A DNA stretch of 52,729 nucleotides, taken from the NCBI GenBank assembly GCA_026388255.1, contig JAPLKC010000082.1, positions 1 to 52,729 on the forward strand, written 5' to 3'. The position numbers and the translations under genes are program-made. Shown in pieces: positions 1-52,729 of this stretch. Each line of letters opens with the position of its first letter. The stretch's first letter is position 1. Under the pieces are notes generated by a model that was not told the origin of the DNA, searched no databases, and was given only the letters and a program-made list of their open reading frames with translations. This stretch comes from Pseudomonadota bacterium (GTDB lineage Bacteria; Desulfobacterota; Syntrophorhabdia; Syntrophorhabdales; Syntrophorhabdaceae).

Positions 1-338
1 CGCTGAAGGGAAAAGAGGAGTTCTGTTCCTTTTCTGGCAATCTTAACAATTTCCTCAAACTCGCCATGACGCCCGGCTTTATAATACTCTTGCCTGAACC
101 GCACTATTTTTGATAAAGACCGACTAAATCTCTGATTTTCCTTCCCTCTTTTTTCCTGGCAGCTTTCGCAAAAACAATCACCGTGTCTTTCGGCCATCCC
201 TAACAGCTTGGTGATCCTGTCATAAGGGAATTCTTCTTTTGTTACCAAAACCCTTAAAGCTTTTACGATATTAACAAAATCCAATGCCTTTTTCCCGTCT
301 GCTTTTTTTTCTGGAACGATTTGTTCTGGCTCTGCCAT
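1..338 (-). CDS. Hypothetical protein, C-terminus beyond window edge
   Basis: An open frame of 112 codons reads from an ATG at 338 down to the window edge without a stop, so the gene is partial. It has a good ribosome binding site (GAGGTGA, 5 bases from the ATG). The product is charged and probably helical and soluble, with no signal peptide. Around residues 56-61 it carries a CxCxxC motif (CFCESC) that could bind a metal. I do not recognise the family. The stop codon of an IS3 transposase remnant lies within its Shine-Dalgarno region, so an old insertion or deletion ended directly in front of this gene and may have replaced its promoter. Confidence 0.6.
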   Translation of the reverse strand, partial: MAEPEQIVPEKKADGKKALDFVNIVKALRVLVTKEEFPYDRITKLLGMAERHGDCFCESCQEKRGKENQRFSRSLSKIVRFRQEYYKAGRHGEFEEIVKIARKGTELLFSLQ

Positions 339-342
339 AACT

Positions 343-528
343 TCACCTCTTGTTTTTTGAATGATTACCCTTTCTGCTCATTGACGTCTTCATGCCGAAC
401 TGATTAAGGATCTTTCCATATTCATGGTAGCAGTAATGGCTTCCCCGGTCTGGGTGATGGATGAGGCCCGGTTCCGGCCCTTTGGCCGATACTGCCCTGA
501 ATAGGGACTGCATTATAAGGTCTTTATG
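343..528 (-). pseudogene. IS3-family transposase (OrfB) remnant
   Basis: Translating the minus strand gives about 60 residues that match the integrase core of IS3-family OrfB: a 'PEPGLIHHPDRGSHYCYHEY' block containing the second catalytic Asp, then 'FGMKTSMSRKGN'. The family normally continues with CYDNA and later the catalytic Glu, but here the frame ends after a few unrelated residues at TGA 345-343. Upstream the frame is closed by a TAA at 531-529. Neither end of an IS is present, so this is a dead internal fragment. The identification rests on remembered family motifs. Confidence 0.75.
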
Positions 529-962
529 TTATCTTTGAAATATTTCTCTCTATCTTATCTTTGATCTCTGTCATTTTAGCTTATTCTCCTGTATAAAGGC
601 TATTATTCAGAATAGCCTGACATAAAGGAGAGAAGGCATCCCTTATGCTTCCCGGCACCAGAAGAGTCTTTTTGGAATGTCCACAAGAAACACTCTTAAT
701 TGATACTACACTCTGCCGTTGATGTAAAGGAGGTTTACCGCATCGTAGTTGATGCATAAAAACAAGACGCTAATTCTTTTTCAAATATCCAAAAAACAGC
801 ACTTTAAGCCCTGAAATTGGCCATTTTCCATGCACAAAACACCACCTCAATCGGCGAGATATTACGATATGGATATTGCTGAGAATGCCCTGTCCGAAGG
901 GATGGCTTGTGAAGTATGCCCCTTGACTGCGGCGGTGTGAATCAAAATGCGGCCCGACTTAC
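529..962. other. Gene-poor stretch, no convincing gene
   Basis: No ORF here has both length and composition of a real gene. A small hairpin (GGCTAT at 598-603 pairing with ATAGCC at 612-617) is visible but lacks a T tract. A 25-codon ORF at 645 with a weak upstream AGGAG and a short ORF ending at about 940 look like transposition debris next to the IS3 remnant. The stretch lies downstream of the porin gene. Confidence 0.4.
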
Positions 963-1838
963 CTAAAATTGATAAGCGATATTTACCCCTGCTACTAAGT
1001 TATAACCAACATAACCATCGGGATTGTAAGATATTTTGTCGCCTGTTGTGTTATACCTCATTGTCTTTCCTGCCTTGCTTGAAAGGGGGAACCAGTATTC
1101 CACTACTGGCTGAATAGTCAGTTTTTTAAATAAAGGGATCGTGAATCCTGCCTTCACCATGCCGTCGTGGAATCCATTGTATTTTTGGCCGGTATATCCG
1201 CCAGTGGATCGCTCATAGGTCTGCCAGTAACTCCCACTTCCCGCATAATACCCGGCAGAAGCGCCGAGGTCAAGGGTCGTGTTTTTGTACAGACGGAATG
1301 AATGTTCGAAGGATAGATTGATGTAAGTGGCAGGATAGGCATTAATATCGCGATAGATGGACAGCGCAGGTTTCATGAGTACATTGTAAACAGCGCTTAT
1401 AAAAAGCTCGTCCGTATTATTGCAGTGCTTGAAATCATAATGGGTATATCCTCCGGTCAAGCTCAATCTGTCAATATTGTATTTGTAGCTCAGCGTTGCA
1501 TACACTTCATTGAATCCAACACGCCCTTCGGAAGTTCCCGGATCAAAGGATTGGGTTTTGTGTTGACTGTTATCCATATTGCCCCACACTGACGCTTCAA
1601 AACCCTTAAAGGTCGCGGCAACAGACGGCTGAATTACCATGCTGTTTTTGCTCAGTTCATAACCCCTGAAGATGTATTTGTTGAAAACGCCAACAGATGC
1701 GCTCATTTTTATTGTCTGTTTCTCAGGTTTGTTTACTTCTGACCCATATGAATTCCCGACCATAAACAGGATTGCCAGTACTGCGATAAAAAGTGATGCC
1801 TTACGGCGATCCGATTTCTGTCTGAATGAATATCTCAT
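963..1838 (-). CDS. TorF-like outer-membrane beta-barrel protein (putative porin)
   Basis: The product is about 291 residues with a signal peptide (basic start, hydrophobic FIAVLAILFMVG, then GNSYGS). The mature part is rich in alternating aromatic/hydrophobic strands, including 'NKYIFRGYELS' and 'GFEASVWGNMD', which resemble the putative porins of the TorF/Gcw_chp type. It ends in a classical outer-membrane C-terminal Phe (IAYQF). I start it at the ATG at 1838, which has AGGA 8 bases upstream; an ATG at 1871 has only a distant purine run. It is the last gene of the minus-strand run that begins at 6900, so it could provide a pore for whatever that operon handles; substrate unknown. Confidence 0.7.
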   Translation of the reverse strand: MRYSFRQKSDRRKASLFIAVLAILFMVGNSYGSEVNKPEKQTIKMSASVGVFNKYIFRGYELSKNSMVIQPSVAATFKGFEASVWGNMDNSQHKTQSFDPGTSEGRVGFNEVYATLSYKYNIDRLSLTGGYTHYDFKHCNNTDELFISAVYNVLMKPALSIYRDINAYPATYINLSFEHSFRLYKNTTLDLGASAGYYAGSGSYWQTYERSTGGYTGQKYNGFHDGMVKAGFTIPLFKKLTIQPVVEYWFPLSSKAGKTMRYNTTGDKISYNPDGYVGYNLVAGVNIAYQF

Positions 1839-2000
1839 TTTTGTTCCTGATCTCTCAATCATGTTTCGCATTTGAATTTGTTTCCCCTGTCGGCTCGACC
1901 TCTTCGATCCCTATGCACTGATCACCTCCGGCACCCCTTGGCTTCGTCCGGAACAGGCTTCGGGCAAAAGACCACCCCATCGCAAAACCCTGATTCGGCC

Positions 2001-2588
2001 TTATTGTTCTCCCTCTGTACCTCGGACGATTGCACACGCCCTCAGTTCTTCTATGGAAATCTCTTTCCGTCCCTTAAGCGCCGCCAACAGTTCATAATCA
2101 TAAATAGGCCAGCCATGTTCCAGGTTGAATTCGAGCCACCAATCAGGCAAGTGCTCCAGGGCCAGTTCGAGAACTTCAAATGCCTTCTTCTTGAATTCAT
2201 CGCTAACGCGATGTGCCATAGAGCAGTCTATGTCATCGATGAAAATCTTCCTTATGTCGCCGGGATATCCTATCATGGCAGGATAGGCGAGACACAGCAT
2301 CAGTTTCGCGTTTCTTGTTTCCAACCGGCACCTGCCTTCAGTTATATCCAGGAAGTGGCAATCCCCGACCAGACCGTAAATTTTATGACCTTTATATGGG
2401 AAAGTATTGCAAAACCTGTCGATGAAATTCATAAAGGGGATTTCCAGCTTCCTTGAAACGAATTCGGCTTCTCCAGGCAAAAAATAGGTGATAGTATTCT
2501 TTTCACACCCCCCCCCGCACTCGACGCACAAATCGAACATCATGCCGTCAAACATGCTGTGGAGTTTTTCAAACTCTATGGGTTCCAT
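2001..2588 (-). CDS. YkgJ-like cysteine-cluster protein
   Basis: A 195-residue soluble protein with an N-terminal CxxCxxxC cluster (CVECGGGC, residues about 21-28) and further cysteines near 59, 77, 85, 99 and 122, a pattern like the YkgJ/zinc-or-iron-chelating Cys-cluster family. The start at 2588 has a strong AGGAGGAAG. Within the first Cys cluster the three glycines are encoded by an uninterrupted run of nine G (plus-strand C run at 2508-2516), so one-base slippage would remove nearly the whole protein. It follows the broken EamA gene by 29 bases and shares its operon. Family role is unclear; protein maturation or metal binding are possibilities. Confidence 0.6.
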   Translation of the reverse strand: MEPIEFEKLHSMFDGMMFDLCVECGGGCEKNTITYFLPGEAEFVSRKLEIPFMNFIDRFCNTFPYKGHKIYGLVGDCHFLDITEGRCRLETRNAKLMLCLAYPAMIGYPGDIRKIFIDDIDCSMAHRVSDEFKKKAFEVLELALEHLPDWWLEFNLEHGWPIYDYELLAALKGRKEISIEELRACAIVRGTEGEQ

Positions 2589-2617
2589 TTACTTCCTCCT
2601 GAACACAAGCCATGAAG

Positions 2618-3504
2618 CTACACTATTTCATAGAGCATGAGAAGACCGAGAACCATTATGGAGATAGGTATCAGCTTTGCCAACAGGGGTTGATCGCTGC
2701 AGATGCCGAGCCCCGCGGCATGGCACAGTTTCTCCAGGAATAATACAATAAGCGGCTGAGTTGCCGCTATTGTTGCGACTATCGTAGCCGGAAGCCCCGC
2801 CATGGCAAAATAGATTGTCGCCAATCCGCCGAACGCGAAGCCTTCACTCAAAACAAGCCACTTCAGATTCTTGAACTCCCCCCGAATGCCTCGCCTCGTG
2901 GAGGTATGAAATAAGCCGGCCAATAAGGTTAAACCAATGCTTATTAGGCCCACTGCAAGGCCATTGAATTCCGGCAGTTTGGTTGTGGCAATCTTGATGA
3001 AGAATTCGTGCAACCCCACAAGGACTATCATAGAAGCTATTAGCCACTTTGTGACACCTTTTTTAAGATTGTTGATCCTTGTGGACAGCATTATTGCGCC
3101 GAGAATGACCAGGCCCATCCCGGCATAGGTGAGTAGTGAAAATCTCTCATTGAGAAAGAAAAACGAAAGGATCGCAACCATGATCGGGTAGAGGTACAAA
3201 AGACCGATGATGCTGGAGGCGTCCTCCTTGGAGAACAAGTAATAATATGCGAAATACTGGCTGCCATAGATGAAACCGGCGAGGGCAGGGAAAAGTAAAT
3301 CTCTGAGAGAAGAGACAACGCTCCAATCGAGAAATATCGCCAACATGAGGCCTGCGATGAGCATGACAGCCCCGGACATGACGGTATAACTGGCCGTATT
3401 TGTTACTTCTTTGAAACAGCATATTTGTCCGTAATATTCATCATTCCTTCGAAGAAAGGGGCGAGGATGGCGCAGGTTAAAGGTATGAGGATTGATGTGC
3501 CCAG
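2618..3504 (-). pseudogene. EamA/DMT-family exporter, frameshifted at N-terminus
   Basis: The long frame (2618-3379, 253 residues) shows nine hydrophobic segments and the duplicated EamA fold, but lacks the first helix of this ~290-residue, 10-TM family. That helix is encoded just upstream in another frame: from a CTG at 3504 with AAGGGAG five bases away, or an ATG at 3444, the reading is GTSILIPLTCAILAPFF..., ending ITDKYAVSKK then TAA at 3405-3403. The main frame picks up exactly there with VTNTASYTVMSG. A single indel near 3400-3412 therefore separates them. The upstream part has no ATG/GTG/TTG before 3444. Read as a drug/metabolite exporter gene that is broken, or mis-sequenced. It sits directly behind the SET genes. 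Confidence 0.65.
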
Positions 3505-3514
3505 ACCCGCTCCC

Positions 3515-4111
3515 TTAAGACTGCCCTTTGGGGTTGGACAATTTTTTCAGATTTTTCATAATATATTCCGGTATAATTCCAAGCCTTATATATGCCTGCT
3601 GAGTATCCTCGGGGAGATACTTGAAATCCCGTATCCGCTTCCTGCACTTTTCGCTGCCGCAGCAGCAGTCCATCTCCCAGTCGTCTTCGTCCATTGTGGT
3701 TGAATAGTCAAAGGTGATTTCTTCGTCTTTATTTATTTCTCTCAGGGCAATCAATGCTACCCCCCCCCTGACCGCATCGCCTGCGGGAATGATCAATGCC
3801 GCATTCGGATCGCAGGAATGATTGATAAAATCATCGAAATCGCCTGTCGGACCCATGTAAAGGTTGTCGCCTACCTGAACCCATCTATCTTCCGTTGCAT
3901 CATAGGGGTAAGGGAGTTGTTCGTAAGTGCATAACTCGGCTTTGCATACGAAGATCGTTTCTCCAGCCTTGAATTTCTTTCCGGCAAAAACACCCTTCCC
4001 GTGCTTGCAATCTTTTAAAATCAAAACAGGATTGCCTTCGCCGGTGCATGCGTTGGGTCTTGGTTCGCTCAAAACCATCTCTCCAGAATCACTCTTTAAT
4101 GCCGATGGCAT
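3515..4111 (-). CDS. SET-domain protein-lysine methyltransferase-like protein 1
   Basis: About 198 residues. After a unique N-terminal 28 residues comes a compact SET domain: 'LKDCKHGKGVFAGKKFKAGE' (SET-N), INHSCDPNAAL (NHxCxPN pseudoknot motif binding SAM), ITFDYS, and a post-SET zinc motif CCCGSEKC. All catalytic landmarks are present, so a SAM-dependent amine/lysine methyltransferase activity is expected; the substrate is unknown. The ATG at 4111 lies inside the end of the preceding SET gene (23-bp overlap), indicating translational coupling. Its C-terminal half is nearly identical at DNA level to the upstream copy, and it contains a run of nine G encoding Arg-Gly-Gly (3760-3768). The stop is followed at once by the EamA gene. 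Confidence 0.85.
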   Translation of the reverse strand: MPSALKSDSGEMVLSEPRPNACTGEGNPVLILKDCKHGKGVFAGKKFKAGETIFVCKAELCTYEQLPYPYDATEDRWVQVGDNLYMGPTGDFDDFINHSCDPNAALIIPAGDAVRGGVALIALREINKDEEITFDYSTTMDEDDWEMDCCCGSEKCRKRIRDFKYLPEDTQQAYIRLGIIPEYIMKNLKKLSNPKGQS

Positions 4112-4619
4112 TCTTTAGCTTCTTCATAATATAATCCGGCACAATGCCCAGTCTGATGTATTTCTCCTGAGTATCCTCGGGGAGATACTTGAAATCCCGT
4201 ATCCGCTTCCTGCACTTTTCACTGCCGCAACCACAGTCCATCTCCCAGTCGTCTTCATCCATTGTAGTTGAATAGTCAAAGGTGATTTCTTCGTCTTCAT
4301 TTATTTCTCTCAGGGCAATCAATGCTACCCCCCCCCTGACCGCATCGCCTGCGGGAATGATCAGCGCCGCATTCGGGTTACAGGAATGGTTAATGTAATC
4401 ATCGATATCGCCTGAAGGCCCCATAAAAAGGTTGTGGCCTACCTGAACATAGCGGTCTTCCACCAAACAAAGGTCGGCTTGTTCTTCATACGTCATGAAA
4501 TTCCCCTTGAATTCAATGATCATTTCTCCGGCCTTGAATTTCCTTCCTGCAAATACACCTTTCCCGTGTTTTGCATCTTTTAAGATGAGGTCGGGCAGGC
4601 TTTTATCTATACTTTTCAT
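4089..4619 (-). CDS. SET-domain protein-lysine methyltransferase-like protein 2
   Basis: A 176-residue, essentially SET-only protein: GKGVFAGRKFKAGEMI, then INHSCNPNAAL, ITFDYSTTMDEDDWEM, and the post-SET CGCGSEKC. These are the SAM pseudoknot, catalytic Tyr and zinc-binding features of the fold. Its ATG (4619) overlaps the end of SET protein 3 by 17 bp and is preceded by GAGGAAG. From its middle to the C-terminus it matches SET protein 1 almost base for base (about 190 bp), a tandem duplication. It also has the nine-G run (4328-4336) at the same DAVRGGVAL position. Small bacterial SET proteins are known but their targets are mostly undetermined. Confidence 0.85.
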   Translation of the reverse strand: MKSIDKSLPDLILKDAKHGKGVFAGRKFKAGEMIIEFKGNFMTYEEQADLCLVEDRYVQVGHNLFMGPSGDIDDYINHSCNPNAALIIPAGDAVRGGVALIALREINEDEEITFDYSTTMDEDDWEMDCGCGSEKCRKRIRDFKYLPEDTQEKYIRLGIVPDYIMKKLKNAIGIKE

Positions 4620-5088
4620 ATGACTTCCTCAACGCTCGCGGAACATAGGGTTCATATTTCTTGTACATCTCTTCCGGCAGGAACCGGATGCTCCTGATGA
4701 TCTTCCTGCATCCTCTCTTCCCGCATCTGCACTCCATTTCCCAGTAAGGATCATCTTCAGTGATGGAGTAATCAATCGTTACTTCCTCCCCCCCCCTGAT
4801 ATCCTTCATGGCCACAACAGTGACTTTGCCTTGTATACCCACATTCGGATCGCATGAATGGTTGATGTAGCGCCAGGGATTTACATCAAAGGGGCTGAGC
4901 CATAGGCCTTCTCGTATCCAGAGCCAATAGGGTCCTGTCAGGTAATCGTCATTGTAGTCATCTTCTACGAGAGTCCCTTTGGCAACAAAAACAATTTCAC
5001 CTTCTTTAATATCTATTTTGGCAAAAAGACCTTTGCCAATATGCCCGGTGGGCGCAACATATACCTTTTTGTGTTTTTCTATCGACAT
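4603..5088 (-). CDS. SET-domain protein-lysine methyltransferase-like protein 3
   Basis: About 161 residues when started at the ATG at 5088, one base after the stop of the upstream dehydrogenase; a longer frame to 5247 overlaps that gene and is less likely. The SET core shows GHIGKGLFAKIDIKEGE, YINHSCDPNVG, VTIDYS and a post-SET CRCGKRGC. It is clearly diverged from SET proteins 1 and 2 (conserved motifs only), so it is an older paralogue, not part of the recent duplication. It too has a nine-G run (4788-4796), but in a different motif (KDIRGGEEV), so the tract was not inherited with the others. No Shine-Dalgarno is obvious, consistent with translational coupling. Confidence 0.85.
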   Translation of the reverse strand: MSIEKHKKVYVAPTGHIGKGLFAKIDIKEGEIVFVAKGTLVEDDYNDDYLTGPYWLWIREGLWLSPFDVNPWRYINHSCDPNVGIQGKVTVVAMKDIRGGEEVTIDYSITEDDPYWEMECRCGKRGCRKIIRSIRFLPEEMYKKYEPYVPRALRKSYEKYR

Positions 5089-5089
5089 T

Positions 5090-6334
5090 TTATCCACTAT
5101 TTCCGCCACAGGGCTGAGATTTGCCGGAATATTCCTGCGTGATTCTCGGATTGTGGGATGACAAGCACAGTCCGCTTTCATGTTTTTCAAATACGAATTC
5201 CTGCACCTGCATCCTGTTAAATACATAGGTTCCAAAGTAAGCGCCATATAAATCTTCCACGAAATAGGCGCCCTTCTCCAGTTTGTCCGTAATCAGTGTC
5301 AGGAGCGCCGCAATGACCCCGGTTGCCACCTGGGTATAAGTTGCATTTGTGCCTGTAATGGTTTTATTTGCTATGGAATTGAAGTAATATACCGTCTTAT
5401 CGGAATATTCCATCAATACGCCGATATTGTCCGCCCCGTCCAGCGTGAGACATGTATTATCGCCGAGCAGAACATCCTCGAAAAGCAGCCTGCCCTTCTT
5501 CCGGTATGTGTTGATCAATGCCCGCATGGTCTGGATATTGATCGCATAGACGAATTTTGCCGTCAGATCGTATTTCTGCGAAAGGCTGACTATCTCATCG
5601 TGGGGTACGATAAACCCCTCCGGGTATTCTTTAAGGGACAATATAGGAGACAGTATGGCCTCCATATTTTTCCTGTTTTCAACGGCGTTGGGAAGATACT
5701 CCATTGGATTGTCCTTTCCCATCATCACAATAGACGGTTCCTCTGAAACCTCCTCCAGAAACTTCTTTACGGACCAGGTAACCATGGGGTGCTCATTTGT
5801 CGCGGTCTGCGAGGTGTCATACTCGAAAACAACTATCTTTTGTGGCACGCCGAACTTTTCGATCCCGTGCCTTGCCCACATGTTCACAACACCGGGGTTC
5901 ATGCCGGTACTCAGGATGTGCACGGCATTCCTGAATTCCTCTCTTTTGGCCCAGAATTCAAGAACATGCTCATGGGTTTTTTTCGGCCCGTTGATGCTTG
6001 TATTGACGTAACTCACACCAGCCCTGTCTGTGGCATATAATATGGGAAGGGTTTCATCGTCCGTGACATCAAGGACAATACCCACATCGCTGTCCTTCAA
6101 CAGGCGTTTATAGCGATCCTCATCCCGGGGCAAAGAGATAGCTTCGTTCAGGAACAGATAATCGAGTCTCTTGTGATCGATAAATTCATTGGAGAGTATT
6201 CTTTTGCTCTTATCGAGGAGAATCAGTTTGTCAAATAATTCCCGATGATCAACAAGGTAAATAAGCGACGCTGTTCCAACCCCTCCGGATGCTCCAAGTA
6301 TCAGCAGATTAGGTTTTTTGTTAAGTTTAATCAT
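5090..6334 (-). CDS. Homospermidine synthase / saccharopine dehydrogenase-like oxidoreductase
   Basis: A 414-residue protein opening with a Rossmann fold (LLILGASGGVGTAS) and carrying the block STGMNPGVVNMWARHGIE, which resembles the conserved substrate region of homospermidine synthase and the related carboxynorspermidine dehydrogenases. These NAD(P)-dependent enzymes join a polyamine to an aldehyde through a Schiff base. Position right behind arginine decarboxylase (20 bases) supports a polyamine role. The exact reaction cannot be read from sequence: homospermidine formation, or a carboxy-polyamine dehydrogenase step on putrescine or agmatine, are the candidates. The last ~35 residues look unlike the family and may reflect a late indel. 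The start at 6334 is the only good one. Confidence 0.65.
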   Translation of the reverse strand: MIKLNKKPNLLILGASGGVGTASLIYLVDHRELFDKLILLDKSKRILSNEFIDHKRLDYLFLNEAISLPRDEDRYKRLLKDSDVGIVLDVTDDETLPILYATDRAGVSYVNTSINGPKKTHEHVLEFWAKREEFRNAVHILSTGMNPGVVNMWARHGIEKFGVPQKIVVFEYDTSQTATNEHPMVTWSVKKFLEEVSEEPSIVMMGKDNPMEYLPNAVENRKNMEAILSPILSLKEYPEGFIVPHDEIVSLSQKYDLTAKFVYAINIQTMRALINTYRKKGRLLFEDVLLGDNTCLTLDGADNIGVLMEYSDKTVYYFNSIANKTITGTNATYTQVATGVIAALLTLITDKLEKGAYFVEDLYGAYFGTYVFNRMQVQEFVFEKHESGLCLSSHNPRITQEYSGKSQPCGGNSG

Positions 6335-6354
6335 ATTTCAAATTAGCTGCCATT

Positions 6355-6900
6355 TCAGTCTATAATAAATACTGCTGTCGCTAATACCGAGGTCCAGAGA
6401 CCGTCTTTATTTCCCTCTGCAGACTGGCAGATATTTTTAGTTTTGAATATGTGGCCGCTCGCTGTGTAAGACTGCTTACGCTCATCCCATGCCTGGTTCG
6501 GGTCAAAATCAATGTCGAGCGTTGTCGCAAGCATTGTAGCTGCGAGGTCTTCTGCGTATTCCCCGGAGACAATGGCTTTTTCACCGAAGGCATGGTGCTC
6601 GGAGAGATAACCATACTGGGAGTAATCCGTAGGTCGGGCAAAACCAACGGCCGCAGAGATAAGACGGTTCGGTTCATTTGTCTCATTTCGGGACATTACG
6701 CAATAAGTGATCTGCCCGGGACGGAGAAGCTTTTCACCGGCAGCCCTTGAAAGGATCTTGCACTCAGGTGGGAATATGCTTGATACATACACAAGGTTGC
6801 ATTTCTGAATGCCTGCATTTCTCAAGGCAACCTCGAAGGACGATAGTTTGTCTTTATGGACACCCACCCCTTTTGTAAAGAAAATATTTTTTGGAGTCAT
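6355..6900 (-). CDS. pdaD: Pyruvoyl-dependent arginine decarboxylase
   Basis: A 181-residue proenzyme of the PvlArgDC family, which makes agmatine and CO2 from arginine after self-cleavage creates a pyruvoyl group. The expected cleavage region is present at residues about 38-46 (VYVSSIFPPE); the Ser-Ser bond there would yield the beta and alpha chains. Further family blocks are KGVGVHKDKLSSFE at the start and GYLSEHHAFGE in the alpha chain. Length is typical. The start at 6900 has an excellent GAGGGGGGAT. It is the first gene of the minus-strand operon and is followed by the homospermidine-synthase-like gene, so agmatine/polyamine synthesis is the likely theme. Confidence 0.9.
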   Translation of the reverse strand: MTPKNIFFTKGVGVHKDKLSSFEVALRNAGIQKCNLVYVSSIFPPECKILSRAAGEKLLRPGQITYCVMSRNETNEPNRLISAAVGFARPTDYSQYGYLSEHHAFGEKAIVSGEYAEDLAATMLATTLDIDFDPNQAWDERKQSYTASGHIFKTKNICQSAEGNKDGLWTSVLATAVFIID

Positions 6901-7242
6901 TTTTATCCCCCCTCTCTATCCTTCCCACAGGACTACACCAATTAAAAACAGATCGTGACGCATTAAGATTAAAACAATAAGAACTTTGTCGCTATTCTTC
7001 GTATCGTCTGACACCCCGTTCTTGGGTCTCCCGATTATCGTTACATCCGAGTCGAGAGAGCCCGGACATGATTCACATACCTCTTTGCTTTATTCTACGC
7101 AAAAGAGCGAATATTATATAAAAATCAACTTTTGATATTGATTATTCCATATTGAATGTAGATTTGTCAATTTTATTCTATATTTAGTGTTGTTCTAAAC
7201 CCCTCTGAAAAATCAGATGATTGATCTATCGCTGGAGGGTTA
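6901..7242. promoter_or_regulatory. Divergent intergenic region between pdaD operon and XRE regulator
   Basis: About 340 bases with no gene. The half nearest the XRE gene is strongly AT-rich (7095-7195) with several A/T runs and candidate -10-like boxes, as expected for divergent promoters, but I could not settle on a single matched -35/-10 pair. The neighbouring XRE protein is a natural candidate to bind here and control both itself and the polyamine/SET operon; this is inference from position. Confidence 0.4.
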
Positions 7243-7563
7243 ATGGCAACAGTAAAAAAATTGTTGGGCATGAGAATAAAAGAATTACGAAAAGTACGCG
7301 GTTTGTCGCAGGAGGAACTGGCCGAAATGATAGGCATAGACCCCAAGCATTTGAGCAGAATAGAGGTTGGAAACAGCTATCCGTCATTAGATACTCTTGA
7401 AAAAACAGCAAATGCATTAAGGGTTGAGTTGAAAGATTTCTTTGAATTCGAACACCATGAAGAAGAAAAGGAACTGGTCGAAAATATTAACAAAATTCTG
7501 CTGGAAAGTGATAAATCAAATCTTAAGCTAATTTTCAGGCTCTTAAAGGCAACTACATATTGA
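7243..7563 (+). CDS. XRE-family helix-turn-helix transcriptional regulator
   Basis: A 106-residue DNA-binding protein. Residues about 8-65 form a Cro/CI-type HTH: MRIKELRKVRGLSQEELAEM, then 'IDPKHLSRIEVGNSYPSL' as turn and recognition helix, followed by a helical tail (FFEFEHHEEEKELVENI) likely for dimerisation. The start has GGAGGG 3 bases before the ATG. It is transcribed divergently from the pdaD-SET operon across a 340-base AT-rich region, the usual arrangement for a local repressor. No ligand domain is present. Confidence 0.88.
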   Translation: MATVKKLLGMRIKELRKVRGLSQEELAEMIGIDPKHLSRIEVGNSYPSLDTLEKTANALRVELKDFFEFEHHEEEKELVENINKILLESDKSNLKLIFRLLKATTY

Positions 7564-8140
7564 AGTCACAAAACAGGGGAATAAGGGGATATCCTAAAAA
7601 GTTGGAAACTGTTTGACGTTCCTCCTGGAAAAGCAAAAGGGGTCTTACAATGACCATTTATTGTTGATCCCCAACATCATTTTCTTGATTCACCTGCAAT
7701 TTTATATAATTTGCAAGCTAAAATTTCCGATGGGGCTATTGAATGCCACACGAAGTCCTGCATCTTTGCCATGGTTGCCGGATTGCGGATTACAGGAAGC
7801 ACATCGCAGAAAATGGATTTCTAAATCTAATCAAACTTGAAAATTGCGTGCTCCTGCCTATATCGCGCATACGGCATTCAATATAAAATTGAGTATTACG
7901 TTTTGAAAGGAAGTTTGCAGCCATTATTTCTCCTCAAAAATGTAGTTACCTATTTACACGTTCCAATAGAGCCGGCTTTGCATCTTTTCCCGTCATATCT
8001 ATGTGGAACCGGACAGGCAGGCATGCAACAATCAGGACTGTGTCGGCAGGAGATTATAATTAAATCACCTTTCTTTTGCTGGTATTTTGTGCTATCTCTA
8101 ATGTAATATTTAAAATAATAACCTATAGAGGGTAACTGAA
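7564..8140. other. Long intergenic stretch with a 10-bp inverted repeat
   Basis: Nearly 580 bases without a believable gene; the ORFs that exist have no proper ribosome binding site and low-complexity, hydrophobic or basic translations. The only structure seen is a perfect inverted repeat, ATTGAATGCC at 7738-7747 against GGCATTCAAT at 7873-7882, bracketing 125 bases. It might mark a small RNA, a miniature element or be chance. Confidence 0.35.
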
Positions 8141-8545
8141 ATGAACCATAATATTAAAAAACTTATGTCAAGACTGCTTATAGCTGTAATGCTTTTTGCG
8201 GTTCCGGCCTCTTCTTTTGCTTTTAATGAATACGATAAAATTTGGCACTTTAGTATATCAGGGGTCTTTGGCGCGGCAAGCGAGACGTATCTCCATTACA
8301 ATACCAAGCTCGAAACTCCCCAGCGAATAGCATGCAGTACGTTTCTCGGTATTGTTCCCGGCATATTCAAAGAACTCTATGACGATCGTCAGAAGAACAA
8401 TTCTTTTGATTGGGGTGACATGGCAGCGAATGCAGGTGGAGCTTTAGTCGGGGCATTGATTTCAAACTATGTAAATAATAAAATTCAGGTTAGTATTGAT
8501 AATAACGGGAAGGGGGCAAAGGTTGCTTACCGATTTGAATTTTAA
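8141..8545 (+). CDS. YfiM/DUF2279-like exported protein
   Basis: A 134-residue protein with a clear signal peptide (KKLMSRLLIAVMLFAVPASSFA, cleavage after SFA). The mature part has DKIWHF near its start, GIFKELYDDR in the middle and SFDWGDMAANAGGALVGALI near the end, the pattern of YfiM/DUF2279 small envelope proteins (DKxxHF, G-x-KExxD, WxDxxAN..G). It ends in a beta-type tail with terminal Phe (YRFEF). RBS AGGGTAACTGA precedes the ATG. It stands alone between a long intergenic stretch and the HicB remnant. Function of the family is unknown. Confidence 0.65.
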   Translation: MNHNIKKLMSRLLIAVMLFAVPASSFAFNEYDKIWHFSISGVFGAASETYLHYNTKLETPQRIACSTFLGIVPGIFKELYDDRQKNNSFDWGDMAANAGGALVGALISNYVNNKIQVSIDNNGKGAKVAYRFEF

Positions 8546-8580
8546 AAAGTTTCCATGCCCTTGCCATCTACCACTCTTCT

Positions 8581-8736
8581 TCAAACGTGGGCGGCTTCGC
8601 CCAGGACCTCTTCTGCCCATTGATTAAGGCTTTTCCCTGCGGTTTTTGCTGTGGCAAGGGCTCTGGCATGAACCTCAGGAGAAACACGGAGCATCAGCTT
8701 AGCCGTATACCCATCATAGGTCATTACGTTTTTCAT
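8581..8736 (-). pseudogene. hicB: HicB-type antitoxin with internal deletion
   Basis: The 51 residues from the ATG at 8736 read as the first dozen residues of HicB (MKNVMTYDGYTA) joined directly to its C-terminal Arc-like DNA-binding end (LMLRVSPEVHARA then GKSLNQWAEEVL). Normal proteins of this type are about 110 residues, with a HicB/RNase-H-like middle that is missing here. The join is in frame, so a short ribbon-helix-helix protein might still be made. AAGTGA lies upstream of the ATG. No intact HicA toxin is beside it; a reading frame ending at 8733 overlaps its ATG by 4 bp (ATGA) and may be the tail of a lost partner. Confidence 0.6.
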
Positions 8737-8844
8737 GGTGTCACTTCCAGTTGTCTCAACCACTCACGCAGTTCTTCGACCTGATACTTTTTTGCTGATA
8801 CATCTTGTGCTAACACAGGGTTCAGATGGATGCATGCAAGGTAC

Positions 8845-11453
8845 TCATTCCTTGTCCAGCATCTCACGGACCTTCTGAAGAAGATTGTTGAGTGACAATG
8901 GTTTAGCAATAAAGTCGAATTCCTTATCCTCAATCCCTTTATTGAGGATAACGTCCTTTGTGTGCCCGCTGGTAAAGAGCGTCTTGACATGAGGGTTTAT
9001 CCCGTGCATCTCCTCGTAGACCTCCCGTCCGTTCTTTTTCGGCATCACGGAGTCGATGATGCTAAGGTCTATGTCCCGGTGCTGTTTGAATTTATCAACC
9101 GCATCTTCACCGTCTATCGCTTCAATTATTGTATAGCCATGCAGTTGGAGGGCTTCCCGCATAAAGCGCCTTACCTCTTCGTTATCTTCAGCGATAAGGA
9201 TCGTTTCTTTCCCCATTATGACAGCAGGGGCTGTCTTCTGTTGTTCTTTATCGACTTTTGCCATTGCTGCAGGGAGATAGATACGAAAGGCGGTACCCTG
9301 ATTCGGTTCGCTGTCTGCTGTGATGTATCCGTTGTGCTGCTTTACGATACCATAGACCGTAGCAAGGCCAAGACCGGTTCCTCTTCCGACCTCCTTTGTG
9401 GTGAAAAAGGGGTCGAAGATCTTTGCTTTTGTTGTCTCGTCCATGCCGGCGCCAGTGTCAGAAACGTTTATCAGCACATATCTCCCGGGCTCTCCGAACC
9501 CGTACATCCGGATAAACTCGCTGTCTATAGTGGTAATATCCGTCTCTATGGTGAGCGCCCCCCCTTGGGCATGGCATCCCTCGCATTGGCAACAAGGTTA
9601 AAGAGTATCTGGTCCATCTGCGACTTATCGGCCATGACAATCATATCATCCTGCGTAAGAAATGTGCGCAGCTCAATATCCTCAGTGATGAGCTTCTTAA
9701 GTAATTTCTCCGTCACTTTTATTGTGTTGTTTATATCCAGGGGGACAAGGGTGACAGGCTGCTTCCTGCTGAAAGTCAAAAGACTCTGTGTGAGATCGGC
9801 TGCCTTCCGGGAAGCGGAGAGTATCTGGTCCACATATGTCCGCAAGGAGTTATCCTTATCCATCTTTATCTGCATGAGGGTAGCATATCCCATCAGGGCA
9901 GTGAGGATATTGTTAAAATCGTGGGCGACTCCTCCGGCCAGAGTACCGATAGCTTCCATCTTCTGCGCATGGAGCAATTGAGATTCCAGGCTCTTTCGTT
10001 CTGTAATATCATGCACATAAAGCAGAGATACGGGCAACCCGAAAAATGTGATGTTTGTCTCGGAAGCTTCAAGGAATATCTGCTCAAGGTTTTTCTTCAA
10101 ACCCCGGAATTCATACCGGGCAACAATTTTTTCGTCGAGTTGACGCAGGAGGAGCGCTTGATTGACATTTGTTGCGTCATCGGGGTGAACGACGGAAAGA
10201 GCGGGTTTCCCTTCTATCTCCTGAGGCGATTCGTAACCGAACATCTCAGAAAATTTTCTATTTACAAAAGTGAATATCTCGTCTCTGACGATCGCAATCC
10301 CGTCATTTGAGTTTTCAATGACGGTCCGGTAACGTTCCTCGCTCTCGCTGAGGCTGTCCTCGGCGATTTTCCGGTCTGTTATGTCTTCACAGGACATCAG
10401 ATATTTTCCGGCTTCAAGGGGAACGATGGAGCAGGATACGGTCTTTTCTGCCCCGTCTTTCCGGGTTATTTTCATCATCCGCGTTATTTTTACGGACAGG
10501 GAGAGTTCCTGCTGTATATCGTCCCAGTCGAAACCGGAATCGTGCCAAGTCAGATTGTCAGGTGTTATCCGTTCAAGCCACGACACCCAGGAGTGGCATT
10601 CATCTGAATCGTAGCCGTATAGGGCAAGGAAACCGGCGTTAGCATACCTGAATGTCCCGTCTGCCTCGATTAATGCCATACCGAAAGGCGCATTCTCGGT
10701 GAGGATCTGGAATTTTATCCTTTCCATCTGTAATTCTTCTTCCTTCTGCTTCCGCATGACAATCTCATCAGATAACGCAATGCTCTGAAGGGTAAGCTCT
10801 TCGGTCCTTTCGCGGACCCGCATCTCCAGTTCATTATGGGCCTTGAGAAGGGCATCTTCGGCCTTTTTCCTGGCGGTAATATCGCGGAGCAGAAGAACGG
10901 CGCCGTATTCCCCGCTTAAGTTCCCCGTGATGATCTCCAGAGGAAAGGTCTCATTGTTTTTTGTCTTTCCCGTTGCCAGGCCGACATGAAAACCTTCCCT
11001 TTCAAGCGTTTCGTAGATTTCGTGCTTGTTGTCTTCGGGATAAGAACGCCGGTCGAAATAGAGGAGGTCTGTCGCCTGCTGGATTACTTCATTCACATCA
11101 TAGCCGAACATTCGTTGTACTGTATTGTTGCACACTATAATATGTCTTCGCTGGTCAACAACCAGAAGCACATCGGGGTTGATGCTGGAGATGATGTTTT
11201 CAAGCTCTTTTCTCTTCTTTTCAGCCTTCAGCCAGCGGCGATAGGTAAGGTATAGAAGCCCTGACAGATAGAGAAAGGAAAAATTAATCAAATATTCTGT
11301 TATACCCAGAAGTTCATATTCTGAAGAAAAATCGTACAATCGTTCACTAAAGTGAATATACATGCTGAAGAGGGGCAGAAGAAGTGTAATGGCGATGACG
11401 ATGATGATGTCGCGCCTTTCTTTTCCGACTGATATGAATTTGTCTTTCAACAT
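8845..11453 (-). pseudogene. Multi-PAS hybrid histidine kinase with receiver domain, frameshifted in a G7 tract
   Basis: Starting at 11453 the protein has two membrane segments (about residues 18-35 and 50-68), three PAS domains (about 85-200, 240-360, 370-490), HisKA with phospho-His in GGVAHDFNNILTA, and the N-box NARDAMP of the ATPase domain. The frame then ends shortly after AMPKGG at 9546. The rest of the ATPase ([17 protein letters not shown]) and a receiver domain ([16 protein letters not shown], Lys in AKPL) continue in a second frame to 8845. The junction is a run of seven G (plus-strand C run 9558-9564); eight G would restore one ~870-residue hybrid kinase. So the gene is off by one base in a homopolymer. 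Two pieces may be annotated: 9546-11453 and 8845-9507. Confidence 0.85.
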
Positions 11454-11507
11454 CTATAGCCTTTTTACCATTGTCAGCCTTCCTGAAGCAACAAAAACAC
11501 GTGACGT

Positions 11508-12193
11508 CTATTCGTTTATGGCAGCCATGGCCATGGCTGCCATGGCCTGATAGTTCTGTATCGCATTCAATATGTCAGCGGCCACCTCCTTGAACCGGGT
11601 GCCGAGGGTGACCTTGTTATTATCTGTTCTGATAGCGACTATGTCCATTTTGATCGTTACTTCGTTTTGTGATCCCGGTATTTGCAGGGAAAGGGCGCAT
11701 CGTCTCCGCGTTGGACCTGTGCTGGTTCATCCCCGGCGGACAGGTGAAAAACAAAGCAAGACCCCCTCATGCTTATATCGATTGTTGCTCCTTTATACGT
11801 ATGGTCGTTTATTCTCATTGCAGCAGGAATTAAACAGGGTATTCTGCTATGCTGTCGAAGATTTACAGTCTCTATCTGTTCCGGGTATGACAAAACAAGA
11901 AGGTTAAACGGAAACTCCAGGGCGCCTATCAGTGTATATGGAAATCCGTAAACGATTCCCATATGCAGATACCTTACAATTATATGATTCTCTTTATGCA
12001 TCGTGGTCCAGATGCCCTTTCCGCGGGAAGAAGGAACGTTGCAGATGAGATAGCCGCCTCTTTCCATTCCCAAAAGAGTGGCCTTATGAGACTCGGCATG
12101 TCCTTTCAGGGTGATCGCCAGAGACATCCCCCATTCTACGCCCAGGGCTACATGATTTATCTGAACATTCTGTGTTAATTCATCGGTATTCAT
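11508..12193 (-). pseudogene. YcgR-like PilZ protein, frameshifted near C-terminus
   Basis: The frame 11657-12193 encodes an N-terminal flagellar-brake/PilZN-like part and the PilZ c-di-GMP signature: RQHSRIP (RxxxR) and DISMRG (DxSxxG). After GDDAP it runs into an unrelated tail. In another frame the expected PilZ ending appears: LSLQIPGSQNEV, then KVTLGTRFKEVAADIL and a helix of Ala/Met repeats, stopping at TAG 11510-11508. A one-base indel around 11685-11697, in a CCCTTTCCC context, explains both. If the shift is real the c-di-GMP barrel is incomplete. The start at 12193 has GGAGAG 9 bases upstream. It lies among signalling genes on the same strand. Confidence 0.75.
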
Positions 12194-12238
12194 TGGTTGT
12201 TTCTCTCCATTGCAATAAAGATGTTTTCACAGTTTTTT

Positions 12239-12433
12239 TTAATGGTCGGGCGGTAATTGGTTATTATTAAAAACAACCCTGTCGCAGCATGTTCCTACCC
12301 ATCCGTCACCGTAGGAAACAAGCGTGACATTCCTGCTGCAGTAAGGACATGTAATGGTTCCCGCGTTTGCCCTTTCCCTGTCGTTGCTGTGGTCATCCTT
12401 TAACGGAGAAAATACTGTTTCAATCGTTTCCAT
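12239..12433 (-). CDS. Small zinc-ribbon-like protein
   Basis: A 64-residue protein. The N-terminal half is polar; the second half has CPYC followed about 18 residues later by CC (TCPYCSRNVTL, GTCCDRV), which could form a minimal zinc site of rubredoxin/ribbon type. The ATG at 12433 has AGGAGG 9 bases upstream. It lies between the PilZ gene and the PAS-LuxR regulator, both on the same strand. No family recognised; expression is plausible from RBS and codon use. Confidence 0.55.
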   Translation of the reverse strand: METIETVFSPLKDDHSNDRERANAGTITCPYCSRNVTLVSYGDGWVGTCCDRVVFNNNQLPPDH

Positions 12434-12562
12434 GCAGACAATCCTCCTATCCCCCCTGCAGGTTCCTCACAGAGGCATCAAACAAGTTGCATAAATGTAT
12501 ACTAAATAAATAAAGATATGTTGTTGTTTTATTGTGGTTATAATATGGAGTTAATTACCATA

Positions 12563-14341
12563 TTATTTAAGTGATTGGAGATAAGAATGGAGGTTGATTT
12601 TTTTATTGTTCAGGCCAAGCTTGCTTCTGATGTTGTTTCTATAAGAATCAATAGAGCTGGTGGCCGCTCCTATTATCTCTGAAATTTCTTTTGTTGTTTT
12701 GCCGTCCTTTATGAGAGAGGCTATCTGGGTTTCCCTGGGGGTAAGGTTGAGCTGCCTTATGGTGTGGAGGAAAGGGGATACGATTTCGTTGAGATTTGTT
12801 TCAAGGATGCCGAAGTGGGAGTGCTGCTGCGGATCGAGCCTGCCCTTTTTTATCTTTTCTATGTAAGGGATCACAAGCCTCTTCACATTCGATGCAACCC
12901 GATCTTCCATATTAATTTTATCTTCTTCTCTTTGGTGTAAGAGTACCCTTAGTGCGGCGTTGAGTTCCTCAAGGCTTTTGGATTTGGCTTCAATGTCTTC
13001 TTTGTTTTTCATTAATGCCATTTCAGCCAGCTTACGTTTACTGATGTCGCGTGAGATCTCAAGAACAATCTTTACTCTCCCATCCGGATAACGCCTCACA
13101 ACAGCAGAGGTGCACCAGAAATAAAGTGCATTTCCATTTGCATCAACTATTTTTGATTCGTGCTCATGAACCTGACCGTCCTGAAAAGTCCTGCTTATGG
13201 CACAATTAGTACATTTGGCCTTGCGGCCATGATATACTGCATAGCATTTCCTGCCAATCATGTCTTTTCCAAATAACTCTTTTCCGATTTCATTCGCCCA
13301 CACGATGTTGAAATCTTCATCTATCATACTTATATAATCTATCAACGAATCAAGAATTCCCTTGAGCATGGTTTGTGCTTTGTTTCGTTCAATGATTTCC
13401 AGCTTGAGTTTTTCGTTCATTTGCATTAATTCGGCAGTCCGTTCCTTAATCAATTGTTCAAGGTGATTATGGTGTTGTCTCAGTTCATCCTCTGCCTGCT
13501 TACGGTCGGTGATGTCCTTTACGAATCCCTGTACGATGCCCTTTCCCTCAGGATTGACGATTTTCACGTTGACTTCAACGCACACCACGGATCCGTCTTT
13601 ACGAACATTTTCGCGCTCGAAGGCAGTGCTGCCTCTTTCAATAAGCTGCTCACACTCAGGGTTTTCGGGGAATTGCCAGGCTTTGTCAATCTTTGCAAGA
13701 TTGGCCCCGATAAGCTCATCCCTTGTGTACCCGACCATCCTGCACGCATTCTCATTTACATCAATAATGTTCCCGTCTAAGTCGTGGATGTAGATCGCAT
13801 CATTTGTATTCTCCACTATAGTCCGGTATTTTTTCTCGCTGTCCTTAAGCGCCCTTTCTGCTTCCTTCCGCTCGGTGATGTCGCAAATGCTTGAACGATG
13901 TCCTATGCTGGTTCCGGTTGCATTATAGATGGGTTGGCATGATACCTCCCCCCATTTTATACTCCCGTCTTTGCATCGAATATGAAACTCGACGTTGTTG
14001 CAGCTTGCACCCTGAACTACTTCTGTAAAGATCCGGGTCATTCTTTCGCAATCGGTTTCATCGAAAAGAGGTATAGGAAAATCATTCATGGCCAAACATT
14101 CATTGACAGAGTACCCTGTTAAACGTAAAACAGCAGGATTGATCCAAATAAGTTTTCCGTCGGGTCCAATCCAGTTTTCCCAGTTGTATGTATAGTCAGC
14201 GATTGCGCGAAACCGCTCTATACTCTCCCGTAGCGACTCATCCTTGTGGTCTGATCCTGATTGTTCCAGTTCTTTGATTCTCTGTTTTAAGGCGGATATC
14301 TCTTCGAGCAGTTCCTGATGTGTCCTGGATGGATATTTCAT
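12563..14341 (-). CDS. PAS-domain sensor with C-terminal LuxR-type HTH
   Basis: About 592 residues, no membrane segment. A short coiled coil leads into three PAS/PAC units (roughly residues 45-165, 170-285, 325-435), each ending in the typical DITERK/DITDRK/DISKRK. The third has a Cys pair CTNC (GRKAKCTNCAI) that might bind a metal or sense redox. A helical linker then ends in a LuxR-type HTH: LTPRETQIASLIKDGKTTKEI with ATSSIDSYRNNIRSKL. It is thus a one-component sensory transcription factor, not a kinase. I start at 14341, where GGGGGT is 7 bases upstream, rather than at ATG 14356. Target genes unknown. Confidence 0.85.
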   Translation of the reverse strand: MKYPSRTHQELLEEISALKQRIKELEQSGSDHKDESLRESIERFRAIADYTYNWENWIGPDGKLIWINPAVLRLTGYSVNECLAMNDFPIPLFDETDCERMTRIFTEVVQGASCNNVEFHIRCKDGSIKWGEVSCQPIYNATGTSIGHRSSICDITERKEAERALKDSEKKYRTIVENTNDAIYIHDLDGNIIDVNENACRMVGYTRDELIGANLAKIDKAWQFPENPECEQLIERGSTAFERENVRKDGSVVCVEVNVKIVNPEGKGIVQGFVKDITDRKQAEDELRQHHNHLEQLIKERTAELMQMNEKLKLEIIERNKAQTMLKGILDSLIDYISMIDEDFNIVWANEIGKELFGKDMIGRKCYAVYHGRKAKCTNCAISRTFQDGQVHEHESKIVDANGNALYFWCTSAVVRRYPDGRVKIVLEISRDISKRKLAEMALMKNKEDIEAKSKSLEELNAALRVLLHQREEDKINMEDRVASNVKRLVIPYIEKIKKGRLDPQQHSHFGILETNLNEIVSPFLHTIRQLNLTPRETQIASLIKDGKTTKEISEIIGAATSSIDSYRNNIRSKLGLNNKKINLHSYLQSLK

Positions 14342-14458
14342 CTGTTCTACCCCCATGATGATAAATAATGTAGAAATATATCAGAACATTACGAATACTA
14401 TAATAGATATGTTAATGTGTCAATATGGATATACGTATAAAACATAGTTGCCTCTGCT

Positions 14459-14545
14459 AAGCATATGATCGTCTGCCATATTCAGTCTTTTTTGGAGTAA
14501 ATCCCTGCCTTCTGCCTGGCTCCGCTGCATAAACAGGGACATGAT
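14459..14545 (-). repeat. Degraded copy of the small ORF at 30460-30666
   Basis: Read on the minus strand this stretch gives MQRSQAEGRDLLQKRLNM plus DDHML, almost the same as the middle of the 68-residue protein encoded at 30460-30666. About 70 bases are shared with only a few differences (compare 30524-30598). The ends of the ORF are missing, so this is a fragment left by duplication or recombination. Confidence 0.75.
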
Positions 14546-14634
14546 GGGAGAGGGACTTCTATAGCCCTCTCATCCCACCAGATACAAAAGAGCAGAGGAA
14601 TCAAGGCTTATAACTGCCTGTCTTTAAAAAGCTG

Positions 14635-14663
14635 TTAAAATTATGCCGAAATTAGTGTATAAT
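14635..14663 (+). promoter_or_regulatory. Sigma-70-type promoter of cysK
   Basis: A perfect TATAAT at 14658-14663 with a weak -35 (TTAAAA, 14635-14640) 17 bases upstream. Transcription would begin near 14670, downstream of the ATG at 14643 and upstream of the ATG at 14682, which decides the start of cysK. Confidence 0.6.
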
Positions 14664-14681
14664 CTTGCAAGCAGGAATACG

Positions 14682-15614
14682 ATGAGAATAGCCGATGATA
14701 TAACCAAGCTTATAGGGAATACGCCTCTCGTGAGGATTAACCGGCTTGCAACGGGGCTTGATGCCCGGATAGTTGCAAAACTTGAATTTTTCAATCCCTG
14801 CGGAAGCGTAAAAGACAGGATCGGGGTAAGCATGATAGAGGCCGCTGAGAAGGCAGGCATCTTAAATAGTGATACAACGATAGTCGAACCCACAAGCGGT
14901 AATACCGGCATCGCCCTTGCCTTTGTGTGCGCTGTTAAGGGATACAAGTTGATCCTTACAATGCCTGAAACAATGAGTGTGGAAAGGCGGAATATGCTGA
15001 AGGCATTTGGCGCCGAACTTGTTCTAACACCCGGTGTACTCGGCATGAGAGGGGCAATAGACAAGGCTGAAGAAATTATAAAAGAGAATTCTAAGGCTAT
15101 CATGCTTCAACAATTCAAAAATCCTGCAAACCCGGAAATACATATAAGAACAACAGCCGAAGAGATATGGCAGGACACGGATGGTCTTGCAGATGTTCTG
15201 GTTGCAGGTGTTGGAACCGGCGGGACCATTACAGGCATAGGTACAACCTTGAAGAAAAGAAAACCGTCTTTCAAGGTAGTAGCGGTTGAACCTGAAGCAT
15301 CGCCTGTGCTCTCGGGCGGCCAGCCCGGACCCCATAAGATACAGGGCATTGGCGCCGGTTTTATCCCCGATATCCTGGATAAAAATGTCATAGACATGAT
15401 CGTAAAGGTTTCCAATGATAATGCCTTTGATATTGCACAAAGACTCGCAAAAGAAGAGGGGATTTTCTGCGGCATATCATCCGGTGCAGCAATGTGGGCA
15501 GCAATTAATATCGCAAAAAAGAAGGAATTTAAAGGTAAATTGATTGTTGTTATTATACCTGATCTCGGCGACAGGTATCTTTCAACAGAATTATTTGGTT
15601 CCTCCATAAAATAA
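14682..15614 (+). CDS. cysK: Cysteine synthase (O-acetylserine sulfhydrylase)
   Basis: A PLP enzyme of 310 residues that makes cysteine from O-acetylserine and sulfide. Family motifs are complete: [14 protein letters not shown]-lysine in [10 protein letters not shown], the substrate loop PTSGNTGIA, the phosphate loop GTGGTITG, and GISSGAA near the C-terminus. I start at 14682 because a TATAAT box sits inside the 5' extension to 14643 and AGGA precedes 14682. It is followed after 18 bases by the DUF39 homocysteine-biosynthesis gene, together forming a sulfur-assimilation operon. Confidence 0.95.
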
Positions 15615-15632
15615 GGGGTAAGGGAGGCAATA

Positions 15633-16856
15633 TTGAAGACAATCGATGAAATCAATGAAAAGATAAAAAGCGGCAAGGTAGTTGTTGTAACTGCTGAAGA
15701 GATGATAGAGATTACAAAAGACAAGGGCACAAAAAAAGCATCGGAGTATGTGGATGTAGTAACAACCGGTACATTCGGACCCATGTGCAGCAGCGGCATG
15801 TTTATAAATGTAGGGCATACGAAACCGAGGATAAAGATAGGCGGAGGCAAATGCCTCCTCAACGACGTACCTGCATATTGCGGGATTGCAGCAGTAGACG
15901 TATATATAGGCGCCACTGCAATGCCGGATGATGATCCGAGGAATATGGTGTATCCCGGTGCATTTAAATATGGCGGCGGTCATGTAATAGAGGACTTTGT
16001 GAACGGGAAGGATATACGCCTTTTTGCGACAGCATACGGAACAGACTGCTACCCCAATAAAAAAATTGAGACTTATATAAATAAGGATAATGTAAACGAG
16101 GCGTATCTTTATAACCCGAGGAATGCCTATCAGAACTACAATGTTGCCGTAAATCTCACCAACAAGGTGATTTATACATATATGGGGATATTGAAGCCGA
16201 AAATGCACAGCGCAAATTACTGCAGTGCCGGTCAACTCTCCCCGCTCTTGAAAGACCCGAAATACAGAACCATCGGCATAGGTACAAGGATATTTTTTGG
16301 CGGCGGTATTGGCTATGTGGCATGGAGCGGAACACAGCATAACCCTGATGTGTTGAGGAGCCCCGACGGTCTACCCAGGGCAGGCGCAGGAACGCTTGCT
16401 ACTGTCGGAGATGCAAAACAGATGAGCGGTAACTTCCTGAAAGGTGCAAGTTTTATCGGTTACGGAGCAACCATGTTTATAGGTCTCGGAATCCCTATTC
16501 CGATACTTGACGAAGAAATGGCCTATTTTACGTCCAGAAGTGATGAGGATTTCTGGGCACAGGTTGTTGACTATGGCAACGATTATCCAAACAGGATACC
16601 TAAAAGCATTTGTGAAGTAAATTATGCCCAATTGAAATCCGGCAGGATATTCATTAACGGCAACGAAGTGCCAACATTCCCGATCTCAAGCTATTCAAAG
16701 GCAAGGGAAATCTCCATGATATTGAAGGATTGGATAGGCTCCGGCAAATTCCTCCTTACAAACCCGGTTGCGCCATTGCCCGGCGTTGAGTCCGGTATAA
16801 AAATGAATACACTTGAAGAAAGAATCCCGGAGGTATTTACAGACAGCTTAGAATGA
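15633..16856 (+). CDS. DUF39 homocysteine biosynthesis protein (aspartate-semialdehyde sulfurtransferase type)
   Basis: A 407-residue DUF39 (HcyBio) protein. In methanogens a DUF39 protein, with a ferredoxin partner, turns aspartate semialdehyde plus sulfide into homocysteine. The family hallmarks are present: TTGTFGPMCSSG, a conserved Cys in GGGKCLLND, GTDCYP and a glycine-rich YGATMFIGLGIPIPI. No CBS pair is fused at the C-terminus, unlike some archaeal members, and no ferredoxin-like partner gene is adjacent. The start is TTG with GGGAGG 5 bases upstream. Linked to cysK, it suggests that sulfide is routed to both cysteine and homocysteine without the classical acylhomoserine route. Confidence 0.88.
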   Translation: MKTIDEINEKIKSGKVVVVTAEEMIEITKDKGTKKASEYVDVVTTGTFGPMCSSGMFINVGHTKPRIKIGGGKCLLNDVPAYCGIAAVDVYIGATAMPDDDPRNMVYPGAFKYGGGHVIEDFVNGKDIRLFATAYGTDCYPNKKIETYINKDNVNEAYLYNPRNAYQNYNVAVNLTNKVIYTYMGILKPKMHSANYCSAGQLSPLLKDPKYRTIGIGTRIFFGGGIGYVAWSGTQHNPDVLRSPDGLPRAGAGTLATVGDAKQMSGNFLKGASFIGYGATMFIGLGIPIPILDEEMAYFTSRSDEDFWAQVVDYGNDYPNRIPKSICEVNYAQLKSGRIFINGNEVPTFPISSYSKAREISMILKDWIGSGKFLLTNPVAPLPGVESGIKMNTLEERIPEVFTDSLE

Positions 16857-16892
16857 ACAAACAGCGCAGGGCGTGAAAAAAACCCGGCTCTC

Positions 16893-16953
16893 AGATCATA
16901 GCTCATAGTTTATGGTTTTGTTGTCAACCATCAATTATGAGCAATATGCTATG
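16893..16953. repeat. Imperfect intergenic palindrome built of 'CATAGCTCATA'-type words
   Basis: Between the DUF39 gene and the PP-loop gene the sequence CATAGCTCATAGTTTATGG is followed by CCATCAATTATGAG and ATATGCTATG, forming a long imperfect hairpin. There is no T tract. Similar word-built palindromes recur at 22504, 45012, 49240 and 51064. Confidence 0.6.
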
Positions 16954-16973
16954 AAGCTATCTGGTATAAAATA

Positions 16974-17981
16974 ATGATGAACAGAAAAGCGATTTCCCTA
17001 TTATCCGGCGGTTTGGACAGTGTACTTGCAACCAAGGTTATCATGGAACAGGGTATAGAAGTCATAGCCCTGCATTTTACATCTCCCTTCAACAGCAGGA
17101 AGGAAAAAGAACGGGGCTTGCAGGCTGTCAGGACAATCAGCGAACTTGGGATAGGGTTGATACTCAAGCATAAAGGACTTGAGTATATTGATATTGTCAG
17201 GTCGCCGAAATATGGTTATGGCAAAAACATAAACCCCTGTATTGATTGTAGAATATTTATGCTGCAAAAGACAAAGGAGATTATGGCAGAAGAACAGGCA
17301 AGTTTTGTTGTGACAGGGGAGGTCCTTGGTCAGAGACCGATGTCGCAAAGAAGGGACACGATACGAATCATCGAAAAGGCCAGCGGACTTGAAGGTCTGA
17401 TAGTCCGACCCCTCTCGGCCATGCATTTTTTGCCCTCAATACCTGAACAGGAAGGGTTGTTGGACAGAGAAAAATTACTCGGTTTTACCGGCAGGTCAAG
17501 GGCGCCGCAATACAGGCTTGCCGAAAAATATAACCTCACAGAGTTCGGATCCCCTGCCGGAGGGTGCCTCCTTACTGATCCGATTTTTACGAAGAAACTC
17601 AAGGATCTTTTTAAATATGATAAGGCGTTTACCATGAAGGACCTGGAATTATTAAGTATCGGCAGGCACTTCAGGTTGCAGACCGACACAAAGCTCGTGG
17701 TCGGAAGGAACGAAATAGAGAACAATAAACTTATCTCCCTTTGGGAGCCCCCTTATATATCCTTTCACCCTGTAGGATTCAGGGGCCCCAGCGCTATTCT
17801 GAAAGGCGTTTTCGACGACAAGATCATCAATACGGTAGCAAATATTATGGGATATTACGGAAAAAATGAATCCACGATTATTTCAATAGAATCAAACAAC
17901 GGCATAGTAAACAGTCATGCTGTAGAGAGACGCAACCTGATCCCCGAAGGTTTATTGGTAGGAGCATCACAGGAGACATAA
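16974..17981 (+). CDS. ThiI/MnmA-like PP-loop ATPase (tRNA thiolation type)
   Basis: A 335-residue protein. It begins with the PP-loop ATP pyrophosphatase motif SGGLDSV (residues about 10-16) used to adenylate a tRNA uridine. It then has CIDCR (about 88-92), TGEVLGQRPMSQ and a second catalytic-type Cys in GSPAGGCLLTD (about 193-203), as in the truncated ThiI/MnmA-like proteins of delta-proteobacteria that lack THUMP and rhodanese domains. A C-terminal part of ~100 residues is unassigned. Likely role: tRNA thiolation or another sulfur transfer. Its stop overlaps the start of the next gene (TAATG), so the two are co-translated. Start may be either of two consecutive ATGs. Confidence 0.75.
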   Translation: MMNRKAISLLSGGLDSVLATKVIMEQGIEVIALHFTSPFNSRKEKERGLQAVRTISELGIGLILKHKGLEYIDIVRSPKYGYGKNINPCIDCRIFMLQKTKEIMAEEQASFVVTGEVLGQRPMSQRRDTIRIIEKASGLEGLIVRPLSAMHFLPSIPEQEGLLDREKLLGFTGRSRAPQYRLAEKYNLTEFGSPAGGCLLTDPIFTKKLKDLFKYDKAFTMKDLELLSIGRHFRLQTDTKLVVGRNEIENNKLISLWEPPYISFHPVGFRGPSAILKGVFDDKIINTVANIMGYYGKNESTIISIESNNGIVNSHAVERRNLIPEGLLVGASQET

Positions 17982-18643
17982 TGAAAATAACCGATGACCT
18001 GTACGTATATCCCTGGACATCTTATCAGGAAAACAATTGCAATACGGTTTTTATAGATGGTGAGGTGCCCACACTGATCGATCCCGGGCACAGGCATCTT
18101 TTTAACCACATTATCGAGGGTATGGCAAGAGACGGGAAGGCAATAGATCGTGTAAAAAGTATATTATGCACCCATAGTCACCCTGACCACATTGAGGCAA
18201 TCAGCTCATTCGACAAGGAAATATTGAAAGGTATCAGCAGGGAAGAATATGAGTATCTGCACAACGGCGGCAAGGAGTTATTTCTTGCAACAGGCTGCCA
18301 CATGCCTCAGACACCTTTCAAATTATTTCTTCAGGAAGGCATGGTCAAACTGGGGGACAAAACATTGCAGATCATCCCGACTCCTGGTCATTCACCCGGT
18401 TCTGTCTGCTTTTATTGGGAAGAAAAAAAGGCACTCATTTCGGGAGATACGGTCTTCTACATGGGGGTAGGGAGAACAGACTTTCAAGGCGGCGATATCA
18501 ATGCACTGGCAAACAGCGTTGAAAAACTGTCAGGGCTCAAGATGGAATACTTAATCCCTGGACACGGTGAAATACTAAATGGAGAAGAGGCAATAAGCAG
18601 AAATTTCAAGTTAATCCTGGAAGAATTCTTCGACAGGCATTGA
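17981..18643 (+). CDS. Metallo-beta-lactamase-fold hydrolase
   Basis: A 220-residue MBL-fold protein of glyoxalase II/persulfide dioxygenase type. Metal ligands are visible in THSHPDH (residues about 64-70), a later His in PTPGHSPGS, Asp in SGDTVF and the last His in IPGHGE. Its ATG overlaps the stop of the PP-loop gene. The substrate cannot be deduced; a thioester or persulfide would fit the sulfur-related neighbourhood. No signal peptide. Confidence 0.88.
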   Translation: MKITDDLYVYPWTSYQENNCNTVFIDGEVPTLIDPGHRHLFNHIIEGMARDGKAIDRVKSILCTHSHPDHIEAISSFDKEILKGISREEYEYLHNGGKELFLATGCHMPQTPFKLFLQEGMVKLGDKTLQIIPTPGHSPGSVCFYWEEKKALISGDTVFYMGVGRTDFQGGDINALANSVEKLSGLKMEYLIPGHGEILNGEEAISRNFKLILEEFFDRH

Positions 18644-18705
18644 TGGTGAACATAAGTTGACATTCTCCCTTGCTATGCATATAATGAATCACCCCGAGGC
18701 AAGCC

Positions 18706-18930
18706 TTGAGGTATCGACAAGGAATTTTGAACAGATTTACTTTTCGAAGCAAACTTCGGGGTATTAAACCCGATGGGCAATACAAGGAAGATATAGATAT
18801 TGATAAAAGCCCCTGTCCACATCCGGGTGATTACTGCCAATACATAACACAATGTGTTATACATGCACTGTGTATGGAGAAAGAGGACTGTAGGAAAATG
18901 AGGAGGAACAAATTTGAAAATACCAGATGA
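18706..18930 (+). CDS. Small Cys-rich hypothetical protein
   Basis: The C-terminal 45 residues look real: SPCPHPGDYCQYITQC, then CVIHALC-like spacing and EDCRKM, with five cysteines that could bind a metal or cluster. The N-terminal part is doubtful because the frame has only TTG starts (18706, or 18727 with AAGGA close by) and runs over a hairpin-like sequence (CCCCGAGG at 18692 against TTCGGGG near 18757). It overlaps the following tiny zinc-ribbon gene by 17 bases, which suggests coupling. Family unknown; start uncertain. Confidence 0.45.
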   Translation: MRYRQGILNRFTFRSKLRGIKPDGQYKEDIDIDKSPCPHPGDYCQYITQCVIHALCMEKEDCRKMRRNKFENTR

Positions 18931-19090
18931 ATATGTATGTGATCTATGCGGATTCATGTTTCTGTCCGGAGAAACCGTGAATATTTTTTGTCCCGAATGC
19001 GGGAGCAGCATGGTCGCAAAAGAAATAAGCTATGATGAGTTCCTGGATGAGGAGGCCTACAACTTCAGCACCAACATTATACTGAGATAA
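18914..19090 (+). CDS. Tiny zinc-ribbon protein
   Basis: A 58-residue ORF starting with TTG, with AGGAGGA 7 bases upstream. It encodes two zinc knuckles, CDLCG (residues 9-13) and CPECG (26-30), followed by an acidic tail (YDEFLDEEAYNF). The 16-residue spacing of the two CxxC pairs fits a rubredoxin-like zinc or iron site. Too small for routine gene callers, but the RBS and Cys pattern are convincing. It closes the sulfur-related run (PP-loop protein, MBL hydrolase, Cys-rich protein) and may act as a small redox or metal carrier; this is inference. Confidence 0.65.
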   Translation: MKIPDEYVCDLCGFMFLSGETVNIFCPECGSSMVAKEISYDEFLDEEAYNFSTNIILR

Positions 19091-19292
19091 GCTTTTATAA
19101 TAATAAATCACAGGATTAATTAACATTTAATATTTGTAAAGTGAATTTTTTCATTAAAAATTGACTTTTTAGTTTCCCTGCCCATATCAGCAAGTTAACA
19201 CCGTGCATTCAATACATAATTATTCAGTTAACATTACTATAAATGCCGGTTAACCGATATCACATATTTTATTGATATGTATGTTTTTTATC

Positions 19293-19320
19293 TTGACATA
19301 AATTCTTATTAACATATAAT
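19293..19320 (+). promoter_or_regulatory. Strong sigma-70 promoter of the benzoyl-CoA pathway operon
   Basis: Perfect consensus boxes: TTGACA at 19293-19298 and TATAAT at 19315-19320, 16 bases apart, in a very AT-rich 270-base intergenic region. Transcription would start near 19327, about 45 bases before the SDR gene. No obvious operator palindrome is seen, so high constitutive expression is plausible. Confidence 0.85.
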
Positions 19321-19371
19321 ATTACACTAATAAAATATTTCACAAACGATTAATTTTAAAGAGGGGTGCAA

Positions 19372-20124
19372 ATGAAATTAGAAGGAAAAAATGCTGTAGT
19401 TACAGGTGGCGGAAGGGGTGTAGGAAGAGCTATCAGTATTGCCTTTGCACAGGAAGGTGCAAATGTTGTGGTAAACTACGCCTCCAACAGTAAAGCAGCC
19501 GATGAGGTGGTTGAAATAATTAAGGGTATGGGAAGGAAAGCGGTTGCTGTAAAGGGCGATGTCGCCCAGAAAGCAGATGCAGAAACAATAATTAATACCT
19601 GTGTAGAGAACTTCGGCACAATACATATTCTTATAAACAATGCAGGTATCTCAAAACCGGCCATGATGCACAAGATGTCGGTAGAAGTATGGGATGAGGT
19701 TGTCAATATCCAGATGAGAGGCCCCTGGCTCTGTGCTCAGGCAGCATCGAAATATTTTATGCAGCAGAATTATGGCAGGATAGTCAATGTTACTTCTGTT
19801 GCCGGTATAGTAGGCACCATAGGACAGATAAATTACAGCGCCGCCAAGGGCGGGGTAGTTTCTATGACAAAATCAATGGCAAGGGAACTCGCAAAGTTTA
19901 ATGTTACGGCGAATGTTATTTCCCTCGGCATTGTCACCACAGAGATGACCCATACAATCTCAACAGACGAAAAGCTCAAAGAAATTTATACAAAAAGAAT
20001 TCTTCTCGGCAGATATGCCGAGCCGGAAGATGTTGCTCCAGCCTTTGTATTTTTTGCTTCAGACGATTCACGCTACGTCACAGGGCAGCTCCTTTGTGTA
20101 GACGGTGGTTATGGAATGACGTAA
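19372..20124 (+). CDS. SDR-family 3-hydroxyacyl-CoA/3-oxoacyl reductase
   Basis: A 250-residue classical short-chain dehydrogenase: cofactor motif TGGGRGVG (residues 12-19), NNAG, catalytic Ser in NVTSVAG and YxxxK in INYSAAKG, and the C-terminal VDGGYGMT of FabG-like proteins. Start at the ATG at 19372 behind GAGGGGTG; a GTG six bases earlier is less likely. It is the first gene after a strong promoter and leads the bamQ-bamA-bamR genes. A role as 3-hydroxypimeloyl-CoA dehydrogenase, the step after BamA, is an attractive inference, but the sequence alone only says SDR. Confidence 0.85.
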   Translation: MKLEGKNAVVTGGGRGVGRAISIAFAQEGANVVVNYASNSKAADEVVEIIKGMGRKAVAVKGDVAQKADAETIINTCVENFGTIHILINNAGISKPAMMHKMSVEVWDEVVNIQMRGPWLCAQAASKYFMQQNYGRIVNVTSVAGIVGTIGQINYSAAKGGVVSMTKSMARELAKFNVTANVISLGIVTTEMTHTISTDEKLKEIYTKRILLGRYAEPEDVAPAFVFFASDDSRYVTGQLLCVDGGYGMT

Positions 20125-20174
20125 GAAATAGGAAGGCGATATCCAATATTTAAAATATATTAGGAGGTGTTGTA

Positions 20175-21284
20175 ATGGCTGATGTACCAAAGACAATAAA
20201 ACAGTGGCAGATGGTTCAACCAACAGTATTTAACAGAGAAACAAAGGAAACTACACCCGGTAAGCTGGCTGTGGCTGAAATACCGGTACCGGAACTCAAG
20301 GCAGGGGAAGTACTGGTAGAGGTTGCAGGCTGTGGTGTTTGCCACACAGACCTCGGGTATTTTTATGATGGCGTCCCTACCGTCAGTAAGCCGCCGCTGG
20401 CCCTTGGCCACGAGATCGCAGGAACAGTTGTTGCCGGCGACGCCGCATGGATAGGAAAAGAAGTTATCATACCGGCCGTTATGCCGTGCAGACAGTGCAT
20501 ACTCTGCAAAACAGGAAGAGGCAACAGGTGCCTTGCCCAGAAGATGCCCGGCAACAGCATCGGAGTATACGGCGGATTCTCAAGCCACATACCCGTACCT
20601 ACAATTGACCTTTGTCTGGTCACTGACAAAAAAGGATACGCCCTTGAACAGCTTGCAGTTGTTGCAGATGCCGTAACTACCCCGTATCAGGCTGCAAAAA
20701 GAGCAGACCTTCAGCCTGGCGACAATGTAATTATCATCGGCGCAACAGGCGGCGTAGGCGTGTACATGGCTCAGACAGCAAAAGCCCTGGGCGCAAAGAC
20801 CGTTATCGGTATTGCCAGGAACCCCGAGAAACTGAAAAGGGCTCTTGATTACGGCTGCGATTTTGTTATCAGCACATTGGATAAAGACAACAAGACACTT
20901 GTCGGCGAATGGAAAACTATTTGCAAATCAAACGGCCTTGCCAACACAGGCTGGAAGATTTTTGAGGTAACAGGCGCAAAGGCAGGACAGGAACTCGCCC
21001 TTGATCTGCTCTCTTTTGTCGGAAAATTGATACTTCTCGGTTTCGGTATGGCGAAGAGCGAATATATGTTTTCAAAGCTTATGGCCTTTGACGCAGAAAT
21101 TATCGGAACATGGGGTTGCTTGCCTGAATATTACCCGATAGTGCTTGATATGGTTCTTTCAAAGAAGATCGTCATTGATCCGTTTGTAGAAGTTAGACCG
21201 ATGAGCACGATTGCAGCAACATTTGATGAGATTCACAAAGCTGGGTCCCCTGCAAAGAGGGTTGTATTAACACCAGATTTTTAA
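20175..21284 (+). CDS. bamQ: 6-hydroxycyclohex-1-ene-1-carbonyl-CoA dehydrogenase
   Basis: A 369-residue zinc-dependent medium-chain alcohol dehydrogenase that oxidises the 6-hydroxy group of the partly reduced ring to the 6-oxo compound, giving NADH. Seen: catalytic zinc Cys in CGVCHTDLGY, GHE (ALGHEIAG), the structural zinc lobe CRQCILCKTGRGNRC and the NAD fold GATGGVGVYMAQTA. The assignment to this specific dehydrogenase (Had/BamQ) rests on its place between the SDR and BamA genes and on family resemblance. RBS AGGAGG precedes the ATG. Confidence 0.9.
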   Translation: MADVPKTIKQWQMVQPTVFNRETKETTPGKLAVAEIPVPELKAGEVLVEVAGCGVCHTDLGYFYDGVPTVSKPPLALGHEIAGTVVAGDAAWIGKEVIIPAVMPCRQCILCKTGRGNRCLAQKMPGNSIGVYGGFSSHIPVPTIDLCLVTDKKGYALEQLAVVADAVTTPYQAAKRADLQPGDNVIIIGATGGVGVYMAQTAKALGAKTVIGIARNPEKLKRALDYGCDFVISTLDKDNKTLVGEWKTICKSNGLANTGWKIFEVTGAKAGQELALDLLSFVGKLILLGFGMAKSEYMFSKLMAFDAEIIGTWGCLPEYYPIVLDMVLSKKIVIDPFVEVRPMSTIAATFDEIHKAGSPAKRVVLTPDF

Positions 21285-21312
21285 TGAAAAAATAATTTAA
21301 TAGGAGGAAAGT

Positions 21313-22461
21313 ATGGGTTTAGAATGGATGCCAAGAGAACACGAAATGAAGGATCACAGCAGACATAGTACACAGTGGTGGGGCACAGATGCTCCTTGTA
21401 CTGTATATGAAAAGAGACCCCTCAAAGATCCGAAGGGCAACGTAATACCTGGTCTTTACAATGCATGGATCAGACTCAATAACCCGTCTCAGTTCAATTC
21501 CTACACAACAGAGATGGTAAAGGGCGTCATCGCCGGTTTTGAGAATGCTTCCACTGACCGCGAAGTAGTTGCCGTAGTTTTTACCGGCACAGGCGCAAAC
21601 GCCTTCTGTACAGGCGGCAACACAAAAGAATATTCAGAATACTACAGCATGAGACCGGAAGAATACGGCTCATACATGGAACTCTTTAACAACATGGTTG
21701 ACAGCATCCTTATGTGCAAAAAACCGGTCATTTGCCGTGTAAATGGTATGAGAGTTGCCGGCGGTCAGGAAATCGGCCTTGCATGTGATATCGCTATCTC
21801 TTCCGAACTTGCCATCTTCGGCCAGGCTGGTCCGAGACACGGTTCAGCACCTGTGGGCGGTTCCTCTGACTTCCTCCCCTGGTTCTTAAGCGCTGAGGAT
21901 GCAATGTGGAGCTGCGTAAGCTGTGAAATGTTTTCAGCATACAAGATGAAGGCCAAAAACCTCATTTCCAAGGCAATCCCTGTCCTGAAAGACGACAAGG
22001 GTGTCTGGGTAAGAAATCCGCAGGTTATCACCGATGTTTACGTAAAAGACGGCGAGATCGTATACGGCGAGAACAAGACAGGTCAGGAAGCAAAGGACGC
22101 GCGGGCATGGGTAGGCGAGCAAATTAAAAACAACGCCTATGACTTCTCACTCCTCGATGCAGAGGTTGACAGGGTTATCTGGATTTTCGCAAACCTCTTT
22201 CCCGGATGCTTAAATAAGTCCATTGACGGTATCAGACAGAAGAAAAAATTCTTCTGGGATCAGATCAAGAACGATCACAGATACTGGCTGGCAACAAACA
22301 TGATGGGCGAGGCCTTCCTTGGTTTCGGTGCATTCAACACCAAGAAGATCACCGGCAAAGACACCATCGATTTCATCAAGAACCGTCAGCTCATCGCAAA
22401 GGGCGAGCTTGTCAACGAAGCCTTCATGGCAGAAGTTATGGGCAAACCGCAGGCGAAGTAA
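21313..22461 (+). CDS. bamA: 6-oxocyclohex-1-ene-1-carbonyl-CoA hydrolase (ring-opening)
   Basis: A 382-residue crotonase-fold enzyme that adds water to 6-oxocyclohex-1-ene-1-carbonyl-CoA and opens the ring to 3-hydroxypimeloyl-CoA. It is the standard marker gene of anaerobic aromatic degradation. The protein shows the conserved BamA blocks MGLEWMPREHEMKDHSRHST, FCTGGNTKEYSEYY, VAGGQEIGLACD and FGQAGPRHGSAPVGGSSDFL, with full family length. Start at 21313 behind AGGAGG. A rho-independent terminator follows it, separating it partly from bamR. Confidence 0.97.
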   Translation: MGLEWMPREHEMKDHSRHSTQWWGTDAPCTVYEKRPLKDPKGNVIPGLYNAWIRLNNPSQFNSYTTEMVKGVIAGFENASTDREVVAVVFTGTGANAFCTGGNTKEYSEYYSMRPEEYGSYMELFNNMVDSILMCKKPVICRVNGMRVAGGQEIGLACDIAISSELAIFGQAGPRHGSAPVGGSSDFLPWFLSAEDAMWSCVSCEMFSAYKMKAKNLISKAIPVLKDDKGVWVRNPQVITDVYVKDGEIVYGENKTGQEAKDARAWVGEQIKNNAYDFSLLDAEVDRVIWIFANLFPGCLNKSIDGIRQKKKFFWDQIKNDHRYWLATNMMGEAFLGFGAFNTKKITGKDTIDFIKNRQLIAKGELVNEAFMAEVMGKPQAK

Positions 22462-22477
22462 TAAGGGAAACAAACCT

Positions 22478-22503
22478 AAGGGGGGTTTATCCCCCCTTTT
22501 TTT
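22478..22503 (+). terminator. Rho-independent terminator after bamA
   Basis: GGGGGG (22480-22485), loop TTTAT, CCCCCC (22491-22496) and seven T. It may end or attenuate transcription between bamA and bamR, raising the question of how bamR is transcribed. Confidence 0.85.
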
Positions 22504-22611
22504 ATTTTGGATTTTGGATTGCAAATTTTGGATTTTAAAATCCTGAATTATTGAACTTTGATTTCGCCAAAGGCAGGTCAACCCGCAATCCAAAATCCAA
22601 AATCCAAAATA
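22504..22611. repeat. Inverted repeat of 'ATTTTGG' words
   Basis: Arm 22504-22522 (ATTTTGGATTTTGGATTGC) is the exact reverse complement of 22585-22603, and the right arm continues with one more copy of the seven-base word. The ~60-base middle is unrelated. It lies between the bamA terminator and the RBS of bamR. Same architecture as the palindromes at 16893, 45012, 49240 and 51064. Confidence 0.85.
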
Positions 22612-22630
22612 AGAGCAAGGGAGAATAACC

Positions 22631-23401
22631 ATGAGTTTCAATAGTATAGTTTATGAGAAAAAGGATAAGGTTGCAAAGATAACGCTTAATACACCGCCAT
22701 CAAACTGGCTTACCATTAACATGATGAAAGAGATCAACGAAGTCCTCGTTGAGGTAAAAAAAGACCAGTCCGTACAACTTCTCGTTTTCGATCATGCAGG
22801 AGAGAAGGCATTCTGTGACGGCGTAGATGTTGCAGACCACACAGAAGATAAAGTAGATGAAATGATCGATGTCTTTCACGGGATGTTCAGGCACATGGCA
22901 GAGATGGATGTTATTACCGTTGCAGTGGTAAACGGCAGGTCTCTGGGTGGCGGCTGTGAACTCTCAAGTTTCTGCGATATCGTCATCGCCTCTGAAAAGG
23001 CAAAAATCGGGCAGCCGGAGATTGCAGTAGGCGTGTTCCCGCCTGTTGCCGCTGCATTATTCCCGAAGATCATCGGCCTCAAAAAAACATATGAGCTTCT
23101 CCTTACCGGTAAAAGCCTGAACGCAAAAGAGGCTGAGGCCATCGGTCTTGTGAATGTAGTCCTTCCTGTTGAAAACTTCAAGGCTGAAGTAGATAAATAT
23201 CTTACCGAATATCTGAACAAGAGCAGACCGGTCAGTATCTGGACAAAACGCGCCATCAAGGCAGGGCTCGGCCTGAATTTCACAGAAGCTCTGAAGGCAT
23301 CGGAGATCATCTATCTCCATGGATGCATGAAAACAGAAGACGCTGTTGAGGGTATCGGCGCATTTATGGATAAGAGAAAACCTGTCTGGAAGGATAAATA
23401 A
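22631..23401 (+). CDS. bamR: Cyclohexa-1,5-diene-1-carbonyl-CoA hydratase
   Basis: A 256-residue enoyl-CoA hydratase-family protein. The oxyanion loops are visible in KAFCDGVDVADHTED and NGRSLGGGCELSSFCD, and the adenine/CoA-contact region in AKIGQPEIAVGVFPPVAA. The variant SNWLTINMM at the N-terminus and the neighbours bamQ/bamA point to the dienoyl-CoA hydratase (Dch/BamR) that hydrates the product of benzoyl-CoA reductase. GGGAG lies 8 bases before the ATG, just after a long inverted repeat. Confidence 0.9.
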   Translation: MSFNSIVYEKKDKVAKITLNTPPSNWLTINMMKEINEVLVEVKKDQSVQLLVFDHAGEKAFCDGVDVADHTEDKVDEMIDVFHGMFRHMAEMDVITVAVVNGRSLGGGCELSSFCDIVIASEKAKIGQPEIAVGVFPPVAAALFPKIIGLKKTYELLLTGKSLNAKEAEAIGLVNVVLPVENFKAEVDKYLTEYLNKSRPVSIWTKRAIKAGLGLNFTEALKASEIIYLHGCMKTEDAVEGIGAFMDKRKPVWKDK

Positions 23402-23405
23402 TTGT

Positions 23406-24578
23406 ATGCTCTACGCATCAAAAGAAGAAATTGATAACAGAATTTACAAATTAAAAGATTTAATGGAAAAGGCCTCTATCGATGGGGCCTTTTTCCACTA
23501 CAAAATAGACTATTACTACCTCTCGGGCACAATGCAGGATTCACTTCTCTTTGTACCCCTCGAAGGAAAACCGGTTTTGTTTATTAAGAGGGAGATATCA
23601 AGGGCACGCAGGGAGTCCCCCCTTGAAGAGATCGTTCCCGTAAGGTCAATAAAGGACATCCTTCCCTACATAAAACCTGTAAAAAGGATTGGGCTACAGC
23701 TCGATGTAATGCCCTACAACGATGTGATCAAATTCAAAGACCTGTTGGGTAAATGTGAGTTTGTAAATGTCTCTCCTCTCACAAAGGAACTGAGAAAGAT
23801 AAAATCACCGTTTGAAATAAAGATTATGGAGCGGGCAGCAGCGATACAAAAAAAGGTCTATCAACAGGTGCCGGAAATACTGAAAGAGGGTATGACAGAG
23901 ATTGAACTGGGCGGGCTGCTTGAGGCATATGCAAAAAAACTCGGGCACGAAGGTCTGTTGCGTGTCCGTTCTATGAATTATGAAGCATACTCATGGCATG
24001 TTATAAGCGGACGCACAGGAAGCATTGTAAGCCAGTCGGATTCCCCCATGGGGGGGCTGGGGCTTTCACCGGCTTTTCCTGTAGGCGCCAGCATGAAGAA
24101 GATTAAAAAAGGTGAACCCATTCTTATCGATTTTGGTATCTGCTATCACGGTTATCAGGCTGACCAGACAAGGATGTATGCCATAGGTTCAATGCCTGAG
24201 CCTTTCGGTGGAGCCTTTGAGGCTTGCAGAGAAATACACTACCGTGTACTTGATAAGGTGCTTGAAGGCATGGTAAGCAACGAACTTTTCGAATACTCGA
24301 AAAAACTCGCAGAAAAGCTTGGTTACGGGGATTATTACCTCGGCTACAAGCCCCACAAGGTGAGGTTTCTCGCTCACGGGATCGGCATTGAGCTGGCAGA
24401 ACTCCCCTTTATCGCAGCAAGCCACACCTATCCCATAGAAGAAGGGGCAGTTTTTGCCATTGAACCCAAGATGGTCTTTCCCAAAAAAGGCGCTTGCGGC
24501 ATAGAAAATACGGTTTTGATTGAAAATTCCCGCTACAGGGTGCTTACGGATAATGATGAATCAATTATGATTTTATGA
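23406..24578 (+). CDS. M24-family metallopeptidase (Xaa-Pro aminopeptidase type)
   Basis: A 390-residue protein with a creatinase-like N-terminal domain (to about residue 125) and a pita-bread M24 domain. All five metal ligands are present: Asp in IDFGICY, Asp in ADQTRMY, His in LAHGIGIE, Glu in AIEPKM and Glu in GIENTVL. It starts 5 bases after bamR at ATG 23406. Such peptidases accompany aromatic-degradation genes in several anaerobes, but a direct role is not known; it may simply be co-transcribed housekeeping. Confidence 0.88.
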   Translation: MLYASKEEIDNRIYKLKDLMEKASIDGAFFHYKIDYYYLSGTMQDSLLFVPLEGKPVLFIKREISRARRESPLEEIVPVRSIKDILPYIKPVKRIGLQLDVMPYNDVIKFKDLLGKCEFVNVSPLTKELRKIKSPFEIKIMERAAAIQKKVYQQVPEILKEGMTEIELGGLLEAYAKKLGHEGLLRVRSMNYEAYSWHVISGRTGSIVSQSDSPMGGLGLSPAFPVGASMKKIKKGEPILIDFGICYHGYQADQTRMYAIGSMPEPFGGAFEACREIHYRVLDKVLEGMVSNELFEYSKKLAEKLGYGDYYLGYKPHKVRFLAHGIGIELAELPFIAASHTYPIEEGAVFAIEPKMVFPKKGACGIENTVLIENSRYRVLTDNDESIMIL

Positions 24579-25366
24579 AAATCCTTTTTTCTACAGGATG
24601 TCTTTATTATCTGCCTATAAAAGAAGTTTTTTTGTTAGCAGCAGAAGCAGGTTTTGACGGCTGTGACCTTGTAATTGACGGCAGGTTTAATGATGCGCAT
24701 TATATTAAATCGGTCGTGGCCTGTCTTGAAATATTGCCTATATACTCCGTACATGCACCTTTTGCAAAAATAGATATTTGGAAAACGCATAAAGGCGCCC
24801 TCATACAGAGCGTTGAAGTTGCAAAAATATTGGGTGCACAGTTGGTTAATTTTCACCCGCCCTCATGGTTTTCACTTGAGCTTGCTTTCTTAAAATGGTT
24901 TAGAAACATCAATGACTTTCAACAAGCATTTGGTTACGATGATGTATATCTGACCATAGAGAATATGCCTCGTGTCGGGAAAAGGTTGATGCTTGCCCCT
25001 TATGTGCTGTATAATTACCGTGACCTGATAGCCTTCGGCATGAAAAAAAACCTCTTTTTTGCCTTCGACACAACACACATAGCAACATGCGGTGATGACC
25101 TGATTGTAGCTTTTCTCCATTATTTTAAAACAGAGAGACTAAAAAATATCCATATAAGCGACGGTCAATCCTTTAAAAGCCATCTTTTTCTTGGCAGGGG
25201 AGATCTGCCGATTGTAAAATTATTGAATACCATGAGGAGACTGGGCTATGATGGAATGGTAACGCTTGAGCTCTCCCCTGGTGAGTTCCCGAAGACAATG
25301 GAGTGGACGAAGAAACTGCTAAAATATCAAGCGGCTTTTTTAAGATTACATTTAGAAAAGGATTAG
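24575..25366 (+). CDS. Xylose-isomerase-like TIM-barrel protein
   Basis: A 263-residue protein of the sugar phosphate isomerase/epimerase (AP endonuclease 2) superfamily: SVHAPFAKIDIW, NFHPPSWFS, TIENMPR, FAFDTTHIATCGDD, NIHISDG and MVTLELSPGEF mark successive barrel strands with metal-binding His/Glu/Asp. It overlaps the M24 gene by 4 bases (ATGA). Substrate not predictable. Confidence 0.82.
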   Translation: MKILFSTGCLYYLPIKEVFLLAAEAGFDGCDLVIDGRFNDAHYIKSVVACLEILPIYSVHAPFAKIDIWKTHKGALIQSVEVAKILGAQLVNFHPPSWFSLELAFLKWFRNINDFQQAFGYDDVYLTIENMPRVGKRLMLAPYVLYNYRDLIAFGMKKNLFFAFDTTHIATCGDDLIVAFLHYFKTERLKNIHISDGQSFKSHLFLGRGDLPIVKLLNTMRRLGYDGMVTLELSPGEFPKTMEWTKKLLKYQAAFLRLHLEKD

Positions 25367-25367
25367 G

Positions 25368-26687
25368 ATGTCGAAAAAGGCAATGTTTGTTTGTGAAGTA
25401 TGCAGCTATGAAACACTCAAGTGGATGGGGAAATGCCCGCGATGCGCTTCATGGGATACTATAAAAGAGTACAAACAGGACAATGAAGAAGCTCGCATCA
25501 CGGAAAAACCGGTGACGGTTTCTGATGATGAGCTGCCGGAAGAAAGAGTTATCCTCGGTCTTGCCGAGATGGACAGGGTTCTGGGCGGCGGCCTTGTATG
25601 CGGGTCTTCCATACTCCTCGGGGGCGATCCCGGCATAGGCAAAACCACTGTATGCTTTGCGATAGCCTCCCGGATGATTGAACTTGGATATGAAGTATTA
25701 TACGTATCAGGCGAAGAGTCCTTAAGACAATTATCCTCCAGGAAAAGAAGGCTGAACATAAAAGACCCCTTTTCGATACTTACTACGAACCGGCTTGAAG
25801 ATATACTGGGGGCATTATCCGATAAAGCATATCGTCTTGTAATCATAGACTCGATTCAATCTGTTTACAATTCAATGCTCCCCATGCTTCCCGGGAGTAT
25901 AGGCCAGATAAAAGATGTCTCTTCAAGATTGATTATGGAGATGAAGAAGAGTGAAACCACCCATATAATCATAGGTCATGTAACAAAAGAAGGTGCTATC
26001 GCCGGGCCTAAGGTGCTTGAACATATGGTTGATACGGTCCTCTATTTTGAGGGTGACAAGATGCTGCCCTACAGGATGCTCAGGGCAATAAAAAACAGGT
26101 ACGGGCCTGTTGACGAGGTAGGGATATTTCAGATGCAAAAAGACGGGCTGGCAGATGTAGAAAACCCATCGCAATTTTTTATTTCTGAGAGGGGCGATAT
26201 CGGTGCCGGCAGTGCGCTCTTTCCTCATATTACCGGTTCAAGACCCATATTGCTTGAGGTGCAGTCTGTAATACCAAAGACAATGTTTTCCATTCCAAAA
26301 AGGGTGTCCCTCGGATACGATCCTAACAGGTTATTCATTATCATAGCGGTCATTGAAAAGGCGCTCGGCAAACCATTTTTTGACAGGGACGTCTATGTAA
26401 ACATAACGGGCGGTCTTAAGGTAAATGAACCGGCTGTAGATCTTGCTGTCGCTGCATCAATCATTTCAAGCTATAAAGATGTGAATGTCGGTGCAGATAC
26501 GGCATTGTTCGGAGAGGTAGGCTTGACAGGCGAAATAAGGAAGGTCATGAGCATGGATATCCGGTTGAAAGAATGTGAAAGGCTGGGCATAAAGAAGGTC
26601 TTCTGCCCGAAAGGGGTAGAAAAGACAGGGGGGATTGAAATCGTCCCTTTGAAAAACGTCAAGGAACTCTATGGACATATTTCTTAG
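25368..26687 (+). CDS. radA: DNA repair protein RadA (Sms)
   Basis: A 439-residue RecA-like helicase that drives branch migration in recombination. Domain order is canonical: N-terminal C4 zinc finger (CEVC ... CPRC), Walker A GGDPGIGKTT, Walker B LVIIDSIQ, the RadA-specific KNRYG motif, and a C-terminal Lon-like domain (NITGGLKVNEPAVDLAVAASI). It starts one base after the preceding gene ends, so it is read with the bam operon. Confidence 0.97.
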   Translation: MSKKAMFVCEVCSYETLKWMGKCPRCASWDTIKEYKQDNEEARITEKPVTVSDDELPEERVILGLAEMDRVLGGGLVCGSSILLGGDPGIGKTTVCFAIASRMIELGYEVLYVSGEESLRQLSSRKRRLNIKDPFSILTTNRLEDILGALSDKAYRLVIIDSIQSVYNSMLPMLPGSIGQIKDVSSRLIMEMKKSETTHIIIGHVTKEGAIAGPKVLEHMVDTVLYFEGDKMLPYRMLRAIKNRYGPVDEVGIFQMQKDGLADVENPSQFFISERGDIGAGSALFPHITGSRPILLEVQSVIPKTMFSIPKRVSLGYDPNRLFIIIAVIEKALGKPFFDRDVYVNITGGLKVNEPAVDLAVAASIISSYKDVNVGADTALFGEVGLTGEIRKVMSMDIRLKECERLGIKKVFCPKGVEKTGGIEIVPLKNVKELYGHIS

Positions 26688-26800
26688 CTGGTGCCGTTGG
26701 GGCAAGTTTAATGCCTGGAATGCCGGTCTTATATTTTATGGACGTTTCATGGACGTCCCCATACCCCCTGCTTTTCAGGTTGAGCCATGTTCTTATTACA

Positions 26801-27007
26801 TCATGTTTTCAAAATGGCACTAATCCATGGCCAGTTGGTTAGTTGACGAATTGCTGCCTTGTTTGCGGCCATTTCCAGAAGACCATGCTCGGCCTGCCTG
26901 GTGGCTGCATCCAGAGAGTCAAATACACGATTGGCAAAGTACTCTCCACGAAGTGTATTCCAAATGTATTCTGCCGGATTTAGCTCCGGAGAATATGGCG
27001 GAAGTAT
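26801..27007 (-). pseudogene. IS630-family transposase C-terminal remnant
   Basis: The minus strand reads LPPYSPELNPAEYIWNTLR, the hallmark last segment of the IS630/Tc1 DDE transposase with the catalytic Glu, then about 45 more residues to a TGA at 26803-26801. Immediately upstream of the motif the frame is closed by TAA (27010-27008), and no N-terminal two thirds are found. It is a dead fragment between radA and the TRAP transporter, marking an old insertion boundary. The rest of 26688-27256 holds nothing convincing. Confidence 0.85.
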
Positions 27008-27256
27008 TTACTTAAGCAGGCAGGTATTACCCCGAGCACATTGGATAGGGAGAAAACCGGCATTAAAAAAAAGGGGGTTCTGGGATGAAATCCTGGTGTC
27101 GGTACAGGGTATTGTGTTGTGATGGAAAACGACAAGGCGTGATCGGCTTAGTCACGAGAGAAACATATTGACCAAAAATAGCTTTTTTGCTATGGTTTCT
27201 TATTAAGATTATATGAGAAATTCTGACTCGCAAAATTTAAATATTTGGGGAAGGCC

Positions 27257-27739
27257 ATGCAAAAACTGTTAAGCTTTGTCTATAAGGTAAGCAAAGGGCT
27301 GAACGTCATAGCTGCGGTAATGCTCGCCTTCATGATTCTCCTCACTGTAGCGGATGTAATTCTGAGGTCTGCAAGAATGCCCATCGTGGGTACATACGAG
27401 ATTGTTGGATTACTATCAGCAGTCCTGATCGGGTTTTCAATCCCCTTTACCACGTGGATAAGGGGCCATATCAGGGTCGATTTTTTTCTTATGCAGCTCC
27501 CACCCACAATACGGAGGATTGTCAACATTGCGGCAAAATGTTTGGGGATAGGATTGTTCCTTCTCATAGGCTGGAATCTCATAGTCTTTGGCATGGATTT
27601 GGCCAAGGCCGGAGAAGTAACACCCACCCGTCACATCCCATTCTACCCGGTGCTATACGGAATTGGGGCTTCCTGTTTCTTTGAATGCATAGTACTATTC
27701 TGCGATATCGCAAAGGTCCTCAGGGGGGAATATGAGTGA
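27257..27739 (+). CDS. dctQ: TRAP transporter small permease (DctQ)
   Basis: A 160-residue membrane protein with four hydrophobic segments (about residues 15-35, 48-68, 87-107, 128-148) and the RMPIVGTYEIVG block typical of DctQ. It pairs with DctM in the inner membrane of a Na+-driven tripartite importer. ATG at 27257 is preferred over a TTG at 27245. It overlaps dctM by 8 bases. Confidence 0.88.
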   Translation: MQKLLSFVYKVSKGLNVIAAVMLAFMILLTVADVILRSARMPIVGTYEIVGLLSAVLIGFSIPFTTWIRGHIRVDFFLMQLPPTIRRIVNIAAKCLGIGLFLLIGWNLIVFGMDLAKAGEVTPTRHIPFYPVLYGIGASCFFECIVLFCDIAKVLRGEYE

Positions 27740-29033
27740 AACCTTAGTAGGAATAATTGGTTTAATTGTATTAATTGCTATTTTCCTTAGCGGGTTGGAG
27801 CTTGCCTTCTGCATGGCCATCATCGGTTTTCTGGGTTACAGCTTTTTAGTCACGGTCAAAGCCGGTTGCGGTATGGTGGCTCAGGATATTTTTGACACCC
27901 TTTCCGCCTATGGGTTCACCGTGGTCCCCGTCTTCATCCTCATGGGCCAGATTGCCTTCAATGGGGGCATTGCCAAGAGGCTCTATGATTCAGCCTACCG
28001 GTTCATCGGACACGTTCCCGGAGGATTAGCCATGGCAACTGTAGGGGGCTGCGCAGCCTTCGGCAGTGTAACCGGCTCGTTAACTGCCACGGCTGCAACC
28101 TTTTCCAGTGTTGCCATCCCGGAGATGGACCGCTACGGTTATAAGAGGGTGCTCTCCACCGGGACTGTTGCTGCCGCGGGGACTCTCGGCTGTCTTATTC
28201 CTCCAAGCGTACCCTTGATTGTATACGGCATTATTACAGAACAGTCCATTGGCAAGCTGTTTCTTGCCTCCTTAATCCCGGGCATTCTTGTTGCTTTCTT
28301 CTTTCTTGCGATTATCTATGTATGGTGCAGGATTAATCCTTCCCTGGGCCCTAAGGGAGAAAGGTCCTCCTGGAAGGAAAGAATAGTATCCCTTAAGGGG
28401 ATCGTAGGAGTACTCATAATCTTTGTCGTGGTCATGGGAGGGTTGCTGGAGGGTTTCTTCACTCCCACAGAAGCCGGGAGTATCGGGGCCTTTGCCGTAG
28501 GCCTCCTGGCTTTCATCACAAGAGCCATCAACTTTAAAGTGCTTTTAAAATCATTGGAGGAATCCCTGGTAACAGCTTGTATGGTTCTATTCCTCATTGC
28601 AGGCTCCGTTATTTTCGGCCATTTCATCACCGTTACAAAAATTCCTATGATTGCAGCAGATTGGATTGTGCAACTCCCCCTTCACCCGGCTCTGATCGTA
28701 GTCCTTATCGGTTTGATCTATCTTGTGGGAGGTTCTTTCATTGACGACCTTGCGTTCATGATACTTGCCACTCCTATTTTTTATCCTGTTATCCTCAAAC
28801 TGGGCTATGACCTCATATGGTTCGGCGTGTACATACAACTCATTGTAATGGTTGGAGTAATAATCCCGCCTGTAGCCATAAACGTATTTGTGGTAAGAAA
28901 TGTCACGCACGACTCTCTCAGTACTATTTACAAGGGCGTGACCCCATTTTTGCTTAGCTTTGTTTTTATTATATTTTTGTTGTTTGTGTTCCCAAAGCTT
29001 GCCCTCTTCATTCCTTCCTTCTTGAGGCAATAA
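27732..29033 (+). CDS. dctM: TRAP transporter large permease (DctM)
   Basis: A 433-residue, roughly 12-helix permease carrying the transport path. Family signatures seen: VPVFILMGQIAFNGGI, SVTGSLTATAATFSSVAIPEM, LIPPSVPLIVYG and GSFIDDLAFMILATPIFYP. The gene follows dctQ with overlap and precedes dctP, the normal operon order for co-production. Confidence 0.95.
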   Translation: MSETLVGIIGLIVLIAIFLSGLELAFCMAIIGFLGYSFLVTVKAGCGMVAQDIFDTLSAYGFTVVPVFILMGQIAFNGGIAKRLYDSAYRFIGHVPGGLAMATVGGCAAFGSVTGSLTATAATFSSVAIPEMDRYGYKRVLSTGTVAAAGTLGCLIPPSVPLIVYGIITEQSIGKLFLASLIPGILVAFFFLAIIYVWCRINPSLGPKGERSSWKERIVSLKGIVGVLIIFVVVMGGLLEGFFTPTEAGSIGAFAVGLLAFITRAINFKVLLKSLEESLVTACMVLFLIAGSVIFGHFITVTKIPMIAADWIVQLPLHPALIVVLIGLIYLVGGSFIDDLAFMILATPIFYPVILKLGYDLIWFGVYIQLIVMVGVIIPPVAINVFVVRNVTHDSLSTIYKGVTPFLLSFVFIIFLLFVFPKLALFIPSFLRQ

Positions 29034-29118
29034 AGGGGAACGAAACAGAATTTATGCCCGGAGAAGTCCACATAGAATCCAATTGTGGTGGAAACAAAAT
29101 AATCATGGAGGAGTTCCT

Positions 29119-30135
29119 ATGAAAAGAATGGTAGTGATATTGTTGGCGGTTCTATTTTCATCAGTTTGGTTATTCTGCTTCCCGGTACAGGCCCAGGAAA
29201 AGGTGGTATCCCTCAAGTTCGCCAACTTCTTTCCCCCGGATAATAAAGTCAGTGTTATGATGGATCAGTGGTGCAAAGAAGTTGAGAAGAAGACGAATGG
29301 CACAGTGAAAATAACCCAATTCACAGGAGGCACCTTGACTCCACCAGCTCAAACATACATAAGTGTAACAAGAGGGGTAGCTGATATAGGATTAAGTTTT
29401 TTCTCGTATACCATGGGGCGCTTTCCCTTCATGGAAGTGCTTGATCTCCCTCTGGGTTACAAGAGTGGTTATACGGGCACAAAACTGGCAAACGAGTTCT
29501 ACGAGAAGTTCAAGCCCAAGGAGTTGGACGACGTGAAGGTCCTTTTTCTTATGACCTCACCACCCCACATGCTCTTTGCAAAAAAACCGGTTAAAAACCT
29601 CGAAGACCTGAAAGGGCTCAAAATACGATCCACCGGTACAAGTGCGAAGGTCGTTAAGGCTCTGGGCGGCGCCCCTGTGGCGATGCCCATGTCGGATGCC
29701 TATGATGCCCTCTCCAGAGGGGTTGCTCAGGGTATCATAGGTCCATATGAACCCATGAAGGGATTCAGGCTTGCTGAAGTCGTAGACAACAGCACCGAGT
29801 ATGGTTCCGCGTACATTAATGCCAATTATGTACTCATGAACAAAGATAAATGGAACTCCCTTCCGGCGAACACCCAGAAGATCATTGAGCAGATCAACCA
29901 GGAATGGGTGGAGAAGATGGGAAAGCTTTGGGATGAACTCGATAAAGAGGGAAAAGATGTGTTCATTCAGAAAGGCGGCAAGGTCACCGTTCTCACAAAA
30001 GAAGAGAACGCCCGCTGGGCGGCGATATTAAGCCCCATACTGGATGAGTACCTTAAGAACATGAAAGCGAAGGGGCTGCCCGGCGATCAGGCATTGAAGT
30101 TCTGCCAGGATTACCTTATAAAAAATCAGAAATAG
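29119..30135 (+). CDS. dctP: TRAP transporter periplasmic solute-binding protein (DctP)
   Basis: A 338-residue exported receptor. Signal peptide MVVILLAVLFSSVWLFCFPVQAQ, then the DctP fold with LKFANFFPPDNKV, the conserved LKGLKIRSTGT strand containing the ligand-gripping Arg, and ALSRGVAQGIIG. Start chosen at ATG 29119, GGAGGAG 5 bases upstream; the longer frame to 29083 has no RBS. Ligand is a carboxylate in most family members; given the bam genes nearby an aromatic or alicyclic acid is possible but unproven. Confidence 0.92.
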   Translation: MKRMVVILLAVLFSSVWLFCFPVQAQEKVVSLKFANFFPPDNKVSVMMDQWCKEVEKKTNGTVKITQFTGGTLTPPAQTYISVTRGVADIGLSFFSYTMGRFPFMEVLDLPLGYKSGYTGTKLANEFYEKFKPKELDDVKVLFLMTSPPHMLFAKKPVKNLEDLKGLKIRSTGTSAKVVKALGGAPVAMPMSDAYDALSRGVAQGIIGPYEPMKGFRLAEVVDNSTEYGSAYINANYVLMNKDKWNSLPANTQKIIEQINQEWVEKMGKLWDELDKEGKDVFIQKGGKVTVLTKEENARWAAILSPILDEYLKNMKAKGLPGDQALKFCQDYLIKNQK

Positions 30136-30146
30136 AACAAACCTAA

Positions 30147-30182
30147 AGTGAGGGGGGACACCCTTTTTCTATCCCCCTCACT
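30147..30182 (+). terminator. Strong hairpin closing the TRAP operon
   Basis: AGTGAGGGGGGA (30147-30158) pairs with TCCCCCTCACT (30172-30182) around a loop with five T. There is no trailing T tract, so it may act as an mRNA-stabilising or bidirectional terminator structure. From 30183 to 30459 I see nothing else. Confidence 0.65.
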
Positions 30183-30459
30183 GCACACATTAATCCTACA
30201 GATCATTTCATCACGGTATTTACCATTGGCCTACAGCGGCTAAAATGAGTGCCAGTTTCATACAGGAGTATTATAAACCTCTCTTAACAAATGTGCCAAG
30301 CCTATTATCATCCTGCAATTTCTATCTATTTTCAAGCTAAACATACAGGTATATTATCGAATACGGAGAGAAATGTTGCATATGAGTCAAGAAATACAAA
30401 TACTCAGTTGCAGGAAGCTATACGTAACAAATCCTACTTTCTCTCTTAATATTGGTTAC

Positions 30460-30666
30460 TTACATCCTGTTTTCCTTTTGTATGTTTTTCTTTCCCTCAA
30501 AAGTATCTTCTTCTTGTAAATATAGCATATGATCATTCGCCATATTCAGTCTTTTTTGGAGTAAATCCCTGCCTTCTGCCTGACTCCGCTGCATGACCAG
30601 CTCAATAGCATTGTAGTAATCCCGCTGCACTTTCAGGTTCGACACCCTGCCAGTTTCGTCGTCCAT
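30460..30666 (-). CDS. Small conserved-looking hypothetical protein
   Basis: A 68-residue, highly charged, predicted helical protein (VQRDYYNAIELVMQRSQ, LLQKRLNMANDHML). It lacks a clear ribosome binding site and lies 81 bases downstream of the ParB-like gene on the same strand. A degraded copy of its middle occurs at 14459-14545, which shows that this sequence has been mobile or duplicated within the region. Function unknown; possibly part of a mobile element cargo. Confidence 0.45.
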   Translation of the reverse strand: MDDETGRVSNLKVQRDYYNAIELVMQRSQAEGRDLLQKRLNMANDHMLYLQEEDTFEGKKNIQKENRM

Positions 30667-30747
30667 TTATGATACCCGCGATACGGGCTCTTTTGCGCCG
30701 ACGTGCTAATCCCCTCTTCCCTCAAATCGAAGGCGCGTGAAGTACTC

Positions 30748-31674
30748 TCACACTTGTGGCGGTCTTTTTTTGCCGTATGGGATTATAGGTATCTGTTGTT
30801 GCACATAATCACAGAAAACCTGCAGTTCATAGAGAAATTTTTCAACATCTTCCCTTACATAGGTTCCAAGGTCTTTCTCAAAACCTGTTTTCATAGATGC
30901 AAGACCGGCAACATACTTTTTCACAGGTATGGGCTTCGTTTTGCCGGGGTCAGGTTTGACATTTTTGTATGCGGTGAACATTCTTTCCAATGTGGCATTA
31001 GTTACCGGTGTCTTTATGATATCCGTGAATATCTTTTTAAGATCAGGGCAATCAGGGTTTGCAGCGAAGAGATACCCCTGGGAAACAGGGAGGTTCCCTG
31101 CCCGGATTTCGGCTTGAATCTCAGAAGAAAGTTTTAAAAGTGAAACCGTGCGATGCAGCGTCATTATTGACTTTCCGACGATTTCAGAAATTGCTATCAC
31201 AGTGTTAGCAATTTCTTCCGGCAGGTCTTCGGGCCTTCGATTGAAGCTCATCAATATACTCATCACCCCATCCTCATCATACCCCTTGTCGGGATGTTTC
31301 GCCTTAATATATGCCAATATCCCCTTTGCTTGGTCAATGGGATTAAGGTCTTCCCGTTGGAGGTTTTCCGTCAACTGATATGCAAGGATTTCATCTTTTT
31401 GGGTGATTGTATTGATGATACGTGCCGGAATAGATGGGAGTTCAAGCTTTGAGGCAGCAAGATAACAGCGTTCTCCGCAGAGGAGCAGGTATTTATCGTC
31501 ATTAGGTGTTACAAGGACAGGTTCAAGAACGCACCGGTCTTTAATGGACTCCATAAGAGCCTTGAAGGATTCACTCTCCGTATCAATACCTGACCGAATC
31601 TGTTCTTCCACAATAATGCTTTCCAGAGGCAGGTACAAAAATTCCGGACTTTCAGTCTTCTTCTACGCGGCCAT
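30748..31674 (-). CDS. ParB/RepB-like N-terminal-domain protein with early amber codon
   Basis: Residues from the TTG at 31638 form a ParB-N/Spo0J-type nuclease-like domain: LPLESIIVEEQIR, LLLCGERCYLAASKL (the GERR-like box), AYQLTENLQREDLNPIDQAKG, then an HTH-like part (IVGKSIMTLHRTVSLL). The natural start appears to be an ATG at 31674 with GGGGGGGA 6 bases upstream, but its fourth codon is TAG (31665-31663); the frame is open afterwards. Translation may restart at TTG 31638, or the gene is newly inactivated. It is not next to parA or an origin, so chromosome partition is unlikely; plasmid- or island-type ParB proteins are commoner models. Confidence 0.65.
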
Positions 31675-31708
31675 TGCTAATCCCCCCCTTTTTTTAGTTT
31701 ACGGCTTA

Positions 31709-32155
31709 TTAAAGTGCTTTTCCTTTTGGTCTTATTATGAGGACAGGACATGGTGATCTTCTTAGAATCTTCTCAGCAACGCTCCCTATCAGGATATGCT
31801 CAATACCGCTCCTTCCATGCGTCCCCATAACCACAAGATCGATGTTTTCTTCTTTTATATAATCTATAATTTCAATAAATGTGACACCCGTTTTAATGAC
31901 TTTTATCACTGATATATCAATCCCTTTTATTATCTTTTCAAAGTCTTTTTCCACCTCTTTTTCTATATTTTTTTCGATTAAAACAAGGTTCTCAGGGGTA
32001 AGGAAAGATTCGTATGGGGTAAAGTAATTCAGATTCGGTATTACATGGAAAAAATGGAGTTCTGCATCATATTTTTTTGCTAAACTGACGGCATATTTGA
32101 TAATATCATTTGTAAATTCAGAAAAATCTATCGGGCAAACAATTTTTTTGAACAT
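31709..32155 (-). CDS. Universal stress protein (UspA family)
   Basis: A 148-residue single-domain Usp: KKIVCPIDFSEFT at the start, HFFHVIP, and the ATP-binding GTHGRSGIEHILIGSVAEKIL with the G-2x-G-9x-G(S) pattern near the C-terminus. Start at ATG 32155 with GGAGG 5 bases upstream rather than 32167. It is divergent from rpoD and has its own consensus-like promoter. Confidence 0.92.
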   Translation of the reverse strand: MFKKIVCPIDFSEFTNDIIKYAVSLAKKYDAELHFFHVIPNLNYFTPYESFLTPENLVLIEKNIEKEVEKDFEKIIKGIDISVIKVIKTGVTFIEIIDYIKEENIDLVVMGTHGRSGIEHILIGSVAEKILRRSPCPVLIIRPKGKAL

Positions 32156-32182
32156 GTCAACCTCCATAATATTTTATTGTTT

Positions 32183-32268
32183 TTTATATATGGTATTTTA
32201 TGTTTAGTCAAATACTTTCTGTACCATTTCAAAACTGGCTTGACTAAACGTTATATTGTTGTTATAGT
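32183..32268. promoter_or_regulatory. Divergent uspA/rpoD promoters with shared dyad
   Basis: Plus strand: TTGACT (32240-32245), 17 bases, TATAGT (32263-32268) for rpoD. Minus strand: TTGACT (complement of 32206-32211), 17 bases, TATAAA (complement of 32183-32188) for uspA. The two -35 boxes are part of a perfect 10-bp inverted repeat GTTTAGTCAA / TTGACTAAAC (32202-32211 and 32240-32249), a possible common operator. Confidence 0.75.
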
Positions 32269-32350
32269 TAAACATTATAAAGATATCTGATAAAGAGCCA
32301 TGAATGCCCTTTTGTGAATGAAAGGGCATTCTTTACATTTTGGGGTTAAC

Positions 32351-33865
32351 ATGAGCATAAAAAATTTCACGGAAATAAAACATCTTATTGATATCGGCAT
32401 GGAAAAGGGATATCTCACGCCTGATGAAATAAACGATTTCTTGCCGCAAAATATATTTTCGCCTGAAGACATAGAAGATATATTCGATTTTCTTTCCGAA
32501 TCAAATATAGATATCGTTGAAACAATAAAAGAGAAGATTGAGACACCGGAGGAGGAGGCACAGGAGTGGGGAGAGGCAGATAAATTTCCGTCGGAAAGAA
32601 CGGATAACATCATATGGGCATACTTAAAAGATATAGGCAGGGTATCCCTCCTAACATCCGACGAAGAGTATATGATAGCAAAGAAGATAGAAGAAGGCGA
32701 AAAGAAGATAAGAAATCTTTTATTTGACCTGCCTCAGTCTGTTCACGAACTCCAGGAGATAGGGTCACAGCTTAGAAAAGAGACTATCAGCATTATTGAT
32801 GTCATCAAGAATATTGATGAGATAAATTATACAAAAAAAGATGAAGAAAAATATAAGAAAAAGGCTATCACTTTAATAAACAACGTAAAAAGTCTCTTTG
32901 ATAAAAAAGAGGAATTAAGAAAGAAATTGCCGAAGGCCGATGAGCAGAACAAAAAACAATTAGAGAAAAAGCTCAAGGCTATCGACAGTAAAATTGAGGA
33001 AACACTGGTCAGTCTTAAGTTGAACAAGAAGATCCTTGAAGAGGTCATAAGAAAGATCGCGAAGCAACAAAGGTTCATGGATGTGAACGAAGCGAAGACC
33101 GTAAAACTCAAACTGATGGAGATAGGCGAGATAGAGAACGGTTTAAAGATTGTTAAAAACAGGCTTATTCAGGCAAATTTAAGACTTGTTATTAATATTG
33201 CAAAAAAATACCTGAATAGAGGTCTTTCTTTTCTCGACCTTATTCAGGAAGGGAATATGGGCCTCATGAAGGCCGCAGAGAAGTATGACTATCAAAAGGG
33301 GTACAAGTTTTCTACATATTCGACATGGTGGATAAGACAGGCAATTACGAGGGCTATTGCCGATTATGCAAGAACAATCAGGGTCCCTGTCCACGTGCTT
33401 GAAACAATGAACAAAATTACCAAGGTCACCATATCCCTGTTTCAGGAACTCGGCAGAGAACCGAATCTTGATGAAATTTCTAACAAAGCCGGGCTTCCCC
33501 TCGAAAAGGTGAGAAAAATCATGAAGGTCTCTAACGAACCTATATCCATTGAAACCCCGATCGGAGATGATGAATCCAAGCTCGGCGATTTTATAGCCGA
33601 CCCGAAATCTCCTTCGCCTTTTATGGAACTTGTAGGCATCTCTATGAAAGAAGAGATAGATAAAGTTCTGTCAACCCTTACACCAAGAGAAGAAAAGGTA
33701 ATCAGGATGAGGCTCGGTATAGGGGAAAAAACCGACTATACCCTTGAAGAGGTTGGAGAGGTTTTCGGACTCACAAGAGAGAGGATCAGGCAGATAGAGG
33801 CTAAGGCTTTAAGAAAACTGAAGCACCCATCAAGACGGAAAAGGCTGGAAAGCTTCCTGGAGTAA
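32351..33865 (+). CDS. rpoD: RNA polymerase primary sigma factor RpoD (sigma-70)
   Basis: About 504 residues from ATG 32351 (GGGG upstream); an ATG at 32318 lacks an RBS. Region 1.1 is recognisable ([20 protein letters not shown]), then region 1.2 ([13 protein letters not shown]), a charged non-conserved insert (about 120-220), region 2 with [33 protein letters not shown] and [15 protein letters not shown], region 3, and region 4 ending in the -35 recognition helix [20 protein letters not shown]. Complete housekeeping sigma factor; the sigma-70 boxes seen elsewhere in the window match it. Confidence 0.97.
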
Positions 33866-33905
33866 ATCCTTCTACATGCAAGGACAGTTCGGTTTCATCG
33901 AAAGT

Positions 33906-34868
33906 TCAGTTTCCATCACCCGATGTCCGTTCCTCCGAGTACCGGAAGACCTCGACTATCGACATAAATAATGCCAATACAAGCGGTCCCATGATAAATC
34001 CTATAAAGCCGAACAGTTTTATGCCGCCGAGTATACTGAAAAAGATAACAAGAGTAGGCATCTTCATTTTGCCCTTAATTATGAGAGGTCTCAGGATGTT
34101 GTCTGCCATACTTATCCCGAATATACCGACAAGGACCAGAATAACGCCCTTGAGAAAAAGCCCCTGAAAAAAAAGGTAACCGGCTATGGGACCCCATACC
34201 ACAAGTGTACCCAATAACGGGATAAACGAGGTGATAAACATTGCCAACCCCCATACGACAGGAGAATGCACTCCAAGTAGAGATAGTGTAATCCCACCGA
34301 TCAATCCCTGGACTATTGCAACTGTAATTCCCCCGTAAATCGTTGATATAACGATGTCTCTCACCTGTTTCGTAAGTTTTTCCCTCTCTTTTTTTGAAAA
34401 CGGCATATAGCTGCTGAATTTCTCCAGAAATGCCGGGCCGTCTTCAAGAAAGAAAAAGGTAGACAGAAGCATAAAAACAAAATCTATTGCGGCTGTTGCA
34501 ACATTGCCTATTCCGCTTTTAATAATAACGATAGATTGCCTCCCCAGTTCGGATACGTTGTTTGTAATAGTATTTTGGAGATCTCCTTCCGACATATTTA
34601 ATAATGACAATATCTTATAAACAATCTTTCTTATGCCGGGGTGTTGAAGTATCTTGTCTATCGTATCAAACTTACCGGCTTTAATATACTCTATCAGGGA
34701 GTTCAATTCCTGGGTAAGCAGATAAGAAAAATAAGAGAAGGGGCCAAAGATCAAAAGGAGTATCATGCAAAGGGTAAAAAAAGAAGCTGCGTATTTCCAC
34801 TTCACTAACTTAAGGGAAAGGCTGTACAGTGGATAAAATACTATTGATAGCACAATGGCCCACGCCAC
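33906..34868 (-). CDS. AI-2E-family membrane permease
   Basis: From GTG 34868 the frame gives 320 residues with about seven hydrophobic segments, including GGITVAIVQGLIGGITLSLL and FIPLLGTLVVWGPIAGYL, typical of the AI-2E (YdiK/PerM) permeases. The frame is also open upstream to about 34964 and encodes a hydrophobic stretch (NIVLIFLVTVLGYLSYRIL) that matches the missing first helix of the family, but contains no ATG, GTG or TTG. A rare start codon near 34940-34964 behind the GGAG at the end of the ytxH gene is therefore likely. Substrate unknown. Confidence 0.8.
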   Translation of the reverse strand: MAWAIVLSIVFYPLYSLSLKLVKWKYAASFFTLCMILLLIFGPFSYFSYLLTQELNSLIEYIKAGKFDTIDKILQHPGIRKIVYKILSLLNMSEGDLQNTITNNVSELGRQSIVIIKSGIGNVATAAIDFVFMLLSTFFFLEDGPAFLEKFSSYMPFSKKEREKLTKQVRDIVISTIYGGITVAIVQGLIGGITLSLLGVHSPVVWGLAMFITSFIPLLGTLVVWGPIAGYLFFQGLFLKGVILVLVGIFGISMADNILRPLIIKGKMKMPTLVIFFSILGGIKLFGFIGFIMGPLVLALFMSIVEVFRYSEERTSGDGN

Positions 34869-34960
34869 GGCAGATAGAAAAGGTGCTAAAATCCTGTAGC
34901 TTAAATAACCCAGGACAGTAACAAGAAAAATTAAAACAATGTTATAAAATCTATTCGTTG

Positions 34961-35269
34961 CTACGCTGTTTTCTCCTTCTCTTTTTCGTACGCTTCCTTG
35001 CCGGCTTCTATAGCCGAACCGAAAATATTCTTCTCTTTTTCTATGAATTCCTTTCCTTTCTCCACTGCAGAAGTCGCCTTGCTTTTGGCCTCTTCAAAAT
35101 ATTCCTCTGTCCTTTTCTTTGCATCCTCTGCCAGATCTTTTATCATCTTTCTCGTTTCTTCACCTGCTTTAGGAGCTATCAGCAGTGCAATGCCTGCACC
35201 TACCAGCCCTCCCAGAAAAAATGAAAGGAGCATTGAACCAGCGCTAAAATCTTTTCCTTCCTCTGCCAT
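34961..35269 (-). CDS. YtxH-domain small membrane protein
   Basis: A 102-residue protein: one N-terminal membrane segment (MLLSFFLGGLVGAGIALLIAP) followed by KAGEETRKMIKDLAEDAK and a long amphipathic, Lys/Glu-rich helix, the YtxH architecture. It sits 19 bases after the DUF948 gene on the same strand, a pairing seen in many bacteria, probably membrane-anchored stress proteins. Its last bases contain the RBS of the AI-2E gene. Confidence 0.85.
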   Translation of the reverse strand: MAEEGKDFSAGSMLLSFFLGGLVGAGIALLIAPKAGEETRKMIKDLAEDAKKRTEEYFEEAKSKATSAVEKGKEFIEKEKNIFGSAIEAGKEAYEKEKEKTA

Positions 35270-35288
35270 ATGTTGTTCCTCCTCTTAA

Positions 35289-35681
35289 TTAGGCTTTTGC
35301 CTTTTTACTTAAAACACCTTTTACAATAGCTCCTATACCAGCTTTTATCCCTGCCTTTAAACCGGGTATACAAAAAAACGGGGATGAGGCCGCGCCACTC
35401 ACAAGCTTACTTACGTGCATTATATCCTTACCGACTTCTCTTACCGATGCCGAAAGAGTTCTTACATCTTCTGTAATAGCTGTTGCATTATCAGTCACGT
35501 TTCTCATGCTCTTCAGGCTCTTTCGTAGCTCCTCAAGCGTTGGATTCAGGCTATCTTCCGTGGTCTTCAAAAATTCCTTTATAGCCTTTACTGTTCCTCT
35601 TACCTCAATCATAACATAAACAAAGACACAGGCTGCTGCAACAATTGAGAGAGTTATTATACCAAAAAAGATGTTGCTCAT
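35289..35681 (-). CDS. DUF948-domain membrane-anchored protein
   Basis: A 130-residue protein with an N-terminal helix (FFGIITLSIVAAACVFVYVMI) and a heptad-rich coiled coil (residues ~28-90: TLEELRKSLKSMRNVTDNATAIT), as in DUF948, then a Gly/Ala tail. First gene of the small ytxH/AI-2E operon. Function unknown. Confidence 0.8.
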   Translation of the reverse strand: MSNIFFGIITLSIVAAACVFVYVMIEVRGTVKAIKEFLKTTEDSLNPTLEELRKSLKSMRNVTDNATAITEDVRTLSASVREVGKDIMHVSKLVSGAASSPFFCIPGLKAGIKAGIGAIVKGVLSKKAKA

Positions 35682-35778
35682 AATGATTCCCCCATAAATA
35701 TAATCCTTTTTACATTCCTTGTTTAATTATAACATTATCAGCAAATTTGTTAAGCAAAAAAATACGTGTTATTAATCT

Positions 35779-36996
35779 TTATGCCTTTTTCCTTAATATG
35801 AGCGAACCCACCGCACCAACAAGCGACACAATGGCAGAGAGGATAAATGCATTCGTAAATGTTCCCGTTGTATCCTTAATCCACCCTGCAATTGCCGGAC
35901 CCAACGCCTGCCCCACGCCGAAAAAAAGCGTGATAAAGCCAAGCCCTGCAGGTGCAAGTTTGCCTCCGACTGCATCACCTGCAGCGGCAGCCATAATGGT
36001 AGGTATTGAAAAGGCAGATATTCCGAATACAAAAGCAGAGAGGTAAAAACCGGCTTCAACTTTGTAAAAAGCGAAGATAAGATAAGATATTGTAAGGGTT
36101 ATATAGGCAAGCATTGAACCATATCTTCTTCCTAGGACATCAGATATGCTTCCCCACACAACACCGCAAAAAATGCTGAAGACGCCAAGCACGGCAAATA
36201 TCGCCCCTGATGTTGAGGGTGAAATCCCGATCTCTTTTGTTAAATATGCGATAAAAAATGTGAGGTATATGATATAAGAAAAGCCGTACATGAAATAGAC
36301 ACAGCCAAGCTTCCATATCTCGGGTTCTCTGATAATATCCTTCCATGCAGAAAAAAGTGTAACTTTGACCCCGCCTTTTTGTTCTTCATCACCCCCATAC
36401 ATGGAAAGTCCCTTTTCTTTCGGGTTGTTCCTTAAAAAAGCGTAACAGACAAAAGCAAGAACAAATACTGCAATCCCCATAAAAAACCAGGCATATCTCC
36501 ATCCATCGTGACCAAAATGTGTAATAACCGGTGGAATAATAACTCCTGACAGGAAAAGGCCAACACCTATTCCGCCTGAAACTATACCTGTTGCAAGCCC
36601 CCTGTTTTTTGCAGCAAACCAGGCAGCAGGCAATGCCATAATAGGGACGTAACTGCTGCCATTTCCTGCCCCTGCAAACAACCGCATGATAAAAGCAAAC
36701 AGGAACGATTCGGAGAAACCTGTTAAAAATAGGGCAATACCTATAATAATAAGGGATACAAAAACCACCCTCCTTACTCCGAAACGGGCTGCAAGAAAAC
36801 CGCCGATTATTGCAAGGGAAAGATAACCTATAAAATTTCCCGTTCCGATAAGACCAATCTGGGTATAATTAAGAGAGAGACCGTCCTTCATAGATGGCAG
36901 TATGACAGAATATGACATCCTGCCAAACCCATGGGCAAGGATTGTTACAAGAGTTCCTGTAAATGCAATAATCCATGCATAATGTTTTTTATTCAT
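35779..36996 (-). CDS. Major facilitator superfamily transporter
   Basis: A 405-residue, 12-helix MFS permease of the oxalate/formate-antiporter-like or YbfB type. The loop 2-3 motif region reads GFLAARFGVRRVVF and its mirror is GSISDVLGRRYGSML; a central loop (NNPKEKGLSMYGGDEEQKG) splits the two halves. Start at ATG 36996 (GGAGG 9 bases upstream), not 37020. Substrate unknown; import or export of an organic acid is typical. Confidence 0.85.
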   Translation of the reverse strand: MNKKHYAWIIAFTGTLVTILAHGFGRMSYSVILPSMKDGLSLNYTQIGLIGTGNFIGYLSLAIIGGFLAARFGVRRVVFVSLIIIGIALFLTGFSESFLFAFIMRLFAGAGNGSSYVPIMALPAAWFAAKNRGLATGIVSGGIGVGLFLSGVIIPPVITHFGHDGWRYAWFFMGIAVFVLAFVCYAFLRNNPKEKGLSMYGGDEEQKGGVKVTLFSAWKDIIREPEIWKLGCVYFMYGFSYIIYLTFFIAYLTKEIGISPSTSGAIFAVLGVFSIFCGVVWGSISDVLGRRYGSMLAYITLTISYLIFAFYKVEAGFYLSAFVFGISAFSIPTIMAAAAGDAVGGKLAPAGLGFITLFFGVGQALGPAIAGWIKDTTGTFTNAFILSAIVSLVGAVGSLILRKKA

Positions 36997-37045
36997 ATCT
37001 CGATCCCTCCTCTTTTTCATTCTTAAATTTCATCATTAATTTCCG

Positions 37046-37765
37046 TCAACTTTCTTCTCTCAACTCTATCGTTTCAACCTTAACCTTGGCAAGACCTTTT
37101 TTATAAAAACCAAGTTTCTTTGCAGCACCGGAAGAAACATCAATGATCCTGTTGACAGAATCCGGATTACGATCACTGGGAAAGGGTCCCCGATCATTCA
37201 CTCTCACAATGATTGAGCGGTTGTTCTCCAAATTGGTAACCTTGACATGAGTCGGCAGGGGCAGATACTTATGCGCCGCCGTCAGCCACTCCGGGTTAAA
37301 AACCTCGCCATTGGCAGTCATACGGCCTCCTTTTTGCCGCACAGTTTCATAGCCATACCACGATGCTATACCCGTTTCTTCATAAGAGGTGGATTGTTCA
37401 ACAGACATGGGATAATATTTTCTGCCTTTAACGGTATAGGGTGCATTTTTTACCCGGTCATGGCGAATGGCCTCTTTGGGAGGCAGGCCGTCGATGCTGT
37501 CAATATCCTCGTTAACAAGTGCCCAGTCAAGGGGCGCCTTTACTACCGTGAAGGTAAAGGCCCCAATATTGTATATGATTTTCGTTGTGCCCGCAGTGAG
37601 ATTATAGGTTCCTTTTACCACATAATAGGTGCCCTTTACGGTTCCCTTGACTACATTGTATGGGGCTGTAATAGCCCAGCAACCTCCAAGGATAAGGCAG
37701 GAAAAGAACATTAACGCAACAAACATGCAATGTCGCTTAACCCTGAAGTTTAACATACCTTGCAT
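37046..37765 (-). CDS. rlpA: RlpA-like septal/peptidoglycan lipoprotein with DPBB domain
   Basis: About 239 residues from ATG 37765 (AGGA 8 bases upstream). Signal sequence with lipobox LILGGC, then a family-unusual repetitive linker (NVVKGTVKGTYYVVKGTYNL). The C-terminal double-psi beta-barrel is clear: GIASWYGYETV, GRMTANGE, LTAAHKYLPLPTHVKVTNL, VRVNDRGPF and IIDVSSGAAKKLGF, including the catalytic-type Asp and His of lytic transglycosylases. No SPOR domain. Outer-membrane lipoprotein acting on denuded glycan is the family role. Confidence 0.88.
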   Translation of the reverse strand: MQGMLNFRVKRHCMFVALMFFSCLILGGCWAITAPYNVVKGTVKGTYYVVKGTYNLTAGTTKIIYNIGAFTFTVVKAPLDWALVNEDIDSIDGLPPKEAIRHDRVKNAPYTVKGRKYYPMSVEQSTSYEETGIASWYGYETVRQKGGRMTANGEVFNPEWLTAAHKYLPLPTHVKVTNLENNRSIIVRVNDRGPFPSDRNPDSVNRIIDVSSGAAKKLGFYKKGLAKVKVETIELREES

Positions 37766-38027
37766 TGAAGTAATCCTGATCATTGTTAAAACATAGAGTA
37801 TCATATTTATATGTTCAATAAAATAATTCCAAATAATATAGCGCAAGCAATTATTTCATAGTTTGTAATCAGATATTTCAGCCTTTTTCAGCAATATTGT
37901 TTATTTTTCTTGAATTAGAGTAAGATATGTCATATTTATTATTTGGCGCATGTAGGAGAATATAATCCATAAAATACTCGCCTCATAATGAATAACAAAT
38001 TGTTAAGAAATAAATGGAGAAGAAAGA

Positions 38028-39317
38028 ATGACAAAACACAGGATGACACTCATCGCATTAGTCATGATAGCACTCCTCTTTACAGCAACTATGGCTCATG
38101 CAAAGGTATATCTTGATATTTTCGGGAAGAGCTTTAAGAAAATAACAATAGGCGTACCGCCTTTTAAAGACGAAAATATAGACAGGTCAAGGATGGACAT
38201 GAGCGAACTTTTGAATAAAGACCTTGATATGTCCGGGTTTTTCATTGTAGCCCCACAATCTTTAATGGACAAGGAGCTTACCGATGAAGGTATTGAAAAA
38301 CAGGAAATAAAATTCAGTAATTGGAAATCGATCGGTATTGAACTGCTATGCAAAGGGAAAATTCAGAAAATAAACGATGATCTGGTACTCGAAGCATTTG
38401 TTTACGATACGCTCGACGGAGCTTTAATGCTTGCAAAACGCTATAGAACTAAGACAGAAGATTGGAGAAAAATCGTTCATAGGCTGGCAGACGATATCAT
38501 GCTCGCCATTACCGGTGAAAAAGGCATTATGAGTTCAAAGATCGTCTTTGCCTCGGGAGGCAAAAACCGGAAAGATATTTATATGGCTGATATTGACGGA
38601 TCTAACCTGAAAAGGCTGACAAACTACCGGAATATTACATTATCCCCCTCAATATCCCCTAACGGCAGGTATCTTGCATATACTTCATACAAGGAAGGCA
38701 AGCCCAACCTTTATATTATGGACATTGAGAAAAACAAAGAGGTATACACGGACCGGGCAGATGGGATGAAGACCGGAACAGCATGGATAGGGGATACAAC
38801 CTTCGGATACTCACATACTTCGGGGAGGTATTCAACTATATATACACTTAATGTTGAAAATAAGGATAAAAATACTGTTCAGAGAAACGACGGGATAGCA
38901 ACATCACCGTCTTTGACACAAGATGGTACAAAAATGGTTTTTGTGTCCGATATGCACGGGTCCGCCCAGATTTTTATAAAAGATTTGCCTTCCGGCAGCC
39001 CAAAAAGGCTGACATATTCAGGCACCTACAATACTTCACCGGCTTTATCGCCAAAGGGCGACCTGATCGTTTTTGTTGCCAAGTTCGAGGGGGCTTTCGA
39101 GATATGCACAATGAATCTTGATGGTTCAAACCAGCGCGTTTTAACAGTCGGCGGCATAAACGATTCCCCCCAATTTTCACCATGCGGAAGGTATATCATA
39201 TACTCGTCAAATAAGGGTGGGAAATATAATATATATTTAATGCTATCCAATGGTGAAAACAAGAAAATGCTGAAATTTACCGACGGCGAAGAGACGCAAC
39301 CCAAATTTGCACCGTAA
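38028..39317 (+). CDS. tolB: Tol-Pal system periplasmic protein TolB
   Basis: A 429-residue protein: signal peptide ending TMAHA, N-terminal TolB domain (ITIGVPPFKDE ... LNKDLDMSGFF), and a C-terminal beta-propeller with repeats of the form DGSNLKRLT / SPSISPNGRYLAYTS / SPALSPKGDLIVFVA. It binds Pal beneath the outer membrane for envelope constriction. RBS GGAGAAG. tolQRA are not in this window, so tolB-pal-cpoB is a separate sub-operon here. Confidence 0.95.
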   Translation: MTKHRMTLIALVMIALLFTATMAHAKVYLDIFGKSFKKITIGVPPFKDENIDRSRMDMSELLNKDLDMSGFFIVAPQSLMDKELTDEGIEKQEIKFSNWKSIGIELLCKGKIQKINDDLVLEAFVYDTLDGALMLAKRYRTKTEDWRKIVHRLADDIMLAITGEKGIMSSKIVFASGGKNRKDIYMADIDGSNLKRLTNYRNITLSPSISPNGRYLAYTSYKEGKPNLYIMDIEKNKEVYTDRADGMKTGTAWIGDTTFGYSHTSGRYSTIYTLNVENKDKNTVQRNDGIATSPSLTQDGTKMVFVSDMHGSAQIFIKDLPSGSPKRLTYSGTYNTSPALSPKGDLIVFVAKFEGAFEICTMNLDGSNQRVLTVGGINDSPQFSPCGRYIIYSSNKGGKYNIYLMLSNGENKKMLKFTDGEETQPKFAP

Positions 39318-39323
39318 ATAAAT

Positions 39324-39352
39324 ACAGGTCTTATGGGATACATAAAACCTGT
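39324..39352 (+). promoter_or_regulatory. tolB-pal intergenic hairpin
   Basis: ACAGGT (39324-39329) pairs with ACCTGT (39347-39352), with inner TTATG/CATAA pairs. No T tract, so an mRNA-processing or attenuation hairpin inside the operon is more likely than a full terminator. Confidence 0.5.
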
Positions 39353-39376
39353 CCGTCAACATGAGAAGGAGGCAAC

Positions 39377-39937
39377 ATGAAATATTTAACAATTTTTTTT
39401 GCTTTTGCAATCTTAATAAGTTATGGGTGCGCCCAAAAAGCAGTCCAGCTATCGCCGACAGAGCAGAAACAGGTCCAGGCACTTCAGAGAGGAGAGGATA
39501 TACTTAAAGATCGCAATAAAAAAACGGATATTACCGAAGAAGAGCTTGCACGAAGAGATAAAGCAAGAGAATGGTCACTTGAAGAAATTAAGAAAAGCTC
39601 TCCTCTCAAAGATATTTATTTTGAATTTGACAGCTACATAATCAAATCAGACTACTTTCCAAAATTAAACGAGATTGGGAATTGGTTGAAACAATACAAG
39701 AACATAAAAGTAACCATTGAAGGGCATTGCGACGAAAGAGGAACTATTGAATATAACCTTGCCCTTGGCCAAAAAAGGGCCGAGGTAGTAAAAAACTATC
39801 TGATTAAACTGGGTGTGGAAGAAGCAAGCATCAAGGCAATATCTTTCGGGAAAGAGCTTCCCGCTGATTCAAGTCATGGAGAAGATGCCTGGGCAAAAAA
39901 CAGACGGGCAAGCTTTAGAATTGATCAAAAGGGGTAG
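39377..39937 (+). CDS. pal: Peptidoglycan-associated lipoprotein Pal
   Basis: A 186-residue lipoprotein: short signal peptide with lipobox ISYGC (Cys18), a helical linker, then an OmpA-like domain with YFEFDSYII, VTIEGHCDERGTIEYNLALG and RRASF. The diaminopimelate-binding Asp and Arg are present in CDERG and NRRA. GAGAAGGAGG precedes the ATG. Typical length and order after tolB. Confidence 0.95.
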   Translation: MKYLTIFFAFAILISYGCAQKAVQLSPTEQKQVQALQRGEDILKDRNKKTDITEEELARRDKAREWSLEEIKKSSPLKDIYFEFDSYIIKSDYFPKLNEIGNWLKQYKNIKVTIEGHCDERGTIEYNLALGQKRAEVVKNYLIKLGVEEASIKAISFGKELPADSSHGEDAWAKNRRASFRIDQKG

Positions 39938-39940
39938 ATT

Positions 39941-40813
39941 ATGGGAACATCATTAAATAAAATTTTGGATGTCGGATGTCGGATGTTGGATTCGAAAAAA
40001 CAAAAAACATCATTCCTTTCCTGCAAGCTCTCACCTTTCACCTTTCATCTTCTCTTTTTTAGCATCGTTTTCACAATTACCCTTTCTCTGTTCGGTTGTG
40101 CCTCAACAGACGAAATAACAATACTGAAAAGCAACATAATTTCAATATCAAACGATCTTAACCAACTCAAGGGTGAAACAAATACTAAATTGTTCGCTAT
40201 TGCAAAAGAACAGGAAAGCTTGAGGAAGCAGCTTATGGGAGTGTCCACATCAGTTGAAAACAGAGATGATAAAAACCGGACATTATTAGGGAGGATTGAA
40301 GAACTGGACCATCAGCTTCAGACATATTGGAAAGACACCAAAGCAGAGATTAGTGCATTAAAAACCGGAAACGTCAAGCCGCCGATCATAGATAATCCAA
40401 CACAGACATCAATTATTAAGGAAATTGTTGATCCGAAATATGAAACCACATACAAAGAAGCCTTTGATAAATTTCAGCAAGGCGCTTACGAAGAGGCAGC
40501 CGTCAAATTTTCAGATTTTATCAATGTCTATCCTGGAACACCCCTCATTTCAAATGCATACTACTGGCTGGGAGAAAGCTATCTGAATCTTAAAAACTAT
40601 GAGAAAGCAATTGTCAACTTCCAGGAAGTGATTGATAAATACCCCAAGAGCGACAAGGCCTCAAGGGCGCTTCTATCACAGGCAGAAGCCTTCGGCATCA
40701 TTAAAGACCCAAAGAGTTCTAAAACCGTCCTGAAGAAGGTCATAGAACTCTATCCGAAAACAGAAGAGGCTGCTATAGCAGAGAGAAAATTAAGAAACCT
40801 CGGCCTCAGGTAA
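39941..40813 (+). CDS. cpoB: Cell division coordinator CpoB (YbgF) with lipobox
   Basis: A 290-residue protein. Residues 50-130 form a coiled-coil trimer region, and 165-290 hold three TPR repeats ([51 protein letters not shown]). A hydrophobic segment near residue 35-50 ends in a lipobox (SLFGC), so it is likely a lipoprotein. The ~30 residues before it ([19 protein letters not shown]) are encoded by tandem DNA words (GGATGTC) and look like an insertion. RBS AAGGGG. Its last 24 bases overlap the end of rpoC on the other strand. Confidence 0.85.
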
Positions 40814-43800
40814 TTTTTCCGTGTCCTCGTCCAGCTTTTCAAGAACGGCCATATCATAGTTTTTGTATCTTGAATAGCCTGTTCCGGCAGGGATGATTCT
40901 TCCCATAATCACGTTCTCCTTCAGTCCTCTCAGGTAATCCACCCGCCCTTCTATTGCGGCCTGCGTGAGAACCTTCGTAGTATCCTGAAAACTTGCTGCC
41001 GAGATAAAACTGTCCGTAATAAGAGATGCCTTTGTAATCCCTAAAAATAGCGGCTCTGCTTTGGCAGGTTTTCCACCTGTTTCCAAAACCCGTTTGTTTT
41101 CTTCTTCAAATACCCACCATTCAACAGGCTCATCAATGATGAAATTCGTATCACCCACATCTCTTATCCTTACCCTCTTAAGCATCTGCCTTACGATAAT
41201 TTCTATATGCTTGTCATTTATCTTCACGCCCTGCAGCTGATAAACCTCTTGGATCTCGTCTACAAGGTAACGGGCAAGGGCTTTGATGCCGAGTATGCGG
41301 AGCACATCGTGAGGACTTACCGGACCGTCCATCAACGGTTCTCCTGCCTTAACATAATCCCCTTCATGGACAACTATATGTTTACCTCTCGGGATTATAT
41401 ATTTTATCGGCTCGCCTCTTTCGGGTTTTACGAATATCTCCCTTTTGCCCTTTGTGGTCTTACCGAAGGAAACAAACCCGTTTACCTCGGCTACCGTTGC
41501 ATTTTCTTTCGGTCTTCTTGCCTCAAAAAGTTCTGCAACCCTTGGGAGACCGCCGGTAATATCCTTTGTCTTAGTAGTTTCTCGCGGTATTTTCGACACA
41601 ACATCGCCTGCGTGGATTTCATCTCCTTCATTTACAATAATATGCGCTCCGATAGGCAAAATATAACGGGCAGGACTCGTGCTGCCGGGTATATTAATCG
41701 TTTTGCCCTTATCATCCTTTATTGATATGCGTGGCCGCAGGTCCTGATCCCTTGGCTCCATAACGACTCTGTAAGAAAGCCCAGATATCTCGTCTTTGCT
41801 CTCCTGCATCGTCACACCTTCAACAATATCCCCAAATTTGATTTTTCCGGATACCTCCGAAAGAATCGGAATTGTATAAGGATCCCATTCGGCCAGAATC
41901 TGGCCTTCCTTGATATACTGTCCTTTTTCCTTTATTTCAGCAAAGTCGGGTTGTATGGTGCCTTCAATATTACCATAAACAAGCCTGGCTCCATATATGA
42001 CGGCATATCTTTCTCTTTCCCTGCCTGCTTCATCTACAATAGAAATCTCGCCGTTTCTGTTCATCACAACAGGAACGCCTTCCCTGTTATTTACTAACTT
42101 TACATTTAATAACTTTACATACCCGTCATTTCTTGCTTCTAAGGTAGATTGCTCTACCCTTCGGGATGCCGCCCCACCGATATGGAATGTTCTCATTGTA
42201 AGCTGTGTCCCCGGTTCCCCGATAGATTGGGCAGCAACAATGCCTACCGCCTCGCCGATGCTTACAAGACGGCCTCGTGCAAGATCTCTTCCGTAACAAA
42301 GCACACAGATGCCGCGCTTTGATCTGCAGGTAAGAGCAGAACGGATCTTTATCTTTTCAAAGCTGGCTTCCTCGATCTTCTTCAGGTGTTCTTCGCGAAT
42401 CTCTTCATTTCTTCTAACTATAATCTCTCCGTCAGGGTCTTTCAGGTCTTCAAGCACGACCCTTCCGAGGACCCTCGTATCAAGACGTTCAATTACCTCA
42501 CCGCCTTCTATCAGCGAACCGACTTCTATTCCGTCAAAAGTACCGCAGTCATGTTCCGATACCACCACATCCTGGGAAGCATCAACAAGCCTCCTAGTGA
42601 GATATCCTGAATTTGCCGTCTTGAGGGCAGTATCGGCCAGGCCTTTCCGTGCGCCATGGGTGGATATAAAGTACTGTTGAACGGTTAATCCTTCTCTAAA
42701 ATTACTCGTAATCGGCGTTTCAATAATCTCGCCGGAAGGCGTTGCCATAAGCCCCCTCATACCCGCAAGCTGTCTAATCTGCTGAGCGTTGCCTCTTGCA
42801 CCGGAATTTGCCATTATAAATATAGGGTTCAGGCTATTCTGATATTCTACCTTTCCGTCAGGACTTATAACCTTTTCAGTACCAAGTTCCCTCATAAGCT
42901 CATCTGCAATTCTTTCGGTTACATCCGCCCATATATCGATAACCTTATTATATCGCTCACCATCGGTAATCAACCCTTCAGCATACTGTTTCTGAACAAT
43001 GCGAACTTCATCGTATGCCTTTTCAATAAGCTCCTGTTTGTTAGCTGGAACTATCATATCGTCTATCGAGATGGAAATGCCGCCCATTGTTGCATAATAA
43101 AAACCCAGATCTTTTAATCTATCGGAAAGGATTACCGTACCCTTCTCCCCGGCTACCCGGTAACATTTATCAACAAGCTGGGCTATTGTTTTCTTGTCCA
43201 TCACCTTGTTGATCAGTTCAAACATTTCGTTCATAATCAACGTTCGCTGATCTGCATTGAGTTCCATCAGGGCATTTTCAATAACATCCCTCAATATGAC
43301 CCTACCGACAGTTGTATCAATAAGCTTTCCTCCGTCCAATCTCACCTTTATCCGTGCGTGCAAATCCATTTCCCCGCAGTCATAGGCAATGTTCACCTCC
43401 TCGGGATCAGCAAATATTTTCCCTTCACCTTTTACATACTTTCTTTCGATCGTTAGATAGTAAAGACCGAGTACAATATCCTGCGTGGGAACGATAATAG
43501 GCTTCCCGTTTGCAGGCGAAAGAATATTGTTCGTTGACATCATGAGTACCCGCGCTTCAGTCTGCGCCTCAATCGAAAGCGGGATATGAACCGCCATCTG
43601 GTCTCCGTCAAAATCAGCATTATAGGCTGTGCATACAAGAGGATGCAACTGGATTGCCTTTCCGTCAATAAGTTGCGGTTCAAAGGCTTGAATCCCAAGC
43701 CGGTGTAATGTTGGAGCCCTGTTTAAAAGCACAGGGTGTTCCTTTATCGCCTCTTCAAGGACATCCCAGACCTCGGGCCTCTCTTTTTCAACAATCTTTT

Positions 43801-44992
43801 TTGCGTTCTTAATTGTTGTAGCAAACCCTTTCTTTATCAATCTGTTATACACAAAGGGTTTGAAAAGCTCCAGAGCCATGGATTTAGGGAGACCACACTG
43901 GTGGAGCCTCAAATGAGGGCCTACTACAATAACAGACCTGCCGGAGTAGTCTACCCTTTTCCCAAGAAGGTTCTGGCGGAATCTTCCCTGTTTACCCCGG
44001 AGCATATCACTCAAAGACTTAAGAGGTCTCTTGCTTGCCCCTGTGACAACACGTCCACGCTTTGAATTATCAAAAAGCGCATCAACTGCCTCCTGGAGCA
44101 TCCTTTTTTCGTTCCGTATAATAATTTCCGGTGCATTCAGCTCCATTAATCTTTTCAGTCTGTTGTTCCTGTTTATCACTCTTCTGTAAAGGTCATTCAA
44201 GTCTGAAGTTGCAAACCTTCCACCGTCCAGAGGAACAAGAGGCCGAAGCTCCGGTGGAAGCACCGGGACAATATCGAGTATCATCCATTCAGGCTTTACT
44301 TTTGAAACCCTGAATGCATCCACTACCTTAAGTCTTCTCGCAAGCTTCTTCTTCTTTGCCTCGCTTGCCGTATCACGCATATCAATCCTGAGTGTCTTTG
44401 TAAGTTCCTCTACATCTATTTTCTTCAAGCATTCTCGCATTGCCTCGGCGCCTATTCCGCCTACAAATGTATCACCATACTTTCCCTTTGCCTCTATATA
44501 TTTCTCCTCATTCATCAATTCACAAAATTCATATGGAGATGAACCGGGTTCAATGACAATATACATCTCAAAATAGAGAACTCTTTCTACTTCCTTTATC
44601 GTTAATTCAAGTAAGGTTCCGATCTTACTCGGCATACTCTTCAAAAACCAGATATGTGCAACAGGACATGCGAGTTTTATATGTCCCATTCTTTCTCTTC
44701 TCACCTTTGACTGAATGACTTCTACCCCGCATTTTTCACAAATAATACCTCTGTGTTTCATTCTCTTATATTTTCCACAGATGCATTCATAATCCTTTAC
44801 AGGACCAAATATCTTGGCGCAGAATAGTCCGTCCTTCTCCGGCTTAAAAGTCCGGTAATTGATTGTTTCAGGCTTTTTTACCTCGCCACAGGACCATTTT
44901 TCAATGATTTCCGGAGATGCAAGCGATAACCTGATAGCTGCATATCCCAAAGGGTCTTTCTGTTTTTCAAAAACCTTATAGTAATCTTCCAA
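40790..44992 (-). CDS. rpoC: RNA polymerase beta' subunit
   Basis: 1400 residues, full length. Start is TTG at 44992 with GGAGGT 6 bases upstream. N-terminal zinc site [19 protein letters not shown], clamp, active-site [12 protein letters not shown] binding the catalytic Mg, bridge/trigger helices around [11 protein letters not shown], second zinc site ([14 protein letters not shown]), and [18 protein letters not shown]. Convergent overlap of 24 bp with cpoB leaves no room for a terminator between the two stops. Confidence 0.98.
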
Positions 44993-45011
44993 TCTTATAC
45001 CTCCGTATAAA

Positions 45012-45086
45012 ACGGTTTTGAGTTTTAAATGTTGAATTTTGAATTATAATCTTAAAAAACTCAACATTCATAATTAAGATTCAACA
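45012..45086. repeat. rpoB-rpoC intergenic palindrome of 'TTGAATTTTGAA' words
   Basis: ATGTTGAATTTTGAATTAT (left) is nearly the reverse complement of ATAATTAAGATTCAACAT (right) across a short centre; flanking GTTTTGAGTTTTAAA extends the word pattern. It fills nearly all of the 100-base gap between rpoB and rpoC. Confidence 0.7.
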
Positions 45087-45092
45087 TTGCCT

Positions 45093-48000
45093 TTATTGCT
45101 CTTCCCTAACAAGGTCTACATTTATGCATAAGGCCTCCAGCTCTTTTACCAATACATTAAAGGATTCCGGGAGATTTGGTTCAAGCACGTCTTCACCCTT
45201 TACAATAGCTTCGTAAGCCCTTATCCTGCCATTTACATCATCAGATTTAATTGTGAGGAATTCCTGCAAAGAATAAGAAGCCCCATATGCCTCAAGGGCC
45301 CAGACTTCCATTTCTCCGAGACGCTGCCCGCCAAATTGCGCCTTTCCGCCAAGAGGCTGCTGAGTAACAAGAGAATAAGGTCCTATGGAGCGGGCATGAA
45401 TTTTGTCGTCAACAAGATGGTGTAACTTCAAAAAGTACATGTTGCCTATAGTAATCTTGTGATGAAACATATCTCCTGTTCTGCCATCGTAAAGCAGAGC
45501 CTGTCTGTTATCCGACAATCCCGCCATCTCAAACAGTTCCTTTATCTCGCTCTCGTCTGCACTGTCAAAAACAGGCACCGCCACATTAACACCGTTCCTC
45601 ATCCTGTCTGCCAACTCTATTATTTCCTCATCGCTCAACTTATCTATAAAACTATCGAGTTCCCCGTGATTGAAAACCTTTTTCAGTTGAGCCTTAATGG
45701 CCTTCGGGGAAGAGGTACTCTTGTAATAGTTATCAACCAGTTCGCCTATCTTCTTGCCGAGCTCTTTGGCAGCCCATCCAAGGTGTACCTCCAATATCTG
45801 TCCTGCATTCATACGGGATGGAACACCAAGAGGATTAAGAACAAGGTCAATCGGTGTCCCGTCTTCCGTAAAGGGCATATCTTCTTCAGGGAGAATTATC
45901 GATACAATCCCTTTGTTCCCGTGACGGCCTGATATTTTATCACCCACAGCGATCTTCCTTTTCATAACTACATATACTTTGATCGTTTTGATAACGCCTG
46001 GGGACAGTTCATCGCCTTTCTTAATCTTGTTTATCTTGTCTTCATAGTAAAGTTTAATAATCTCAATCTGGTTTTCCTTGCTGTCAAGAATTTTAGAAAT
46101 CTTTGCCTCCAGTTCATCATCGCCAAAATCAATGCTCTGAAGTTTATGAAGGCTCATATAACCTATTTTTCCTACATTCAGCACTTCGCCTTTCTTGATA
46201 ACTATCTTCCCCTTATCATCCTTTATATCAACAGGGGCTTTTTTTCCGAGGAATATGCTCTCCAGTTTCTCCTGTGTACTCTCCAGAATAATCTTTACCT
46301 GCTCTTCCTGATCCTTTAAAATGTTTGATATTTCTATGTCTTCTATAAGCCTGCTCCGGTCGTCCTTATCAATACCCCTCCTCGAAAGCACCTTCACATC
46401 AATGACTATACCTTCGATGCCATGCGGTACCCTGAGCGATGTATCTTTCACATCGCCTGCTTTTTCACCGAATATTGCACGCAGAAGCTTTTCTTCCGGC
46501 GTAAGCTGGGTTTCCCCCTTTGGGGTAACCTTACCTACAAGGATATCCCCTGGTTTTACCGTTGCACCAACTCTTACAATACCGCTCTCATCAAGATCTT
46601 TAAGGACTTCATCTCCTATGCTCGGTATATCTCTCGTAACCTCTTCCTTACCAAGTTTTGTATCCCTTACAACACACTCCAACTCCTCAACATGGATAGA
46701 GGTAAATAAATCTTCCTTGACAAGCCGTTCATTCACAAGCACCGAGTCTTCATAATTATACCCCCTCCACGGCATGAACGCTACCAGCACATTCTTTCCA
46801 AGGGCAAGCTCCCCTCTGTCTGTAGAAGGCCCGTCCGCAAGTACATCTCCCTTGCTTACATAGTCACCTTCATTCACAATTGCTCTCTGGTTTATACAGG
46901 TATCCTGGTTTGATCTCCTGAATTTCAGAAGATTGTATACATCTATCTTAACAGTCGGTTCTTCATTTTTGTCTTTTTCCTCATATTGGACAATGATCCT
47001 GTTTGCATCTACACTTTTTACAATACCGGCAGACCTTGCTGTTATAGTCACTCTCGAATCCCTGCCCACAACCTTTTCCATGCCTGTTCCAACAATCGGC
47101 GCCTCTGTAATAACCAACGGCACTGCCTGCCGCTGCATGTTTGAACCCATAAGCGCACGGTTTGCGTCATCATGCTCCAGGAAGGGGATTAGCGATGCGG
47201 AGACGCTTACAAGCTGCTTCGGGGAGACATCCATAAAATTTACCTCTTCCGGGCTTACCAAATAGAATCCCCCGCCCTTCTGAGCAGTTATAAGATCTGC
47301 GGTAAACCTTCCCTCCTTATCAATGGGTGCGTTTGCCTGCGCAACATAGTACGGTTCCTCTTCGAGTGCGCTCAGATATTTAACTTTATTTGTTACCCTG
47401 CCGTTGACCACTTCCCTGTATGGTGTCTCTATAAACCCGAAGGTATTGACCTTTGCATATGTAGAAAGTGAGGCTATCAAGCCGATATTCGGACCTTCAG
47501 GAGTCTCAACGGGGCATATTCTTCCATAATGTGTAGGGTGAACATCCCTGACCTCAAACCCCGCCCTTTCACGAGTTAAGCCTCCTGGTCCAAGGGCGCT
47601 CAATCTACGTTTGTGTGTAATCTCGCTGAGTGGATTCGTTTGATCCATAAACTGGGAAAGTTGACTGCTTGAAAAGAAGTCTTTTACCGCACTCGCAACA
47701 GGTTTTGGATTTACCAGATCATGCGGCATCAATGTCTCCATCTCCGGAAATGTAAGTCTCTCCTTAATAGCTCTTTCCATCCGCACAAGCCCCATCCTGA
47801 ACTGATTTTCAAGAAGCTCTCCCACTGTCCTTACCCTTCTGTTTCCAAGATGATCTATGTCGTCTCCGGGGCCCCTGGCATCTTTAAGCCTGAGTAAATG
47901 CCCCACAACCTCAAGGATATCTTCTTTCCTTAAAACCGTTTCTTCCAGAGGGATACCAAGGTTAAGTCTGTGATTGATTTTGAGTCTGCCGACTTTTGAA

Positions 48001-49211
48001 AGGTCATATCTTTCGGGACTGAAGAACATATTGTGGATAAGGGCTTCAGCAAATTCTGTTGTAGGAGGATCTCCCGGCCTGAGCTTCCTGTATATCCCAA
48101 GCAGCGCCTCATCCTTGGTATTCACGCTGTCCTCACGTAATGTTTTACTTAAGGAGGCGCTTACATTCAGATTATCGATAAAAAGGATATCAAAACTGTT
48201 CACTTTTTTGCTTATTATCTTTTCAATATCATCGTTTGTAATCTCTCTATTTATCGAAATTAAAATCTCTTTTGTTTTAGGGTCTATAACATTTTCCGAT
48301 GTAGTTTTGCCGATTATATCACCTTCTTCAACCGGTATTTCTTTTATATTGGCAGACTCCATTTTTTTAATAACTGCTTTAGTAATTTTTTTATGCTTTT
48401 TTACAATGACTTCTTTTGTCTCTTCATTAAGAATATCGGAAGGCGCTTTCTGCCCTATAAGAAGTGCAAGCAGCGTTTGTTTATACAACCTTCCGTTCTT
48501 TATAACAACCGTTTCTTTATCATAATAATAATCAAGTATCTCTTTTTCGGTATATCCAAGCGCTTTTAAAAACAGCGTGACATACATCTTTTTCTTCTTA
48601 TCTATTCTCACATAAACAAGCTCCTTATGATCAAACTCAAAGTCTAACCAGGAGCCTCTGTATGGAATTATCCGTGCGCTGTATGAAAGGCTTCCCCCCA
48701 GGGTTGACTTTGCCTGATCACAATCAAAATAAACACCGGGCGATCTGTGCAACTGGCTTACTACAACCCTTTCCGTGCCATTTATAATAAAAGTTCCTCT
48801 TTCGGTCATAAGAGGGATCTCACCGAAATATACATCCTGTTCCTTCACTGCCCGTATATCCCGGATTTTTGTATCAGGATCAACATTCCATACTACAAGA
48901 CGTATAGCAACTCTCATAGGCGCTGCATATGTTACACTCCGAAAGATACATTCCTCTTCTGAATTCTTTGGGTCACCTATTTCGTATTTTACAAATTCGA
49001 GTGTCGTAGTCTCATGCGAGTCTTTTATGGGAAACACGCTGTTGAAAACCGCCTGCAGTCCCATGTTCTCTCTTTTATCCGGCCGAATATCCTTTTGTAA
49101 AAAAATCTCATAGGAATCAAGCTGGGTTTCAATCAGGTTGGGAATATCGAGAACTTCTTTTATCTTACCGTAGTTCTTCCTGAATATCCTATTATGGAAA
49201 GTCTGCCTCAT
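45093..49211 (-). CDS. rpoB: RNA polymerase beta subunit
   Basis: 1372 residues from ATG 49211 (AAGGAGTG upstream); the frame is open to 49247 but that extension runs into a palindrome. Key regions: the rifampicin cluster [38 protein letters not shown]-type box as [12 protein letters not shown], and the C-terminal [12 protein letters not shown]. The rifampicin-site residues are wild type (Gln-Phe-Met-Asp, His, Arg, Ser). Confidence 0.98.
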
Positions 49212-49239
49212 ATTTTCATTCACTCCTTGTTTTTTAGCG

Positions 49240-49290
49240 TAGAGCATAGAGCAGAGGGCTGAAAATTTCAGCTCTTTGCTCTATGCTCTA
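49240..49290. repeat. Near-perfect 51-bp palindrome between rplL and rpoB
   Basis: Left arm 49240-49264 (TAGAGCATAGAGCAGAGGGC plus TGAAA) and right arm 49266-49290 are reverse complements except two positions, made of repeated TAGAGCA words. Could be a terminator-like/attenuating or RNase-processing hairpin between ribosomal-protein and polymerase genes. Confidence 0.9.
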
Positions 49291-49301
49291 TACTAACGAT
49301 A

Positions 49302-49691
49302 TTACTCTACTTTTACCTGTGCGCTCACTTCTTCAAGCTGTTTCTTGATATTTGCAGCTTCATCTTTTGAAACACCTTCTTTAACAGGTTTTGGGGCGCC
49401 TTCGACAAGGTCTTTTGCTTCTTTCAGTCCAAGGCTTGTAATAGCCCTTACAACTTTTATTACCTGTATCTTCTTCTCTGCTTCATATCCTGTGAGTATA
49501 ACGTTAAACTCTGTCTGTTCTTCTACCGGTTCCGCAGCAGCAGCCTGGCCTCCGCCTGCCGGGGCAGCCGCCATCATCGGCATTGCCGCTGAAACGCCAA
49601 ACTTCTCTTCCAGGACCTTTATAAAATCAGAGAGTTCAAGGACTGTCATGTTTTCGATAAACTGTATAACATCTTCTTTTGTAACGCTCAT
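49302..49691 (-). CDS. rplL: 50S ribosomal protein L7/L12
   Basis: 129 residues: N-terminal dimerisation domain ([21 protein letters not shown]), Ala/Gly hinge, and C-terminal factor-binding domain ([33 protein letters not shown]). Usual length and position between rplJ and rpoB. Confidence 0.98.
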
Positions 49692-49705
49692 TTAATATTC
49701 CTCCT

Positions 49706-50227
49706 TCAGGCTTGTTCTTTTTTAGTTTTAATTGCATTCAAGGTTATCATAAGTTTATTCAAATTACCGGAAAGCACATACACGAATCTCTGAGGCACAC
49801 CTTGCAGTAAACCCAGAAGCTTCGCTATAAGTACTTCTCTCGACGGCAGTGTAGCAAGCTTCAGAATGTCTTCAGGTCTTATTACCTGTTCTCCAAGAAA
49901 GCCTGCTTTCAACTTCAGCTGGGGCATCTCTTTCAAAAAACTAACTATTGTCTTCGCTGCACTCACCGGGTCCTTATAAATGCATACAATTGCATTCGGA
50001 CCTGAAAATTTGTCTTTCAGGGCTTGCGCTCTTGTTCCTTCGGATGCAATATTTAAAAGCGTGTTTTTTACAACACTAAATTCTACACCCACGTTTCTCA
50101 GCTCTTTTCGGAGCTTTGTCATCTGGGACACTTTTAAGCCGCTGTATTCCGCAATAAACATGGAATTCATCCGGTTGAGTTTAGCCCCTAATTCCTCAAC
50201 TACCTTCTTTTTCTTTGTTCTTTCCAA
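49706..50227 (-). CDS. rplJ: 50S ribosomal protein L10
   Basis: 173 residues. The frame has only a TTG start at 50227, 11 bases after AAGGAGGG. L10 features: MFIAEYSGLKVSQMTKLRKELR, VVKNTLL, GPNAIV, and a C-terminal L7/L12-binding helix (LQGVPQRFVYVLSGNLNKL). An autoregulatory leader lies just upstream. Confidence 0.97.
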   Translation of the reverse strand: MERTKKKKVVEELGAKLNRMNSMFIAEYSGLKVSQMTKLRKELRNVGVEFSVVKNTLLNIASEGTRAQALKDKFSGPNAIVCIYKDPVSAAKTIVSFLKEMPQLKLKAGFLGEQVIRPEDILKLATLPSREVLIAKLLGLLQGVPQRFVYVLSGNLNKLMITLNAIKTKKEQA

Positions 50228-50257
50228 TGGTTTTCATCCCTCCTTTCATAGAATGTA

Positions 50258-50343
50258 TGGAAAGTCAGGGAGACAAATAATGTAAAGTCTCAGCAGGCCG
50301 TAATCGTTTAACATATTTGCACCTGCTTTCTCTGACTCTTTCC
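50258..50343 (-). promoter_or_regulatory. L10 leader (ribosomal protein autoregulatory RNA)
   Basis: The transcript between rplA and rplJ can form the L10-leader shape: outer helix GGAAAG/CTTTCC plus GTCAG/CTGAC, inner helix AGCAGG/CCTGCT, and a second arm GAGAC/GTCTC. This matches the known binding site of the L10-(L12)4 complex that represses rplJ translation. It starts right after the rplA stop. Confidence 0.8.
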
Positions 50344-51048
50344 CTATTTAGTCAAGTTCCTCACATAGGCAGGATCTATTTTTATACCTGGGCTCATTGT
50401 TGTGCAAACGGCCAACCCCTTAAAGTAAGCTCCTTTGCTTGAAGGTGGTTTTAATCTGATAACAGCTTCGATGAGTGAATTAATATTTTCCATTATCTTC
50501 TCTTTTCCAAAACCGAGTTTACCGACCGGAACGTGGAGATTCCCTGCTTTATCTACTCTGAATTCCACTCTTCCTGCTTTCATTTCCTTTACGGTCTTAG
50601 CTATATCAAAAGTCACTGTCCCTACTTTCGGATTGGGCATAAGACCCCTCGGACCAAGTATCTTGCCAAGCTTACTAACCGCTCCCATCATATCCGGGGT
50701 AGCAACAGCCTTATCAAAACCCAGCCATCCTTTTTGAATCTTTTCAATCAAATCCTCTGCGCCAATAAAATCTGCACCGGCTTCCTCTGCTTCCTTCTCC
50801 TTTTGGCCCTTTGCAAAAACAACTATTTTCACTTCTTTTCCAAGTCCGTTAGGGAGTGCAACGCTCCCTCTGACCATCTGGTCGGCATGTCTAGGATCGA
50901 CGCCGAGTCGACAAGCCAACTCAACAGTCTCGTCAAACTTTGCAAAAGAAATCTGTGGAAGCAGTTCAAGGGCTTCATCCATATCATATTTTTTTTCTCT
51001 ATCTATGTTTTTCCGTGCCTCTGAATATTTTTTCCCTACTTTTGCCAT
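50344..51048 (-). CDS. rplA: 50S ribosomal protein L1
   Basis: 234 residues with the L1 signatures [49 protein letters not shown] and an MSPGIKID ending. Standard length. Preceded by AGGAGTAAT; L1 autoregulation of rplK-rplA is usual in bacteria. Confidence 0.98.
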
Positions 51049-51063
51049 TTACATTACTCCTTC

Positions 51064-51143
51064 TATCTTAGGCTAAGAGCTAATGGAAAAGGGCAAAGGG
51101 TTTAATCCTTTAGCCTTTTGCCTTATGCCTTTCGCCTGCTTCG
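51064..51143. repeat. rplK-rplA intergenic imperfect palindrome of 'GGCAAAGG' words
   Basis: AAAGGGCAAAGGGTTTAA is followed by TTTAGCCTTTTGCC and further TGCCTT/GCCTTT words, giving an imperfect stem. It fills the 95-base gap between rplK and rplA. Confidence 0.65.
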
Positions 51144-51572
51144 TTATCCTTCCACAACCTCTATTCCCATGCTTCTCGAACTGCCTTCAATAATCTTTAT
51201 TGCGCCGTCAATATCCTTTGCATTCAGATCCTGCATCTTCAACTGGGCAATCTCTTTTATCTGCGACTTTGCTATGGTTCCAGCCGTTTCTTTTTTTGGA
51301 TTATGGGCTCCTTTAGCCAATTTAGCCGCCCTTTTTATAAGGAACGTGGCAGGAGGTGTTTTTGTAATAAAGCTAAAAGTCCTGTCAGAAAAAATGGTTA
51401 TCGATGCCGGTATAATAGTTCCTTCCTGGGATTTAGTCCTTTCGTTAAATGCCTTACAGAATTCCATTATATTTACACCATGCTGACCAAGGGCTGGCCC
51501 TACAGGTGGTGATGGAGTCGCCTGACCTGCCTGTAACTGTAACTTCACCATAGCCACAACTTTTTTTGCCAT
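51144..51572 (-). CDS. rplK: 50S ribosomal protein L11
   Basis: 142 residues: [35 protein letters not shown] and the C-terminal rRNA-binding [26 protein letters not shown]. The thiostrepton-relevant proline loop is intact. Starts 12 bases after nusG. Confidence 0.98.
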
Positions 51573-51584
51573 CTCACAGCTCCT

Positions 51585-52118
51585 TTATATTTTCTCTATC
51601 TGAATAAAATCCAACTCAACCGGGGTTGTTCTCCCAAAAATATTGAGTAGCACTTTTACCTTACCTTTTTCGGGTTTTATCTCCTCTACGCTACCTGTAA
51701 AATTTGTAAAAGGTCCTTCGGTTACCTTAACGCCGTCGCCTTTTTCAAATCTGATTTTCGGCTTAATCTTACCCTTGCCTTCCTGAATGGCGCTGAGGAT
51801 TTCATTCACCTCATTTTCAGGTAAAGGTGGTGGATTCATCTTGTCATATCCTACAAAACCGGTTACTTTTGGCGTATTTCTCACAAGATACCATGTATCG
51901 TTGTTCATTACCATATTTACAATAATATATCCGGGGAAAACCGTCCTCTGAGACTTCTTAACCTGTCCTTTAACCCTCTCCATAATAATCTCTGATGGTA
52001 CAATAATCTCTCCAAAATATAACTCCATTTTACCGTTCCGTATGTTCTCTTCCAGGCCTTCTCTCACTTTCTGTTCATAACCGGAATATGTATGTACAAC
52101 GTACCACTTCTTTTCCAT
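51585..52118 (-). CDS. nusG: Transcription antitermination factor NusG
   Basis: About 177 residues from ATG 52118 (GGAAGAG upstream), beginning MEKKWYVVHTYSGYE as in other NusG proteins. NGN domain includes KKSQRTVFPGYIIVNM and VRNTPKVTGFVG; the C-terminal KOW is FEKGDGVKVTEGPFTNFTG. The frame is open to a GTG at 52157 overlapping secE, which would add 13 polar residues. Confidence 0.97.
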   Translation of the reverse strand: MEKKWYVVHTYSGYEQKVREGLEENIRNGKMELYFGEIIVPSEIIMERVKGQVKKSQRTVFPGYIIVNMVMNNDTWYLVRNTPKVTGFVGYDKMNPPPLPENEVNEILSAIQEGKGKIKPKIRFEKGDGVKVTEGPFTNFTGSVEEIKPEKGKVKVLLNIFGRTTPVELDFIQIEKI

Positions 52119-52149
52119 TATCTCTTCCACTTCCATTTTTTTATCTTGA

Positions 52150-52353
52150 TTATCCACGCAGCAACACCTGTATAATCTTTGCCAATCCTACATCGACAAT
52201 ACCAAGAAATATAGCCGCAATTGCAACTGTTATCAAAACTACATAAGTCCCTTTTACAGCATCTTTTTTCGACGGCCATGTAACCCTTTTAGCTTCCATA
52301 TAAACTTCTCTGAAGTATTCCTTGATACCGTCCACTTTAGCTTTGACATCCAT
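52150..52353 (-). CDS. secE: Preprotein translocase subunit SecE
   Basis: 67 residues: amphipathic KEYFREVYMEAKRVTWPSKKD followed by a single membrane helix (VVLITVAIAAIFLGIVDVGLAKI). Minimal one-TM SecE. RBS GGAGAT. Order tRNA-secE-nusG-rplK is conserved in bacteria. Confidence 0.96.
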   Translation of the reverse strand: MDVKAKVDGIKEYFREVYMEAKRVTWPSKKDAVKGTYVVLITVAIAAIFLGIVDVGLAKIIQVLLRG

Positions 52354-52370
52354 AAAATCTCCATAATTTA

Positions 52371-52444
52371 CAGGCCAGGAGGGATTCGAACCCCCAACAC
52401 CCGGATTTGGAGTCCGGTGCTCTATCCGTTAGAGCTACTGGCCT
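52371..52444 (-). tRNA. trnW: tRNA-Trp (CCA anticodon)
   Basis: A 74-base cloverleaf: acceptor AGGCCAG/CTGGCCT, D arm GCTC/GAGC, anticodon stem CCGGA with loop CTCCAAA (anticodon CCA), variable loop, and TTCGAATC T-loop. The 3' CCA is not encoded. It lies between secE and rpmG as in many genomes. Confidence 0.97.
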
Positions 52445-52446
52445 TC

Positions 52447-52596
52447 TTATTTTGTCTCTCTGTGTGATGTATGTTTCTTACAAGACTTGCAATATTTTTT
52501 CATTTCAAGCTTATCAGGCGTCTTTTGTTTATTCCTTGTTGTTGTATAATTCCTGTTCTTACAATCCGAACATGCAAGTATTACCAGTTGCCTCAT
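52447..52596 (-). CDS. rpmG: 50S ribosomal protein L33 (zinc-binding form)
   Basis: 49 residues from ATG 52596: CSDCKNRNY and [10 protein letters not shown] supply two CxxC pairs for zinc (the C+ form), plus the usual YTTTRNK. It ends 3 bases before the tRNA-Trp. Confidence 0.95.
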
Positions 52597-52608
52597 TTTT
52601 TTTCCCCT

Positions 52609-52729
52609 CTACTCTATAATCTCAGTGACAACACCGGCTCCGACAGTCTTTCCACCTTCCCTGATAGCAAAACGGAGTTCCTTCTCAAGGGCAATGGGGG
52701 TAACAAGCTCAACAATGATAGTTACATTA
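52609..52729 (-). CDS. tuf: Elongation factor Tu, C-terminal end only
   Basis: The last 39 codons of EF-Tu, running off the window: [20 protein letters not shown], then [12 protein letters not shown] and TAG at 52611-52609. Domain 3 ending is typical; tuf-rpmG-tRNA-secE-nusG is a common order. Confidence 0.95.

Follow-up and report, generated by a model that had tools for sequence, protein, structure and literature searches.

The window, that is, the whole 52.7 kb stretch of DNA that was analysed, holds a co-directional series of genes that we treat as an operon, in the order arginine decarboxylase, saccharopine-dehydrogenase-like protein, SET3, SET2, SET1, EamA transporter and a Cys-motif protein (Table 1). 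The Cys-motif gene and the three SET genes each contain a run of nine G. A preliminary description of this DNA had listed these runs, and its coordinates proved exact: all four lie on the minus strand, which is the coding strand, and each is in frame, as had been stated, inside a reading frame that stays open across the tract.

Table 1. Genes of the operon and their G9 tracts, by position in the window
Feature	Position	Strand	Remarks
G9, Cys-motif gene	2508..2516	-	TGC GGG GGG GGG TGT, CECGGGC, codons 25-27 of 195
G9, SET1	3760..3768	-	AGG GGG GGG GTA, AVRGGVA, from codon 115 of 198
G9, SET2	4328..4336	-	site equivalent to SET1 tract by paralogy
G9, SET3	4788..4796	-	AGG GGG GGG GAG, IRGGEEV, from codon 151 of 214; motif unlike SET1/2
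Cys-motif protein, 195 aa	2001..2588	-	without Pfam or NCBIfam family
EamA transporter gene	2618..3510	-	N-terminal part in another frame
SET1, 198 aa, SET domain	3515..4111	-	ORF and Pfam SET
SET2, 176 aa, SET domain	4089..4619	-	ORF overlaps SET1 and SET3
SET3, 214 aa as listed, SET domain	4603..5247	-	later start possible
Saccharopine-dehydrogenase-like protein, 414 aa	5090..6334	-	without G tract
Pyruvoyl-dependent arginine decarboxylase, 181 aa	6355..6900	-	without G tract

Predicted products

SET1, SET2 and SET3 all match the Pfam SET domain, and their alignment has the invariant residues N97 H98 S99 C100, D135 Y136 and C149 C151 C156, so that each shows the NHSC and DY motifs and the post-SET cysteine cluster of SET domains. 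An AlphaFold model of SET1 from a six-row alignment reached a pLDDT of 44, too poor for placing the tract in the structure. From the arginine decarboxylase in the operon and by analogy with BurB, a SET-domain methionine S-methyltransferase of the DMSP synthesis pathway (PDB 9l4t, PMC12542666), a metabolic role in amino-acid or polyamine chemistry would be a guess for the SET proteins. The Cys-motif protein carries a CxxCGGGC motif; the earlier label 'YkgJ-like', for a family with a CxxCxxCC Cys cluster, is not supported, since neither Pfam (searched up to E 5) nor NCBIfam gave a match. In the EamA gene there is a frameshift at about 3400-3412 relative to a Woesearchaeota homologue; the site has no G run or other homopolymer, and the frameshift is compatible with either decay or an assembly error.

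Computed effect of tract length changes

Adding or removing one or two G in any of the tracts truncates the product, the new frame ending within 29 codons or fewer. The Cys-motif protein would end at residue 27-53 of 195, with nearly everything lost, SET1 at 117-127 of 198, SET2 at 97-107 of 176 and SET3 at 155-158 of 214. In the SET proteins these truncation points fall after NHSC and before the tyrosine of DY. Replacing Tyr124 of BurB by Ala leaves almost no activity (PMC12542666), and we take this residue to be the equivalent of the DY tyrosine in SET1-3. As at contingency loci, then, each repeat is slippable and in frame, and a change of its length is predicted by this computation to turn the gene OFF. 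Since the SET3, SET2 and SET1 ORFs overlap, polar effects are possible, although translational coupling through the overlaps could at most make slips in an upstream gene polar.

Tract statistics

No G or C run of eight or more occurs in the window except the four G9 tracts; run lengths from four upwards are distributed as 4 (207 runs), 5 (33), 6 (12), 7 (3) and 9 (4). Matches to G8 number eight against 1.6 expected, a count reached by none of 100 dinucleotide shuffles. When codons were shuffled with the proteins kept the same, the mean was 0.16 tracts across all 39 genes of the window, and three or more tracts in the four genes were never obtained (0 of 20,000 shuffles). GGG accounts for 21% of Gly codons in the window and AGG for 35% of Arg codons; by this usage an all-G spelling has a chance of about 1.5% for each RGG and of 0.9% for GGG. 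None of the six further GGG peptides listed for the window is spelled in G alone. Protein sequence and codon usage do not explain the tracts, which are over-represented beyond the needs of both, and their clustering is real and non-random.

The genome is a 3.83 Mb draft in 147 contigs, 98% complete. It contains 15 distinct runs of nine or more G, four of them within these 2.3 kb. By codon scoring the remaining 11 are all intergenic, and no hidden out-of-frame coding was found among them, even after shortening by one or two bases; coding tracts of this length are confined to this operon. For eight genomes of the same family, a simple codon score, with tracts at contig edges left out, gave approximate counts of at least 63 intergenic, at least 8 coding-sense and at least 2 coding-antisense tracts. 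A further tract in one of the family (L248) is possibly coding out of frame, and when the relatives' tracts were retested for out-of-frame coding, up to three were found (L227, L248, L270). The family strongly disfavours coding tracts, and the present cluster is exceptional, with a naive p of about 1e-6, on approximate counts, for three tracts in 2.3 kb.

Elsewhere in the genome, two paralogous upstream regions (G000:C103 and C128; 89% identity over 235 bp) have a G17 (L049 1442-1458) and a G9 (L050 1477-1485) at the equivalent position. The ORFs that follow, some 50 bases further on, begin with MTEINN, and the one of C128 has PAS domains. The pair is direct evidence of tract length changing over time in this genome, and as a place to look for a variable upstream tract it is more promising than the operon of the window.

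Repair background

Neither this genome nor any of the 34 same-order relatives tested, most of which are more than 90% complete, has MutS domain I; of 10 other families of the phylum 7 have it, as do 11 of 14 controls. With MutS domain I missing, slippage should be poorly repaired. The order as a whole may have lost MutS1. The genome does have a MutS2-like gene, with MutS_V and Smr domains, and this gene keeps a G8 at the equivalent place here and in the congener (L081, L068, 1502-1509).

Relationships among the tracts

SET1 and SET2 are tandem paralogues with 74% identity in alignment. Their DNA is identical at 30 of 30 positions over codons 111-120 and strongly diverged in the first half, a pattern suggestive of duplication followed by gene conversion. 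Because of this identity in tandem paralogues, the SET1 and SET2 tracts are counted as one event. The SET3 tract occupies another alignment column (IRGGEEV, not AVRGGVA), which supports the independent origin proposed for it earlier, and the tracts of the operon thus have three independent origins. In the 23 SET homologues inspected the longest G run is 2-5 and the tract is missing; it is likewise absent from three SET relatives with 47-56% identity.

Interpretation

The reading that we prefer, with a probability of roughly 45%, is that the four G9 tracts are replication-slippage hot spots in co-directional genes of a lineage without MutS1, and that they switch these genes ON and OFF stochastically, gene by gene. 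A slip of one or two G in either direction would bring an early stop: the SET proteins would end ahead of their SET tyrosine, and the Cys-motif protein would be deprived of nearly all of its length. Each gene would be ON at G9 or OFF by itself, at random and reversibly, and the population would be mixed for SET states. Slippage in the living cell, and selection that has kept or built the cluster, are what we infer. That the tracts are slippage hot spots had been proposed in the preliminary description, and the potential for it is supported by the G9 length, the missing MutS domain I, the truncating frameshifts and clustering far above chance. The switching had also been called coordinated, which is unsupported: separate tracts slip independently of one another, so that the four would yield combinatorial, uncoordinated states, and upstream of the operon we found no tract in common that could serve as a joint switch.

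Against dedicated phase variation stand the in-frame G9 tracts in genes of related genomes (see below) and the kind of products predicted here, enzymes and a transporter with no obvious surface antigens among them. A length of exactly nine also tells against it, because frame selection, together with insertion bias, predicts G9. A more specific form, in which the three SET genes and the Cys-motif gene make up a multi-tract combinatorial contingency locus that phase-varies small-molecule or protein methylation by stand-alone SET enzymes, we consider doubtful.

The tracts may quite possibly be a functionless by-product, at odds that we put below even: without MutS, G runs would grow by insertion-biased slippage until frame selection holds their length at some multiple of three, here G9, and genes that look recently acquired and weakly constrained would not have been purged of them. 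A model with insertion bias and frame selection does have its equilibrium peak of tract length at G9 (PMC4085013). Relatives carry in-frame G9 in the genes for Obg (L284), PurL (L279), LptD (L226), TonB (L264) and isoamylase; in the Obg GTPase gene of the same-family genome G024 the tract runs from codon 41 of L284 (PDGGNGGRGGDVVV). In-frame G9 in such housekeeping genes means that G9 alone is not diagnostic of a contingency gene, and that this repair-poor family is one in which in-frame G9 is tolerated. The EamA frameshift would also fit weak constraint, as would the lack of the operon genes in relatives. Neither the saccharopine-dehydrogenase-like nor the Cys-motif gene was found in the congener or the phylum sample, apart from one weak match (31%) to the congener; for the Cys-motif protein the phylum sample comprised 394 other genomes, none of which yielded it, and the SET proteins met only weak similarity in the congener and phylum sample. 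Close homologues for a comparison of tract length were found neither in the congener nor in the remaining phylum sample or plasmids. Against the by-product explanation, three independent tracts in 2.3 kb are unlikely at the family's coding rate, a dN/dS of 0.28 between SET1 and SET2 points to purifying selection, and all four tracts are in frame, which mere decay of the genes would not lead one to expect. Between the two, stochastic gene-by-gene switching is slightly favoured.

It is improbable that the operon came from a poly-G-rich donor and that the tracts were carried in with it, functionless here. Absence of its genes from the congener and phylum sample would agree with such an origin, as would the nearest match in gene order, a Woesearchaeota metagenome-assembled genome in which SET, saccharopine-dehydrogenase-like and EamA genes adjoin (L036 6001-8642, compare window 2618-6334). 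That neighbourhood is without the tract, however: in SET homologues from there and from other sources no G run exceeds five, and among the matches listed, 9 of 10 archaeal or related operon regions lack any G run of seven or more. In the Woesearchaeota phylum, 10 genomes out of 371 carry related dehydrogenase-like genes, and no close homologue of the saccharopine-dehydrogenase-like or the Cys-motif protein was found in viral contigs. 

Whatever the source of the tracts, the operon itself may have been acquired horizontally, and the shared neighbourhood of SET, saccharopine-dehydrogenase-like and EamA genes, judged from gene order, may point to a mobile metabolic module.

A sequencing or assembly artefact in homopolymers is very unlikely, since the two paralogous tracts of SET1 and SET2 agree, even if the assembly is a draft of many contigs and may have introduced the EamA frameshift. 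Homopolymer miscalling was rejected as a cause because all four frames are kept in otherwise open genes, unlike what random length errors would produce.

If the tracts vary, as gene-by-gene switching would have it, homopolymer phase variation would take in SET methyltransferases as well as an order that lacks MutS1, and would provide a case outside the host-associated pathogens in which phase variation has mostly been studied. If they are invariant, they would caution that MutS-less lineages build up in-frame G9, essential genes included, and that by itself it is no evidence of switching.

Comparison with known systems

BurB resembles the SET proteins here in being a small bacterial SET protein, and the SET profile matches it (E=7.6e-13). 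It acts on a small molecule and, unlike them, belongs to the DMSP synthesis pathway. We know of no slippage tract in BurB.

Campylobacter jejuni NCTC11168 has 29 poly-G/poly-C tracts of seven or more (PMC4965091). The operon shares with its contingency loci poly-G of similar length within reading frames, where a one-G slip truncates the product, and several tracts per genome, which give combinatorial states. In C. jejuni the variation has been measured and mostly concerns surface-modification genes, whereas here the genes encode SET and Cys-motif proteins and the tracts were read from one genome sequence.

In Neisseria meningitidis, in-frame G9 is the established ON state of the phase-variable gene hmbR (PMC4085013, PMC5084427); by analogy, G9 would be the ON state in the operon. 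Tracts of eight or more are mostly variable in the meningococcus (PMC5084427), and loss of mismatch repair raises switching nearly a thousandfold at the short tracts G5-G8, not at G10-G13 (PMC4085013), a loss with which the absence of MutS domain I from the operon's lineage may be compared. N. meningitidis normally has MutS and MutL, unlike the lineage here; its known phase-variable genes encode receptors, transporters and surface enzymes, and their polymorphism among strains is documented.
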